From assembly GCF_025061645.1 (NCBI RefSeq), contig NZ_JANYMP010000019.1:149697-195920 (forward strand): 46,224 nt of DNA. The letters run 5' to 3'. This document shows, piece by piece, positions 1-46,224 of this stretch. Position numbers and translations under genes: made by a program. Origin of the DNA: Umezawaea endophytica (GTDB lineage Bacteria; Actinomycetota; Actinomycetes; Mycobacteriales; Pseudonocardiaceae). How positions within the stretch are numbered: position 1 is the stretch's first letter; every line of letters starts with the position of its first letter. The notes under the pieces are model-generated. The model ran no database searches. It worked only from the letters and a program-made list of their open reading frames with translations, and was not told where the DNA came from.

Positions 1-7
1 TGGGGGG

Positions 8-21
8 GGGGGGCGCCCCCC
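8..21. terminator. G/C palindrome after the permease gene
   Basis: Twelve consecutive G (2-13) run into a perfect 14-bp self-complementary block: six G, CG, six C (8-21). It lies about 20 bp beyond the stop codon of the minus-strand permease gene, so it could act as its terminator. There is no T-tract, and a homopolymer at the edge of the window may carry a length error. Confidence 0.3.
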
Positions 22-39
22 GGCCGACCACACCGGGCG

Positions 40-1575
40 TCACGCGCGGTCGTCCGGTTTCGCCACGGGCGGCGAGGTGAGCTTGCCGCTCTCGCGCAGG
101 GCGAGCACGGAGTGGCTCTTGCCGTAGGCGAAGTACACGACGACGCCCGCCGCCATCCAGATGAGGAACCGGACCCACGTCAACGCGGTCAGGTTCAGCA
201 TCAGCCACAGGCAGGCGAGGATCGCCAGCACCGGCACCAGCGGCACGAGCGGGGTGCGGAACCCGCGCGGCAGGTCCGGCCGGGTCTTGCGGAGGACCAG
301 CACACCCGCCGAGACGAGGATGAACGCGAACAGCGTGCCCACGTTCACCATCTCGGCCAACTTGCCCGCCGGGAAGAAACCGGCGGCCAGCGCGATCAGC
401 GTGCCGACCAGGATCGTGACCCTGGTGGGGGTGCCGTGCTTGCCGGTCTTCGCCAGGCCCCTGGGCAGCAGGCCGTCGCGGGACATCGCGAACAGCACGC
501 GGGTCTGGCCGAGCATGAGGACCATGACCACGGTCGTCAGACCGGCCAGCGCGCCCACCGAGATGACGTTCGCCGCCCAGTCGACCCCGAGGTTCGCGAA
601 CGCGGTCGCCAGGTTCGCGGGCGTGCCGTCGGCGGACGTCTTGAGGTCCGTGTACGGGACCATGCCGGTGATCACCAGCGCCACCGCGACGTACAGCACG
701 GTGACGATGATCAGCGAACCGATGATGCCGCGAGGCAGGTCGCGCTGCGGGTTGCGGGTCTCCTCGGCGGCCGTGGCCACCACGTCGAAACCGATGAACG
801 CGAAGAACACCAGCGACGCGGCGGCGAGCATGCCGTACACGCCGAACGTGCTGCCCTCCTGGCCGGTGATCAGCGAGAACAGCGACTGCTCCAGCCCACT
901 GGACCCGACGCCCGTGCCACCGGTCTCGGCGGGCGGGACGTACGGCGAGTAGTTCGAGGCCTTGATGTAGCCGATGCCGACCACGATCACCAGCAGCACG
1001 ACGAGCACCTTGACGGCCGTGATCACCTGGCTGACGCGCGACGACAGCTTCGTGCCGAGCACCAGCAGCACGGTGAGGGCGACGACCAGCAGCACGGCGC
1101 CCCAGTCGAAGTCGACCGACCCGACGGAGACCGTGGTCTTGGCGTCCAGCCCCACCTGCGCCAGCACGATCTGGAGGTAGGACGACCAGCCCTTCGCCAC
1201 GGCGGCCGAGCCGACCGCGAACTCCAGCACCAGGTCCCAGCCGATGATCCACGCCACCAGTTCGCCGAACGTGGCGTAGGAGAACGTGTACGCGCTACCG
1301 GCCACCGGCACGGTCGACGCGAACTCGGCGTAGCAGAGCGCCGCGAGACCGCACGCGACGGCGGCCAGCACGAACGACAGCGAGACCGACGGCCCCGCCA
1401 GGTCACCCGCCGTCTGCGCGGCGACGGTGAAGATGCCCGCACCGATGACGACGGCGACGCCGAACACCATCAGGTCCCAGGACGTGAGGTCCTTGCGGAG
1501 CTTGGTGTCCGGCTCGTCGGTGTCCTCGATGGACTGCTCGATGGACTTGGTGCGCCACAGCCCGTTCCCCGGCAC
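40..1575 (-). CDS. APC-family amino acid permease
   Basis: Polytopic membrane protein of 511 residues in the amino acid-polyamine-organocation superfamily, expected to import an amino acid or polyamine by proton symport; the substrate cannot be read from the sequence. Motif GAGIF near residue 46, followed by AGPSV and the YAEFAS/PVAGSAYT region, is typical of YfnA/CAT-type members. About 12 hydrophobic segments follow, and the length fits the family. The frame opens at 1614, but the GTG at 1575 is preceded by AAGAGGAGGA at a good distance and gives the normal short cytoplasmic N-terminus. It stands alone downstream of the CDF gene on the same strand, with 76 bp between them. An operator-like inverted repeat (1593-1617) sits just upstream of the ribosome binding site, so it is probably regulated separately. 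Confidence 0.9.
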   Translation of the reverse strand: MPGNGLWRTKSIEQSIEDTDEPDTKLRKDLTSWDLMVFGVAVVIGAGIFTVAAQTAGDLAGPSVSLSFVLAAVACGLAALCYAEFASTVPVAGSAYTFSYATFGELVAWIIGWDLVLEFAVGSAAVAKGWSSYLQIVLAQVGLDAKTTVSVGSVDFDWGAVLLVVALTVLLVLGTKLSSRVSQVITAVKVLVVLLVIVVGIGYIKASNYSPYVPPAETGGTGVGSSGLEQSLFSLITGQEGSTFGVYGMLAAASLVFFAFIGFDVVATAAEETRNPQRDLPRGIIGSLIIVTVLYVAVALVITGMVPYTDLKTSADGTPANLATAFANLGVDWAANVISVGALAGLTTVVMVLMLGQTRVLFAMSRDGLLPRGLAKTGKHGTPTRVTILVGTLIALAAGFFPAGKLAEMVNVGTLFAFILVSAGVLVLRKTRPDLPRGFRTPLVPLVPVLAILACLWLMLNLTALTWVRFLIWMAAGVVVYFAYGKSHSVLALRESGKLTSPPVAKPDDRA

Positions 1576-1592
1576 GGTGGTCCTCCTCTTGC

Positions 1593-1617
1593 AGGGTGAA
1601 GTACGACCTTTCACCCT
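1593..1617 (-). promoter_or_regulatory. Inverted-repeat operator upstream of the permease
   Basis: Arms AGGGTGAA (1593-1600) and TTCACCCT (1610-1617) are perfectly complementary, with a 9-bp spacer. The repeat lies 18-42 bp upstream of the permease GTG, immediately ahead of its AGGAGG. The position suits repressor binding or a leader hairpin. The regulator is not identifiable. Confidence 0.5.
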
Positions 1618-1651
1618 AGGGGTCCACGCGTGCCGGGGCCTCTCGGCGAGA

Positions 1652-2599
1652 TCAGGATCCCTCGGACGCCGATCCGGAGTTCGTCTGGCTCAGGCTGCGG
1701 TCGAGGTCCGGCTCCAGGTAGATGAGCCGGGCGGCCGGGATCTTGTTGCGCACGCGCAGCTCGGCGTCGTTGATCGCCTCGGCGGTCTCGGCCACGGTCA
1801 GGCCGGGGTTGAGGGCGATCTTGGCGGCCACCAGCAGCTCGTCCGGGCCGATGTACTGGGTGCGGATGTGGATGACGTTCTCCACCTTGCCCTTGGCCAG
1901 CTCGGCCTCCAGCACGTCCAGCTCGGCGGGCGAGGCGCCCTCGCCGATCAGCAGGCTCTTCATCTCGATGATCAGGATGATCGCGATGACGCCCAGCAGG
2001 ACGCCGATGGAGATCGTGCCCAGCGCGTCCCACACCGGGTCGCCGGTGATCGTCGCGAGGCCGACGCCGATGAGGGCCAGCACCAGGCCGATGAGCGCGC
2101 CCGCGTCCTCCAGGAGCACGACGGGCAGCTCGGGCACCTTCGACTGGCGGATGAACTGCCACCAGGTCGCGTTGCCCTTGATCAGCTTGGACTCCTTGAT
2201 CGCCGTCATGAAGCTGTAGGTCTCCAGGCCGATGGCGACGACCAGGATGACCACGGCGACCATCGGCGACGACAGGCCCTCGGGGTGTTGCAGCTTGTGG
2301 ATGCCCTCGTACAGCGCGAACACCGAGCCGAGGGTGAACAGCATCAGCGCCACGACGAACGAGTAGAAGTACCGGTCGCGGCCGAAGCCGAACGGGTGGT
2401 TGCGCGTGGCGGCGCGCTGCGACGTCTTCTGCCCCAGCAGCAGAAGCCCCTGGTTGGACGTGTCGGCCAGCGAGTGCACCGACTCCGCGAGCATCGACGA
2501 CGACCCGGTCACCAGGAAGCCGACAAACTTCGCGACGGCGATCCCGGCGTTGGCCACGAGCGCGGCGATGATCGCCTTGGTCCCGCCCCCTGCTGACAA
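1652..2599 (-). CDS. Cation diffusion facilitator (CDF) metal transporter
   Basis: Predicted Zn/Mn/Fe-type efflux protein of 315 residues that exchanges a divalent metal for protons across the cell membrane. Membrane segments carry the paired metal-site motifs: HSLAD near residue 42 in TM2 and an EDAGALIG motif in TM5. The latter EDxxA form resembles the SLC30A9-like branch rather than the common HxxxD. HPFGFGRDRY between TM2 and TM3 is a CDF hallmark. The C-terminal about 90 residues form the usual cytoplasmic regulatory domain. The open frame extends upstream to 2722, but that would overlap manA; the TTG at 2599, preceded by AGGGGG, matches the normal N-terminus. The metal is not determined. 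Confidence 0.88.
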   Translation of the reverse strand: MSAGGGTKAIIAALVANAGIAVAKFVGFLVTGSSSMLAESVHSLADTSNQGLLLLGQKTSQRAATRNHPFGFGRDRYFYSFVVALMLFTLGSVFALYEGIHKLQHPEGLSSPMVAVVILVVAIGLETYSFMTAIKESKLIKGNATWWQFIRQSKVPELPVVLLEDAGALIGLVLALIGVGLATITGDPVWDALGTISIGVLLGVIAIILIIEMKSLLIGEGASPAELDVLEAELAKGKVENVIHIRTQYIGPDELLVAAKIALNPGLTVAETAEAINDAELRVRNKIPAARLIYLEPDLDRSLSQTNSGSASEGS

Positions 2600-2663
2600 G
2601 TGAGCCCCCTGATGAGGTCGAAAGTCCGATTTGTCGAGCCGAACCCTAACCGGCCGGGTCGCC

Positions 2664-3893
2664 TCAAGCCCCGGCGGTGGCCCGGAACACGAGCGCGGGT
2701 TCCCCGTTCGCGGACCTGGCAACCACGGCGGGGTCCGCCGCGGCGAGCCACATGGACTGGCCCCTGGTCAGTTCGAGTTCGCCACCGGCGCCGTCCAGGA
2801 CGGACACGGTGCCGCGGACGCACAGCAGGATCTGCGGCCCGGCGTCGTCGACGCGGACGTCCACGCCCGCGGTGAGGTCCAGTCGGGAGAGTTCGAACTC
2901 CGACGACGGGGTGCGGTAGACCGCCAGGCCGGGGGTGACCTCCTCGCCGCGCTGCACGGGCATGTCGCCGCAGGTGAAGTCCAGCACGCGCAGCAGTTCC
3001 GGCACGTCGACGTGCTTGGGCGTGAGGCCGCAGCGCAGGACGTTGTCGGAGTTGGCGAGGATCTCGATGCCGGTGCCGTGCAGGTAGGCGTGCAGGTTGC
3101 CCGCGGGCAGGTGCACGGCCTCGCCCGGCTGGAGCACGAGGCGGTTGAGCAGCAGAGCGGCCAGCACACCCGCGTCACCGGGGTAGGCCTCGCCGAGTTC
3201 CAGGACCGTTCGGCACTCCAGGTCGAACTCGCCGCGCTCCTTGACGTGCAGCACGCACGCGTCCAGCACCTGTGGGAGCAGCAGGTCCAGCGCGGTCTGC
3301 GGCAGCGTGATCAACGTGGTGAACAGGGCCCGCAGGCCCTGCGCGTCCGGCTGGGCCGCGAGGAGTTCGGCGTAGGGCGCGAAGTCCGGCGCGTCGAGCG
3401 ACCGGAGCAGGGCGGCGCTGCGGTGCGGGTCGCGGAACCCGGCCAGCGCGTGGAACTCCGTCAGCGCACAGATCAGCTCGGGCTTCGGCGACGGGTCCTT
3501 GTAGTTGCGGGTCGCGGCGTCCATCGGCACGCCCGCCTTCTCCTCGGCCGCGAACCCCGACGCGGCCTGCTCGGCCGACGGGTGGGCCTGCAAGCTCAGC
3601 GCCTCCTCGGCGGCGAGCACCTTCATCAGGAACGGCAGCCTGCCACCCCAGCGGGTCGCGAACACCTCGCCGAGCTGGCCCTTCGGGTCCTCCGCCAGCA
3701 GCTCCAGCAGCGACCGCTCGGCGCCGTCCGGCCCGACCACCTTCGACGGGTCGCCGGGGTGCGCGCCCATCCACAGCTCGGCCTCGGGGTGCGGTGCGGG
3801 AACGGCCTTGCCGAGCAGTTCTGAGATGGCCGTGCGCGAGCCCCACGCGTACGGCCGGATCGCGTTGTGCAGCAGTTCCACGGTCTCGTCCAC
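2664..3893 (-). CDS. manA: Mannose-6-phosphate isomerase, class I
   Basis: Zn-dependent cupin enzyme that interconverts fructose-6-phosphate and mannose-6-phosphate, the entry into GDP-mannose synthesis. It has the type I signature IRPYAWGSRT at the N-terminus, the zinc-ligand segment LQAHPS near residue 100, and the conserved GEAVHLPAGNLHAYLHGTG block. Length of 409 is normal. It is the last gene of the minus-strand run DUF3499-pmm-trm112-SIS-manA, 13 bp after the SIS gene. The first possible start is GTG at 3893, but a GAGGGA lies too close to it; the in-frame GTG at 3881 (giving MELLHNAIRPYAWG) has better spacing, so the true start may be four codons in. Confidence 0.95.
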   Translation of the reverse strand: MDETVELLHNAIRPYAWGSRTAISELLGKAVPAPHPEAELWMGAHPGDPSKVVGPDGAERSLLELLAEDPKGQLGEVFATRWGGRLPFLMKVLAAEEALSLQAHPSAEQAASGFAAEEKAGVPMDAATRNYKDPSPKPELICALTEFHALAGFRDPHRSAALLRSLDAPDFAPYAELLAAQPDAQGLRALFTTLITLPQTALDLLLPQVLDACVLHVKERGEFDLECRTVLELGEAYPGDAGVLAALLLNRLVLQPGEAVHLPAGNLHAYLHGTGIEILANSDNVLRCGLTPKHVDVPELLRVLDFTCGDMPVQRGEEVTPGLAVYRTPSSEFELSRLDLTAGVDVRVDDAGPQILLCVRGTVSVLDGAGGELELTRGQSMWLAAADPAVVARSANGEPALVFRATAGA

Positions 3894-3906
3894 TCCCTCG
3901 TCGGCG

Positions 3907-4983
3907 TCAGACCGCCGGTGCGTACAGCCCCGGTCCGCCCAGCTTGCCCGCGGCGAGACCCAGGTAGAGCGCGGCCAGCTCGAACCGCAGTGCGAGCAGC
4001 GCGGCGCACACGGCGTCGCCGCCGGTCACTTCCTCCGCCGGTTCGAGCACGTCGGCTCCCGGCAACGTCTCGTGCGCGGCACGACGGGCCATCTCGGCGA
4101 GCTGCCCCTGCCGCACGGCGAGCAGCAGCACCCTCACCTGACCGGTCGGCTCGTCGTCGGGGTCCGCGAACAGGTCCTCGGCCGACGTGGACTGGACGGC
4201 ACGCCGGTGCAGGACCGACCTGGTGAGCGCTTGGGGGTACCCCGCCACGTCGCTCACCACACCCGCGTAGCAGGCCAGCATCGCGGCACCGTGCGCCGCC
4301 ACCGCCGTCGCCGGGTGGTCGAGCCCCCACAGCAGCGGGGTGCGGTCGGCGATCCGCAGCGCCAGCGACTTCGCCGGGTTCACGAACGACTCGTGCATCG
4401 GGTGGTCGCGCTCGGCCTCGCGGTCCAGCTCGTCGGCGATCAGGCCGACGTCCGTCTTGAGCAGGCCCATCGCGTTCAACGCGACGAGCCAGCCGCCGAA
4501 CGCCCGCGCGAACCCGAAGCCCTGCGGCACGGGCACCCGCGGCGGGATCAGCAGCGCGTGACCCGCGGCCGACGCGGCCACCGGCCCGTCCGGCTCGGCG
4601 GTCAGCAGCACGCGCGCGCCGCGACGGCCCGCGCGGTAGATCGACTCGGCCAGCACGGCGTCGCCGGGGTCCTCGGTGTGCGCCAGCACCACGTCCAGCG
4701 CGCCGACCCACGGCGGCAGCTCGTCCGCGACGACCACCGGCACCGGGCAGGCCGGGCCCAGCAGCGCGGACGCGAGCTTCGCGACCGACGTGCCCACACC
4801 GGGACGGGTCAGCAGGACGAGCGCGCGCGGCCGTTCCCCGAACGTCCTCGCCACGCCCAGCTCCCCCGCGACCTCCGCGGTGGCGCGGACCTGCGCCCCC
4901 GCGTGCGCGGCGGCGCGCAGCCAGCCACCGGTGTCGTTGTCACCGAGGCGGCGCGAGTCGTCCAGCAGGCTGTCGTCGAACAC
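3907..4983 (-). CDS. SIS-domain sugar-phosphate protein
   Basis: Protein of 358 residues resembling the actinobacterial SIS (sugar isomerase) proteins encoded between phosphomannomutase and manA, like M. tuberculosis Rv3256c; some relatives are annotated as bifunctional phosphoglucose/phosphomannose isomerases. Two Rossmann-like halves are visible: PRALVLLTRPGVGTSVAKLAS near residue 50 and GARVLLTAEPDGPVA near residue 120. The context suggests a hexose-phosphate isomerase or sensor for GDP-mannose supply, but catalysis is unproven. The GTG start lies 6 bp after the Trm112 stop, so translation is probably coupled. Confidence 0.8.
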   Translation of the reverse strand: MFDDSLLDDSRRLGDNDTGGWLRAAAHAGAQVRATAEVAGELGVARTFGERPRALVLLTRPGVGTSVAKLASALLGPACPVPVVVADELPPWVGALDVVLAHTEDPGDAVLAESIYRAGRRGARVLLTAEPDGPVAASAAGHALLIPPRVPVPQGFGFARAFGGWLVALNAMGLLKTDVGLIADELDREAERDHPMHESFVNPAKSLALRIADRTPLLWGLDHPATAVAAHGAAMLACYAGVVSDVAGYPQALTRSVLHRRAVQSTSAEDLFADPDDEPTGQVRVLLLAVRQGQLAEMARRAAHETLPGADVLEPAEEVTGGDAVCAALLALRFELAALYLGLAAGKLGGPGLYAPAV

Positions 4984-4989
4984 GCCGGG

Positions 4990-5205
4990 TCACCCGTCCG
5001 TCGGGTCCTGGTCGGCGTCCAGCCGCACGGCCTCGTCGAGCAGCAGCACCGGGATGCCGTCCGTGACGGGGTACGAGCGGTGGCACACCGAGCAGGTCAG
5101 GAAGTCGGCCCCCGGATCGGCGGGGGTGCCGACCAGCAGCGCGCCGTGCTCCGGGCACGGGCAGGCCAGGATCTCCAGCAACTGGGCGTCGAGTTGCACT
5201 GCCAT
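4990..5205 (-). CDS. Trm112-like zinc-ribbon protein
   Basis: Small 71-residue protein of the Trm112/YcaR family. Cysteine pairs CPCPEHG (from about residue 15) and CSVCHRSYPV (from about residue 39) form a zinc ribbon, followed by the family's DGIPVLL motif. Trm112 homologues activate methyltransferases elsewhere; in actinobacteria they commonly sit, as here, next to phosphomannomutase without a known partner. ATG preceded by AAAGGGAACGACC. It lies 16 bp after pmm and 6 bp before the SIS gene. Confidence 0.9.
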   Translation of the reverse strand: MAVQLDAQLLEILACPCPEHGALLVGTPADPGADFLTCSVCHRSYPVTDGIPVLLLDEAVRLDADQDPTDG

Positions 5206-5221
5206 TGGTCGTTCCCTTTCG

Positions 5222-6574
5222 TCAGCCGCGCACGATCGCGAGGACTTCGTCCCGCAATGCGGCGACCGCGTCGGAGTCGGCGGCTTCCACGTTCAGGCGG
5301 AGCAGCGGTTCGGTGTTGGACGCCCGCAGGTTGAACCACGAACCGTCGGGGAGCTCGACGGTGAGACCGTCCAGCTCATCGAAGGTGACGCCGTTCCGGG
5401 CCCCGAAAGTTGCCTTGATGGCCGAGATCCGGTCGGACTGGTCGGCGACGGTCGAGTTGATCTCGCCGGACGCCGAGTACCGCTCGTACTCGCGGGCCAG
5501 TTCGGACAGCGGCTCCGGCTGCTCGCCCAGCGCGGCCAGCACGTGCAGCGCGGCCAGCATGCCGGTGTCGGCGTTCCAGAACTCGCGGAAGTAGTAGTGC
5601 GCCGAGTGCTCGCCGCCGAAGATCGCGCCCGTCGTCGCCATCTCGGCCTTGATGAACGAGTGGCCCACGCGGGTGCGGACCGGCTTGCCGCCGCGCTCGG
5701 CGACGATCTCCGGGACGGCCTTGGAGGTGATCAGGTTGTGGATCACCGTGGCGCCGGGGTCCTTGGCCAGCTCGCGCACGGCCACCAGCGCGGTGATCGC
5801 GCTCGGCGAGACCGGCTCGCCGCGCTCGTCGATCACGAAGCAGCGGTCCGCGTCGCCGTCGAACGCCACACCGGCGTCCGCCCCGACCTCGACGACCTTG
5901 GCCTGGAGGTCGACCAGGTTCTTCGGGTCGAGCGGGTTCGCCTCGTGGTTCGGGAAGTTGCCGTCCAGCTCGAAGTACATCGGGACGACCTCGATGGGCA
6001 GGCCCTGGAAGACCTCGGGCACCGTGTAGCCGCCCATGCCGTTGCCCGCGTCCACGACGACCTTCAGCGGACGGCTGCCCGACAGGTCGACCAGTGCGAG
6101 CAGGTAGGCCGCGTAGTCGGCGAGCAGGTCGCGCTCGGAGCGCGTGCCCGGCGTGACGCCCTCGGCGTCCGGGACCTCGCGCTCGGCGTCCTCGCGGACC
6201 TGCGCCAGGCCCGTGTCCTGGCCGACCGGCGAGGCGCCCGCGCGGCACAGCTTGATGCCGTTGTACTCGGCCGGGTTGTGGCTCGCGGTGAACATGGCGC
6301 CGGGCAGGTCGAGCTTGCCGGACGCGAAGTACAGCATGTCCGTGCTGGCGAGGCCGATGCTGATCACGTCGACACCCTGCGCCGTCACGCCGTCGGCGAA
6401 GGCGCTCGACAGCTCGGGCGACGAGTCGCGCATGTCGTGACCGATGACGACGGCGGGACCGCCGACCAGGCGCGCGAAAGCGGCACCCAGTGCGCGGACG
6501 ACGGCGGCGTCGAGCTGCTCACCCACCACACCACGCACGTCGTAGGCCTTGACGACGCCGGACAGATCGCGCAC
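5222..6574 (-). CDS. manB: Phosphomannomutase/phosphoglucomutase
   Basis: Alpha-D-phosphohexomutase of 450 residues that converts mannose-6-phosphate to mannose-1-phosphate (often also the glucose phosphates). All four family signatures are visible: the phosphoserine loop TASHNP (Ser98), the metal loop DGDADR (about residue 235), the sugar-binding loop GEHSAH (about residue 315) and the phosphate-binding RASNTEPLLRLN near the C-terminus. GTG at 6574 has GGAG a few bases upstream and gives MRDLSGVVKAYDVRG, the usual start of this family; the open frame reaches 6622 without support. It heads the operon with trm112, SIS and manA. It corresponds in position to M. tuberculosis Rv3257c. Confidence 0.95.
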   Translation of the reverse strand: MRDLSGVVKAYDVRGVVGEQLDAAVVRALGAAFARLVGGPAVVIGHDMRDSSPELSSAFADGVTAQGVDVISIGLASTDMLYFASGKLDLPGAMFTASHNPAEYNGIKLCRAGASPVGQDTGLAQVREDAEREVPDAEGVTPGTRSERDLLADYAAYLLALVDLSGSRPLKVVVDAGNGMGGYTVPEVFQGLPIEVVPMYFELDGNFPNHEANPLDPKNLVDLQAKVVEVGADAGVAFDGDADRCFVIDERGEPVSPSAITALVAVRELAKDPGATVIHNLITSKAVPEIVAERGGKPVRTRVGHSFIKAEMATTGAIFGGEHSAHYYFREFWNADTGMLAALHVLAALGEQPEPLSELAREYERYSASGEINSTVADQSDRISAIKATFGARNGVTFDELDGLTVELPDGSWFNLRASNTEPLLRLNVEAADSDAVAALRDEVLAIVRG

Positions 6575-6660
6575 GCGGACACTCCTCGGCTGGACACACT
6601 CGGCTTCGGCAGCTCTTGACACCGCCCGGCCGGAAGCCTACCGGTGACCCGCCCGGCGAC

Positions 6661-7032
6661 TCAGTCCTCGTGCGGATCAGGCAGTACGCGCAGGTGACCC
6701 CGCCGTATGTTGCCCGTCTGGAGGTCGCGCTGGAGATCGCGCACCTCCAGCGGCCGATCGGCCCGTCCCGCCTCGCGCACCGCCTCGGCCAACGCCGTCA
6801 GGTCGTCCACGGTCGGCTCTGGAGCCGCGAACTCACCCTGGTACCTCACGACTTCCCACCCGCGGGGGGCGGTGAGCCTCAACGCGTGCTCCTCGCACAG
6901 GTCGTAGCTGTGCGGTTCGGAGTACGTGGCGAGGGGACCGACGACAGCGGTGGAGTCCGCATAGGCATAGGTGAGCGTGGCGACTGCCGGGTTAGCGCAC
7001 CCGGTTCGCGAGCACCGTCTCACGCTCCGCAC
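6661..7032 (-). CDS. DUF3499 family protein
   Basis: Actinobacterial protein of 123 residues and unknown function (DUF3499, Rv3258c-like). RRCSRTGC with LCEEHA provides CxxxxxC and CxxH pairs that look like a small metal-binding finger, followed by WEVVRYQG. The GTG at 7032 gives MRSVRRCSRTGC, the usual N-terminus; the frame is open to 7149 but without a family match. It lies 86 bp upstream of phosphomannomutase and is divergent from the zincin-like gene (137 bp between the two starts). Conserved linkage to pmm suggests an accessory role, unproven. Confidence 0.88.
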   Translation of the reverse strand: MRSVRRCSRTGCANPAVATLTYAYADSTAVVGPLATYSEPHSYDLCEEHALRLTAPRGWEVVRYQGEFAAPEPTVDDLTALAEAVREAGRADRPLEVRDLQRDLQTGNIRRGHLRVLPDPHED

Positions 7033-7168
7033 GGCGGGGACGATAGCGCGTCCGGCCGCCGCCGTGTCGGAGGCACGCTGGTTTTGGCGTGGGACACCTC
7101 TCGTCCACCTGTCCGGAGGGCGGGTTTGAACACCTCCCCAGCAGGACAACTAGGCTTGAGGGGTGGTG

Positions 7169-7633
7169 ATGGCTCGGGATTCGTGGCGACAGGGTTCTCC
7201 GCGGCGACGGAATCGCGACAGGCACGGAAGAGGCCTGCGCGGCCCGCTGTACCCGGCGACCCTCCCCGCGGCCCGGAGCAGGGCCGAGCGCTTCGACGCG
7301 CTGGTGCTCGAAGCGCTGGAGCCGATCGAGGCGCGGTGGCGGACGGAGCTGACCCAGCTCGACGTCGCGGTCGACGACGTGCCCGACGTCCAGCCGACCG
7401 ACAGCGAGGACGGCGGGGTCGTCGAGGACGGCAACGTGCCGCTCGCCCGGCTCATGCCCGCCGCGTCGGACAAGTCCGGTGGGCCTTCGCGGGCGCGGAT
7501 CGTGCTGTACCGCCGTCCGCTCGAAGCGCGCGCCAAGGACGGCGCCGACCTCTCCGACCTGGTGCACGACGTGCTGGTGGAGCAGGTCGCGAACTACCTC
7601 GGCCTCGACCCGGACGTCATCGACGGGGAGTAG
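7169..7633 (+). CDS. Zincin-like metallopeptidase-family protein lacking HExxH
   Basis: Protein of about 154 residues resembling the actinobacterial metallopeptidase family (Rv3259-like, PF06262 fold). An Arg-rich N-terminus is followed by an LPAARSRAERFDALVLEALE helix, a LYRRPLE strand and the terminal helix DLVHDVLVEQVANYLGLD. In active members that last helix carries HExxHxxG; here the position reads VEQVANYLG with no metal-ligand histidines. It is therefore probably non-catalytic. Possible starts are GTG 7163, GTG 7166 and ATG 7169; TTGAGGGG favours the ATG. Its last 17 bp overlap the 3' end of the convergent glycosyltransferase gene. Confidence 0.82.
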   Translation: MARDSWRQGSPRRRNRDRHGRGLRGPLYPATLPAARSRAERFDALVLEALEPIEARWRTELTQLDVAVDDVPDVQPTDSEDGGVVEDGNVPLARLMPAASDKSGGPSRARIVLYRRPLEARAKDGADLSDLVHDVLVEQVANYLGLDPDVIDGE

Positions 7634-10600
7634 CCGCCGCCCGTGACGGGATGGCCGTCAGCAGGGTGAACAGGACCGCTGCCGCCTGGAGCAGCAGCAA
7701 CAGCTCGCGCACCGAGCCGGGCGCCTCGATCCGCACCTCGCTGGCCGTGGTCGGCACGGTGACGCCGACCTGGTGGCCCCAGACGCGGGACACCGGGGCC
7801 GGTCGTCCGTCGACCACCGCCCGCCACCCCGGTTCGTCCTCCGCGGCGAGCACGAGGACGCGGCCCTCCGGGCCTTCCGAGACGCGCATGGCGGCCGACG
7901 GCGGCCCGGACTCGACCGGGGCGATGCCGGGGACGCCGAGTTCCGTCGGCGGGCCACCACCGGAGCGGGCGCGGCGGGCGAGTTCCGGCGACAGCAGGAC
8001 GGCGTTGCCCGCCGCGAGCTGGACGCGCAGCACCGGGCGGCCGTCCGTCATCGGGGGCGCGTCCGCCACGAGGTCGCCGACGGCGGCGCGCACCCGGTCG
8101 GCCGCGGGTCCGTCGGGCAGCACCACGAACGCGACCCCGGCCGTGGCGGCCTGGGCGAGCGCCAGGCGGGCGGCGTCGGGGGTGCCCTCGGTCAGGTCGC
8201 GGGTCCAGCGGTTCAGCCGGGCGGGGCTGGACGACGTCGGCGCGAGGTCGTCGTCGCCGAAGGACGGCATCCGGCCTGCCACCTGGCGGGTCCGCTCCCC
8301 CAGGACGAGCACGGCCCGGCCGGTGCGCGGCAGTTCGGCGGCGACGGTGGACGGCAGTTCGGCGCCCCCGGTCCGGAGCGGACCCTCGCGCAGGCCGAAC
8401 ACGCCCGAGCAGGCGAGGCCGACGACGGCCACCACGCCCGCCACGGACACCAGGTGCCGCACGCGGGCGGTGGCGGGTGGCCCGTCCCGCCCGCACGCGG
8501 CCAGGACGACCCACAGCAGGCCCCAGCCGAGCAGCACGAGCGGCGCGCCGGTCCAGCCGTACTGGGCCGGGCCGCCGGTCAGCGGGGTCATCGGCACGGC
8601 GAGCAGCGCGGCCCCGGAGAGGACGCCGAGGACGACCACGCCCAGACCGGGCAGCATCGCCCGGTTCGGCCGCAGCGCGAGCGCGCCGAACGCGGCCAGC
8701 ACCACCAGCGCGCCCACGAACGGCAGCGCGCCGGGCCCACCGGGCCGCAGGGCGACCAGGTCGAGCGGACCGACCTCCGGGGTGGCCACGGCCGCCCCGG
8801 TGCCGTGCAGGACCACCACGGGGTGCTGGAGCACCACGGCGGGCCACGGCAGCAGCAGCGCCATCGGCAGCAGGACGACGGCGAACAGCCCGGCGACCCG
8901 GCGCCTGCCCTCCCCCGGCTGACCGGGGACGGCGACGAAGCCGATCAGCGCGCCCACGATCACCGCGAGGTGCACCAGTGGCGAGAACGCGCCGACCACG
9001 GCCGTGGCGAACGCGGTGCCGGACACCACCGTCAGCCACGACCGGCCGCCCGCCCCGCGCAGCACACCGAGCACGCCAGCGAACACCAGCGGCGCGAGGA
9101 CGTGGACGACGACCACGTCGAGCCGCCCCTGGCTGACGGCGGAGGTCGCGGCGGGCAGCAGCCCGTACGCGGCGGCGACCACCGCCCGCACCGGGCGGCG
9201 CACCCGCACGCGCCTGCTGGCGACGTAGGCGCCCAGCGCGGCGAGCGGCGCGTCGAACAGCAGGACCAGCGCGACCACGGCGGCCGGACCGCCGAGGAAC
9301 GAGCCGAGCAGGCCCAGCACCGCGAGCGTCGCGGGGGCGGGCGAGGTCGTGCCGCCGCTCACCGGGTTCCACGCGGCCAGGTAGCCGGACCACGTCTCGC
9401 CGAGCCCCTGCACGGGGAGCAGGCGACCGCCGGACAGGTCGATGCCGAGCCTGCCCGAGTTCGCCACCAGCGCGAACAGCGTGAGGCCCAGCACCAGCAG
9501 CAGCGGCGGGCCGATCAGCAGCGACCGCAGGACGCGGGCCCGGTCGACCTCGACGAAGACCAGTGCGGGTTCCGGGGCCGTGCCCCTGGGCACCGGCGAC
9601 GGGCGCGGTGTGGGGCTCGGCCGCAACGCGGGCGCGAGTTCCGCCGCGTCGGTCGCGACCGGCACCACGGTCGCGGGGCGGCGCAGGCCGCTGGTCGCGC
9701 GCGCCGGGTGGCCCCGGCCGAGCACGCCCGCGGGCAGGGCGTCCGGGCCGACGACCCGGCGGCGGGTGTCCTTGCCGGACGGCGGTGGCCGCCAGCCGCT
9801 CGGCCTGCCCTCGTCCTCCGGCAGCCTGCCGAGGCTGACGTCCGCCTGGACGCGGCGGCGGATCAGGTACGAGGTGGCCGAGCGGACGGCGTTGCGGAAC
9901 CTGGTCGTGCGGCTGGTGACGAGCCCGCGGACCGCGCCGGAGCCGCCGCGCCTGGCCCGGCGGGCGGCGAGCAGCCCGGCCCGGCCGCTGAGCAGGTAGC
10001 GCAGCGCGCCGAACTCGCCGCGCGCGTCCGTCCACCTGCGCAGCAGCACGAAGCCGAGCGCGCGCAGGACCTGGAGCACGGCGAGCCGGGGCAGGCCGAG
10101 CAGGAACGAGGGCGTGGACGTGTTCGCCAGGAACGTCCGGAGGCCGTGCCCCCGGTCGACGCCGCGCAGCAGCGGACCCGGCCTGGCGGCGACGGCGTCC
10201 AGCCTGCGCAGGCCGCGCGAGGCGGCGCGGACGTGCCGCATCCTCGCCACCGGGACGCACAGCACGAGGTGGCCGGCGCGGTTGGCGCGCCAGCCGAAGT
10301 CGAGGTCGTCGCGCAGCATCGGCAAGCGCTTGTCGTAGCCGCCGAGGTCCTGCCAGACGCGGCGCTTGACCAACGAGCCCGCCGAGGACACCGCGAGCGC
10401 CTCGGTGCTCTGCTCGAACCGCGCGGAGCCGCCGGAGCCGAAGCGGCTCCAGTCCGGTTCGGCAGGCCCTATCCCGGTCTGCCGGTGGCCGGAGGAGTCG
10501 GTCGAGACGCCCGCCTCGACGACGAGCCTCGGGTCGGCCCAGTCCAGGGACAGCGGGCCGAGCACGGCGGCACCCGGCGAGAGTTCGGCGGCGGCCAGCA

Positions 10601-10958
10601 ACGAGGACAGGCAGTCCGGTTCGGGCGCGCTGTCGTCGTGCAGGAGCCAGATCCACTTGCCGGGGTCGCCCCAGCGCTGGACGGCGTGGTCGACGGCGGC
10701 GTGCACGGCGGCGGCGAAACCCGCTCCCCTCGGCATTCCGAGGACGCCGTCGAGGATCCGGTCCGGACCGTCGGCGGCCTCCGCGAGCATCTTCGCCGTG
10801 CGGTCGGTGGAACCGGTGTCGACCGCAATAACGTGACGAGGCCTCGGTTCTTGGCGGCGCAACGCTGACAGCGCGGTGCCGAGCCACTGGTCCCCGTCGT
10901 GGCAGACCAGCACGGCCAACACCGGCGCGGTACGAAGCCGCGGAGTGGTACTGCTCAC
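7617..10958 (-). CDS. Large GT2 glycosyltransferase with polytopic membrane domain
   Basis: About 1113 residues. Residues 10-240 form a family 2 GT-A domain (VLAVLVCHDGDQWLGTAL; VIAVDTGSTDRTAK; WLLHDDSAPEPD as the DxD-type motif). A basic, Pro/Arg-rich linker (about 330-455) leads to roughly 12 transmembrane segments (about 465-880) and a C-terminal soluble part ending in EPGWRAVVDGRPAP, which recalls the C-terminus of YfhO-type membrane proteins, then a last hydrophobic helix. The layout suggests a glycosyltransferase acting on a lipid-linked glycan at the membrane; donor and acceptor are unknown. GTG 10958 or TTG 10961 could start it; GGAG lies upstream. It is followed upstream by whiB2 on the same strand. 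Confidence 0.85.
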   Translation of the reverse strand: MSSTTPRLRTAPVLAVLVCHDGDQWLGTALSALRRQEPRPRHVIAVDTGSTDRTAKMLAEAADGPDRILDGVLGMPRGAGFAAAVHAAVDHAVQRWGDPGKWIWLLHDDSAPEPDCLSSLLAAAELSPGAAVLGPLSLDWADPRLVVEAGVSTDSSGHRQTGIGPAEPDWSRFGSGGSARFEQSTEALAVSSAGSLVKRRVWQDLGGYDKRLPMLRDDLDFGWRANRAGHLVLCVPVARMRHVRAASRGLRRLDAVAARPGPLLRGVDRGHGLRTFLANTSTPSFLLGLPRLAVLQVLRALGFVLLRRWTDARGEFGALRYLLSGRAGLLAARRARRGGSGAVRGLVTSRTTRFRNAVRSATSYLIRRRVQADVSLGRLPEDEGRPSGWRPPPSGKDTRRRVVGPDALPAGVLGRGHPARATSGLRRPATVVPVATDAAELAPALRPSPTPRPSPVPRGTAPEPALVFVEVDRARVLRSLLIGPPLLLVLGLTLFALVANSGRLGIDLSGGRLLPVQGLGETWSGYLAAWNPVSGGTTSPAPATLAVLGLLGSFLGGPAAVVALVLLFDAPLAALGAYVASRRVRVRRPVRAVVAAAYGLLPAATSAVSQGRLDVVVVHVLAPLVFAGVLGVLRGAGGRSWLTVVSGTAFATAVVGAFSPLVHLAVIVGALIGFVAVPGQPGEGRRRVAGLFAVVLLPMALLLPWPAVVLQHPVVVLHGTGAAVATPEVGPLDLVALRPGGPGALPFVGALVVLAAFGALALRPNRAMLPGLGVVVLGVLSGAALLAVPMTPLTGGPAQYGWTGAPLVLLGWGLLWVVLAACGRDGPPATARVRHLVSVAGVVAVVGLACSGVFGLREGPLRTGGAELPSTVAAELPRTGRAVLVLGERTRQVAGRMPSFGDDDLAPTSSSPARLNRWTRDLTEGTPDAARLALAQAATAGVAFVVLPDGPAADRVRAAVGDLVADAPPMTDGRPVLRVQLAAGNAVLLSPELARRARSGGGPPTELGVPGIAPVESGPPSAAMRVSEGPEGRVLVLAAEDEPGWRAVVDGRPAPVSRVWGHQVGVTVPTTASEVRIEAPGSVRELLLLLQAAAVLFTLLTAIPSRAAATPRR

Positions 10959-11036
10959 CAAGTGCCCACTCCCGTGCCGCTCGCCGCCTCGCCTGTCCGC
11001 TGAGCATTCCTCACGACAGGCCGGTTCGGCGAGCTT

Positions 11037-11348
11037 TCACACGGCGCGCTTCTTGAGCTTCCTCCGCTCGCGTTCGGACAGGCCGCCCCAGATGCCGAAG
11101 CGCTCGTCGTGCGCCAAGGCGTACTCCAGGCATTCCGAACGCACCTCGCAGCCAAGGCAGATGCGCTTGGCCTCACGGGTGGATCCGCCCTTCTCAGGGA
11201 AGAACGCCTCCGGGTCGGTCTGCGCGCACAGGGCGCGCTCCTGCCAGTCCTGCTCGTCAGTCGGGTCGTACAACTCGGTCAGCATTCCCAGCTCCTGCGC
11301 CGGGCCCTCCAACCGGTCCACGCCACGATCCCCGTCGATTTCCTGCAT
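11037..11348 (-). CDS. whiB2: WhiB-family Fe-S transcription factor (WhiB2/WhmD type)
   Basis: Protein of 103 residues with the four cluster cysteines C41, C64, C67 and C73 (CxxC at 64-67), the GIWGG turn (85-89) and the basic tail RERRKLKKR used for DNA contact. The segment from ALCAQTDPEAFFPEKG onward matches WhiB2/WhmD, a septation and cell-division regulator that works with the primary sigma factor. ATG at 11348 has GGAGG 8 bp upstream; an in-frame ATG (codon 22) is a less likely start. Its position beside fbiA mirrors M. tuberculosis Rv3260c. Confidence 0.95.
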   Translation of the reverse strand: MQEIDGDRGVDRLEGPAQELGMLTELYDPTDEQDWQERALCAQTDPEAFFPEKGGSTREAKRICLGCEVRSECLEYALAHDERFGIWGGLSERERRKLKKRAV

Positions 11349-11429
11349 ACAGTCCGCCTCCTCGCCTTCCGCTCTCCCCGGTTGGCGGACACCACTCGCA
11401 GTCCCACAACAGCGAATGACACCGATGTG

Positions 11430-11458
11430 ATTACACCTGCGTCACAGCAGGGGGTCAA
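11430..11458 (-). promoter_or_regulatory. Candidate whiB2 promoter
   Basis: On the minus strand TTGACC (11458-11453) and TGTAAT (11435-11430) are separated by exactly 17 bp, about 80 bp upstream of the whiB2 start. This fits a housekeeping-type promoter and implies a leader of roughly 70-75 nt. Confidence 0.45.
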
Positions 11459-11606
11459 GCCGAGTCCACAGGACGGGGGATATTCCCGCGAATGGCCCCA
11501 AAACCCTTGACTAGCAGCACAGACGGTGATTGGTCCCACGCTGGCAGCGATGCCCGCAGCTCCAACGGCCTAGAGGCCGCTCCGCGGGACAGGCCACACT
11601 GATGGG

Positions 11607-12362
11607 GTGAAGCGATCAGCGGTCCGACCCAGTCCACTGTTCCTGGGTCTGTTGGCGGTCACGGCAGCGGGGGCCGTGCTCACCACCATCGGCGTCGAAA
11701 CCGGCCCCCTCGCGGTGACGGGAACCGTGCTGTTCATCCTCGGTGGATGGGCGGTTTCCTTGTGCCTGCACGAATTCGGGCACGCGATCATCGCCTACCG
11801 CGGTGGAGACTACTCGGTCGCGGGCAAGGGATACCTGACCCTCGACATCCGCCACTACACCGATCCAGTGCTGAGCATCGTGCTACCGCTGGTGCTATTG
11901 GCCTTCGGCGGAATCCCCCTTCCGGGTGGTGCCGTGTGGATCAACCACCACTCCCTGCGGTCGAAGGGGGTGCAGTCGGCGGTCTCCTTCGCGGGTCCGC
12001 TGACCAACCTCGTCCTCGGTCTGCTCCTCGCCGGATCGGTGGCAATTTTCAACCCGTCCGTGGCACTCGCGTGGGCGCTCTCGTACCTCGCGTACCTCCA
12101 GATCATCGCCTTCGTGCTCAACATGCTGCCGATCCCCGGCCTCGACGGGTGGGGCATCTGGGAGCCGTACCTGCCCTACAAGGCGCAGGAGTTCGGCGCC
12201 AAGGTCCGGCCGTGGGCGCCGCTGGCGCTGTTCGCCGCGCTGTTCGCGTTCCCCGCCGTGGCGAGCGTGTTCTTCGTGCTCGGCGAGTCCGTCTTCGAGC
12301 TCATCGGCGGTGAGATGCGGCTCGCGGGCTTCGGGCAGTTCAACTTCATGTTCTGGCGCTGA
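11607..12362 (+). CDS. M50-family site-2 protease-like membrane protein
   Basis: Membrane protein of 251 residues with about six hydrophobic segments. The zinc motif HEFGH lies at residues 55-59 inside a transmembrane segment, and NMLPIPGLDGWG in a later segment supplies the conserved Asp of intramembrane M50 proteases. There is no PDZ domain, as in the short actinobacterial form. It should cleave membrane-embedded substrates, for example anti-sigma factors, but the substrate is unknown. GTG start at 11607. It lies 39 bp upstream of fbiA on the same strand and may share its transcript. The 258-bp gap from whiB2 holds the divergent promoters. Confidence 0.85.
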   Translation: MKRSAVRPSPLFLGLLAVTAAGAVLTTIGVETGPLAVTGTVLFILGGWAVSLCLHEFGHAIIAYRGGDYSVAGKGYLTLDIRHYTDPVLSIVLPLVLLAFGGIPLPGGAVWINHHSLRSKGVQSAVSFAGPLTNLVLGLLLAGSVAIFNPSVALAWALSYLAYLQIIAFVLNMLPIPGLDGWGIWEPYLPYKAQEFGAKVRPWAPLALFAALFAFPAVASVFFVLGESVFELIGGEMRLAGFGQFNFMFWR

Positions 12363-12401
12363 CGAAACGGGGGAACCGGCCACGTGGGAGGATCGCGCCC
12401 C

Positions 12402-13370
12402 GTGAAGGTCGTCGTTCTGGTTGGTGGCGTTGGCGGTGCCCGGTTCCTGGTCGGCCTGAAGGCCCTCCTGGGGGCCGAGGCGGGGCACGAGGTCGTCGCG
12501 GTGGTGAACACCGGTGACGACGTGTGGATGCACGGGCTGCGGATCACGCCCGACCTCGACACGTGCATGTACACGCTCGGCGGCGGCATCGACGCCGAGC
12601 GCGGCTGGGGGCGGCAGGACGAGTCCTGGACCGTCAAGGAGGAGCTGGCCGCCTACGGCGCGGAACCCACGTGGTTCGGCCTGGGCGACCGGGACATGGC
12701 GACGCACCTCGTGCGCACGCGGATGCTCCGGGCCGGGTACCCCCTCTCCGCGGTCGTCGAGGCGCTGTGCGTCCGCTGGCAGCCGGGGGTGACCCTCCTG
12801 CCGATGTCGGACGACCGCGTGGAGACGCACGTCGTCGTCGAGCAGGACGGGGAGCGGAAGGCGATCCACTTCCAGGAGTGGTGGGTCCGCCACCGCGCCG
12901 AACTGCCCGCGAAGTCGTTCGCCTCCGTGGGCGCCGACACGGCGACGCCGGGTCCCGGCGTGCTGGACGCCATCGAGACGGCGGACGCGGTGGTCCTGGC
13001 CCCGTCCAACCCCGTCGTCAGCGTCGGGACGATCCTCGGCGTGCCCGGTGTCCGCGACGCGCTGCGGAAGACCGAAGCCGGTGTGGTCGGGCTGTCCCCG
13101 ATCATCGGCGGCAAGCCGCTGCGCGGGATGGCCGACGCGTGCCTGACGGCGATCGGCGTGGAGACGACCGCGGAGGCCGTCGGCCGCCACTACGGCTCCC
13201 GCAAGTGCTCGGAGGACGGCGTGCTGGACGGCTGGCTCGTGCACACCGGCGACCGCGCCGACGTCGAGGGTGTCGCGGTCCGCGCCGTGCCGCTGCTGAT
13301 GTCCGATGTGGACGCCACGGCCGCCATGGCCGCGGCGGCGCTGGACCTCGCGGGGGTCGACCTTGGCTGA
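12402..13370 (+). CDS. fbiA: 2-phospho-L-lactate transferase (F420 biosynthesis)
   Basis: CofD/FbiA enzyme of 322 residues that joins the activated 3-carbon unit (enolpyruvyl- or lactyl-diphosphoguanosine) to the riboflavin-derived Fo, making (dehydro)F420-0. [13 protein letters not shown] at the N-terminus, [11 protein letters not shown] near residue 45 and [13 protein letters not shown] near residue 205 are the family's nucleotide and Fo-binding segments. GTG at 12402 is chosen because GGGAGG lies about 10 bp upstream and gives MKVVVLVGG; an earlier in-frame GTG (12384) would place the ribosome site inside the gene. It overlaps fbiB by 8 bp. Confidence 0.96.
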
Positions 13371-14697
13371 CCACTCCGCGCCGGGCGGCATCGAGCTGCT
13401 GCCGGTCCCCGGCCTGCCCGAGTTCCGGCCGGGCGACGACCTGGCGGCGGCGCTGGCCGACGCGGCCCCGTGGCTGCGGGACGGCGACGTGGTGGTCGTC
13501 ACCAGCAAGGTCGTGTCCAAGGTGGAGGGTCGGCTCGTCACCGTCCCCACCGACCCCGAGGAGCGGGACGCGGTCCGGCGGCGGTGGGTCGAGGCCGAGT
13601 CCGTTCGCGTGCTCGCCCGCAAGTCCCGCACGCTGATCACGCAGAACAAGCTCGGCATCGTGCAGGCCGCGTCCGGCGTGGACGCGTCGAACGTCGCGGG
13701 CGACGAGATCGCCCTCCTGCCCGTCGACCCCGACGCCTCGGCGGTCGCGCTGCGCGCGGACCTGTTGGCGCGCTTGGGGGTCACGGTCGGCGTCGTCGTC
13801 ACCGACACGATGGGCCGGGCGTGGCGCGTCGGCCAGACCGACGCGGCCATCGGCTCGGCGGGCCTGGCCGTCGTGCACCGCTACCGCGGCCAGGTCGACG
13901 GCCAGGGCAACGAACTGGTGGTGACCGAGGTCGCCGTGGCGGACGAGATCGCCGCCGCCGCGGACCTCGTCAAGGGCAAGCTGGGCGCGACCCCGGTCGC
14001 CGTCCTCCGTGGACTGTCCATTGAGGACGACGGCTCCACGGCCCGCGACCTGACCCGCCCGATCGAGGACGACCTGTTCCGCCTGGGGACGGAGGAGGCC
14101 ATCGCCCAGGGCCGCGCCGAGGCCGTGCTGGTGCGCCGCTCCGTGCGGGCGTTCACCGACGAGCCGGTGGACCCGGCGCTGCTGCGCCGGGCCGTCGCGG
14201 CGGCGCTGACCGCGCCCGCACCGCACCACACGAGGCCGGTCCGCTTCGTGCACGTCCGCTCGCGGCGGGCCGCGCTGCTGACCGCCATGCGGGACCGGTG
14301 GGAGGCGGACCTCCGCGCGGACGGCTGGGACGACGAGCGGATCGCCCGCCGGGTCAAGCGCGGCGACCTCCTGCACGGCGCCACGGAGGTCGTGCTGCCG
14401 TTCCTCGTCCGCGAGGGCGCCCACGACTACCCCGACACCCGCCGCGCGAGCGCCGAGGTGACCATGTTCACGGTCGCGGGCGGCGCGGCCGTCCAGGGCC
14501 TGCTGGTCGCGCTGGCGGCCGAGGGCGTGGCCTCCTGCTGGGTGTCCTCGACGATCTTCTGCGCCGACGTGGTCCGCCGGGTCCTCGACCTGCCGGACGG
14601 CTGGGAGCCCCTGGGCGCCGTCGCGGTGGGCCACCCCGTGGAACCACTGGTCCCGCGCGCTCCGCGCGACCTCGACGAAGGGTTCCTGGAACTGTGA
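13363..14697 (+). CDS. fbiB: Bifunctional F420:gamma-glutamyl ligase / dehydro-F420-0 reductase
   Basis: FbiB of 444 residues. The N-terminal CofE domain (about 10-240; [30 protein letters not shown]) adds the gamma-linked glutamate tail to F420-0. The C-terminal FMN nitroreductase-type domain (about 255-444; [32 protein letters not shown]) reduces dehydro-F420-0. The two-domain form is the actinobacterial arrangement. The start is TTG at 13363 with GGGGGTC upstream, overlapping the fbiA stop by 8 bp. An earlier in-frame ATG (13306) lies far inside fbiA. The stop is shared in a GTGA overlap with the NUDIX gene. Confidence 0.95.
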
Positions 14698-15233
14698 CGC
14701 TGCACGCCGACGCCGTCTCCACGCTGACCGCCTGGACCCCGGCCGACCGGGAGCAGGAGGCGCTCAAGCAGGCGTACCTCGGCTTCCTGGGAGCGCGGGA
14801 GGACGCCTGCGCCCGCTCGTGCGAGCCGGGCCACCTCACCGCCTCCGCGCTGGTGCTGGACGCCACCGGGGAGCGGACGCTGCTGACCCTGCACCCGAGG
14901 GTCGGGCGCTGGCTGCAACTGGGCGGGCACTGCGAGCCCGCCGACGAGACCCTGCGGGAGGCCGCGCTGCGCGAGGCGACCGAGGAGTCGGGCATCCGCG
15001 GGCTGCGGATCGAGCAGCAGCCGATCCACCTGGACGTGCACCCGATCACCTGCTCGCTGGGGATCCCCACGAGGCACTTCGACGTGCGGTTCCTGGTGCG
15101 GGCACCGGTGGGGGCGCGGCCGGTGCGGAGCGCGGAGTCGGTGGACCTCCAGTGGTGGCCGCTGGACTCGCTGCCGGGCAACGTGGACGACCTGACGCCG
15201 ATGATCGACGCGGCCCTGGCGAGGTTGCGCTAG
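14694..15233 (+). CDS. NUDIX hydrolase
   Basis: Protein of 179 residues with a Nudix box: [17 protein letters not shown] followed by REATEESGI, providing the REUxEExGU metal-binding core, although the leading Gly is displaced by one residue (common in this GGHxEP subgroup). The helix before it, [22 protein letters not shown], is typical of the actinobacterial relatives. The substrate, some nucleoside-diphosphate-linked compound, is unknown. GTG at 14694 overlaps the fbiB stop (GTGA), so the two are translationally coupled. A link to F420 metabolism or nucleotide clean-up is possible but not shown. Confidence 0.88.
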
Positions 15234-15234
15234 G

Positions 15235-15268
15235 ACGGGGCTCCGGTCACGACGGGGCCCCGGTCACA
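15235..15268. repeat. Tandem 17-bp direct repeat
   Basis: Two adjacent 17-bp units (15235-15251 and 15252-15268), each beginning ACGGGGC and containing CCGGTCAC, differ at two positions. They fill the short gap between the convergent NUDIX and glycosylase genes, and the glycosylase stop codon lies in the second copy. It looks like a local duplication; no function is evident. Confidence 0.6.
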
Positions 15269-16163
15269 TGGCGCGGTAGTCGCGCGGCGAGAACCGGGGG
15301 GCGAAGCGGGGCTTCCGGAACCCGGAGGCCTCCACGTACCGCACGGCCCGGTGCCGCTGGGGCGCGTACGGGGCCAGCACCTCGGCCATCCCGTCGTCGT
15401 CCAACGGCTTCCCCAGCAGGGCCCACCCCACCACCGACGGGATGTGGAAGTCCCCGAAGCTGACCGCGTCGGCGTCCCCCCACGCCCGCTGCGCCACCTC
15501 GGCCGCCGTCCACACGCCGATGCCGGGGATCAGCCGGAGCAGCTTCCGCCCGGCCTCCCCGCGCAGCTCCACGGCCTTCTCCAGCCGGTGCGCGACCTGG
15601 GCGGCGGCGATCAGCGCGCGCCGCCGAGCGCTGTCCACCCCGGCCTTGTGCCACTCCCAGTCGGGGATCCCCAGCACGGCCCGAGGCGTGGGGGCGACCC
15701 GCATCCCGACCGGCACCGGTCCCGGAGCGGGCGTCCCGAACCGGCGGCACAGCTCCCGGTAGGACCGCCGGGCCTCGGTCCCGGTCACCTTCTGCTCCAG
15801 CACCGAGGGCAGCAGCACGTCCCACACCCGCCCGGTGGACCCCAGCCGCAGCCCCGGCTTCCGCCGACGGGTCTCCGCGATCAACGGGTGATGCCCCTCG
15901 AACCCGGAGTCGTCGTCCTCGGCCCCCAGCAGGGCGGGCAGGCCGTCGAGGAGCCACGGGCCGCCGTCACCCCACGCCGTGCCCTCCACGACCTCGCTCG
16001 GCCGCCGCACGCACAACGTCCCCGGCCCCAGCGGGGTGTTGGCCGTCAGCCACACGGCCCCGGCCGCGTCCTGCTGGAACGTCGGATCGCCCGCTCCGCG
16101 GCGGAGCGGGCCCAGCACCGACCCGAGGTCCAGCGGGAACGGGGGCGACCAGGTCCTAGACAT
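15264..16163 (-). CDS. DNA-3-methyladenine glycosylase-like HhH-GPD protein
   Basis: AlkA-like base-excision glycosylase of 299 residues. LLPSVLEQKVTGTEARRSY is the helix before the helix-hairpin-helix; LIPGIGVWTAAEVAQRAWG is the HhH, followed by the GPD segment DADAVSFGDFHIP containing the catalytic Asp. There is no FeS-type Cys cluster at the C-terminus. It should remove alkylated purines from DNA. The ATG at 16163 overlaps the manC stop codon by 8 bp (ATGTCTAG), so a repair enzyme is translationally coupled to a sugar-nucleotide gene. A longer frame (to 16262) has no family similarity. Confidence 0.88.
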   Translation of the reverse strand: MSRTWSPPFPLDLGSVLGPLRRGAGDPTFQQDAAGAVWLTANTPLGPGTLCVRRPSEVVEGTAWGDGGPWLLDGLPALLGAEDDDSGFEGHHPLIAETRRRKPGLRLGSTGRVWDVLLPSVLEQKVTGTEARRSYRELCRRFGTPAPGPVPVGMRVAPTPRAVLGIPDWEWHKAGVDSARRRALIAAAQVAHRLEKAVELRGEAGRKLLRLIPGIGVWTAAEVAQRAWGDADAVSFGDFHIPSVVGWALLGKPLDDDGMAEVLAPYAPQRHRAVRYVEASGFRKPRFAPRFSPRDYRAM

Positions 16164-17235
16164 CGGCGGAGAAGCGCACCCCCGCCTCGGGCAGCACCAC
16201 GGCGGGCCACACCCGTGCCCCGCCGACCAGTTCGCAGCGGGCGCCGATGACCGCGCCGTCACCGATCACCGCGTCCCTCAGCACCGCGTCGGCCTGCACC
16301 AGCGCGCCCGCGCCGAGGACCGACCGTTCCACCACGGCGCGCTCGCCGACCACTGCGCCGTCGAAGACCACGGAACCGGTCACGACCGCACCGGCCGCGA
16401 CGGTGGCGTTGGCGCCGATGGTCGTCCCGCCGGACAGCCGGGCGTCCTCGTGGACGTCGGCCCCGCCGAGCACGATCGCCTCACCGGGCTCGGACGGCAG
16501 CGCCGACGACGGCGCGATGCCGCGCACCAGGTCGGCCGACCCCTGGACGAACGCGGCGGGCGTGCCCAGGTCGAGCCAGTAGGTGGCGTCGACGTGCCCC
16601 TGCACCCGAGCGCCGCGCTCCAGCAGGCCGGGGAACGTCTCGCGCTCCACGGACACCGGCCGACCCTCCGGGATCTCCAGCACGACCTCGCGCCGGAAGA
16701 CGTAGCAGCCGGCGTTGATCTGGTCGGTCGGCGGGTCCTCGGTCTTCTCCAGGAACGCCGTCACCCGCCCGTCCTCGTCGGTCGGCACGCAGCCGAACCG
16801 CCGCGGGTCGTCGACCTTGACCAGGTGCAGCGTGACGTCGGCCTCGGACGTCCGGTGCGTCTCGACGATCCCGCGCAGGTCGACGCCGGACAGGATGTCG
16901 CCGTTGAACACCATCACGTCCCGCTCGCGCAGCTTGTGGGCGACGTTGCGGATGGCGCCCGCCGTGTCCAGCGGCACGTCCTCCACCACGTACTCCAGCT
17001 CCAGGCCGAGCTTCGCCCCGTCGCCGAAGTAGTCCTGGAAGACTTCGGCCTTGTACGAGGTCCCGAGCACCACGTGGGTGATGCCGACGGCCCTGATCCG
17101 CGACAGCAGGTGCTCCAGGAAGGGCACGCCCGCCGTCGGCAGCATCGGCTTCGGGGCGGACAGGGTCAGGGGACGAAGTCGGGTTCCCTTGCCACCGACC
17201 AGAACAACCGCTTCCACGCCGTGCAGCTCCGACAT
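16156..17235 (-). CDS. manC: Mannose-1-phosphate guanylyltransferase (GDP-mannose pyrophosphorylase)
   Basis: Nucleotidyltransferase of 359 residues: the N-terminal GT-A-like domain has LVGGKGTRLRPLT (residues 12-24), PKPMLP, FNGDIL and EKTEDP, followed by a left-handed beta-helix of hexapeptide repeats from about residue 255 (ADVHEDARLSGGTTIGANAT and so on). It should make GDP-mannose from mannose-1-phosphate and GTP, like M. tuberculosis Rv3264c. Closely related proteins make other NDP-sugars, but the wbbL/manA/pmm context supports mannose. ATG at 17235 has GGAGGAGG upstream. The alternative start at 17265 is not supported. The glycosylase gene is coupled downstream. Confidence 0.9.
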   Translation of the reverse strand: MSELHGVEAVVLVGGKGTRLRPLTLSAPKPMLPTAGVPFLEHLLSRIRAVGITHVVLGTSYKAEVFQDYFGDGAKLGLELEYVVEDVPLDTAGAIRNVAHKLRERDVMVFNGDILSGVDLRGIVETHRTSEADVTLHLVKVDDPRRFGCVPTDEDGRVTAFLEKTEDPPTDQINAGCYVFRREVVLEIPEGRPVSVERETFPGLLERGARVQGHVDATYWLDLGTPAAFVQGSADLVRGIAPSSALPSEPGEAIVLGGADVHEDARLSGGTTIGANATVAAGAVVTGSVVFDGAVVGERAVVERSVLGAGALVQADAVLRDAVIGDGAVIGARCELVGGARVWPAVVLPEAGVRFSADV

Positions 17236-17390
17236 GCCCGTTTTTCCTCCTCCACTAACACGCAACGACCGATTCGAATACTGTGGCAGACAGCATCCGA
17301 TAGACGGGCAGTGGTCCCTGGCGGGCGCGTGTCAGAAATCGGGAACGCCGGCACCCCCAGCCGGCCCTAGGCAACGCAGGAGAGATCCGA

Positions 17391-17846
17391 ATGGACCCCC
17401 GCGACCGGGCCGACGCGCTGCTTGCCCGTGCACGAGCACGTGGCGCCCACGTCGTCACGCCGGACAACATGACGTCGCCCATGGACTCGTCGGCGACGCA
17501 GCAGATCCCGAGGGCCGTGGTGAACGCGGTCGACCCGCGTGAGCTGGACCCGGAGTCGACGATGGTCATCTCCGCGCAGATGGCGTCGGGCGGCAGGCCG
17601 CAGCAGGCCCAACAGCAGCAGTACCAGCAGCAACAGCCGCAGCAGCACCAGCAGGCGCCACATCAGCAGCAGCACTACCAGCAGCACCAGCAGCCGACCC
17701 AGCCCGAGCCCGTGCAGCGGGTCGGGCCGGGTCCGGTGCCGACGGTGCAGCAGGCGCCGAGCGGGCGGCCGAGCCTGACCCAGCGGCTGAGCGGCGACCA
17801 GCCGCCACCGCCGGGTCTGGCCCAGCGGCTCAGCGGCGACGCGTGA
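17391..17846 (+). CDS. Unrecognised Gln-rich, probably disordered protein
   Basis: A 151-residue protein with no family I can name. The N-terminal 70 residues look like a conserved segment: DPRDRADALLARARARGAHV, TPDNMTSPMDSS, and an acidic DPRELDPEST. Residues 71-105 are almost pure Gln with His, Pro and Tyr, encoded by a CAG-rich tract. The C-terminus contains two copies of an L-x-QRLSGD motif (SLTQRLSGDQ and GLAQRLSGDA) around a Pro run. ATG is preceded by AGGAG, 8 bp upstream. It is the only plus-strand gene between manC and wbbL and overlaps wbbL by 17 bp at the 3' ends. No signal peptide or membrane segment. Confidence 0.8.
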   Translation: MDPRDRADALLARARARGAHVVTPDNMTSPMDSSATQQIPRAVVNAVDPRELDPESTMVISAQMASGGRPQQAQQQQYQQQQPQQHQQAPHQQQHYQQHQQPTQPEPVQRVGPGPVPTVQQAPSGRPSLTQRLSGDQPPPPGLAQRLSGDA

Positions 17847-18705
17847 CGAGCTTCAACCTCAGCCCGAGCCCGAGCCGGACGGCGAGCAGCACCGGGGCCC
17901 ACTGCGGGCCCCGGTGGCGGTCGGACAGGTAGCGGTAGGCGCTGCTGTGGTGCGCGGCGAGCATCCGCGAGGACGCGCTCGCGGTCGAGTGGCCGCCGAT
18001 GTGGACCACTTCGGCGTCCGGTACGTACACGTTGAGCCAGCCCGCGCGGCCGATCCGGTCGCCGAGGTCGACGTCCTCGAAGTACATGAAGTAGCGCGCG
18101 TCGAAGCCGTCGACCGAGTCGAAGGCCTCGCGGCGCATCAGCAGGCACGACCCGGACAGCCAGCCCGCGGGCCGCTCGGTGATCTCGGTCTTCTCCTGCC
18201 GGTACTCGCGGGTCCACGGGTTCGCGGGCCAGACCTTGCCGAACACGGCGTGGCCGAGGCCGCGGCCGAGCGACGGCAGCAGCCGGGCGGACGGGTAGAC
18301 CTCGCCGGTCGTCTCGCGGATCAGCGGGCCGAACGCGCCGCCGCGCGGCCAGCGCTTGGCCGCTTCGAGGAGCTTGTCGAGCGACCCCTCGGCCCACTCG
18401 ACGTCCGGGTTCGCCAGGACGATCCAGCCGACGTCGTCAGGCAGCGAGGCCACCCCGCGGTTGAGGCCGCCGCCGTAGCCGAGGTTGCCGCCCGTCGGCA
18501 GGAAGGTGACGTCGTCGCGTTCGGCGGCGGCGCGTTCCGGCTCGCCGTCCTTCGACCCGTTGTCCGCCAGCACGACGCGGACCGGCAGCGTCGTGGCCTT
18601 CGCCAGGGTGTCCAGGAAGCGGTCGAGGGTCTCACCCGGTGAGTAGGTGACGGTCACCGCCGCCAGTGCGTCGCCGTAGCGCGTGGATTCGGTCACGCGC
18701 CACAT
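17830..18705 (-). CDS. wbbL: L-rhamnosyltransferase of the linker unit
   Basis: GT2 enzyme of 291 residues resembling WbbL, which transfers rhamnose from dTDP-rhamnose to GlcNAc-diphosphoprenol, forming the linker that joins arabinogalactan to peptidoglycan. Motifs: AAVTVTYSPGETLDRFLDTL at the N-terminus, VVLADNGSKDG (about 44-54), NLGYGGGLNRG (about 74), LANPDVEW as the DxD equivalent (about 97), and YFEDVDLGDRIGRAGW (about 207). The cytoplasmic enzyme carries a short amphipathic C-terminus. ATG 18705 or GTG 18696 could start it; neither has a clear ribosome site. Gene order manC-wbbL matches M. tuberculosis, but rmlD lies about 9.5 kb away, beyond the glycosyltransferase island. Confidence 0.9.
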   Translation of the reverse strand: MWRVTESTRYGDALAAVTVTYSPGETLDRFLDTLAKATTLPVRVVLADNGSKDGEPERAAAERDDVTFLPTGGNLGYGGGLNRGVASLPDDVGWIVLANPDVEWAEGSLDKLLEAAKRWPRGGAFGPLIRETTGEVYPSARLLPSLGRGLGHAVFGKVWPANPWTREYRQEKTEITERPAGWLSGSCLLMRREAFDSVDGFDARYFMYFEDVDLGDRIGRAGWLNVYVPDAEVVHIGGHSTASASSRMLAAHHSSAYRYLSDRHRGPQWAPVLLAVRLGLGLRLKLVTRRR

Positions 18706-18715
18706 TGTGGCACCG

Positions 18716-19159
18716 TCAGTGGTGGTGGACGTGGTGCACCACCGCGTGCCCCTTGCCGCGCGAGATCAGCCACCGGTTGACCGGCACGGTCAGCACGAAG
18801 GCGACCGCGAGCGAGAACGCCAGCGCGCCCCAGAACAGCACGCTCGCGAGGCCCGCGTCCATCGCGCCGGGCACGACGACCATGACCGCGTTGTCGACGA
18901 CCTCCATGACGGCGATCGACACGGTGTCGGCGGCCAGCGCGAGCTTCACCGCGGCGCCGAGGCCGATCCCGGCCTTGAGGACGCCGCGGAGCGTGAGCGC
19001 GTAGCCGAAGAGGAAGGCCAGCGCGACGGACAGCACGACCGTGCCCCACGTGGGCAGGCCCGCGGACGTGCCGATGACCATGCCCAGCACCTCGCCGATC
19101 GCGCAGCCGGTGAGGCAGTGCAGCGTGGCCGAGACAGCGGTGGACCAGGAGGCGTTCAT
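18716..19159 (-). CDS. DUF4396 membrane protein with His-rich tail
   Basis: Protein of 147 residues with four hydrophobic segments and the DUF4396 signature HCLTGCAIGEVLGMVIG (residues 14-30), which puts His, Cys, Cys and Met in or near the first membrane segment. The C-terminus is HAVVHHVHHH. These residues, together with the RicR-type box directly upstream (19171-19185), suggest copper handling; this is inference, as the family's function is not established to my knowledge. There is no convincing ribosome site before ATG 19159, and a TATATT at -16 to -11 suggests a leaderless message. It lies 10 bp upstream of wbbL on the same strand. Confidence 0.85.
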   Translation of the reverse strand: MNASWSTAVSATLHCLTGCAIGEVLGMVIGTSAGLPTWGTVVLSVALAFLFGYALTLRGVLKAGIGLGAAVKLALAADTVSIAVMEVVDNAVMVVVPGAMDAGLASVLFWGALAFSLAVAFVLTVPVNRWLISRGKGHAVVHHVHHH

Positions 19160-19170
19160 GCCGGTGAATA

Positions 19171-19185
19171 TACCCCTGGGGGGTA
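19171..19185 (-). promoter_or_regulatory. RicR/CsoR-type copper operator candidate
   Basis: TACCC-N5-GGGTA, perfect in both arms (TACCC at 19171-19175, GGGTA at 19181-19185), lies 11 bp upstream of the DUF4396 start codon. It matches the pattern reported for the copper-responsive repressor RicR of M. tuberculosis. It abuts a TATATT that could be the -10 element, so bound repressor would block initiation. Confidence 0.6.
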
Positions 19186-19271
19186 CCTGGCGCGAGGTGT
19201 TCCGCCATGACTTGCACGAAGGTGTGGACCGGCTGGGTGGGTGCGGTGTTCTCGGCAGCGCACACCAAACG

Positions 19272-19289
19272 CCCGACCCTGAGGTCGGG
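19272..19289 (-). terminator. Hairpin after the GT4 gene
   Basis: CCCGACC (19272-19278), loop CTGA, GGTCGGG (19283-19289): a 7-bp perfect stem 34 bp past the stop of the minus-strand GT4 gene. It has no U-tract, which is usual for actinobacterial hairpin terminators. Confidence 0.4.
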
Positions 19290-19322
19290 TTCGTCCGGGT
19301 CCTGGACGTCGTCGAGCGGGCG

Positions 19323-20474
19323 CTAGCGGCCCTTGCGGTGCACGTGGTGCGCGCGCGAGTAGGCCAGGCGGTGGCGGGCGGCGCTGGTCGACCAGGTGAA
19401 CGCCTTCGCCCGGACCTGGGCGTCGGCGGCCAGGTCGGCGCGGCGGGCCGGGTCGTCGAGCAGGCCCGCGATGCCCGCGGCGATGTCGCCCGCGCCGACG
19501 CCGCAGTACGCGACCGCGTCGCCGCCGACTTCCGGCAGGCTGAGCCGCCGGGTCGTGAGCACGGCCGCGCCGCAGGCCATCGCCTCCAGCACCGGCAGGC
19601 CGAAGCCCTCGCCGAGGCTGGGGTAGGCGACCAGCTCGGCGCCCCCGAGGAACCCCGCCAACTGGCCGAACGGCAGGTAGCCCGCGCGGATCACCCTGAT
19701 CCGGTGCGGGACCACGTCGAGCGCGCGTTCCACCTGGCTGTCCCAGCCCGGCTGGCCCGCGAGGATCAGCGCGGGCGGGTTCGGCCTGCCGACGCAGGCC
19801 TGGGCGAAGCCGCGGATGAGGGCGGGCACGTTCTTGCGGGGTTCCAGCGCGCCGAGGAACGCCACGTACGGCATGTCACCGAGGCCGAGCGTCCGGCGGA
19901 CGACGGCGCTCTCGTCCGGCGCGGGCGGGTGGAACCGGTCGGTGTCCACGCCGTGCTGGGCGATGTGCAGCGCCCGGCGGTCCGCCCCGGCCACGCGCTC
20001 CAGTTCGGCCGCCGTCGCCTCGCTCGGCACGACGCACAGGGCGGCGCGGCGCAGCGACGCGCGCGTCCAGCCCCGGAAGAACCGCGCCTTGACCGAGGAG
20101 TGCAGCACCGGGTCGGTGAAGAACGTGGCGTCGTGCAGCGTCACGACCGTCGCGGCCCGGTTCGCCAGCGGCATCGTGTAGTGCGGGGAGTGCAGCACGT
20201 CCGCGCCGAGGCGCGCGACGATCCGCGGGAGCGTGGTCTGCTCCCACGTGAGGCGCGCGGTGCGGGTGGCCACGGACTCGGCCGCGACCAGCACCCGCGA
20301 GGACGGCGCCATCCGGGTGTACAGCTCGGCGTCGCGCGGCTGGCAGACGACGCTGAGCCGAGCGCCGTCGGCGTCCAGCGCGGCCACGAGCGAGTCGACG
20401 TACCGGCCTACGCCACCCCGGTCCGAGGGCACCGCGGTGGCGTCGATCAACACGCTGGGTTCGACGATGGGCAC
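19323..20474 (-). CDS. GT4 glycosyltransferase
   Basis: GT-B fold glycosyltransferase of 383 residues. The N-terminal domain carries DRGGVGRYVDSLVAAL (acceptor side); the C-terminal domain has GALEPRKNVPALIRGF and EGFGLPVLEAMACGAAVLTT, the nucleotide-sugar binding EX7E motif of retaining GT4 enzymes, many of which are mannosyltransferases. It ends in a basic tail (AHHVHRKGR). GTG start at 20474. First of three similar GT4 proteins in the island (with 20520-21566 and 25063-26148), so they may add successive residues to one glycan. Donor and acceptor unknown. Confidence 0.9.
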   Translation of the reverse strand: MPIVEPSVLIDATAVPSDRGGVGRYVDSLVAALDADGARLSVVCQPRDAELYTRMAPSSRVLVAAESVATRTARLTWEQTTLPRIVARLGADVLHSPHYTMPLANRAATVVTLHDATFFTDPVLHSSVKARFFRGWTRASLRRAALCVVPSEATAAELERVAGADRRALHIAQHGVDTDRFHPPAPDESAVVRRTLGLGDMPYVAFLGALEPRKNVPALIRGFAQACVGRPNPPALILAGQPGWDSQVERALDVVPHRIRVIRAGYLPFGQLAGFLGGAELVAYPSLGEGFGLPVLEAMACGAAVLTTRRLSLPEVGGDAVAYCGVGAGDIAAGIAGLLDDPARRADLAADAQVRAKAFTWSTSAARHRLAYSRAHHVHRKGR

Positions 20475-20504
20475 GGGCTGAGACTAGTGCCGTCGACCAC
20501 CCGA

Positions 20505-20538
20505 TCTACCGCGCGTCGCTCAAGTGACGCGCGGTAGA
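20505..20538 (-). terminator. Strong hairpin overlapping a stop codon
   Basis: TCTACCGCGCGTC (20505-20517) and GACGCGCGGTAGA (20526-20538) form a perfect 13-bp stem with an 8-nt loop. The loop includes the TGA of the minus-strand GT4 gene (20520-20522), so the upper arm lies in its last codons. It is likely a terminator or RNA 3'-end stabiliser between the two GT4 genes. Confidence 0.55.
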
Positions 20539-21566
20539 CGGAGTCGGAGGTGCGCCGCCCACGTGTCCCGCGCGGCTTTCTCCCAGGTGAACTCCTCGGC
20601 GCGCCGCAGACCAGCGCTTACCATGCCCGCGGCGCGGGCCTCATCGTCCACAACGGACCGGATCGCCGCTGTGAGCGCCCCCACATCGCCACGCGGTGTG
20701 ACCAGTCCCGCCCCACCGGCCACCTCCACCAGCGCGGGCGCGTCCGAGTGCACGACCGGGACGCCCGCGGCCATCGCCTCCAGCAGCGGCAGGCCGAAGC
20801 CCTCGGTCAGGCTCGGCACCACGAGCACGGCCGCGCGGCGCAGCGCGTACACCAGTTCCGCGTCCGGCAGACGACCGAGCACCCGCACGTGCGGCGCGTC
20901 CGCGTCGACCTCCCCCCAGCCGCGAGGACCAATCAAGACAAGGGGAATGCGCATTCCAGCCGTGGCCTCGACCAGCGTTCCCAGGCCCTTGCGGGGTTCC
21001 AGCGTCCCGATCGCGAGCACGTACCGCTCGGGCAGCTCCACCGGGGACTCGTCCGGCCACGCCGTGACGCCGTGGCCGATCACGTGCACCGGAGCGGCTC
21101 CGGGCGCGTGGTGCGCGAGGTCCTCGGCGACCGCACGGGTGGGCACGACGATCGCGCCCGCCTTGGCCGTGGCGCGGGAGATCACCTTCCGGTGCCACGC
21201 GACCCCGCGCCGCGTGAGGGTTTCCGGGTGCGTCCACGGCACCGCGTCGTGCACGGTCACCACCACCCGGCCGCCGGGGGGCGCCAGCGGCGTCGGCGCG
21301 TGCACCGCGTCGCCGCCGGGCCAGAACGGGATCCCGTGCTCCCAGGCCGCGATCAGGGCCCGACGCGGCAGCGGCAGCACCTTCGGGCCCTCCACGCCGG
21401 GGACCACGGCCGCCTCGACGTCGCGGTGGCGGCTCACGGCACCGGTGACGGTCCACCCGGCGGGCGCGGTCGCGGCGAGCGCCGCGGCCAGCTCACGGGT
21501 GTACCGCCCGGTGCCGCCGGGGACGGGGGCGAGCAACTGCTCGGTCAGCACAACGAGCTGGGGCAC
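20520..21566 (-). CDS. GT4 glycosyltransferase
   Basis: GT-B glycosyltransferase of 348 residues. LLAPVPGGTGRYTRELAAAL at the N-terminus and HDAVPWTHPETL near residue 107 belong to the acceptor domain; IGTLEPRKGLGTLVEA and EGFGLPLLEAMAAGVPVVHSD give the GT4 donor site. GTG start at 21566. It is similar in layout to its two GT4 neighbours. Its start lies only 20 bp from the divergent GT2 start at 21587, so both promoters must be compact or lie inside coding sequence. Substrates unknown; a mannosyl- or rhamnosyltransferase is plausible from context. Confidence 0.9.
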   Translation of the reverse strand: MPQLVVLTEQLLAPVPGGTGRYTRELAAALAATAPAGWTVTGAVSRHRDVEAAVVPGVEGPKVLPLPRRALIAAWEHGIPFWPGGDAVHAPTPLAPPGGRVVVTVHDAVPWTHPETLTRRGVAWHRKVISRATAKAGAIVVPTRAVAEDLAHHAPGAAPVHVIGHGVTAWPDESPVELPERYVLAIGTLEPRKGLGTLVEATAGMRIPLVLIGPRGWGEVDADAPHVRVLGRLPDAELVYALRRAAVLVVPSLTEGFGLPLLEAMAAGVPVVHSDAPALVEVAGGAGLVTPRGDVGALTAAIRSVVDDEARAAGMVSAGLRRAEEFTWEKAARDTWAAHLRLRLPRVT

Positions 21567-21586
21567 GTGCCGTACCGTCTCACGCC

Positions 21587-22507
21587 GTGTCCAGTTCCAG
21601 CACGGTGGTCGTGGTGACCTGGCGCGGGCGGGAGCACGTCACGGCGTGCCTCGACGCCCTCGCGGCCCAGAGGAGTCCACACCGGACACTCGTCGTGGAC
21701 AACGCGTCGGATGACGGGACGGCCGACCTGCTGGCCGCCCACCCGAGCGCGCCGGACGTCGTGCGGCTGCCCCGCAACCTCGGCTACGCCGGTGGTCTGG
21801 CGGCCGTGCTGGACCAGGTGGACACGCCGTACGTGGCCTGGCTGAACGACGACACCGTCCCCGACCCGGCGTGGCTGTCGTCGCTGGAGGAGGCGCTCGA
21901 CGGCGACCCGCTGGCCGCCGCGGCCACCTCCTCGATGGTGCTCGCGGACGGCGCCACGCAGTCGGTCGGCGTCGCGCTGACGGCGGACGGCCACGGCGTG
22001 GACGTGGTGCTCGCGGGCCGGGAGGTGTTCGGCTTCTGCGGCGGCGCGGCGCTGCTGCGGACCGACGTCCTGCTCCGCGCGGGTGGCGTGCCCGCCGGGT
22101 TCTTCTGCTACTACGAGGACACCGACACGGCGTGGCGGCTGCGGCTGGCCGGGTACCGGGTGGTGTCCGTCGGCCCCGCCCGCGTCCGGCACCGGCACGG
22201 CGCGAGCACGCGGCCCGGCTCGGCCCCGTTCCACCGGTGGAACGAGCGCAACCGGCTGCTGATGCTGCTCAGGTGCGCCCCGGCGGCCGTCGCGCTGGAG
22301 CAGGCCGCCCGGTTCGCGGTGATCACCGCGCTGCTCCCGTTCCGCTCCGGGGTGCCCGACGCGGCGAACTTCCGGGTCGGGCTGCGGCTGCGCGTCCTGG
22401 CCGAGGTGCTGCTCCGCGCCCCGTCCGCGCTGGTCGCGCGAGCGGGCGTCGGGCGGCGCTCGACGGTCGCCCGCCGTGACGTGTGGCGCGCCTGGGCGGG
22501 CCAGTAG
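21587..22507 (+). CDS. GT2 glycosyltransferase, WbbL/rhamnosyltransferase-like
   Basis: Protein of 306 residues with a GT-A domain: VVVVTWRGREHVTACLDAL, LVVDNASDDGTADLL (about 34-48), NLGYAGGLAAVLDQ, WLNDDTVPD as DxD (about 85-93), and YYEDTDTAWRLRLAGYRV (about 175). These fit the WbbL-like branch that often uses dTDP-rhamnose. The C-terminal helices (LLMLLRCAPAAVALEQAARF) look membrane-associated. GTG start at 21587. It precedes the GT2-GT4 fusion by 73 bp on the same strand, probably one operon. Confidence 0.9.
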   Translation: MSSSSTVVVVTWRGREHVTACLDALAAQRSPHRTLVVDNASDDGTADLLAAHPSAPDVVRLPRNLGYAGGLAAVLDQVDTPYVAWLNDDTVPDPAWLSSLEEALDGDPLAAAATSSMVLADGATQSVGVALTADGHGVDVVLAGREVFGFCGGAALLRTDVLLRAGGVPAGFFCYYEDTDTAWRLRLAGYRVVSVGPARVRHRHGASTRPGSAPFHRWNERNRLLMLLRCAPAAVALEQAARFAVITALLPFRSGVPDAANFRVGLRLRVLAEVLLRAPSALVARAGVGRRSTVARRDVWRAWAGQ

Positions 22508-22580
22508 CACCTTCGTCGCACGGCGCTCGGGGCGATGAGGCAGGCTTACCCCGCACAGCCGTCGTGGAGCGAGGAGACTG

Positions 22581-25070
22581 ATGGTGCTGCCCGTCGTATC
22601 CGTGGTCGTGGTGAACTACCGCGGCGCCGAGGACACCATCACGTGCCTGCGGGCCCTGGAGGGCCTCTCCTACCCGGCGGACAAGCTCCAGGTCGTCGTG
22701 GTGGACAACGCCTCCGGTGACGGCGGCGCCGACCGGATCCGGGCCGCCGTGCCGTCGGCGACCGTGGTCGAGTCCCCGACCAACCTGGGCTTCGCGGGCG
22801 GGTGCAACCTCGGTGTCGAGTCGGCGACCGGCTCGGTGCTCGCGTTCCTGAACAACGACGCCAAGCCGCACCCGGACTGGGTGCGCGCGGCCGTGAAGGT
22901 GCTCCAGACCGAGCCGACCGTCGGCGCCGTGGCCAGCAAGGTGCTCGACTGGGACGGCACCGACATCGACTTCGTCGACGGCGGGCTCACCTGGTTCGGC
23001 ATGGGCTACAAGCGGCACGCGGGCCAGCCGGACGACGGCAGCCACGACGCGCCGCGCGACGTCCTGTTCGGCACCGGCTCCGCCCTGTTCGTCCGCGCCT
23101 CGGTCTACCGGTCGCTCGGCGGGTTCGACGAGCGGTTCTTCATGTTCTACGAGGACGTCGACCTCGGCTGGCGGATGAACCTGCGCGGCTGGCGGGTCCG
23201 CTACGAACCCGCGTCGCTGACGTTCCACAAGCACCACGCCTCGATGTCGTCCATCGACCACAGCCGCGAGCTGTACCTGCTGGAGCGCAACGCGCTCGCC
23301 GCGCTGTACAAGAACTTCTCCGACGACACGCTGGCCAAGGTGCTGCCAGCCGCGCTCGCGCTGGTGGTGCGCCGGGCGACCGCGCGCGGCGAGATCGACG
23401 CGACCCAACTGGAGATCACCCGCAGGCCCGCGGACGTCGCAGACGACGCGGCACCGGTCCCGGTCGACCGCAAGGCGCTGGCCGGGTTCCTCGCGATCGA
23501 CCAGTTCGTGGAGCTGATGCCGTCGCTCCAGGAGTCGCGGAAGGTCGAGCAGGCCAAGCGCGTCCGCAGCGACCGCGACCTGGTCCCGCTGATGCGCAAG
23601 GCGATGGAGCCCGCGTACCCGCTGCCGCGCTACCTCGCGGCGCACGACGTGCTGGTGGACGTCTTCGCGCTGGACGAGGTGTTCGGCAGGCCGCGGCGGA
23701 TCCTGATCATCACCGGGGACGCGATCTCCGAGAAGATGGCGGGCCCGGCCATCCGGGCGTGGAACATGGCCGACGTGCTCGCGGGCGAGCACGAGGTCCG
23801 GCTCGTCACGGTGAACCCGCTGTGCGCGCCGCCGGACGCCCCGTTCACCGTCACCGGCTCCAAGCCGCGGGACCTCGCCCCGCACATCGGCTGGGCGGAC
23901 GTGGTCGTGCTCCAGGGCCACGTGCTGGAGATGGTGCCGGAGCTGAAGCGCACCGCGTCCACCAAGGTCGTCGTCTGCGACGTGTACGACCCGATGCACC
24001 TGGAACTGCTGGAGCAGGGCAAGGACGCCACCGACGAGCAGCGCGCGCTGGACATCGTCGGCGTGACGCGGGTGCTGAACAACCAGTTGAAGCGCGGCGA
24101 CTTCTTCCTCTGCGCGTCCGAGCGGCAGCGGCACTTCTGGCTCGGCCACCTCGCCGCGCTCGGCAGGCTCACGCCGACGCTGTACGACAACGACCCCACC
24201 GTCCGCTCGCTGCTGTCCGTCGTCCCGTTCGGCCTGCCCGGCAAGCCGCCGCAGCGCACCGGACCGGCCATCAAGGACGTCGTGCCGGGCATCGCGAGCA
24301 CCGACAAGGTCGTGCTGTGGGCCGGTGGCGTCTATAGCTGGTTCGACCCGCTGACCCTGATCCACGCCGTGCACCGGCTGCGGGACGACCACCCTGACCT
24401 GAAGCTGTTCTTCCTGGGCATGAAGCACCCGAACCCCGAGGTGCCGGACATGGACATCGCGGGCCAGACGCGCTCGCTGGCCAAGCGGCTCGACCTCGTG
24501 GGCTCCTCGGTGTTCTTCAACGAGACGTGGGTGCCCTACCACGACCGGCAGAACTGGCTGCTGGACGCGGACTGCGGCGTCACCACGCACTACGAGCACG
24601 TCGAGACCACGTTCGCCTTCCGCACCAGGGTGCTGGACTACCTCTGGTCCGGGCTGCCGATCGTCACCACGGCGGGCGACTCGTTCGCCGAACTGGTGGA
24701 GCGCGAGCGGCTCGGCGTCGTGGTCCGCTCCGAGGACCCGGACGAACTGGCCCGCGCGCTGGAGAAGGTGCTCTACGACGAGGAGTTCGCCGCGGGCTGC
24801 CGCGAGCGGATCGCCGTGGTGGGGGAGCGCTTCACCTGGGAGACCGTGCTCGCCCCGCTGGTCGAGTTCTGCCGCAACCCCCGCCCCGCAGCCGACCGGC
24901 TGCCGGGCAACGCGCCGCTCGTCCGCAACACTCCGCTGACCACGACCGCGAAGGTGCGCCGCGACGTCAAGCTCGTCCGCGAGTACCTCGACCAGGGAGG
25001 ACCGACGGAGTTGGCCAAGCGCGCGACCGGCCGGGTGTTGAAGAAGCTGCGCGGCGGCGCACATGGCTGA
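22581..25070 (+). CDS. GT2-GT4 fusion glycosyltransferase
   Basis: An 829-residue protein with two glycosyltransferase folds. The N-terminal GT-A domain (about 5-290) has SVVVVNYRGAED, VVVDNASGDGG (39-49), NLGFAGGCNLGV, LNNDAKPHPDW as DxD (about 90-100) and YEDVDLGWRMNLRGW. The C-terminal GT-B domain (about 375-800) starts PRRILIITGDAISEKMAGPA and includes VLWAGGVYSWFDPLTL and a donor-side helix after YLWSGLPIVTT. One polypeptide could therefore add two sugars in sequence. ATG has GAGGAG upstream. It overlaps the downstream GT4 gene by 8 bp, indicating coupled translation. Donors unknown. Confidence 0.9.
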   Translation: MVLPVVSVVVVNYRGAEDTITCLRALEGLSYPADKLQVVVVDNASGDGGADRIRAAVPSATVVESPTNLGFAGGCNLGVESATGSVLAFLNNDAKPHPDWVRAAVKVLQTEPTVGAVASKVLDWDGTDIDFVDGGLTWFGMGYKRHAGQPDDGSHDAPRDVLFGTGSALFVRASVYRSLGGFDERFFMFYEDVDLGWRMNLRGWRVRYEPASLTFHKHHASMSSIDHSRELYLLERNALAALYKNFSDDTLAKVLPAALALVVRRATARGEIDATQLEITRRPADVADDAAPVPVDRKALAGFLAIDQFVELMPSLQESRKVEQAKRVRSDRDLVPLMRKAMEPAYPLPRYLAAHDVLVDVFALDEVFGRPRRILIITGDAISEKMAGPAIRAWNMADVLAGEHEVRLVTVNPLCAPPDAPFTVTGSKPRDLAPHIGWADVVVLQGHVLEMVPELKRTASTKVVVCDVYDPMHLELLEQGKDATDEQRALDIVGVTRVLNNQLKRGDFFLCASERQRHFWLGHLAALGRLTPTLYDNDPTVRSLLSVVPFGLPGKPPQRTGPAIKDVVPGIASTDKVVLWAGGVYSWFDPLTLIHAVHRLRDDHPDLKLFFLGMKHPNPEVPDMDIAGQTRSLAKRLDLVGSSVFFNETWVPYHDRQNWLLDADCGVTTHYEHVETTFAFRTRVLDYLWSGLPIVTTAGDSFAELVERERLGVVVRSEDPDELARALEKVLYDEEFAAGCRERIAVVGERFTWETVLAPLVEFCRNPRPAADRLPGNAPLVRNTPLTTTAKVRRDVKLVREYLDQGGPTELAKRATGRVLKKLRGGAHG

Positions 25071-26148
25071 AGCGCTGCGCGTCCTGCTGGACGGCACCCC
25101 GCTGCTGGGCCACCGGACCGGCATCGGCCGCTACACCTCCGCGCTGGCCGAGGAACTGGCGTCCATGCCGGACGAGGTCGACGTGCGGGCGGTCGCGTTC
25201 ACCCTGCGCGGCTGGCGCGCGTTGCGGACGGTCCTGCCGCACGGCGTCCAGGCCCGCGGCCTGCCCGTGTCCGCCCGGCTGCTCCGCCAGTGCTGGCTGC
25301 GCGTCCCGTTCCCGCCGGTCGAGCTGCTGGCGGGCGTGACGGACGTGATGCACGCCACCAACTTCGTGCTGCCGCCGACGATCAGGGCGGGCGGTGTCGT
25401 GACCATCCACGATCTGGCGTTCCTGGCGTCGCCCGGTGACCTGCCCCCGTCGGACGCGCGCCTGCCGGAGCTGGTCCGCCAGTCCGCCCAGCGCGCGGAC
25501 GTGGTCTGCACCCCGACCGAGGCGGTCGCCCGCACGGTCGAGGAGCGGCTGGGCATCGGGTCGGACCGGATCGTGGTGACGCCGCTGGGCGTCGACCCGG
25601 CGTGGTTCGCGTCACGGCCCCCGAACGACGCCCTGCGCGCCCGCCTGGGCCTGCCGTCGCAGTACCTGCTGTTCGTCGGCGCGGGCGGGCCCCGCAAGGG
25701 CCTGGAGACGCTCCTGAAGGCCCACGCGTCGGACACCTCGCTGCCGCCGCTGGTGCTGGCCGGTCCACGTCAGTCCGGAGTGGACGGACGGGTGATCCGC
25801 ACCGGCTACCTGGCCGACGTCGACCTGCGCAGCGTCGTCGCTGGCGCCTCAGCGCTCGTCCTGCCGTCGCGCGACGAGGGCTTCGGCCTGCCCGTCCTGG
25901 AAGCGCTTGCCTGCAACGTGCCGGTCGTCTGCTCCGACGTGCCCGCGCTGCGCGAGGTCGCGGGCGGCCACGCCCTGCTCACCCCGGTCGGCGACGCGGA
26001 CGCGCTCGCGCACGCCCTGTTCGAAGCCGTGGAAACGCCGCCCAGCACCGCCGCGCAGGCCGCTCGCCGGACGCACGCGTCGGGCTACACGTGGCGCAGG
26101 TGCGCCGAAGCCACCCTGGTGGCGTACCACCGGGCGGCGGGTCGGTAG
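25063..26148 (+). CDS. GT4 glycosyltransferase
   Basis: GT-B glycosyltransferase of 361 residues: RTGIGRYTSALAEEL at the N-terminus, DVMHATNFVLPP and TIHDLAFLASP in the acceptor domain, FVGAGGPRKGLETLLKAH and EGFGLPVLEALACNVPVVCSD in the donor domain. Its ATG overlaps the end of the fusion gene by 8 bp. It completes the plus-strand GT2/GT2-GT4/GT4 operon, which ends at a hairpin (26153-26172). Exact sugar unknown; GT4 enzymes of this type are often mannosyltransferases. Confidence 0.9.
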   Translation: MAEALRVLLDGTPLLGHRTGIGRYTSALAEELASMPDEVDVRAVAFTLRGWRALRTVLPHGVQARGLPVSARLLRQCWLRVPFPPVELLAGVTDVMHATNFVLPPTIRAGGVVTIHDLAFLASPGDLPPSDARLPELVRQSAQRADVVCTPTEAVARTVEERLGIGSDRIVVTPLGVDPAWFASRPPNDALRARLGLPSQYLLFVGAGGPRKGLETLLKAHASDTSLPPLVLAGPRQSGVDGRVIRTGYLADVDLRSVVAGASALVLPSRDEGFGLPVLEALACNVPVVCSDVPALREVAGGHALLTPVGDADALAHALFEAVETPPSTAAQAARRTHASGYTWRRCAEATLVAYHRAAGR

Positions 26149-26152
26149 AGGT

Positions 26153-26172
26153 GGCCCGCGCCGGTGCGGGCC
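26153..26172. terminator. Hairpin between convergent genes
   Basis: GGCCCGC (26153-26159), 6-nt loop, GCGGGCC (26166-26172). It lies between the plus-strand GT4 stop and the end of the small minus-strand ORF, so it could serve both. Confidence 0.5.
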
Positions 26173-26179
26173 GGGGGAC

Positions 26180-26344
26180 CTAGCGCCTGGGCGCCCGGTC
26201 GTCCGCGTCGTCGCGCGAACCGGTCAACGTGGTCAGCGAGACCTGCCGGGACCCGGTCACGGCGGCCACGCAGCGGAGGAAGCGGCGTCGGTCGCCGTCC
26301 TGGCTGCGGCTGGAGGGTGCGGGGACACGCCCGTGGTCGGACAT
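26180..26344 (-). CDS. Small basic/acidic hypothetical protein (54 residues)
   Basis: No family recognised. MSDHGRVPAPSSRSQDG is followed by a basic stretch DRRRFLRCV, then AAVTGSRQVSLTTLTGSR and an acidic end DDADDRAPRR. Coding is supported by codon use: 50 of 54 codons end in G or C, as expected for this genome. The ATG at 26344 is preferred over one six codons upstream, but neither has a clear ribosome site. It is divergent from the Imm1-like gene and convergent with the glycosyltransferase operon. Confidence 0.55.
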   Translation of the reverse strand: MSDHGRVPAPSSRSQDGDRRRFLRCVAAVTGSRQVSLTTLTGSRDDADDRAPRR

Positions 26345-26493
26345 CTGAAAAGGTTCTCGCAAGCGCGCAGCGTTATCCAGTCCTCCGGTCAGTCACCACC
26401 CCATCGGCGCAAGCTACCGCCGTTTGCGGCGGGAGTCGTTCACTGAGAGCATCCATTCCGCCTCGTCGACGAAACGAAGAGAAGGCCAACGAG

Positions 26494-26928
26494 ATGAGCT
26501 TCAACGCGGTGTGGTCCGTCCAGGGCGCCGACGAGTCCGGTGAGCAGATGACCGTGACGACGCCGGAGGAGGTGGACGCCCTGCTCGCCAGGCTGGCGGA
26601 GGCCGGTGCGGGCGCGGCGGTGATCGAGCACCAGGAGCGCGCGCTCATCCCCGACGCCGAGGGCCTGCTGGGCGCGCCCGGCGAGGTGAAGATCCCGGAC
26701 CACGACGTGGCCGCGGCGGTGAGCGGCGGTTTCGGGTACCTCACCTACGCGGACCCCGACCAGGACTACTCGACGCTGGTCGGCGAGGAGGGGTCGCCGG
26801 TCTACGCGTCGGAGTACGTCGACTACCCGGCGGGCAGCGGGGTCCAGGTGGGGCTGCTGGCCGCGGCGCTCAAGGAGTTCCTGATCACCGCGCAGCGGCC
26901 GTCGTGCGTCCGGTGGCAGGACGCCTAG
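26494..26928 (+). CDS. Imm1-family immunity-like protein
   Basis: Acidic soluble protein of 144 residues resembling the Imm1 immunity family (polymorphic toxin systems). SFNAVWSVQG, a TTPEEVDALLARLAEA helix, FGYLTYADPDQDYSTLVGEE, and VYASEYVDYPAGSGVQV then a C-terminal helix match the usual order. ATG at 26494 is chosen on RBS AGAGAAGG; the open frame reaches 26164 without similarity. No toxin gene is adjacent. In actinomycetes such proteins are often solitary and may have a different role. Its stop codon shares CTAG with the convergent aminotransferase stop. Confidence 0.75.
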   Translation: MSFNAVWSVQGADESGEQMTVTTPEEVDALLARLAEAGAGAAVIEHQERALIPDAEGLLGAPGEVKIPDHDVAAAVSGGFGYLTYADPDQDYSTLVGEEGSPVYASEYVDYPAGSGVQVGLLAAALKEFLITAQRPSCVRWQDA

Positions 26929-28073
26929 GACACCAGCGACGGCCGTTCGACCTCCCAGCGGGAGTTGCCGAAGCTCCGGATGCCGGAGACCAGCCGGTCC
27001 ACGTCCGCTTCCGGGCGGACGACGAGCCGGACGAACTGGCCGCTCATGCCGAGCTTGTTGCCGCACTCGCGGATGAAGATCTGCTGCTTGTGCAGCAGGT
27101 AGTCGCGCAGTTCGACGCCGTCGACGTCCGGGGCGAGCTTCACCAGCAGGAAGTTCGCCTGGGACGGGTACACCTGCAACTCGGGCAGCCGCGACAGCTC
27201 CATGCCCATGCGGTAGCGGTCCATCGACAGCTTGACGAGGCTCTCGCCGTACTCGTCGAGGTGCTCGCCGAGCATGAACACGAACGCCTCGGCGAGCGAG
27301 TTGAGGTTCCACTTGGGCAGCGTGGCCGCCATCCGCTTGGCCAGCGCCGGGTTCGCGACCAGGTAGCCGAAGCGGACGCCGTGCAGGCCGAAGTTCTTGC
27401 CGAGGCTCTTGAGCACCACCACGTTCGGCCTGATCATGGCTTCGCTGACGACGGACGGGTTGCGCTCGACCTCGACGAAGTCGATGAACGACTCGTCGAT
27501 GACCACCAGGTCCAGATCGGCCAGTTCGTCCATGAACCGGATGATCTCCCGGCGGGGCAGGTAGCCGCCGTCGGGGTTGTTCGGGTTGCACAGCACCGCG
27601 ACCTTCGACCCGCGGGCGCGGATGAACTTCAGGTAGGCGTCGATGTTGAGCTCGAAGCCCTCGCTCTCCTGGAGCGGGAACATGTCGACGCGCTTGCCGG
27701 TCTCCATGGGCTGATCGGTCCACCGGCCGAACGTGGGGATCGGGATCGCCACGCTCTCCTTGATCCACAGGTGGTCCATCCACGTGATGATCTCGGTGGA
27801 GCCGTTGGACATCGCGATGGTGGCGGGGTTCAGCCGCAACGTCTTGGCGAGCTGACCGGCGATGGCGTCGGTGCTGCTCGGGTAGAACTTCAGGATCGCT
27901 TCGAGGTTGTTGGCGAGCGTGGCGAACATCTGCGGTGTCGGGAAGTACGGGTTGCAGGGGATGCAGAAGTCGACCATGTGCTGGGCGCCGTCACCCAGCT
28001 TGCGGGACAGTTCGAAGAAGGACGGGCTGTGCGCGGTCTTGCCGAACACATCCGAGTCCACACCATGCCGCAC
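26925..28073 (-). CDS. PLP-dependent class I/II aminotransferase (HisC/CobC-like)
   Basis: Fold-type I enzyme of 382 residues. NPNNPDGG (163-170) contacts PLP and substrate, VIDESF holds the PLP-ring Asp193, and KSLGKNFGLHGVRFGY carries the Schiff-base Lys226; RxVVRP near the C-terminus includes the carboxylate-binding Arg. Closest general family is histidinol-phosphate aminotransferase/CobC, but relatives occur in polysaccharide and phosphonate loci, so the substrate is open. GTG at 28073 has GGGGAG 7 bp upstream. The longer open frame to 28604 overlaps rmlD and is not used. It sits 95 bp downstream of rmlD. Confidence 0.85.
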   Translation of the reverse strand: MRHGVDSDVFGKTAHSPSFFELSRKLGDGAQHMVDFCIPCNPYFPTPQMFATLANNLEAILKFYPSSTDAIAGQLAKTLRLNPATIAMSNGSTEIITWMDHLWIKESVAIPIPTFGRWTDQPMETGKRVDMFPLQESEGFELNIDAYLKFIRARGSKVAVLCNPNNPDGGYLPRREIIRFMDELADLDLVVIDESFIDFVEVERNPSVVSEAMIRPNVVVLKSLGKNFGLHGVRFGYLVANPALAKRMAATLPKWNLNSLAEAFVFMLGEHLDEYGESLVKLSMDRYRMGMELSRLPELQVYPSQANFLLVKLAPDVDGVELRDYLLHKQQIFIRECGNKLGMSGQFVRLVVRPEADVDRLVSGIRSFGNSRWEVERPSLVS

Positions 28074-28154
28074 GTGACCACTCCCCTGCTCGCTGCTGAA
28101 GCCGGTACAGGTGGGCATACGTGCGGACCGCGCGGCCGGTTCACGGCGTGGCCC

Positions 28155-28168
28155 CGGACGTGCGTCCG
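28155..28168 (-). terminator. Short hairpin after rmlD
   Basis: CGGAC-GTGC-GTCCG arms directly follow the rmlD stop codon on the minus strand. The stem is short (5 bp plus closing pair), so it is a weak candidate terminator between rmlD and the aminotransferase. Confidence 0.3.
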
Positions 28169-29077
28169 CTAGATCGCGACAGGTCCGAGCACACCGGCGG
28201 CGAACGCCGCCGAAAGCGCTTCCCGCCACGGGCGCAGCGGGGTGAGGCCCGCCCGTTCCCACGACTTCCCGGACAGCACCGAGTACGCCGGGCGCGGTGC
28301 CGGGCGCGGGTACTCGGTCGACGGGCACGGCCGCACGCGGCCCGGATCCGCGCCCAGCTCCTCGAAGATGGCGCGGGTGAAGTCGTACCAGGTGGTCTCG
28401 CCGCCGCCGGTGCCGTGCAGCACGCGGTCCGCGGGCTCGCGCCGCGACGTGACGAGGTCTGCGAGTTCGACGAGCCCGGTGGCGAGGTCGAGCGTCCACG
28501 TCGGCGTGCCGCGCTGGTCGTCCACAACGGACACCGTGTCGCGCTCGGTCTCCAAGCGCGCCATGGTCTTCACGAAGTTGCCGCCCGAAGCGCCGTAGGC
28601 CCACGCGGTGCGCACGACCCAGGAACGCCGCCAGGAGGCCAGAACCCTCTCCTCGCCCGCGAGCTTGGTGCGCCCGTAGGCCGAGCGCGGACCGGTCTCG
28701 TCGGACGGCTCGTAGGGCCGCGTGGCGTCACCGGGGAACACGTAGTCGGTGGACACGTGCAGCAGCGGCACGTCGTGCCGCGCGCACTCGACCGCGAGCA
28801 GCTCCGGGCCGAGCGCGTTCACCGCGAACGCGCGGTCCTCGTCGGTCTCCGCCCGGTCGACGGCGGTGTACGCGGCGGAGTTGACGACGACGGGCCGCAA
28901 CCCGCCGTCGCGGGCGCTCGCGGCGAAGCCCGCGACGGCGTCCGCGACGCACTCGGCGTCGGTGATGTCCAGCTCCGCCGACGACGGCGCGTGGACGAGC
29001 CCGTCGCGCGGGGCGGCGGTGACGAGGTCGTGGCCGAGCTGCCCCCGGCCACCGGGCACCAGCAGTGCGAGTGCCAT
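28169..29077 (-). CDS. rmlD: dTDP-4-dehydrorhamnose reductase
   Basis: Extended SDR enzyme of 302 residues, the last step of dTDP-L-rhamnose synthesis. GGRGQLGHDL (NAD(P)-binding) at the N-terminus, NSAAYTAVDRAETD (about 68-81), STDYVFPG (about 107) and catalytic YGRTK (about 131) are all family hallmarks. ATG at 29077 overlaps the rmlB stop by one base (TGATG), indicating coupled translation; the frame extends to 29113 without support. rmlA and rmlC are not in the window. Confidence 0.95.
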   Translation of the reverse strand: MALALLVPGGRGQLGHDLVTAAPRDGLVHAPSSAELDITDAECVADAVAGFAASARDGGLRPVVVNSAAYTAVDRAETDEDRAFAVNALGPELLAVECARHDVPLLHVSTDYVFPGDATRPYEPSDETGPRSAYGRTKLAGEERVLASWRRSWVVRTAWAYGASGGNFVKTMARLETERDTVSVVDDQRGTPTWTLDLATGLVELADLVTSRREPADRVLHGTGGGETTWYDFTRAIFEELGADPGRVRPCPSTEYPRPAPRPAYSVLSGKSWERAGLTPLRPWREALSAAFAAGVLGPVAI

Positions 29078-30060
29078 CAGCCGTTCGCCCGAGCCTTGAG
29101 CTTCTCCCACCACGGCCGGTTGTCGCGGTACCAGGCCACGGTGCTCGCGAGGCCTTCGGCGAAGTCGACCCGCGGCGCGTAGCCCAGTTCGGTGCTGATC
29201 TTGGTGATGTCGACCGAGTAGCGGCGGTCGTGGCCCTTGCGGTCGGTCACCATCTCGACGGAGGACCAGTCGGCGCCCATCGCGTCCAGCAGCAGCTCAG
29301 TCAGCTCGCGGTTCGTCAGCTCGGTGCCGCCGCCGATGTTGTAGACCTCACCGGGACGACCGGCCTCGGCGACGAGCTGGATGCCGCGGCAGTGGTCGGC
29401 GACGTGCAGCCAGTCGCGGACGTTGAGGCCGTCGCCGTAGAGCGGCACCTTCCCGCCGTCCATCAGGTTCGTGACGAACAGCGGCAGCACCTTCTCCGGG
29501 AACTGGTACGGACCGTAGTTGTTCGAACACCGGGTGATGGTCACCGGCAGGCCGTGCGTGCGGTGGAACGCCCGCGCCAGCAGGTCCGAGGAGGCCTTCG
29601 ACGCCGAGTACGGCGAATTCGGCTCCAGCGGGTGGGTCTCGGGCCACGAGCCCTCGTCGATCGACCCGTAGACCTCGTCCGTGGACACGTGGACGAACTT
29701 GCCGACACCGGCGTCCAGCGCGCCCTGCAACAGGGTCTGGGTGCCGAGCACGTTGGTGAGCACGAAGTCCGCGGACCCGGAGATGGAACGGTCCACATGC
29801 GACTCGGCCGCGAAGTGCACGACCACGTCGACGCCCGCCATGACATCCGACACCGCGGTCGGGTCGCAGATGTCGCCCTGGACGAACCGGTAGCGCGAGC
29901 TGTCGGCCACCGGCGCGAGGTTCTCCTCGTTGCCCGCGTAGGTCAGCTTGTCGAGCACCACGACCTCGGCGTCGGCGAACGCCGGGTAGGCACCGCCGAC
30001 CAACTCCCGGACGTAGTTGGAGCCGATGAAGCCTGCTCCTCCGGTCACCAGAACGCGCAT
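29077..30060 (-). CDS. rmlB: dTDP-glucose 4,6-dehydratase
   Basis: Extended SDR enzyme of 327 residues that converts dTDP-glucose to dTDP-4-keto-6-deoxyglucose. TGGAGFIGSNYVRE (6-19) binds NAD; HFAAESHVDRS (about 82) and STDEVYGS (about 120) carry catalytic residues, and YSASKASSD has the YxxxK motif; RCSNNYGPYQFPEK is the RmlB signature. ATG at 30060 has AGGA upstream and gives the standard MRVLVTGG start. It is divergent from the LCP gene; a TTACAC/GTGTAA palindrome lies 12 bp upstream. Confidence 0.96.
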   Translation of the reverse strand: MRVLVTGGAGFIGSNYVRELVGGAYPAFADAEVVVLDKLTYAGNEENLAPVADSSRYRFVQGDICDPTAVSDVMAGVDVVVHFAAESHVDRSISGSADFVLTNVLGTQTLLQGALDAGVGKFVHVSTDEVYGSIDEGSWPETHPLEPNSPYSASKASSDLLARAFHRTHGLPVTITRCSNNYGPYQFPEKVLPLFVTNLMDGGKVPLYGDGLNVRDWLHVADHCRGIQLVAEAGRPGEVYNIGGGTELTNRELTELLLDAMGADWSSVEMVTDRKGHDRRYSVDITKISTELGYAPRVDFAEGLASTVAWYRDNRPWWEKLKARANG

Positions 30061-30071
30061 GTCCAAGTCCT

Positions 30072-30085
30072 TTACACAGGTGTAA
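30072..30085. promoter_or_regulatory. Palindrome upstream of rmlB
   Basis: TTACAC-AG-GTGTAA, perfect arms, 12 bp upstream of the rmlB start in the 169-bp divergent gap. A second repeat CAACC-N5-GGTTG lies at 30116-30130. Both could be operator sites for rmlBD or the LCP operon. Confidence 0.35.
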
Positions 30086-30229
30086 CCGTCGCGGTGGGTC
30101 ACCTAGTAAACCGTGCAACCCACCAGGTTGTTACAGCGTCTCCCGTATATAAGAGGAACAACCAGCGCTGACGGCACCTGGCCCACTAATCTTTGTCGAG
30201 TAGCACCACGCACGGGGGAGGCACCACTC

Positions 30230-31804
30230 GTGGAGGGCAGACCGCCACTGGCGAGCGAGAGACCAGGACCTATACGGGTCGACACACCCCCGGCGCGCAA
30301 GCGCTCGACCACGCTCCGCGCACTGCTCATCACGGGGCGCTCCTTCCTGGCTCTGCTGTCCGCCGCTGTGATGGTGGTCACCTGGTACGGCTGGAACTTC
30401 CTGCGCACGCTCGACCAGGGCACGGCGACGACCGACGTGATCGCCGCGCAGGTGGGCGAGGAGCCGGGCGGCGTCGGGCGCAAGCCGCTGGACGGCGCGG
30501 TCGACATCCTGATGGTCGGCATCGACAGCCGCGTCGACATGCAGGGCAACCCGCTGGCGCCGGAGGTGCTCGACCTCCTCAGCGGTGGCGTCGCCGACGG
30601 CGAGATGAACACCGACACGATGATCCTGGTGCACATCCCGGTCGACGGCACCCGCGCGCGGGCGTTCTCGTTCCCGCGCGACTCCTACGTGGAGATCGCG
30701 GACGGCTTCGGCAAGCACAAGCTGAACTCCGCGTTCGCCCGGCAGAAGAACACCGTCGCGGAGGAGCTGGCCGCGCAGGGCGCGGACCAGACCAGGATCA
30801 ACACCGAGTCCACGACCGCGGGCCGCAAGACGCTCATCAAGACCATCGAGAACCTCACCGGCGGCGCCGTCACCATCGACCGGTACGCCGAGGTGAACCT
30901 GGCGAGCTTCTACGAGGTCACCAAGGCCATCGGGGGCGTCGAGGTCTGCGTGAACCAGGCCACCAGCGACTACAAGTCCGGCGCGAACTTCGTCGCGGGC
31001 CCGCAGACGATCGAGGGCGCGCTGGCGCTGTCGTTCGTGCGGCAGCGCGAAGGCCTGCCCGGCGGCGACCTCGACCGCATCGCCCGGCAGCAGGCGTTCA
31101 TCGGCGCGCTGGCGAAGAAGGTCCTGTCGACCGGCATGCTCACCAACATCGACCAGCTCGACGCGCTCGTCTCGGCGGTGCAGAAGTCGGTGGTGCTGAG
31201 CGCGGGCTGGGACATCACGACGTTCGCCGAGCAGATGCAGGGCCTGGTGAGCGGCAACATCGAGTTCCGCACGATCCCGGTCGGCGACACGATGGACACC
31301 TACGGTGACGGCAACGTGCTCCAGGTCGACCCGGCGAAGGTGAAGAACTTCATCAAGAACCTGGCGAGCGACGAGAGCGCGGCGCCCGGCACCTCGGCGT
31401 CGAACACCCCGGTCACGGCGAACGACAAGGTGACCGTGCAGGTGTACAACGCGTCGGGGACCGCGAGGCTCGCGGCGACCGTGCTGGACACGTTGGTGGG
31501 CAAGGGTTACCTGCGCGGCCAGGCGCTCTCGGCCGCGACGCTCCTCGACTCGACGGTGATCCGCTACGCGCCCGGCGACAAGGCCGTCGCGGAGAAGCTC
31601 TCGAAGGAACTCGCGGGCGCGGCGGTCGAAGAGGACGATTCGCAGACCAGGAACCAGCTCTCGGTCTACGTGGGATCGGACTACAACCCCGTGCAGGACC
31701 GGTCGGACCCCGCGGGCACGCCCGGCACGTCGGTCCCCGGCTCGCCGACCTCGTCCGCCGCTCCCCCCGCCATCACCGCGGGCGGGCTTGTCTGCGTGAA
31801 CTGA
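30230..31804 (+). CDS. LytR-CpsA-Psr (LCP) ligase with LytR_C domain
   Basis: Membrane-anchored protein of 524 residues, expected to transfer lipid-linked glycan onto peptidoglycan (Lcp1/Rv3267-like). A basic cytoplasmic N-terminus is followed by one transmembrane helix (about 43-62, FLALLSAAVMVVTWYGW). The LCP domain (about 90-340) has DILMVGIDSR, SFPRDSYVEI, LNSAFARQ, and FVRQREGLPGGDLDRIARQQ, including the Asp and Arg residues that bind the pyrophosphate. A C-terminal LytR_C domain (about 400-500, VTVQVYNASGTARLAATVL) and a Pro/Ser tail follow. GTG at 30230 has GGGGGAGG 8 bp upstream. Head of the LCP-LCP-TIGR03089 run. Confidence 0.92.
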   Translation: MEGRPPLASERPGPIRVDTPPARKRSTTLRALLITGRSFLALLSAAVMVVTWYGWNFLRTLDQGTATTDVIAAQVGEEPGGVGRKPLDGAVDILMVGIDSRVDMQGNPLAPEVLDLLSGGVADGEMNTDTMILVHIPVDGTRARAFSFPRDSYVEIADGFGKHKLNSAFARQKNTVAEELAAQGADQTRINTESTTAGRKTLIKTIENLTGGAVTIDRYAEVNLASFYEVTKAIGGVEVCVNQATSDYKSGANFVAGPQTIEGALALSFVRQREGLPGGDLDRIARQQAFIGALAKKVLSTGMLTNIDQLDALVSAVQKSVVLSAGWDITTFAEQMQGLVSGNIEFRTIPVGDTMDTYGDGNVLQVDPAKVKNFIKNLASDESAAPGTSASNTPVTANDKVTVQVYNASGTARLAATVLDTLVGKGYLRGQALSAATLLDSTVIRYAPGDKAVAEKLSKELAGAAVEEDDSQTRNQLSVYVGSDYNPVQDRSDPAGTPGTSVPGSPTSSAAPPAITAGGLVCVN

Positions 31805-31890
31805 GCCTCTGTTCGGCCAAGAAGTCCACCTGAGGGGTCACCCGCTGGTTAGCCTTGGTGTTCACCCCTGTTCGCACCGAGGAGGACGTC

Positions 31891-33069
31891 TTGAGGGCTG
31901 CCCTGACCGTGACCGTGCGCGTGCTGGTCGCCCTGCTGTCGGCGGCCGTGCTCGCGGGCTCGGGGTACGGCTGGGCGACCTTGAAGCGGGTGCAGGAGAG
32001 CGTCAACACGACCGACGTGCTCGCCGACCTGTCGACAGTGCCGAACGCCCCGCCGGTGCTGGACGGCGCGACGGACATCCTGCTCGTCGGCAGCGACAGC
32101 CGCACCGACGCGCAGGGCAACCCGCTGCCCGCCGACGTGCTGCGCCAGTTGCGCACGGAGGCGTCCGACGGCCTGAACACGGACACGATCATCGTGCTGC
32201 GCGTCCCGCACGACGGCGGGAAGGCCACGGCCATCTCGATCCCGCGCGACACCTACGTGCCGATCCCGGACATCGGTGAGGACAAGATCAACGGGGCGTA
32301 CGGGCTGACGAAGTACGCCACCGTGCAGCGGCTGGAGAACGAGGGCGTCGGCGACCGGTCCGAACGCGAGAAGCAGGGCGACCAGGCCGGTCGGCGGGCG
32401 CTCATCCAGGTCGTGCAGGAGCTGACCGGGGTCCGCGTGGACCACTACGCGGAGATCAACCTCTACGGCTTCTACCTGCTCACCCAGGTGATCGGCGGCG
32501 TCGAGGTGTGCCTCAACGCGGGCACCAGCGACCCGGCGTCCGGCGCGAACTTCGGCGCGGGGCGGCAGCGGGTCGACGGCGGTGACGCGCTCGCGTTCGT
32601 GCGGCAGCGCAACCTGCCCGGCGGCGACCTGGGTCGGATCCGGCGGCAGCAGGTGTTCCTGTCGGCCGCCGTCACCGAGCTGCTGTCCGCGGGCACGTTC
32701 ACCGACCAGGGCAAGCTCACCGGGCTGCTGGACGCGGTCACCAAGTCGATCGTGGTGGACGAGAAGCTCGACCTCGTGACGCTCGCCCAGCAGGCGAGGG
32801 GCGTCGCGGGCGGCAACGTCGAGTTCGCCACCATCCCGGTGGTCGACGTCAACGCCCGCAGCGACAAGGGGCAGAGCATCGTGAAGGTCGACGTGGCCGC
32901 GGTGAAGGCGTTCGTGGGGCAGCTACTCGGCCCCACGCTGGTGCCCGGCACCACGACCACGGTCCCGAGTGCCGCCCCGAGCCCGACCCAGCGGGTGGCG
33001 GGTGGCAAGGTGGTCGGTCTGGACGGCGCACGACGGGTCGTCCAGCCGGAAGTGCCTTGCGTCGACTAG
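31891..33069 (+). CDS. Second LCP-family ligase, without LytR_C
   Basis: Paralogue of the preceding gene, 392 residues. One transmembrane helix (about 9-28), then an LCP domain with DILLVGSDSRTD, SIPRDTYVPI, KINGAYGLTKY, GGVEVCLNAGTSD and FVRQRNLPGGDLGRIRRQQ. It stops shortly after the LCP domain with a Thr/Pro-rich segment and has no LytR_C domain. TTG at 31891 is chosen because GGAGG lies 5 bp upstream and the predicted membrane helix follows quickly; the frame opens at 31855. Two linked LCP proteins suggest different acceptor or glycan choice. Confidence 0.9.
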   Translation: MRAALTVTVRVLVALLSAAVLAGSGYGWATLKRVQESVNTTDVLADLSTVPNAPPVLDGATDILLVGSDSRTDAQGNPLPADVLRQLRTEASDGLNTDTIIVLRVPHDGGKATAISIPRDTYVPIPDIGEDKINGAYGLTKYATVQRLENEGVGDRSEREKQGDQAGRRALIQVVQELTGVRVDHYAEINLYGFYLLTQVIGGVEVCLNAGTSDPASGANFGAGRQRVDGGDALAFVRQRNLPGGDLGRIRRQQVFLSAAVTELLSAGTFTDQGKLTGLLDAVTKSIVVDEKLDLVTLAQQARGVAGGNVEFATIPVVDVNARSDKGQSIVKVDVAAVKAFVGQLLGPTLVPGTTTTVPSAAPSPTQRVAGGKVVGLDGARRVVQPEVPCVD

Positions 33070-33082
33070 GAGATGCACCACT

Positions 33083-33799
33083 GTGAGCGTCACCGAAGCT
33101 CTGTTCGCGCCGCTGCTGGCCGCCGGGCCTGGGCGACCGCTGATCACCCACTACGACGACGCGGACGGTTCGCGGGTCGAGCTGTCGCGGGCCACCGTCG
33201 CCAACTGGGCCGCCAAGACGGCCAACTGGCTGCGGGACGAGCACGACGTCGAGCCCGGTGACCGGGTCGCCGTGCTGCTGCCCGCGCACTGGCAGACGGC
33301 CGGGGTCCTGCTGGGCTCCTGGTGGTGCGGGGCGGTCGTGGTGGACGACCCCGTCGGCGCCAAGGTCGCGTTCGTGGCGCCGGGAGGTGCGGCCGAAGGG
33401 GCCGACGTGGTGGCCGTCGCCTCGCTGCACCCGATGGGCCTCGGCCTGCGCGGGCAGGAGCTGGGCGGCGCGGTCGACTTCCTCGACGACGTCCGCGTCC
33501 ACGGCGACGACTTCACCCCGTACGGCCCGACCCCCGGCGACGCGCCCGCGCTCGGCAAGTCCACTGTGGACGACATCGTCGCGGAAGCCCGCACCCGCGC
33601 GGAGACCCTCGGCATCGGCCTCGACACGCGGGTGCTGTCCACTGTGGAGTGGGACCTGCCGGACGGTCTGCTCAACGGGCTGCTCGCCGTGCTCGCGGGC
33701 GGGGGCTCGCTCGTGCAGTGCAGCAACCTGAACGCGGACCTGCTGCCCGCGCGCAGGCTCAGCGAGAAGACCACCGTGGAACTGGGCGGCGCGGCCTAG
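33083..33799 (+). CDS. TIGR03089 family protein (truncated acyl-adenylate ligase-like)
   Basis: Protein of 238 residues similar to the TIGR03089 family, which sits beside LCP genes in actinobacteria (Rv3268). PLITHYDDADGSRVELS and TANWLRDEHDVEPGDRVAVLLPAHWQT resemble the N-terminal lobe of AMP-binding ligases, but the YTSGTTGxPK loop and the C-terminal lobe are absent, so it is probably not an active ligase. GTG at 33083 has AGGAG 10 bp upstream; it lies 13 bp after the LCP stop. Function unknown. Confidence 0.85.
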   Translation: MSVTEALFAPLLAAGPGRPLITHYDDADGSRVELSRATVANWAAKTANWLRDEHDVEPGDRVAVLLPAHWQTAGVLLGSWWCGAVVVDDPVGAKVAFVAPGGAAEGADVVAVASLHPMGLGLRGQELGGAVDFLDDVRVHGDDFTPYGPTPGDAPALGKSTVDDIVAEARTRAETLGIGLDTRVLSTVEWDLPDGLLNGLLAVLAGGGSLVQCSNLNADLLPARRLSEKTTVELGGAA

Positions 33800-33854
33800 G
33801 CCCCACGTCGTTTTCCCGCCGGACAAAGGACTTCGGCTCGGCCACGCTGAGGTC

Positions 33855-34595
33855 ATGAACAAGATCGAGGGCAAGGTCGCACTGGTCACCGGCGGCAGCC
33901 GCGGCATCGGCGCCGCGGTGGCCGTGCGGTTGGCGCGACAAGGTGCCGACGTGGTGCTGACCTACGAGAACGACGAGGACAGCGCCGCGTCGGTGGTGGG
34001 TCGCGTCGAGGCGGCGGGACGGCGGGGGCTGGCCGTGCGGACGGACAGCGCCGACGTCGACGCCGTGACGGGCGTGGTGGAGCGGACGGTCGAGGAGTTC
34101 GGCGGGATCGACGTCCTCGTCAACAACGCGGCCGTGTTCCACTTCGCCCCGCTGGAGGAGTTGGGGCCCGAGGAGTTCGACCGCACGGTGGCGGTGAACG
34201 TGCGGGCGCCGTTCGTGGCGGCACGGGCGGCCGTGCCGCACATGCGCGGCGGCGGGCGGATCATCAGCATCGGCAGCAACATGGCCGAGCGGGCCGCGTT
34301 CCCCGGCTTCAGCCTGTACGCCATGAGCAAGACGGCGCTCGTCGGCCTGACCAAGGGCCTGGCGCGGGAGTTGGGGCCGAGGGGCATCACGGTGAACCTC
34401 GTCCACCCCGGCCCGACCGACACCGCCGCGAACCCGGCCGACGGCCCGATGGCCGACGTGATCAGGAGCTTCACCGCGCTCGGCCACTACGCCACGGCGG
34501 ACGACATCGCCGCGACCGTGTCCCACCTGGCCGGACCGGACTCCCGGTACACCACCGGCGCGGTGATCAACGTCGACGGCGGGTTCGCCGCCTAG
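33855..34595 (+). CDS. SDR-family oxidoreductase
   Basis: Classical short-chain dehydrogenase of 246 residues: TGGSRGIG (12-19) binds NAD(P), NNAAVFHFAP (about 90) is the NNAG equivalent, Ser of SIGSNMAER (about 138) with YAMSK (about 154-158) forms the catalytic triad, and INVDGGFAA closes the protein as in FabG-like members. The substrate is not predictable. ATG at 33855 preceded by TGAGG. Its stop codon overlaps that of the convergent VC0807-like gene in CTAG. Confidence 0.9.
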   Translation: MNKIEGKVALVTGGSRGIGAAVAVRLARQGADVVLTYENDEDSAASVVGRVEAAGRRGLAVRTDSADVDAVTGVVERTVEEFGGIDVLVNNAAVFHFAPLEELGPEEFDRTVAVNVRAPFVAARAAVPHMRGGGRIISIGSNMAERAAFPGFSLYAMSKTALVGLTKGLARELGPRGITVNLVHPGPTDTAANPADGPMADVIRSFTALGHYATADDIAATVSHLAGPDSRYTTGAVINVDGGFAA

Positions 34596-35176
34596 TCGTG
34601 CTGGCGCTTGGCGTACGCGCGGGTCACGACGACGAGCACCCCGACCACGAGCACGGTCAGCAGCGGTGACCCGACCACCATCACGTCGACCGGCAGCGCG
34701 TACGCCAGCGGCACCCGCAGCGCGGCGTCGAACAGCAGGCCCGCGCCCCACAGGAGCGTGGCGAAGCGGACCGTGCGCCGCACCGCGGGCGACTCGCGGT
34801 ACCGCTCCTCGACCACGGGCGCGGTCTTCGCCACGAACGCCAGCAGCAGCGGCCTCCCGGCGAACAGCGAGCCGAGGAACACCAGTCCCAGCGCCAGGCT
34901 GATCAGGGAGTCCTTGGCGATCACGAACCGCGCGTCACCCGTCAGGAACAACGTCAGCAGCCCGAAGGCGAACAGCCCGAGCATGAGGGCCGCGACCGCG
35001 TCGACCCGGCGGCTCCGCACGATCCCGGCGAGCAGCAGCACACCGGACACCGCACCGCCCGCGGCGAGCGCGACCCAGTCGCTCACACCGAACCCGCGCA
35101 GCAGGTAGTAGCCGCCGACGGGCAGGGCGAGGTCGAGCAAGAGGGTCGGCAGCAGCGACCTGATCCGGCTGTTCAC
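34592..35176 (-). CDS. VC0807-family integral membrane protein
   Basis: Protein of 194 residues with about six hydrophobic helices: LLPTLLLDLALPVGGYYLLRG at the N-terminus, VALAAGGAVSGVLLLAGI, LGLFAFGLLTLFLTGD and a C-terminal VGSPLLTVLVVGVLVVVT. The pattern, including AGRPLLLAF between helices, matches the VC0807/septation-protein-A-like family of unknown function. GTG start at 35176 has no strong ribosome site. A strong hairpin lies upstream, separating it from doxX. Confidence 0.75.
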   Translation of the reverse strand: MNSRIRSLLPTLLLDLALPVGGYYLLRGFGVSDWVALAAGGAVSGVLLLAGIVRSRRVDAVAALMLGLFAFGLLTLFLTGDARFVIAKDSLISLALGLVFLGSLFAGRPLLLAFVAKTAPVVEERYRESPAVRRTVRFATLLWGAGLLFDAALRVPLAYALPVDVMVVGSPLLTVLVVGVLVVVTRAYAKRQHD

Positions 35177-35190
35177 GAGGGCGGACGTTA

Positions 35191-35219
35191 GCCGTGGGGG
35201 CCTTCGCGGCCCCCACGGC
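35191..35219 (-). terminator. Strong hairpin after the DoxX gene
   Basis: GCCGTGGGGGCC (35191-35202), loop TTCGC, GGCCCCCACGGC (35208-35219): a perfect 12-bp stem starting 7 bp beyond the DoxX stop on the minus strand. No U-tract. Confidence 0.65.
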
Positions 35220-35225
35220 GTCGCC

Positions 35226-35645
35226 TCAGGCGGGCACGGACTCCCGCGACCGCGACCTCAGCAGGAACCGGTCGACCGAGTACGCGCCGCCGTTGAAGCC
35301 CAGCGCCAACGCGCCCACCCCCAGCACCAGCACCAGTTGGTAGCCGTTGGGCGCCAGCATCCCGTTCGACAGGTGCACGAGCACCAGCGCGCCCGCCATG
35401 TCGAGCGCCAGCAGCACCCCCGCAACCGGCAGTGCCGCGCCGACCAGCAGCAGCGCACCGCCCACCAGTTCCACGACCGCCGCGAACCAGGCCGACGCCG
35501 TGGCCGCGGGGACTCCCATCTGCACGAACGACGCGGCCGTGCCGTCCATGCCGTACTCGAAGAACTTCTGCCAGCCGTGGGCGATGAACACCGCACCCAG
35601 GCCCAGTCGTCCGATCAGTGCAGCCGAATCCCGCACGCGCTCCAT
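35226..35645 (-). CDS. DoxX-family membrane protein
   Basis: Four-helix membrane protein of 139 residues. LIGRLGLGAVFIAHGWQKFF with AASFVQMGVP is the DoxX/SURF4-like signature, followed by LVGGALLLVGAALPVAGVLLAL and a final helix. DoxX proteins are linked to redox homeostasis in some actinobacteria; here no partner is adjacent. ATG at 35645 has GGGGAG 7 bp upstream and excludes a longer, unsupported frame (to 35786). An 18-bp palindrome upstream suggests local repression. Confidence 0.85.
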   Translation of the reverse strand: MERVRDSAALIGRLGLGAVFIAHGWQKFFEYGMDGTAASFVQMGVPAATASAWFAAVVELVGGALLLVGAALPVAGVLLALDMAGALVLVHLSNGMLAPNGYQLVLVLGVGALALGFNGGAYSVDRFLLRSRSRESVPA

Positions 35646-35661
35646 CGAAACACTCCCCGAT

Positions 35662-35679
35662 TCGTTCGTATTTGAACGA
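35662..35679 (-). promoter_or_regulatory. Palindromic operator upstream of doxX
   Basis: TCGTTC-N6-GAACGA (35662-35667 and 35674-35679), perfect arms, 17 bp upstream of the DoxX start codon. The form resembles sites for MarR/HxlR/TetR-type dimers; the regulator is unknown. Confidence 0.45.
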
Positions 35680-35699
35680 CACTCTAAGGAAGCGGAACG

Positions 35700-35731
35700 G
35701 CGTTTCGGATGGATTCGAGCTGTCGAAACGC
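35700..35731. promoter_or_regulatory. Inverted repeat GCGTTTCG / CGAAACGC
   Basis: Perfect 8-bp arms at 35700-35707 and 35724-35731. A related GCGTTT at 35748 and AAACGC at 35767 continue the pattern. It lies in the 211-bp gap between doxX and the lipoprotein gene. Confidence 0.35.
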
Positions 35732-35806
35732 TGTCAGCATTGGGCAAGCGTTTGCGCGCCGGGCAGAAACGCGAAAGCGGTGACACTGCTCACCAGCACC
35801 GATGTT

Positions 35807-35826
35807 TGTCACCTGATCGGGTGACA
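35807..35826. promoter_or_regulatory. 20-bp palindrome upstream of the lipoprotein gene
   Basis: TGTCACC-TGATCG-GGTGACA: perfect 7-bp arms around a near-palindromic GATC core, 31 bp upstream of the lipoprotein ATG. It looks like a repressor or activator site. Confidence 0.45.
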
Positions 35827-35856
35827 GTCGTAACCCTCGACCGCTTCCCGGTCGAC

Positions 35857-36351
35857 ATGGACACCATGCGCACACCACTGCTCCTGGCCGCCGTGGTGCT
35901 CCTGGTCACCGCTTGCGGCAAGGGCCGACCCACCGGCATCGAACCGACCACCGCGATCCCACCGGCGGTCCCCGTCGTGCTCACGTGGGACGGCGACGGC
36001 ACCAGTTCCGGCGTCCACGTCAAGGTGGGCAGGCCGGTCGCGGTCGGCGAACCGGTCATCGGCGTCGACGGCAAGCCCGATCCGGCGTTCCGGTTCGTCG
36101 AGGTGCCCGTGACCGCGGACAACAAGACCGACGAGAAGGCCCGACTGTCGTTCTCCGGCCGCGTGGGGACGAAGGAGGTGCTGTGGAAGGCGAACAACTC
36201 CGTCACTGAGGCACCGGCAGCCGAAACGACGACCACGACCGCCCGGTTCAGGGTGCCGGTCGACGCGGAGGACCTGACCGTCGAGGTACACGCGAACGTC
36301 AGCGGTGCCGTGACGACCAACCGGTTGACGTTCAAGGGACCGCTGACCTGA
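35857..36351 (+). CDS. Putative secreted lipoprotein, unknown function
   Basis: Protein of 164 residues. MDTMRTPLLLAAVVLLVTAC is a lipoprotein signal peptide with lipobox VTAC (Cys20), so the mature protein should be lipid-anchored outside the membrane. The rest (GIEPTTAIPPAVPVVLTWDG, VEVPVTADNKTDEKARLSF, and VEVHANVSG near the end) is rich in beta-strand-forming Val/Thr and recalls a small Ig-like domain, but no family is recognised. ATG 35857 or 35866 both fit the signal peptide; no strong ribosome site. A bidirectional terminator follows. Confidence 0.7.
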   Translation: MDTMRTPLLLAAVVLLVTACGKGRPTGIEPTTAIPPAVPVVLTWDGDGTSSGVHVKVGRPVAVGEPVIGVDGKPDPAFRFVEVPVTADNKTDEKARLSFSGRVGTKEVLWKANNSVTEAPAAETTTTTARFRVPVDAEDLTVEVHANVSGAVTTNRLTFKGPLT

Positions 36352-36352
36352 G

Positions 36353-36383
36353 GGGCGTGGCCCCCGAGACGGGAGCCACGCCC
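36353..36383. terminator. Bidirectional hairpin between convergent genes
   Basis: Outer arms GGGCGTGGC (36353-36361) and GCCACGCCC (36375-36383), inner CCCG-AGA-CGGG, with a single mismatch between them: 13 base pairs in total. It lies just after the lipoprotein stop and 16 bp past the fadE25 stop. Confidence 0.7.
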
Positions 36384-36399
36384 TTCGGGCCGTGAAGCC

Positions 36400-37563
36400 C
36401 TAGCCCTTGAGCAGCGCGCGCGACATCACGACGCGCTGGATCTGGTTGGTGCCTTCATAAATCTGGGTGATCTTCGCGTCGCGCATCATCCGCTCCACCG
36501 GGAAGTCGCGGGTGTAGCCCGCGCCGCCGAACAACTGCACGGCGTCGGTCGTGACCTCCATGGCCACGTCGGATGCGTAGCACTTGGCGGCGGCGGTGAT
36601 GAAGCCGATGTTCGGTTCGCCCCGTTCGGCCTTGGCTGCGGCCACGTAGACCATGTGGCGGGCGGCTTCGATCTTCATCGCCATGTCGGCCAGCATGAAC
36701 TGCACGCCCTGGAACTCGGCCACGGCCTTGCCGAACTGCTTGCGGTCCTTGACGTACGCGATGGCGGCTTCCAGCGCGCCCTGCGCGATGCCCACGGCCT
36801 GCGCGCCGATGGTCGGGCGGGTGTGGTCGAGGGTGCGGAGGGCGGTCTTCAGGCCGGTGCCGGGGTCGCCGATGAGGCGGTTCGCCGGGATGGTGCAGTT
36901 CTCGAAGTGGATCTCGCGGGTGGGTGAGCCCTTGATGCCCAGCTTGCGCTCCTTGGAGCCCACGACGAAGCCGGGGTCGTCCTTGTGGACGGCGAACGCG
37001 GAGATGCCGTTGGACTTCTTCTCCGCCTTGGGGTCGGTGACCGCCATGACGGTGTACCAGGTGGACTCGCCCGCGTTGGTGATCCAGCACTTGGTGCCGT
37101 TGAGCACCCAGTGGTCGCCGTCGAGCAGGGCGCGGGTGCGCATGGAGGCGGTGTCCGAACCGGCCTCGCGCTCGCTGAGCGCGTACGACGCCATGGCCTC
37201 GCCGGAGGCGATGGACGGCATGACGAGCTGCTTCAGCTCCTCGGACGCGGACAGCAGGATCGGCATGGTGCCGAGCTTGTTGACCGCCGGGATCAGCGAC
37301 GAGGACGCGCAGACGCGGGCCACCTCTTCGATGACGATGCAGGTGGCGACGGAGTCGGCGCCCTGGCCGTCGTACGCCTCGGGCACGTGCACGGCGTTGA
37401 AACCGGACTTGACCAGCGCGTTGAGCGCCTCGACCGGGAAGCGCTCGTTCTCGTCGACGTCGGCGGCGTGGGGTGCGATCTCCTTGTCGGCGAGCGAGCG
37501 GACGGCTTCGCGCAGCGCGTCGTGCTCCTCGGCGAGCTGGTACGTGCCGAAGCTCGGGTCCAC
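36400..37563 (-). CDS. fadE25: Acyl-CoA dehydrogenase
   Basis: FAD enzyme of 387 residues that introduces the alpha-beta double bond into an acyl-CoA; very similar in layout to mycobacterial FadE25 and short/branched-chain acyl-CoA dehydrogenases. Signatures: SYALSEREAGSD (about 125-137), WITNAGES (about 160), RKQFGKAVAEFQ and the C-terminal IYEGTNQIQRVV with the catalytic Glu. GTG at 37563 has GGAGG at 6-bp spacing. The conserved order fadE25-purE-purK matches M. tuberculosis Rv3274c-Rv3276c, but a strong hairpin isolates it from purE. A 19-bp palindrome sits directly upstream of the ribosome site. Confidence 0.93.
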   Translation of the reverse strand: MDPSFGTYQLAEEHDALREAVRSLADKEIAPHAADVDENERFPVEALNALVKSGFNAVHVPEAYDGQGADSVATCIVIEEVARVCASSSLIPAVNKLGTMPILLSASEELKQLVMPSIASGEAMASYALSEREAGSDTASMRTRALLDGDHWVLNGTKCWITNAGESTWYTVMAVTDPKAEKKSNGISAFAVHKDDPGFVVGSKERKLGIKGSPTREIHFENCTIPANRLIGDPGTGLKTALRTLDHTRPTIGAQAVGIAQGALEAAIAYVKDRKQFGKAVAEFQGVQFMLADMAMKIEAARHMVYVAAAKAERGEPNIGFITAAAKCYASDVAMEVTTDAVQLFGGAGYTRDFPVERMMRDAKITQIYEGTNQIQRVVMSRALLKG

Positions 37564-37572
37564 TTGTTACCT

Positions 37573-37591
37573 CCCAGTAGGGCCTACTGGG
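37573..37591 (-). promoter_or_regulatory. Palindromic operator upstream of fadE25
   Basis: CCCAGTAG (37573-37580), GGC, CTACTGGG (37584-37591): perfect 8-bp arms overlapping the upstream edge of the GGAGG ribosome site, 10 bp from the GTG. A bound dimer would block transcription or ribosome access. Typical for TetR-type regulators of fatty-acid genes; the regulator is unknown. Confidence 0.5.
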
Positions 37592-37619
37592 ACGATGTTA
37601 GCGCGCGTTCACATGCCAA

Positions 37620-37659
37620 CGCACGGGTGCCTTTCGACACGTCGGAAGGCACCCGTGCG
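37620..37659 (-). terminator. Very strong hairpin after purE
   Basis: Starting at 37620 a 14-nt arm (CGCACGGGTGCCTT) pairs with 37646-37659, and the stem continues inward through one T-G pair and CGA/TCG to a CACG loop: 18 pairs. It begins 4 bp past the purE stop on the minus strand and insulates fadE25 from the purKE transcript. Confidence 0.75.
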
Positions 37660-37663
37660 CCCG

Positions 37664-38152
37664 CTAGAGCGCCTTCTGCAACGCCGCGTCCTTGTCGAGC
37701 ACCATCTGCTCGAGGTCCGCCTGGAACGTCGCGACGCGCTCCTGGAGCGCGGGGTCCGACGCGGCGAGGATGCGCACGGCCAGCAGGCCCGCGTTGCGGG
37801 CGCCGCCGACGGCCATCGTGGCGACCGGGATGCCCGCGGGCATCTGCACGATCGACAGCAGCGAGTCCATGCCGTCCAGGTACTTCAGCGGCACGGGCAC
37901 GCCGATGACCGGCAGCACGGTGGTCGAGGCGACCATGCCGGGCAGGTGGGCCGCGCCGCCCGCGCCCGCGATGATCGCCCGGAGGCCCCGACCGGCGGCC
38001 GAGCGCGCGTAGTCGATCATCCGCTGCGGGGTCCGGTGCGCCGACACCACGCTGACCTCGTACGGCACGTCGAACTCGGCGAGCGCCTCGGCGGCGGCCT
38101 TCATCACCGGCCAGTCCGAGTCGCTTCCCATGATCACGCCGACCTGCGTCAC
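37664..38152 (-). CDS. purE: N5-carboxyaminoimidazole ribonucleotide mutase
   Basis: Class I PurE of 162 residues, which moves the carboxyl group from N5 to C4 in de novo purine synthesis. [10 protein letters not shown] (8-17), SAHRTP (about 47), [12 protein letters not shown] (about 74) and [15 protein letters not shown] (about 118) are the active-site segments. GTG at 38152 overlaps the purK stop (GTGA), and GGAGG lies within the end of purK, so PurK and PurE are translationally coupled as expected for successive steps. Confidence 0.95.
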
Positions 38153-39348
38153 TGCTGCTGCCCTCCGTGGATGTCGTACCCGTCCAGCCACACGCCGTCG
38201 GACAGCCAGTGCGCGGCGAGCTTCGCCCGTTCGCGCACGTCGTCCATCCGCTCCCCGAGCAGCGTCACGTGGCCGATCTTGCGACCCGGCCGCTCCGCCT
38301 TGCCGTACAGGTGCACGTGCGCGTCGGGGAACCGGGCGAACAGGTGGTGCAGCCGCTCGTCGGGGCCCATCTCCGGGGCGTTCTGGGCACCGAGGACGTT
38401 CGCCATCACGACGGCGGGCGCGGCCAGGTCGGTCACGCCGAGCGGGTAGTCCAGGACGGCCCGCAGGTGCTGCTCGAACTGCGAGGTGCGCGAACCCTCG
38501 ATGGTCCAGTGGCCGGAGTTGTGCGGGCGCATGGCCAGCTCGTTCACCACGACGCCGTCCGCGGTCTCGAACAGCTCCACGGCCAGCAGCCCGACGACGC
38601 CCAGCTCTTCGGCAACCCGCAGCGCCAGCTCCTGCGCGGCCTCCGCGACACCGGGGTCGACGGCGGGCGCGGGCGCCAGCACCTCGACGCAGATGCCCTC
38701 CGACTGCACGGTCTCCACCAGCGGCCACGCGGCGCCCTGGCCGAACGGCGACCGCGCCACCAGCGCGGCCAGCTCGCGGCGCATCGGCACGCACTGCTCG
38801 ACCATCAGCGGTGTCCCGGCGGCCAGCAGCTCGTCGACCACGGTCTGCGCGCTGTGCGGCGTGTTCAGCATCCACACGCCCTTGCCGTCGTACCCGCCGC
38901 GCACCGCCTTGAGCACGCACGGCCAGCCGTGCTCGGCGCCGAACGCCAACGCGTCGGCCGGGGCGGTCACCTCGGCGAACGGCGGCACCGGCAGCCCCAT
39001 GCCGGAGAGCTTGCGGCGCATCACCAGCTTGTCCTGCGCGTGGATCAGCGCCTCGGGGCCGGGGTGCACCTTCACCCCCTCGGCGACCAGCGCCCGCAGG
39101 TGCTCGCCGGGCACGTGCTCGTGGTCGAAGGTGACCACCTCGCAGCCCTTGGCGAACGCGCGCAGCGCGTCCAGGTCGGTGTGCGTGCCGAGCACGACGT
39201 CGCGAGCGACGAGCGCGGCGGGATCGGAGTCGGAGACGGCGAGCACGCGCAACGACTGGCCGAGCGGGATGGCCGCCTGGTGGGTCATGCGGGCGAGCTG
39301 GCCGCCGCCGATCATTCCGACGACGGGAAGGCCGGTACGGGAGTCCAC
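38149..39348 (-). CDS. purK: N5-carboxyaminoimidazole ribonucleotide synthase
   Basis: ATP-grasp enzyme of 399 residues that carboxylates AIR using bicarbonate and [13 protein letters not shown] at the N-terminus, FDHEHVP (about 74), [13 protein letters not shown] (about 147) and [19 protein letters not shown] (about 270) are diagnostic. GTG at 39348 has no obvious ribosome site; an in-frame ATG 11 codons in would cut the nucleotide-binding strand and is unlikely. The start codon lies in one arm of a 12-bp inverted repeat. It precedes the ABC operon end by 44 bp. Confidence 0.95.
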
Positions 39349-39385
39349 GGGACGGTCACTCTACCTGCACAAACGTGGACTCCCG
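39338..39385 (-). promoter_or_regulatory. Inverted repeat spanning the purK start codon
   Basis: CGGGAGTCCACG (39338-39349) and CGTGGACTCCCG (39374-39385) are perfect 12-bp arms with a 24-bp spacer. The arm nearer the gene contains the GTG start and codons 2-4 of purK. As RNA, the hairpin would bury the start codon; as DNA, it could be an operator. Confidence 0.55.
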
Positions 39386-39392
39386 ACACCGG

Positions 39393-40340
39393 CTACACCC
39401 GACGGGCCCGCTTGACCCCGGCCCAGGCCAGCGCCAGCAGCGCGGCCGCGAGGACGACGAAGATCCCGGTCTCGATCCACTGGAACAGCCCGAGCCGTTC
39501 GAGGGGTTGGAATTCCGCGAAGTGCCCGGCCACGCCGTTGGCCTTCAGGCAGTCAAGCTGCCCAGCCGACCCCACCCTGTCACCGCAGCCCCAGCTCCCC
39601 TGGTAGTCGATCCGCACGCCGTTCGCGTCGGCGTACCCGCTGCCGACGTACATCGCGTAGTCGGGGACCTGGTTCTTGTAGTCCGCGTTCCACGCCTCGA
39701 ACGTGTGCACCGGCGGCCGGAGGTACGGCCGCGCCCACTCGATCACCGCGACCCGCACGACCCCGAAGCCGACCAGCGCGATCCCCATCGCGGGCAGGGT
39801 GCGCCGGACCAGGACGCCTGCGGCCAGGCCGAGGGCGAGGCCGAACAGGGCGTAGCCGATCTGCAGGTGCGGAGCGACCTCGTACCAAGTGGTGAAGGGC
39901 GTGAAGGTCCTGCCTTCGCTCAACTCGCGCATCGTGTCGACCATGTACTGCTCGGACATCCACACCATCGCGGCGAGGCAGGTCGCGACGGCGCCGAGCA
40001 GCACCACCTGACCGGCCAGCCACCGGGTGGCCGGAACGTCCTGCCCCCAGGCCAGGAGGTTCGTCCGCGCCTCGTGCTCGCGCGCCACCAGCGGCGCACC
40101 CCAGAACACCGCGATCACCGCCCCGAAGAGCAGGTTGGTGTCCTGGGGCTGCCAGAACAGCCGGAAGTAGATGGCAGGCAATCCGCCCAGCTCGGTGTCC
40201 GTCATCCCCATCAGCACGAACACGCCCGCCACCACGGCGGCCGTCAAGCCCGTCATGGCGAGGATCGCCGTGCGGTGCGTGCGCCAGGCGACCCAGAGCA
40301 GGTCTCCCCAGCCGACGCGGGGTTTCACCACCGTGGTCAT
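39393..40340 (-). CDS. ABC transporter permease
   Basis: Membrane subunit of 315 residues with about six to seven hydrophobic segments (ILAMTGLTAAVVAGVFVLMG near residue 25, LLFGAVIAVFWGAP near 70, LALGLAAGVLVRRTLP, and VVLAAALLALAWAGV at the end). A roughly 90-residue extracytoplasmic loop before the last helix contains two cysteines. No family assignment beyond ABC-2-type permease. ATG at 40340 overlaps the ATPase stop (ATGA). Together with GntR and the ATPase it forms a YtrA-type regulated export operon. Confidence 0.85.
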   Translation of the reverse strand: MTTVVKPRVGWGDLLWVAWRTHRTAILAMTGLTAAVVAGVFVLMGMTDTELGGLPAIYFRLFWQPQDTNLLFGAVIAVFWGAPLVAREHEARTNLLAWGQDVPATRWLAGQVVLLGAVATCLAAMVWMSEQYMVDTMRELSEGRTFTPFTTWYEVAPHLQIGYALFGLALGLAAGVLVRRTLPAMGIALVGFGVVRVAVIEWARPYLRPPVHTFEAWNADYKNQVPDYAMYVGSGYADANGVRIDYQGSWGCGDRVGSAGQLDCLKANGVAGHFAEFQPLERLGLFQWIETGIFVVLAAALLALAWAGVKRARRV

Positions 40341-41194
40341 GCCGAATCCCCCTTGCGCGTGATCGACAACTGCGCCAGCACGTAGTCCTCCAACGTCACC
40401 GGTCGCACCACCCACGGCGCGGACACCGCGGGCGTGGACGGCGTCTTCACCAGGAACAGCGACTGGCCATCCAAGTGCCTGTCCCACAGCACTTCCCCCT
40501 CCACCGGCGGCTCGTCCGCCCGCGGCCCCACCACCATCACGTGCGCGGCGAGCAGCTCGTCCAGGTCTCCTCCGGCGAGCAGCTTCCCGTGCGCCAGCAG
40601 CAGCAGGTGGTCGGCGACGCCCGCCAGCTCCGTCACGATGTGCGTCGACAGCACCACCGTCGTGCCGGAGTCGGCGACCTCGGCCAGCAGTTCGCGGGTG
40701 ACCTCGGTGCGCGCCAACGGGTCTAGGTCCGCGAGCGGCTCGTCGAGCAGCAGCAGCGTCGGCCGCGAGCCGATCGCCACGGCCAGCGCGACCTGCGTGC
40801 GCTGGCCGCCGGAGAGCTTGCCGCACCTGCGGTCCAGCGGGACGTCGAACCGCTTGAGCCACGCCTCCGCCCGCGCCTGGTCCCAGACCAGGTTCAGCCG
40901 CGCGCCCAGTCGGAGCATCTCCTTGGGCGTGAAGTGCTTGTACACCGGCTTTTCCTGCGACACGAACGCCACCCGCTCGTCCGGCCGCAGCGCGAACTCC
41001 CCCGCGTCCGGCCGCAGGAGTCCGGAAAGGACGGTCAGCAGCGTCGTCTTGCCCGCGCCGTTCGCGCCCACCAGCGCGGCGACCCGCCCCTCGGGCAGGT
41101 CGAAGGTGCAGTCCTCCAGCGCCACCGACTTCCCGTACCTCTTGCCCAGCCCCCGCACGGCGATGCCTGCGGTTCCCACCACAGCGGTCGTCAT
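40337..41194 (-). CDS. ABC transporter ATP-binding protein
   Basis: ATPase of 285 residues: Walker A GANGAGKTT (43-51), Q-loop FVSQEKP, signature LSGGQRTQVAL (about 124), Walker B LLLLDEPLADLD (about 147) and H-loop STHIV. The C-terminal extension resembles drug/antibiotic efflux ATPases. It should energise the adjacent permease, probably for export. ATG overlaps the GntR stop (ATGA) and its own stop overlaps the permease start. Confidence 0.93.
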   Translation of the reverse strand: MTTAVVGTAGIAVRGLGKRYGKSVALEDCTFDLPEGRVAALVGANGAGKTTLLTVLSGLLRPDAGEFALRPDERVAFVSQEKPVYKHFTPKEMLRLGARLNLVWDQARAEAWLKRFDVPLDRRCGKLSGGQRTQVALAVAIGSRPTLLLLDEPLADLDPLARTEVTRELLAEVADSGTTVVLSTHIVTELAGVADHLLLLAHGKLLAGGDLDELLAAHVMVVGPRADEPPVEGEVLWDRHLDGQSLFLVKTPSTPAVSAPWVVRPVTLEDYVLAQLSITRKGDSA

Positions 41195-41583
41195 GGCACC
41201 TCGTTCCTCTCCCCCTCGGCGAGCACCGACCCGACCAGCGCGTCGATGTCCTCGTTCTCCAGTCCCGCCCCGCGCGCCTCGCCGACCCAGTCGACGAGCT
41301 TCCCGCGCACCCGCTCCATCACCTCGGGATCGACCGATCCCAGTGCGGCCTTCACGAACGTCCCCGAGCCCTGCCGCGCCTCCAGCAGGCCCGCGCGCTC
41401 CAGCTCGCGGTAGGCCTTCAGCACGGTGTTGGCGTTCACGCCGCTGCTCGCGACGACGTCGCGGACCGTCGGCAGCCGGTCCCCCGGTTTCAGCCAGCCG
41501 AGCCGCAGCGCCTCCCGGACCTGCCGGGCGAGCTGGAGGTACGCCGGGAGTCCGCTCGCCTTGTCGATGCGGAACTCGACCAC
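41191..41583 (-). CDS. GntR-family regulator (YtrA type)
   Basis: Repressor of 130 residues: a GntR winged helix (about 10-75; YLQLARQVREALRLGWLKPGD, LPTVRDVVASSGVNANTVLKAY, GSGTFV) and only a short C-terminal helical tail, the YtrA subfamily form. Such proteins usually control the ABC genes they are cotranscribed with, as here. GTG at 41583 has GGAGGG just upstream; the frame extends 8 codons further without support. A consensus-like promoter and inverted repeats lie upstream (41601-41652), probably its own operator. Confidence 0.92.
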   Translation of the reverse strand: MVEFRIDKASGLPAYLQLARQVREALRLGWLKPGDRLPTVRDVVASSGVNANTVLKAYRELERAGLLEARQGSGTFVKAALGSVDPEVMERVRGKLVDWVGEARGAGLENEDIDALVGSVLAEGERNEVP

Positions 41584-41600
41584 GCCACCCTCCCTGAATT

Positions 41601-41652
41601 GTGTCACTGTACTAAGACACTAGCTAACTAGACCACTTGACCACGTGTCAAG
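41601..41652 (-). promoter_or_regulatory. Promoter and operator region of the GntR-ABC operon
   Basis: On the minus strand TTGACA (41651-41646) is a perfect -35, with TTAGCT (41627-41622) 18 bp downstream as a possible -10. GTGTC-N10-GACAC (41601-41620) overlaps the presumed start point and contains an imperfect TGT/ACA dyad; CTTGAC-N5-GTCAAG (41636-41652) covers the -35. Both could bind the YtrA-type repressor. Confidence 0.5.
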
Positions 41653-41665
41653 CCCGCGACGACGA

Positions 41666-41695
41666 ACGCCCGCCGCTCCGAGGAGCGACGGGCGT
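41666..41695 (-). terminator. Hairpin terminating the GGDEF-like gene
   Basis: ACGCCCG-c-CGCTCC (41666-41679) pairs with GGAGCG-a-CGGGCGT (41682-41695): 13 pairs with one mismatch. It lies 66 bp past the stop of the minus-strand GGDEF-like gene and just before the GntR promoter. Confidence 0.65.
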
Positions 41696-41761
41696 CCGGG
41701 CAGGGAGGAGGGTGCTGGACAGGGGTTCAGCGCCCGAGTGGTCTCACCCCCGCGGGTGGGG

Positions 41762-42529
41762 TCAGCGGGCCAGCGCGGCGATCAGCTCGCAGGCGTCGTG
41801 GTGGGTCGCGGGGAGCCGTTCCGACCAGACCTTGGCGGGACCGGTGGGTCTCACGTGCGGGTCGACGGCGAGGCGGTCGGCGGCCAGCACGCGCAGGTTG
41901 GACATCTTCTGCGCCAGCGCCGCGTCCCGGCGCGCGAGGACGACGGCCACGGACGGCCCGATCGTGGCCAGGGTCTCGCCGCCGTCGAAGACGACCCGCA
42001 GGACGTCCGAGAGCAGGGTCATCGCGACCACGCGCGACCAGCCGGTGGCGCGGGTCAGGTCGAGGCCGACCAGCACGAGCGCGTAGCGCTCGTCCGGCGC
42101 CGTCGGCTCGCGGTACAGCTCACCCAACCGGGTACGCAGGTAGCCGCGGGTGGCGAGACCGGTCAGCGGGTCCTCCGCGCCGCGATCGCACGCCTCCTCG
42201 GTGACGACCTCGGCCCAGCCGGACGCGGTCAGCCGCAGCATCCGGGCGGGCAGGGCGTCGACGTTCGGGACGACCAGACCGCCACCGCCGCCGAGCACCG
42301 CGTGCAGCGCGGCCAGGTCGAGCAGGGTCTCGTCGAGCCCCGCACCCGCCCCCGCGCGGGCCCGACCCAGCTTGACCAGCGCTTCGTCGGGGTCGACCGG
42401 GTCGATCATCGCGGCGCAGACCTCGTCGACCTCCCGCAGCGGCCAGTCGCCGGGGAACGGCCAGCCCGCCGCGAGGCTGGCCGTCCGCCACCTGGACTTC
42501 AAGACGCGTTCCGCCTGTGCGACACCCAC
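41762..42529 (-). CDS. Degenerate GGDEF-like protein
   Basis: Protein of about 255 residues. From about residue 118, DPLTGLATRGYLRTRLGEL is the typical beginning of a GGDEF (diguanylate cyclase) domain and ALVLVGLDLTRA is its first strand, but the catalytic GGDEF loop is missing: the corresponding place reads LATIGPSVAVVLARRD. It should not make c-di-GMP, though it might bind nucleotide or protein. The N-terminal part (RVLKSRWRTASLAAGWPFPGD) is unrecognised. GTG at 42529 follows GGGAGGGGAG; two earlier in-frame GTGs (42565, 42559) lack such a site. It is divergent from the sigma factor gene. Confidence 0.75.
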   Translation of the reverse strand: MGVAQAERVLKSRWRTASLAAGWPFPGDWPLREVDEVCAAMIDPVDPDEALVKLGRARAGAGAGLDETLLDLAALHAVLGGGGGLVVPNVDALPARMLRLTASGWAEVVTEEACDRGAEDPLTGLATRGYLRTRLGELYREPTAPDERYALVLVGLDLTRATGWSRVVAMTLLSDVLRVVFDGGETLATIGPSVAVVLARRDAALAQKMSNLRVLAADRLAVDPHVRPTGPAKVWSERLPATHHDACELIAALAR

Positions 42530-42624
42530 GTGGGTCGTCTCCCCTCCCGGTCGGTTCACTACCACGGGACGCGGCCGAAGGGCTTTCGTGACGGGATTTC
42601 ACCCAACCAGTCGAGGGGCTTGAG

Positions 42625-42651
42625 GTGACTTAGCGCTACGCCGTGAGTCAC
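42625..42651 (+). promoter_or_regulatory. Inverted repeat upstream of the sigma factor gene
   Basis: GTGACT (42625-42630) and AGTCAC (42646-42651), perfect 6-bp arms with a 15-bp spacer, 26 bp upstream of the GTG. It may be an operator or part of an autoregulated promoter. Confidence 0.3.
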
Positions 42652-42677
42652 ACTGGCCGCTGCGAGGGAGGAAATAC

Positions 42678-44963
42678 GTGGCGACCGTTCCTGCTGACGT
42701 CCAGGGACCGAGCGACGCGGAGCTCATCGGCTCTGTGCGCGGCGGGAAGATCGACGCCTACGGCGAGCTGTACGAACGCCACGTATCGGCGGCCTACAAC
42801 CTGGCCCGGCAGCTCACCCGCTCCCCCGCCGAGGCGGACGACCTCGTGTCCGAGGCCTTCGCCAAGGTGCTGGACACTCTCCGTGGTGGGCGGGGTCCGG
42901 ACACGGCGTTCCGCGCCTACCTCCTGACCGCTCTGCGGCACACCGCCTACGACAAGACCCGCCGCGACAAGAAGGTGGAGCTGTCCGACGACGTCTCCGC
43001 CGTGTCCGGGGTCCCGGCCGAAGCGGTGAGCGTGCCGTTCAGCGACACCGCCGTCGCGGGCCTCGAGCGGTCGATGGCCGCGCAGGCGTTCGCCAAGCTG
43101 CCCGAACGCTGGCAGACCGTGCTGTGGCACACCGAGATCGAGGGCCAGTCGCCCGCCGAGGTCGCCCCGCTGCTCGGGCTGACGGCCAACGGCGTGTCCG
43201 CGCTCGCCTACCGCGCCCGCGAAGGCCTGCGCCAGGCCTACCTCCAGGTGCACCTGACCGAGACCACGTCCGACCGCTGCCGCGCCACCGTGGACAAGCT
43301 GGGCGCGTGGACCCGCGGCGGGCTGTCCAAGCGCGAGACGACCCAGGTCGAAGCCCACCTGGACGAGTGCGACCGCTGCCGCGCGCTCGCCGCCGAACTG
43401 GTCGACGTCAACGGCTCGCTGCGCGCGATCGTCGCGCCGCTGGTCCTCGGCATCGGCGTCACCGGCTACCTGGCCGCCGCAGGCGCGGGCAAGGCCGTCG
43501 CCGCGACGGCCGCCGTCGCGGGCGCGGCCGGAGCGGGCGGCGCGACGGGCGCGCTCGGCTCGCTGCCCCGCCAGCTCTTCGGCATCGCCGCCTCGGGCGC
43601 CGCGCTCGCGGTCGCCGTCGCGATCGGCCTCACGGCCGGTGGCAGCGACACCGTCCCGGCCGTCGCCGAAGCGCCACCCGTCGTCACCAGCCAGCCCGCC
43701 GTACCGCCCGCGCAACCGGTGCCGACCGTGCCACCGCCCGTCGTCGCGCCCCCCGTCGTGCCACCACCCGCCCCCGCTCCGCAGCCGGACCCGCCGACAC
43801 CCACCCCACCGGCCCCGACCCCGGCCCCGGCACCCGCGCCGACCCCGGAACCCACCCCACCGGCCGAGCCGCCGCAACCGACACCGGCCGCCCTCGTGCC
43901 GACGGTGCCCAGCGGCTTCACGCTCGTCCCCGGCGAGGCCCCCAAGGCCCTGCCGATCACCATCCGCAACACCGGCGAGTCCGCGTCGGCCCCCGCCAGC
44001 ACCGCGCTGACCCTGCCCCCCGGCGTGCGCTCCGTCGGCCCCGTCGGCTCGTTCGGCGGAGCACGCCTGCTGGCGCTGGACGGCGCGCCCGAGCAGTCGG
44101 TCACCTGCCCGGCGGGCGCGGGCGCGGTGACCTGCGCGACCACCCAGGGCATCGCACCGGGCGGCACCGCCACGTTCGTCTTCAACCTCCAGGCCGACCC
44201 CACGGCGCTCGGCGGCGTCATCACCGGCGTCGTCACCGCGGGCGCCACGCTGACCGTCCAGGTCACGGTCGCCGTCGAGGTCCAGCCGGTCCGCGACGAC
44301 CTCACCCTGACCGTGACCAAGTGGCACGAGGTCTTCTGGGACCCCCGCCTGGACGTGACGGTCCGCAACACCGGCACGAACGCGGGCACGATGACGCTGA
44401 CCCTCTCGGCCGACGACAACATCGTCCTGGTCGCACCGCACGCGGGCTGCTCGGTCCTCAGGCACCACATCGAGTGCAAGGCGGAACTCCCGCGCGACGG
44501 CACCTACCGGATGTCCGCGTGGGTCTTCGGCCTGCCGTTCCGCGACGGCACCGTCCACGTCACCGCGACGCTCGGCAACGCCACCAAGACCGTCGACGTA
44601 CCGATCACCCTCTTCCCCGGCCACCCACCCGTCGACCCACCAGTGGACCCGACACCCACCCCCACCACCGACCCGACCGTCCCACCCACGACCACCACCA
44701 CCAAGACCCCGCCCACCCAGACCCAGACCACCACGGTCCCGCCGGACCCGACCAAGCCGACCACCCCCGCCGAGGAGGAACCACAGCCCCCGGCCCCCAC
44801 GACCACCACCCCTCCTCCCACGACGACCACCCCACCACCGGACCCGACGACCCCGCCCCCCACCACAACGGACCCGCCCACACCCCCGTGCCAACCACGC
44901 CCGCCGTGGTGGCCGCCCCTCCTGGGCGACCTGCTACCGGGCTACTGCCCGCCCCCTCCGTAG
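42678..44963 (+). CDS. ECF sigma factor fused to zinc finger, membrane segments and extracytoplasmic domain
   Basis: A 761-residue one-piece regulator. Region sigma-2 (about 20-95; YGELYERHVSAAYNLARQL, DDLVSEAFAKVL, AFRAYLLTALRHTAYD) and sigma-4 (about 132-190; LPERWQTVLWHTEIEG, GLTANGVSALAYRAREGL) are intact. A zf-HC2-type anti-sigma finger follows (H227, C231, C234 in AHLDECDRC). Two hydrophobic segments (about 248-268 and 300-319) anchor the protein; then comes a Pro/Ala linker (about 332-405), a beta-rich Ig/DUF11-like region (about 405-635) and a Thr/Pro-rich end with a terminal Cys pair. It resembles the described ECF groups with C-terminal extensions (such as ECF52-type). GTG has GGGAGG upstream. 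An inverted repeat GTGACT-N15-AGTCAC lies at 42625-42651. Confidence 0.9.
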   Translation: MATVPADVQGPSDAELIGSVRGGKIDAYGELYERHVSAAYNLARQLTRSPAEADDLVSEAFAKVLDTLRGGRGPDTAFRAYLLTALRHTAYDKTRRDKKVELSDDVSAVSGVPAEAVSVPFSDTAVAGLERSMAAQAFAKLPERWQTVLWHTEIEGQSPAEVAPLLGLTANGVSALAYRAREGLRQAYLQVHLTETTSDRCRATVDKLGAWTRGGLSKRETTQVEAHLDECDRCRALAAELVDVNGSLRAIVAPLVLGIGVTGYLAAAGAGKAVAATAAVAGAAGAGGATGALGSLPRQLFGIAASGAALAVAVAIGLTAGGSDTVPAVAEAPPVVTSQPAVPPAQPVPTVPPPVVAPPVVPPPAPAPQPDPPTPTPPAPTPAPAPAPTPEPTPPAEPPQPTPAALVPTVPSGFTLVPGEAPKALPITIRNTGESASAPASTALTLPPGVRSVGPVGSFGGARLLALDGAPEQSVTCPAGAGAVTCATTQGIAPGGTATFVFNLQADPTALGGVITGVVTAGATLTVQVTVAVEVQPVRDDLTLTVTKWHEVFWDPRLDVTVRNTGTNAGTMTLTLSADDNIVLVAPHAGCSVLRHHIECKAELPRDGTYRMSAWVFGLPFRDGTVHVTATLGNATKTVDVPITLFPGHPPVDPPVDPTPTPTTDPTVPPTTTTTKTPPTQTQTTTVPPDPTKPTTPAEEEPQPPAPTTTTPPPTTTTPPPDPTTPPPTTTDPPTPPCQPRPPWWPPLLGDLLPGYCPPPP

Positions 44964-44994
44964 TCAGTTGATCACGCATCCGTAAACTGCCCCG

Positions 44995-45555
44995 GTGCTG
45001 CCAGCCGTACGCCGGGCCTTGGGCCGACTGCCGGAACCCCTCCGCTTCCTGCTGAACAAGCACCGCGAGCTCATCAGGTTCGCGGTCGTCGGCGGAACGA
45101 CGTTCCTGGTCGACAACGGCGTCTGGTACGCCCTGAAGCTGACCGTGCTCCAGGAGAAGGTCGTCACGGCCAAGGCCATCGGCATCCTCGTCGCGGTCAT
45201 CGCCAGCTACGTGCTCAGCCGCGAGTGGTCGTTCCACACCCGCGGGGGTCGCGAACGTCACCACGAGGCCGCACTCTTCTTCCTGGTGAGCGGCGCCTCA
45301 GTCGGCCTCAACCTGCTACCGCTCTGGATCTCCCGCCACTTCCTCGGCCTGCAGCACCCAGCGGTTTCCCTGGTCACGGAGGAGATCGCCGACTTCGTCA
45401 GCGGCTCCATCATCGGCATGCTCGTCGCCACCGCCTTCAAGTTCTGGGCCATGAAGAAGTGGGTCTTCCCCCAGGCGGACGCCCGCCCGGAGGTCGTCCG
45501 AGCGACCAGACGACTGCGCATGGTCACCGAACCCGAAGACCGCGAAGTCGCCTGA
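44995..45555 (+). CDS. GtrA-family membrane protein
   Basis: Four-helix protein of 186 residues. RFAVVGGTTFLVDNGVWYAL (28-47), ASYVLSREWSFHTRGG (about 70) and a C-terminal FKFWAMKKWVF are the GtrA signature. GtrA proteins are thought to help flip polyprenyl-linked sugars; Rv3277 occupies the corresponding place beside purK. It follows the sigma factor by 31 bp but a TAAACT 9 bp upstream of the GTG suggests its own leaderless promoter. The C-terminal tail is charged and cytoplasmic. Confidence 0.9.
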   Translation: MLPAVRRALGRLPEPLRFLLNKHRELIRFAVVGGTTFLVDNGVWYALKLTVLQEKVVTAKAIGILVAVIASYVLSREWSFHTRGGRERHHEAALFFLVSGASVGLNLLPLWISRHFLGLQHPAVSLVTEEIADFVSGSIIGMLVATAFKFWAMKKWVFPQADARPEVVRATRRLRMVTEPEDREVA

Positions 45556-45590
45556 CCTGCACCGCAACCCGATCTCCGTACACTGCTTGG

Positions 45591-46145
45591 GTGTCCGTAG
45601 TCGAAAACATGGTTCTCCGGTTCCCCGAACCGTTCCGCTCACTGGCCTTGAAGCACCGCGAACTCCTCAAGTTCGCCGTGGTCGGCGGCACCTGCTTCAT
45701 CATCGACACGGCCATCTTCATCGGCTTGAAGTCGACCATCCTGGCGGACAAACCAGTAACCGCGAAGATCATCGCGACCTTGGTCGCAACGATCGTGTCG
45801 TACGTACTGAACCGCGAGTGGTCCTTCAGAACCCGAGGCGGCAGAGAACGCCACCACGAAGCCCTGCTGTTCTTCTTGATCAACGGCGTGGGCATCGCAC
45901 TGAACTCACTGCCGCTGTACGTCTCCAGGTACTTGTTCGACCTGCAAGAACCACATGTGAGCAGGCTGGCGGAGGAAATCGCCGACTTCACCAGCGCCCA
46001 GATCATCGGCACCCTGATCGCCATGGCGTTCCGGTGGTACGGGTACAAGAAGTGGGTCTTCCCGGAGGCCGACGCCCGCCCGAGGAAGGGACAGGGCACA
46101 CCGGAGGAAATCGACGAAGACGTCGAGGGGTTGGGGCATAGCTAG
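45591..46145 (+). CDS. GtrA-family membrane protein (tandem paralogue)
   Basis: Close paralogue of the preceding gene, 184 residues, with KFAVVGGTCFIIDTAIF, VSYVLNREWSFRTRGGRERHH and FRWYGYKKWVFPEADARP. The blocks RGGRERHHEA and KKWVFP-ADARP are shared exactly or nearly so, pointing to a tandem duplication. GTG at 45591 is chosen because the first membrane segment follows closely and TACACT lies 6 bp upstream, the same arrangement as its neighbour; the frame opens much earlier, inside the other gene. Third codon positions are a little less GC-rich than in most genes here. Confidence 0.9.
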   Translation: MSVVENMVLRFPEPFRSLALKHRELLKFAVVGGTCFIIDTAIFIGLKSTILADKPVTAKIIATLVATIVSYVLNREWSFRTRGGRERHHEALLFFLINGVGIALNSLPLYVSRYLFDLQEPHVSRLAEEIADFTSAQIIGTLIAMAFRWYGYKKWVFPEADARPRKGQGTPEEIDEDVEGLGHS

Positions 46146-46224
46146 GTAGGTGGGTCGGCAGTTAGGTTCTTTTGTCTTTCTGACGACCACCTACGAATCC
46201 GGACGCCGCCTACGCAGCGTGGCC

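Follow-up and report, generated by a model that had tools for sequence, protein, structure and literature searches.

The 761-codon gene on the plus strand at positions 42678-44963 of the window (the whole 46,224-nucleotide stretch of Umezawaea endophytica DNA that we analyzed, from an assembly of 11.0 Mb) probably encodes a one-component transmembrane sigma factor resembling ECF52 and ECF53 proteins. Such a protein would be clamped by its own anti-sigma domain, sense the cell wall, and be released by proteolysis. The open frame starts with GTG and runs from sigma region 2 to a Thr/Pro-rich tail, with its parts and upstream elements in the following order.

42625..42654, plus strand: promoter-like site RTGAC-N16/17-GTCACACT (in the window, GTGAC-N17-GTCACACT), conserved upstream of the gene
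42664..42671, plus strand: ribosome-binding site GAGGGAGG, read directly, six bases 5' of the GTG start
42678..44963, plus strand: 761-aa one-piece membrane ECF sigma factor (open reading frame, Pfam, NCBIfam, locus comparison)
42768..42971, plus strand: sigma-70 region 2, residues 31-98 (Pfam PF04542 Sigma70_r2, E 8.1e-14, above cut-off)
43080..43223, plus strand: sigma-70 region 4, residues 135-182 (PF08281 Sigma70_r4_2, E 1.2e-5)
43278..43382, plus strand: anti-sigma zinc finger of class-I type, residues 201-235 (PF13490 zf-HC2, E 5.4e-10)
43419..43487, plus strand: first hydrophobic stretch, residues 248-270, with conserved APLVLG...GYL (hydropathy, alignment)
43569..43637, plus strand: transmembrane helix, residues 298-320, likely the only one (hydropathy 2.2, charge pattern in relatives)
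43650..43883, plus strand: Pro-rich linker (translation)
43884..44243, plus strand: predicted Ig-like domain 1, residues about 403-522, with Cys477/Cys486 (AlphaFold2 model; boundary from strand list)
44250..44612, plus strand: predicted Ig-like domain 2, residues about 525-645, with Cys591/Cys600 (AlphaFold2 model; boundary from strand list)
44625..44960, plus strand: Thr/Pro-rich tail with a terminal two-Cys hydrophobic patch, C738/C757 (translation, Cys counts in homologues)

One reading frame and its sigma/anti-sigma core

A sequence-only reading of this DNA had placed sigma-2, sigma-4, a zinc finger, a linker, a beta-rich part, and a two-Cys tail in one 761-residue frame. All of these were found, and the sequence supports the proposed joining, in one protein, of a sigma factor, a class-I-type anti-sigma module, a membrane-anchoring part, and what is probably an outside domain. 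We scanned named genome contigs with residues 1-320, a search that reaches close relatives only, and list 80 of the 117 confirmed loci; among those listed, the nearest named relative was Umezawaea tangerina (89% over residues 1-320). The listed loci carry 18 genus names, with 78 loci from Pseudonocardiaceae and two with Nocardiaceae names (L069, Rhodococcus; L074, Nocardia). A single frame of at least 600 aa is present in 76 of the 80, and the one-piece gene is therefore not due to chance. Three of the remaining loci (L080, L095, and L101) are truncated at contig ends, and one (L110) is interrupted by a stop between the core and the outer domain, the latter still being encoded further downstream. 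L110 is the one listed locus that speaks for two separate genes fused by a sequencing error, a frameshift that the sequence-only reading had named as a way in which it could be wrong. We rejected this artifact, as the conservation of one frame across so many genus names leaves it next to no probability.

The protein contains sigma regions 2 and 4 only, and NCBIfam TIGR02937 (sigma70-ECF) matches residues 27-187 with 73.2 bits (cut-off, 42.9), which makes it an ECF sigma factor. The region 4 match to PF08281 scored 25.3 bits, 0.4 bit under the cut-off of 25.7. The helical zinc domain begins within about twenty residues of sigma-4 and scored 39.6 bits with PF13490 (cut-off, 22.2). Helices are predicted at residues 199-212, 218-230, and 232-246, and the domain carries H-x3-C-x2-C, as in the zinc type of ASDI. 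The zinc-finger residues named earlier, H227, C231, and C234, were correct, and a fourth likely ligand, C201, had been missed.

The zinc motif is well conserved. C-x24-27-H-x3-C-x2-C occurs in 78 of the 80 listed loci, the other two (L065 and L072) having one extra residue between the last two cysteines. Among the 68 rows from L112 onward, which include the paralogues from the same genome, C-x24-28-H-x3-C-x2-C occurs in 64 and is missing from L203, L206, L214, and L216. C201 is invariant across the 65 sequences of core alignment A2, for which it was not a selection criterion. A2 left out near-duplicates, rows under 120 bits, and rows lacking H-x3-C-x2-C (L065 and L072); the invariance of H227, C231, and C234 in A2 is therefore partly a product of this selection.

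We compared an AlphaFold2 model of the N-terminal part (331 residues; pTM, 0.48) with known structures using Foldseek. Against ECF chains of sigma/anti-sigma crystals (1or7, 8z6g, 6in7, 6dxo, 5wur, 5wuq, 4cxf, 4nqw, and 5uxx), the rmsd was 8.4 to 14.2 Å, and against RNA polymerase-bound ECF chains (6dv9, 9m9e, 6jcx, 5zx2, 6jbq, and others), it was 17.5 to 24.9 Å. TM-scores over the query were low, at 0.13 to 0.26 among the 50 PDB matches listed. The comparison hints at a closed sigma/anti-sigma arrangement, in a model that has low TM-scores and carries no interdomain error estimate. In class-I complexes, helix 1 of the anti-sigma domain contacts sigma-4 and helix 4 contacts sigma-2 (PMC7406223), so by analogy it is plausible that the fused zinc domain clamps the sigma factor in cis. 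The zinc domains of membrane anti-sigma factors are described as possibly structural and not sensory (PMC7406223).

Membrane segment, outer part, and release

Two hydrophobic segments had been reported from the sequence alone. Both are present, but the charges around them indicate that only the second is likely to cross the membrane. We examined hydropathy and charge in 106 rows from the same family (near-duplicates of the same species included) and 52 rows from other families. Between the two stretches, the 106 family rows have a mean of 1.75 K/R and 0.08 D/E, and the 30 residues past the second stretch have 0.68 K/R and 1.66 D/E. When the 15 residues on either side of helix 2 are compared, 86 of the 106 family rows have more K/R on the N-terminal side and 5 have fewer. 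Outside the family, the same comparison was mixed (more before helix 2 in 27 of 52, fewer in 11). AlphaFold2 modeled residues 248-270 as two short low-confidence helices, and residues 248-270 probably do not form a full membrane span. The second stretch (hydrophobic at 298-326) was modeled as one helix at 299-320, also with low confidence.

If both stretches crossed the membrane, the C-terminal half would return to the cytoplasm. As this double-span topology would require, most rows (130 of 160) have two stretches above the hydropathy threshold; 16 have three, 12 have one, and 2 have none. Even so, we consider it very unlikely: the region between the stretches has K/R with almost no D/E, like a cytoplasmic loop, the first stretch is modeled as short helices, and in relatives lectin, NPCBM, and Ig domains sit past the stalk. 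The charge pattern and the modeled helices together favor a single span with the N terminus inside, from which we infer that the C-terminal half lies outside the cell.

The outer part had been described earlier as a domain that could not be named. At the level of fold it can be: residues 403-645 are predicted to form two tandem Ig-like beta-sandwiches. AlphaFold2, given residues 403-662 and 54 relatives, returned 20 strands and no helix (mean pLDDT, 88.2; pTM, 0.71). The top Foldseek matches in the PDB were integrin alpha chains (E 1.3e-8; TMq, 0.40; rmsd, 8.8 Å over 321 columns), with other multidomain proteins ranking below. We took this match to mean an Ig-like tandem only and rejected kinship with integrin alpha. 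A PDB sequence search with the outer domain gave nothing significant (best E, 0.083). The profile search that had been proposed for this part left the window domain itself with no significant match (CARDB, E 0.0059, under the cut-off). Across the 55 outer domains of alignment A1, DUF11 was touched by 27 (best E, 9.7e-6), NPCBM_assoc/NEW3 by 25 (best E, 9.8e-5), and CARDB by 16; by these weak sequence matches, the Ig pair appears nearest to DUF11, NPCBM_assoc (NEW3), and CARDB. The weak NPCBM_assoc matches point to the NEW3 Ig-like domain and not to a binding module. At E up to 1, Pfam gave the window protein no match to NPCBM or a CBM, and no carbohydrate-binding family is among the 25 listed of the 37 Pfam families matched by the A1 domains.

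Each predicted sandwich contains one short-spaced Cys pair; in A1, C477 and C486 are invariant, and C591 and C600 are present in at least 90% of the sequences. The invariant positions, in the numbering of the aligned domain, are N29, G31, L44, C75, and C84. All 76 long homologues have at least two short-spaced Cys pairs past residue 330. The tail is of low complexity and variable among homologues; at least two Cys lie within the last 45 residues in 55 of the 76 homologues that reach 600 aa.

These parts can be assembled into a mechanism. In the cytoplasm, the fused zinc-binding helical domain of class I would clamp sigma-2 and sigma-4 and keep the membrane-tethered sigma factor inactive. From a single transmembrane helix, a Pro-rich stalk would extend into the cell wall or across it, bearing the two Ig-like domains and the Thr/Pro tail. 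Sensing of a wall change by the Ig pair would most likely trigger two cuts, the first outside the cell and the second in the membrane helix. After trimming of the cytoplasmic fragment, the freed sigma factor could join RNA polymerase. As for the ligand of the Ig pair, our guess is a wall polymer or a wall-associated protein.

IutY and the truncation of SCO4117 provide the analogies that make regulated proteolysis the most likely trigger. The intact tethered protein could instead open its clamp by a change of shape and transcribe, or the zinc site could act as a redox switch. The conserved zinc motif is compatible with this, cytoplasmic zinc anti-sigma factors are often redox sensors (PMC7406223), and for ECF52 a conformational change has been put forward in place of proteolysis (PMC5826349). 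Against it, a purely cytoplasmic redox switch would have no need of a large conserved outer part, and IutY is activated by proteolysis (PMC8999054); we regard release by shape change as unlikely.

The Ig pair and tail could also merely anchor the protein in the wall, control being exerted through expression or phosphorylation. DUF11- and NEW3-like domains are often structural, and the variable, low-complexity tail would suit such a role. Phosphorylation is known for SCO4117 (PMC5826349). The invariant residues of the Ig pair and the binding-type domains (NPCBM and ricin lectin) found at the same place in relatives both argue for more than anchoring, and we hold the anchor explanation to be rather improbable. 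Sensing followed by proteolytic release is the explanation we prefer.

Upstream site and neighboring genes

In its relaxed form, the promoter-like site is present in 77 of the 81 upstream regions (the window counted among them), at a distance of 21 to 87 bases from the start, and is missing at L056, L095, L096, and L103. The strict form occurs at 62 of 80 loci, compared with 0 in 200 rounds of base shuffling. In the U. endophytica genome, GTGAC-N16/18-GTCACACT occurs once, at the sigma gene (control, 0). RTGAC with a CGTC-like -10 element is the shape of an ECF promoter and suggests autoregulation. The geometry of the site, with RTGAC spaced from CACACT, also fits a housekeeping promoter whose first base is unusual.

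The looser TGAC-N16/17-GTCACACT occurs twice in the U. endophytica genome. Across 36 genomes, it has 30 matches against 15 for the reversed control, spread over 22 of the 36. Many of the looser matches are not near this sigma gene. Because the site is rare per genome and its looser form exceeds the control only about twofold, the site search found no regulon in the U. endophytica genome and these 36 genomes.

A divergent upstream gene (41762-42565) is present in 79 of the 80 listed loci and has no Pfam match at E 0.01. Downstream, a GtrA gene is found in 77 of the 80, the three misses being contig-end loci. The sequence-only reading had stressed that the gene sits beside envelope-glycan genes. 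GtrA does adjoin it, but this lends little support to a functional link, as GtrA also occurs elsewhere without the sigma gene. In all six loci of family f8 (taken as Mycobacteriaceae), GtrA directly adjoins purK and the sigma gene is absent from between them; none of the 24 loci from other families of the order yielded a sigma core close to GtrA. In L197 (f13), purK and a distant GtrA are separated by a relative of the divergent gene, the sigma core again being absent. The glycan neighborhood alone therefore does not tie the sigma factor to GtrA.

A search for the motif upstream of GtrA had also been proposed. The strict form was absent around the GtrA start in all 77 loci, and window matches with at most three mismatches numbered 13 and 8 where about 22 were expected for each, below chance. 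We therefore rejected regulation of GtrA through the same site. A TAGACT/TAAACT-like element lies near the start codon in 4 of the nine post-sigma stretches listed and could be GtrA's own promoter.

Distribution, modular relatives, and known systems

The outer-domain pair was found in 31 of 36 genomes of the same family (U. endophytica included), compared with one weak match in 24 other genomes of the order. Across the class, 5 of 197 genomes drawn had a match, one being U. endophytica and the other four weak. From these searches, the Ig pair appears largely confined to Pseudonocardiaceae. In the five family genomes without an outer-domain match, the sigma core was present in G019, partially matched in G013, and without a match at E 1e-30 in G004, G006, and G007. 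The core of sigma factor and zinc finger is more widespread: of 246 genomes sampled across the class, 84 have a match at E <=1e-30.

We then used Pfam to characterize the outer parts of 20 chosen proteins, two of them paralogues from U. endophytica. On the same core, NPCBM was found in L135 (E 9.7e-31) and L136 (E 4.9e-30), an I-set Ig domain with a ricin-B lectin in L163 and L164, Big_6 in L161 and L162, and DUF3344 in L153; in L152, DUF3344 matched under the cut-off only, with a subthreshold DUF11. For the other scanned proteins, Pfam named no outer domain or gave matches that were of low complexity or below threshold. Within the 20, L167 had only a subthreshold sigma-2 match and L170 and L171 had no sigma match. 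NPCBM, Ig/ricin lectin, and Big_6 include types that are usual outside the cell. With such different domains on one core, the outer part seems to have been swapped by lineage.

Two core trees were built by quick searches without bootstraps, in which the deeper order is not settled and some long branches may be misplaced. In the first, where groups are named after the genome family, the families form separate clades. The window protein falls within the Pseudonocardiaceae clade in both trees (SH-aLRT, 99 and 100), and L112 and L113, from other families of the class, adjoin this clade (SH-aLRT, 91 and 92). The U. endophytica genome has 78 sigma-2 matches and at least three frames combining sigma-2 with the zinc finger, judged by position and frame length. 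One paralogue (contig C5) is 76% identical in the core, has one Ig-like repeat, and has counterparts in both same-genus genomes searched. The other (contig C22; 45% in the core) groups with the f33 proteins on a long branch.

A broader picture, improbable as a whole, is that actinomycetes have a large modular family of one-component transmembrane sigma factors with a common core and lineage-specific sensors, in which the wall-spanning Pro/Thr arm and Ig pair of Pseudonocardiaceae would act as an integrin-like sensor of wall tension or ligand and would free the sigma factor upon thinning or remodeling of the wall. One-piece membrane sigma factors combine sensing, inhibition, and transcription in one polypeptide, and studies of them are few. 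The present clade is kept across most of one actinomycete family, and its compact outer part, with two predicted domains, could be expressed alone, making what such outer parts sense directly testable. The NPCBM, Ig/ricin-lectin, Big_6, and DUF3344 versions on the same core offer a natural sensor-swap set.

The closest published likeness is ECF52. Its Streptomyces coelicolor member SCO4117, described in 2018 as the first to be characterized, has a sigma factor, a pfam13490 zinc finger, variable transmembrane helices, a Pro-rich extension, and a carbohydrate-binding domain (PMC5826349). Release by a proteolytic cascade or a conformational change is an earlier proposal cited there. With SCO4117 reduced to its sigma domain, the developmental defect was less severe than after whole-gene deletion, and SCO4117 expression was activated (PMC5826349). 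The window protein has the same order of sigma factor, zinc finger, transmembrane helix, long Pro-rich stretch, and outer domain, but a predicted Ig-like pair takes the place of NPCBM. Its core is 47 to 49% identical to those of L135 to L140 (f33). An exact copy of a 20-base primer from the SCO4117 paper (PMC5826349) is present in L137. The primer's name, its position in L137, and the topic of the paper lead us to place it at SCO4117. Given this match and the NPCBM domains of L135 and L136, f33 is probably the Streptomyces SCO4117 group. Since the window protein has no carbohydrate-binding domain visible to Pfam and lies with Pseudonocardiaceae, outside the f33 clade, we do not file it as ECF52.

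ECF48, ECF52, and ECF53 are among the fusions expected to be activated by proteolysis, and ECF48 and ECF53 are predicted to have a fused zinc-finger anti-sigma part and one to two membrane helices (PMC8999054); by this published description, the window protein shares their fused anti-sigma and membrane parts. Some ECF52/53 proteins have predicted glycosyl hydrolase or carbohydrate-binding domains (PMC10766802). IutY of Pseudomonas putida (ECF243), said to be the only fused case worked out experimentally, likewise joins a sigma factor and a membrane anti-sigma part in one chain. It differs in belonging to a siderophore surface-signaling system, with no zinc-finger/Ig architecture mentioned in its description (PMC8999054). 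SigW-RsiW and RpoE-RseA share the sigma fold, their sigma chains being among the best structural matches, but their anti-sigma factors are separate proteins. The literature titles and abstract openings listed revealed no published Ig-type sigma fusion, a scope that does not prove absence. The general design is not new, as SCO4117, the ECF48/53 fusions, and the idea of proteolytic release have all been published; judging from Pfam and the structural model, the outer part of the window protein differs from that of SCO4117 and is widely kept within one family.

Divergent gene and intergenic region

The neighbor encoded divergently upstream of the sigma gene is a candidate partner common to the sigma loci, being found in 79 of the 80 named loci (close relatives of the sigma protein) with a median identity of 52%.

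41762-42565, minus strand: divergent gene, 267 aa
42567-42593, between the divergent genes: second conserved block, CGTGACG with a GACG/AACG partner upstream

A Pfam search of the 267-aa product returned no match, and from its residues a DPLTGLATR stretch looks like a worn GGDEF domain. The conserved block may be the promoter of this minus-strand gene. When the looser form of the promoter-like site preceding the sigma gene was searched for, just one further copy was observed in the same genome (contig C2:789697-789725, plus strand). A sigma-2 match lies roughly 450 bases from this copy on the opposite strand (C2:789031-789243); the copy's occurrence there may be due to chance.

Other features of the window

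17600-17703: CAG-rich repeat array
30113-31804, plus strand: LytR-CpsA-Psr gene 1, with a LytR_C domain
31855-33069, plus strand: LytR-CpsA-Psr gene 2, adjoining gene 1

The LytR-CpsA-Psr pair, a family frequently involved in wall polymer attachment, lies about 10 kb upstream of the sigma gene.

Relatives with other outer parts

The same genome carries a paralogue of the sigma protein (L141, C5:179000-182800), and this type was also seen in both other same-genus genomes searched (L217 and L218). These paralogues have the core of the sigma protein, with a single Ig-like repeat and no Thr/Pro tail. At loci L163 and L164 (genome family f34), the same sigma core is joined to I-set-type Ig domains and a C-terminal ricin-B lectin.
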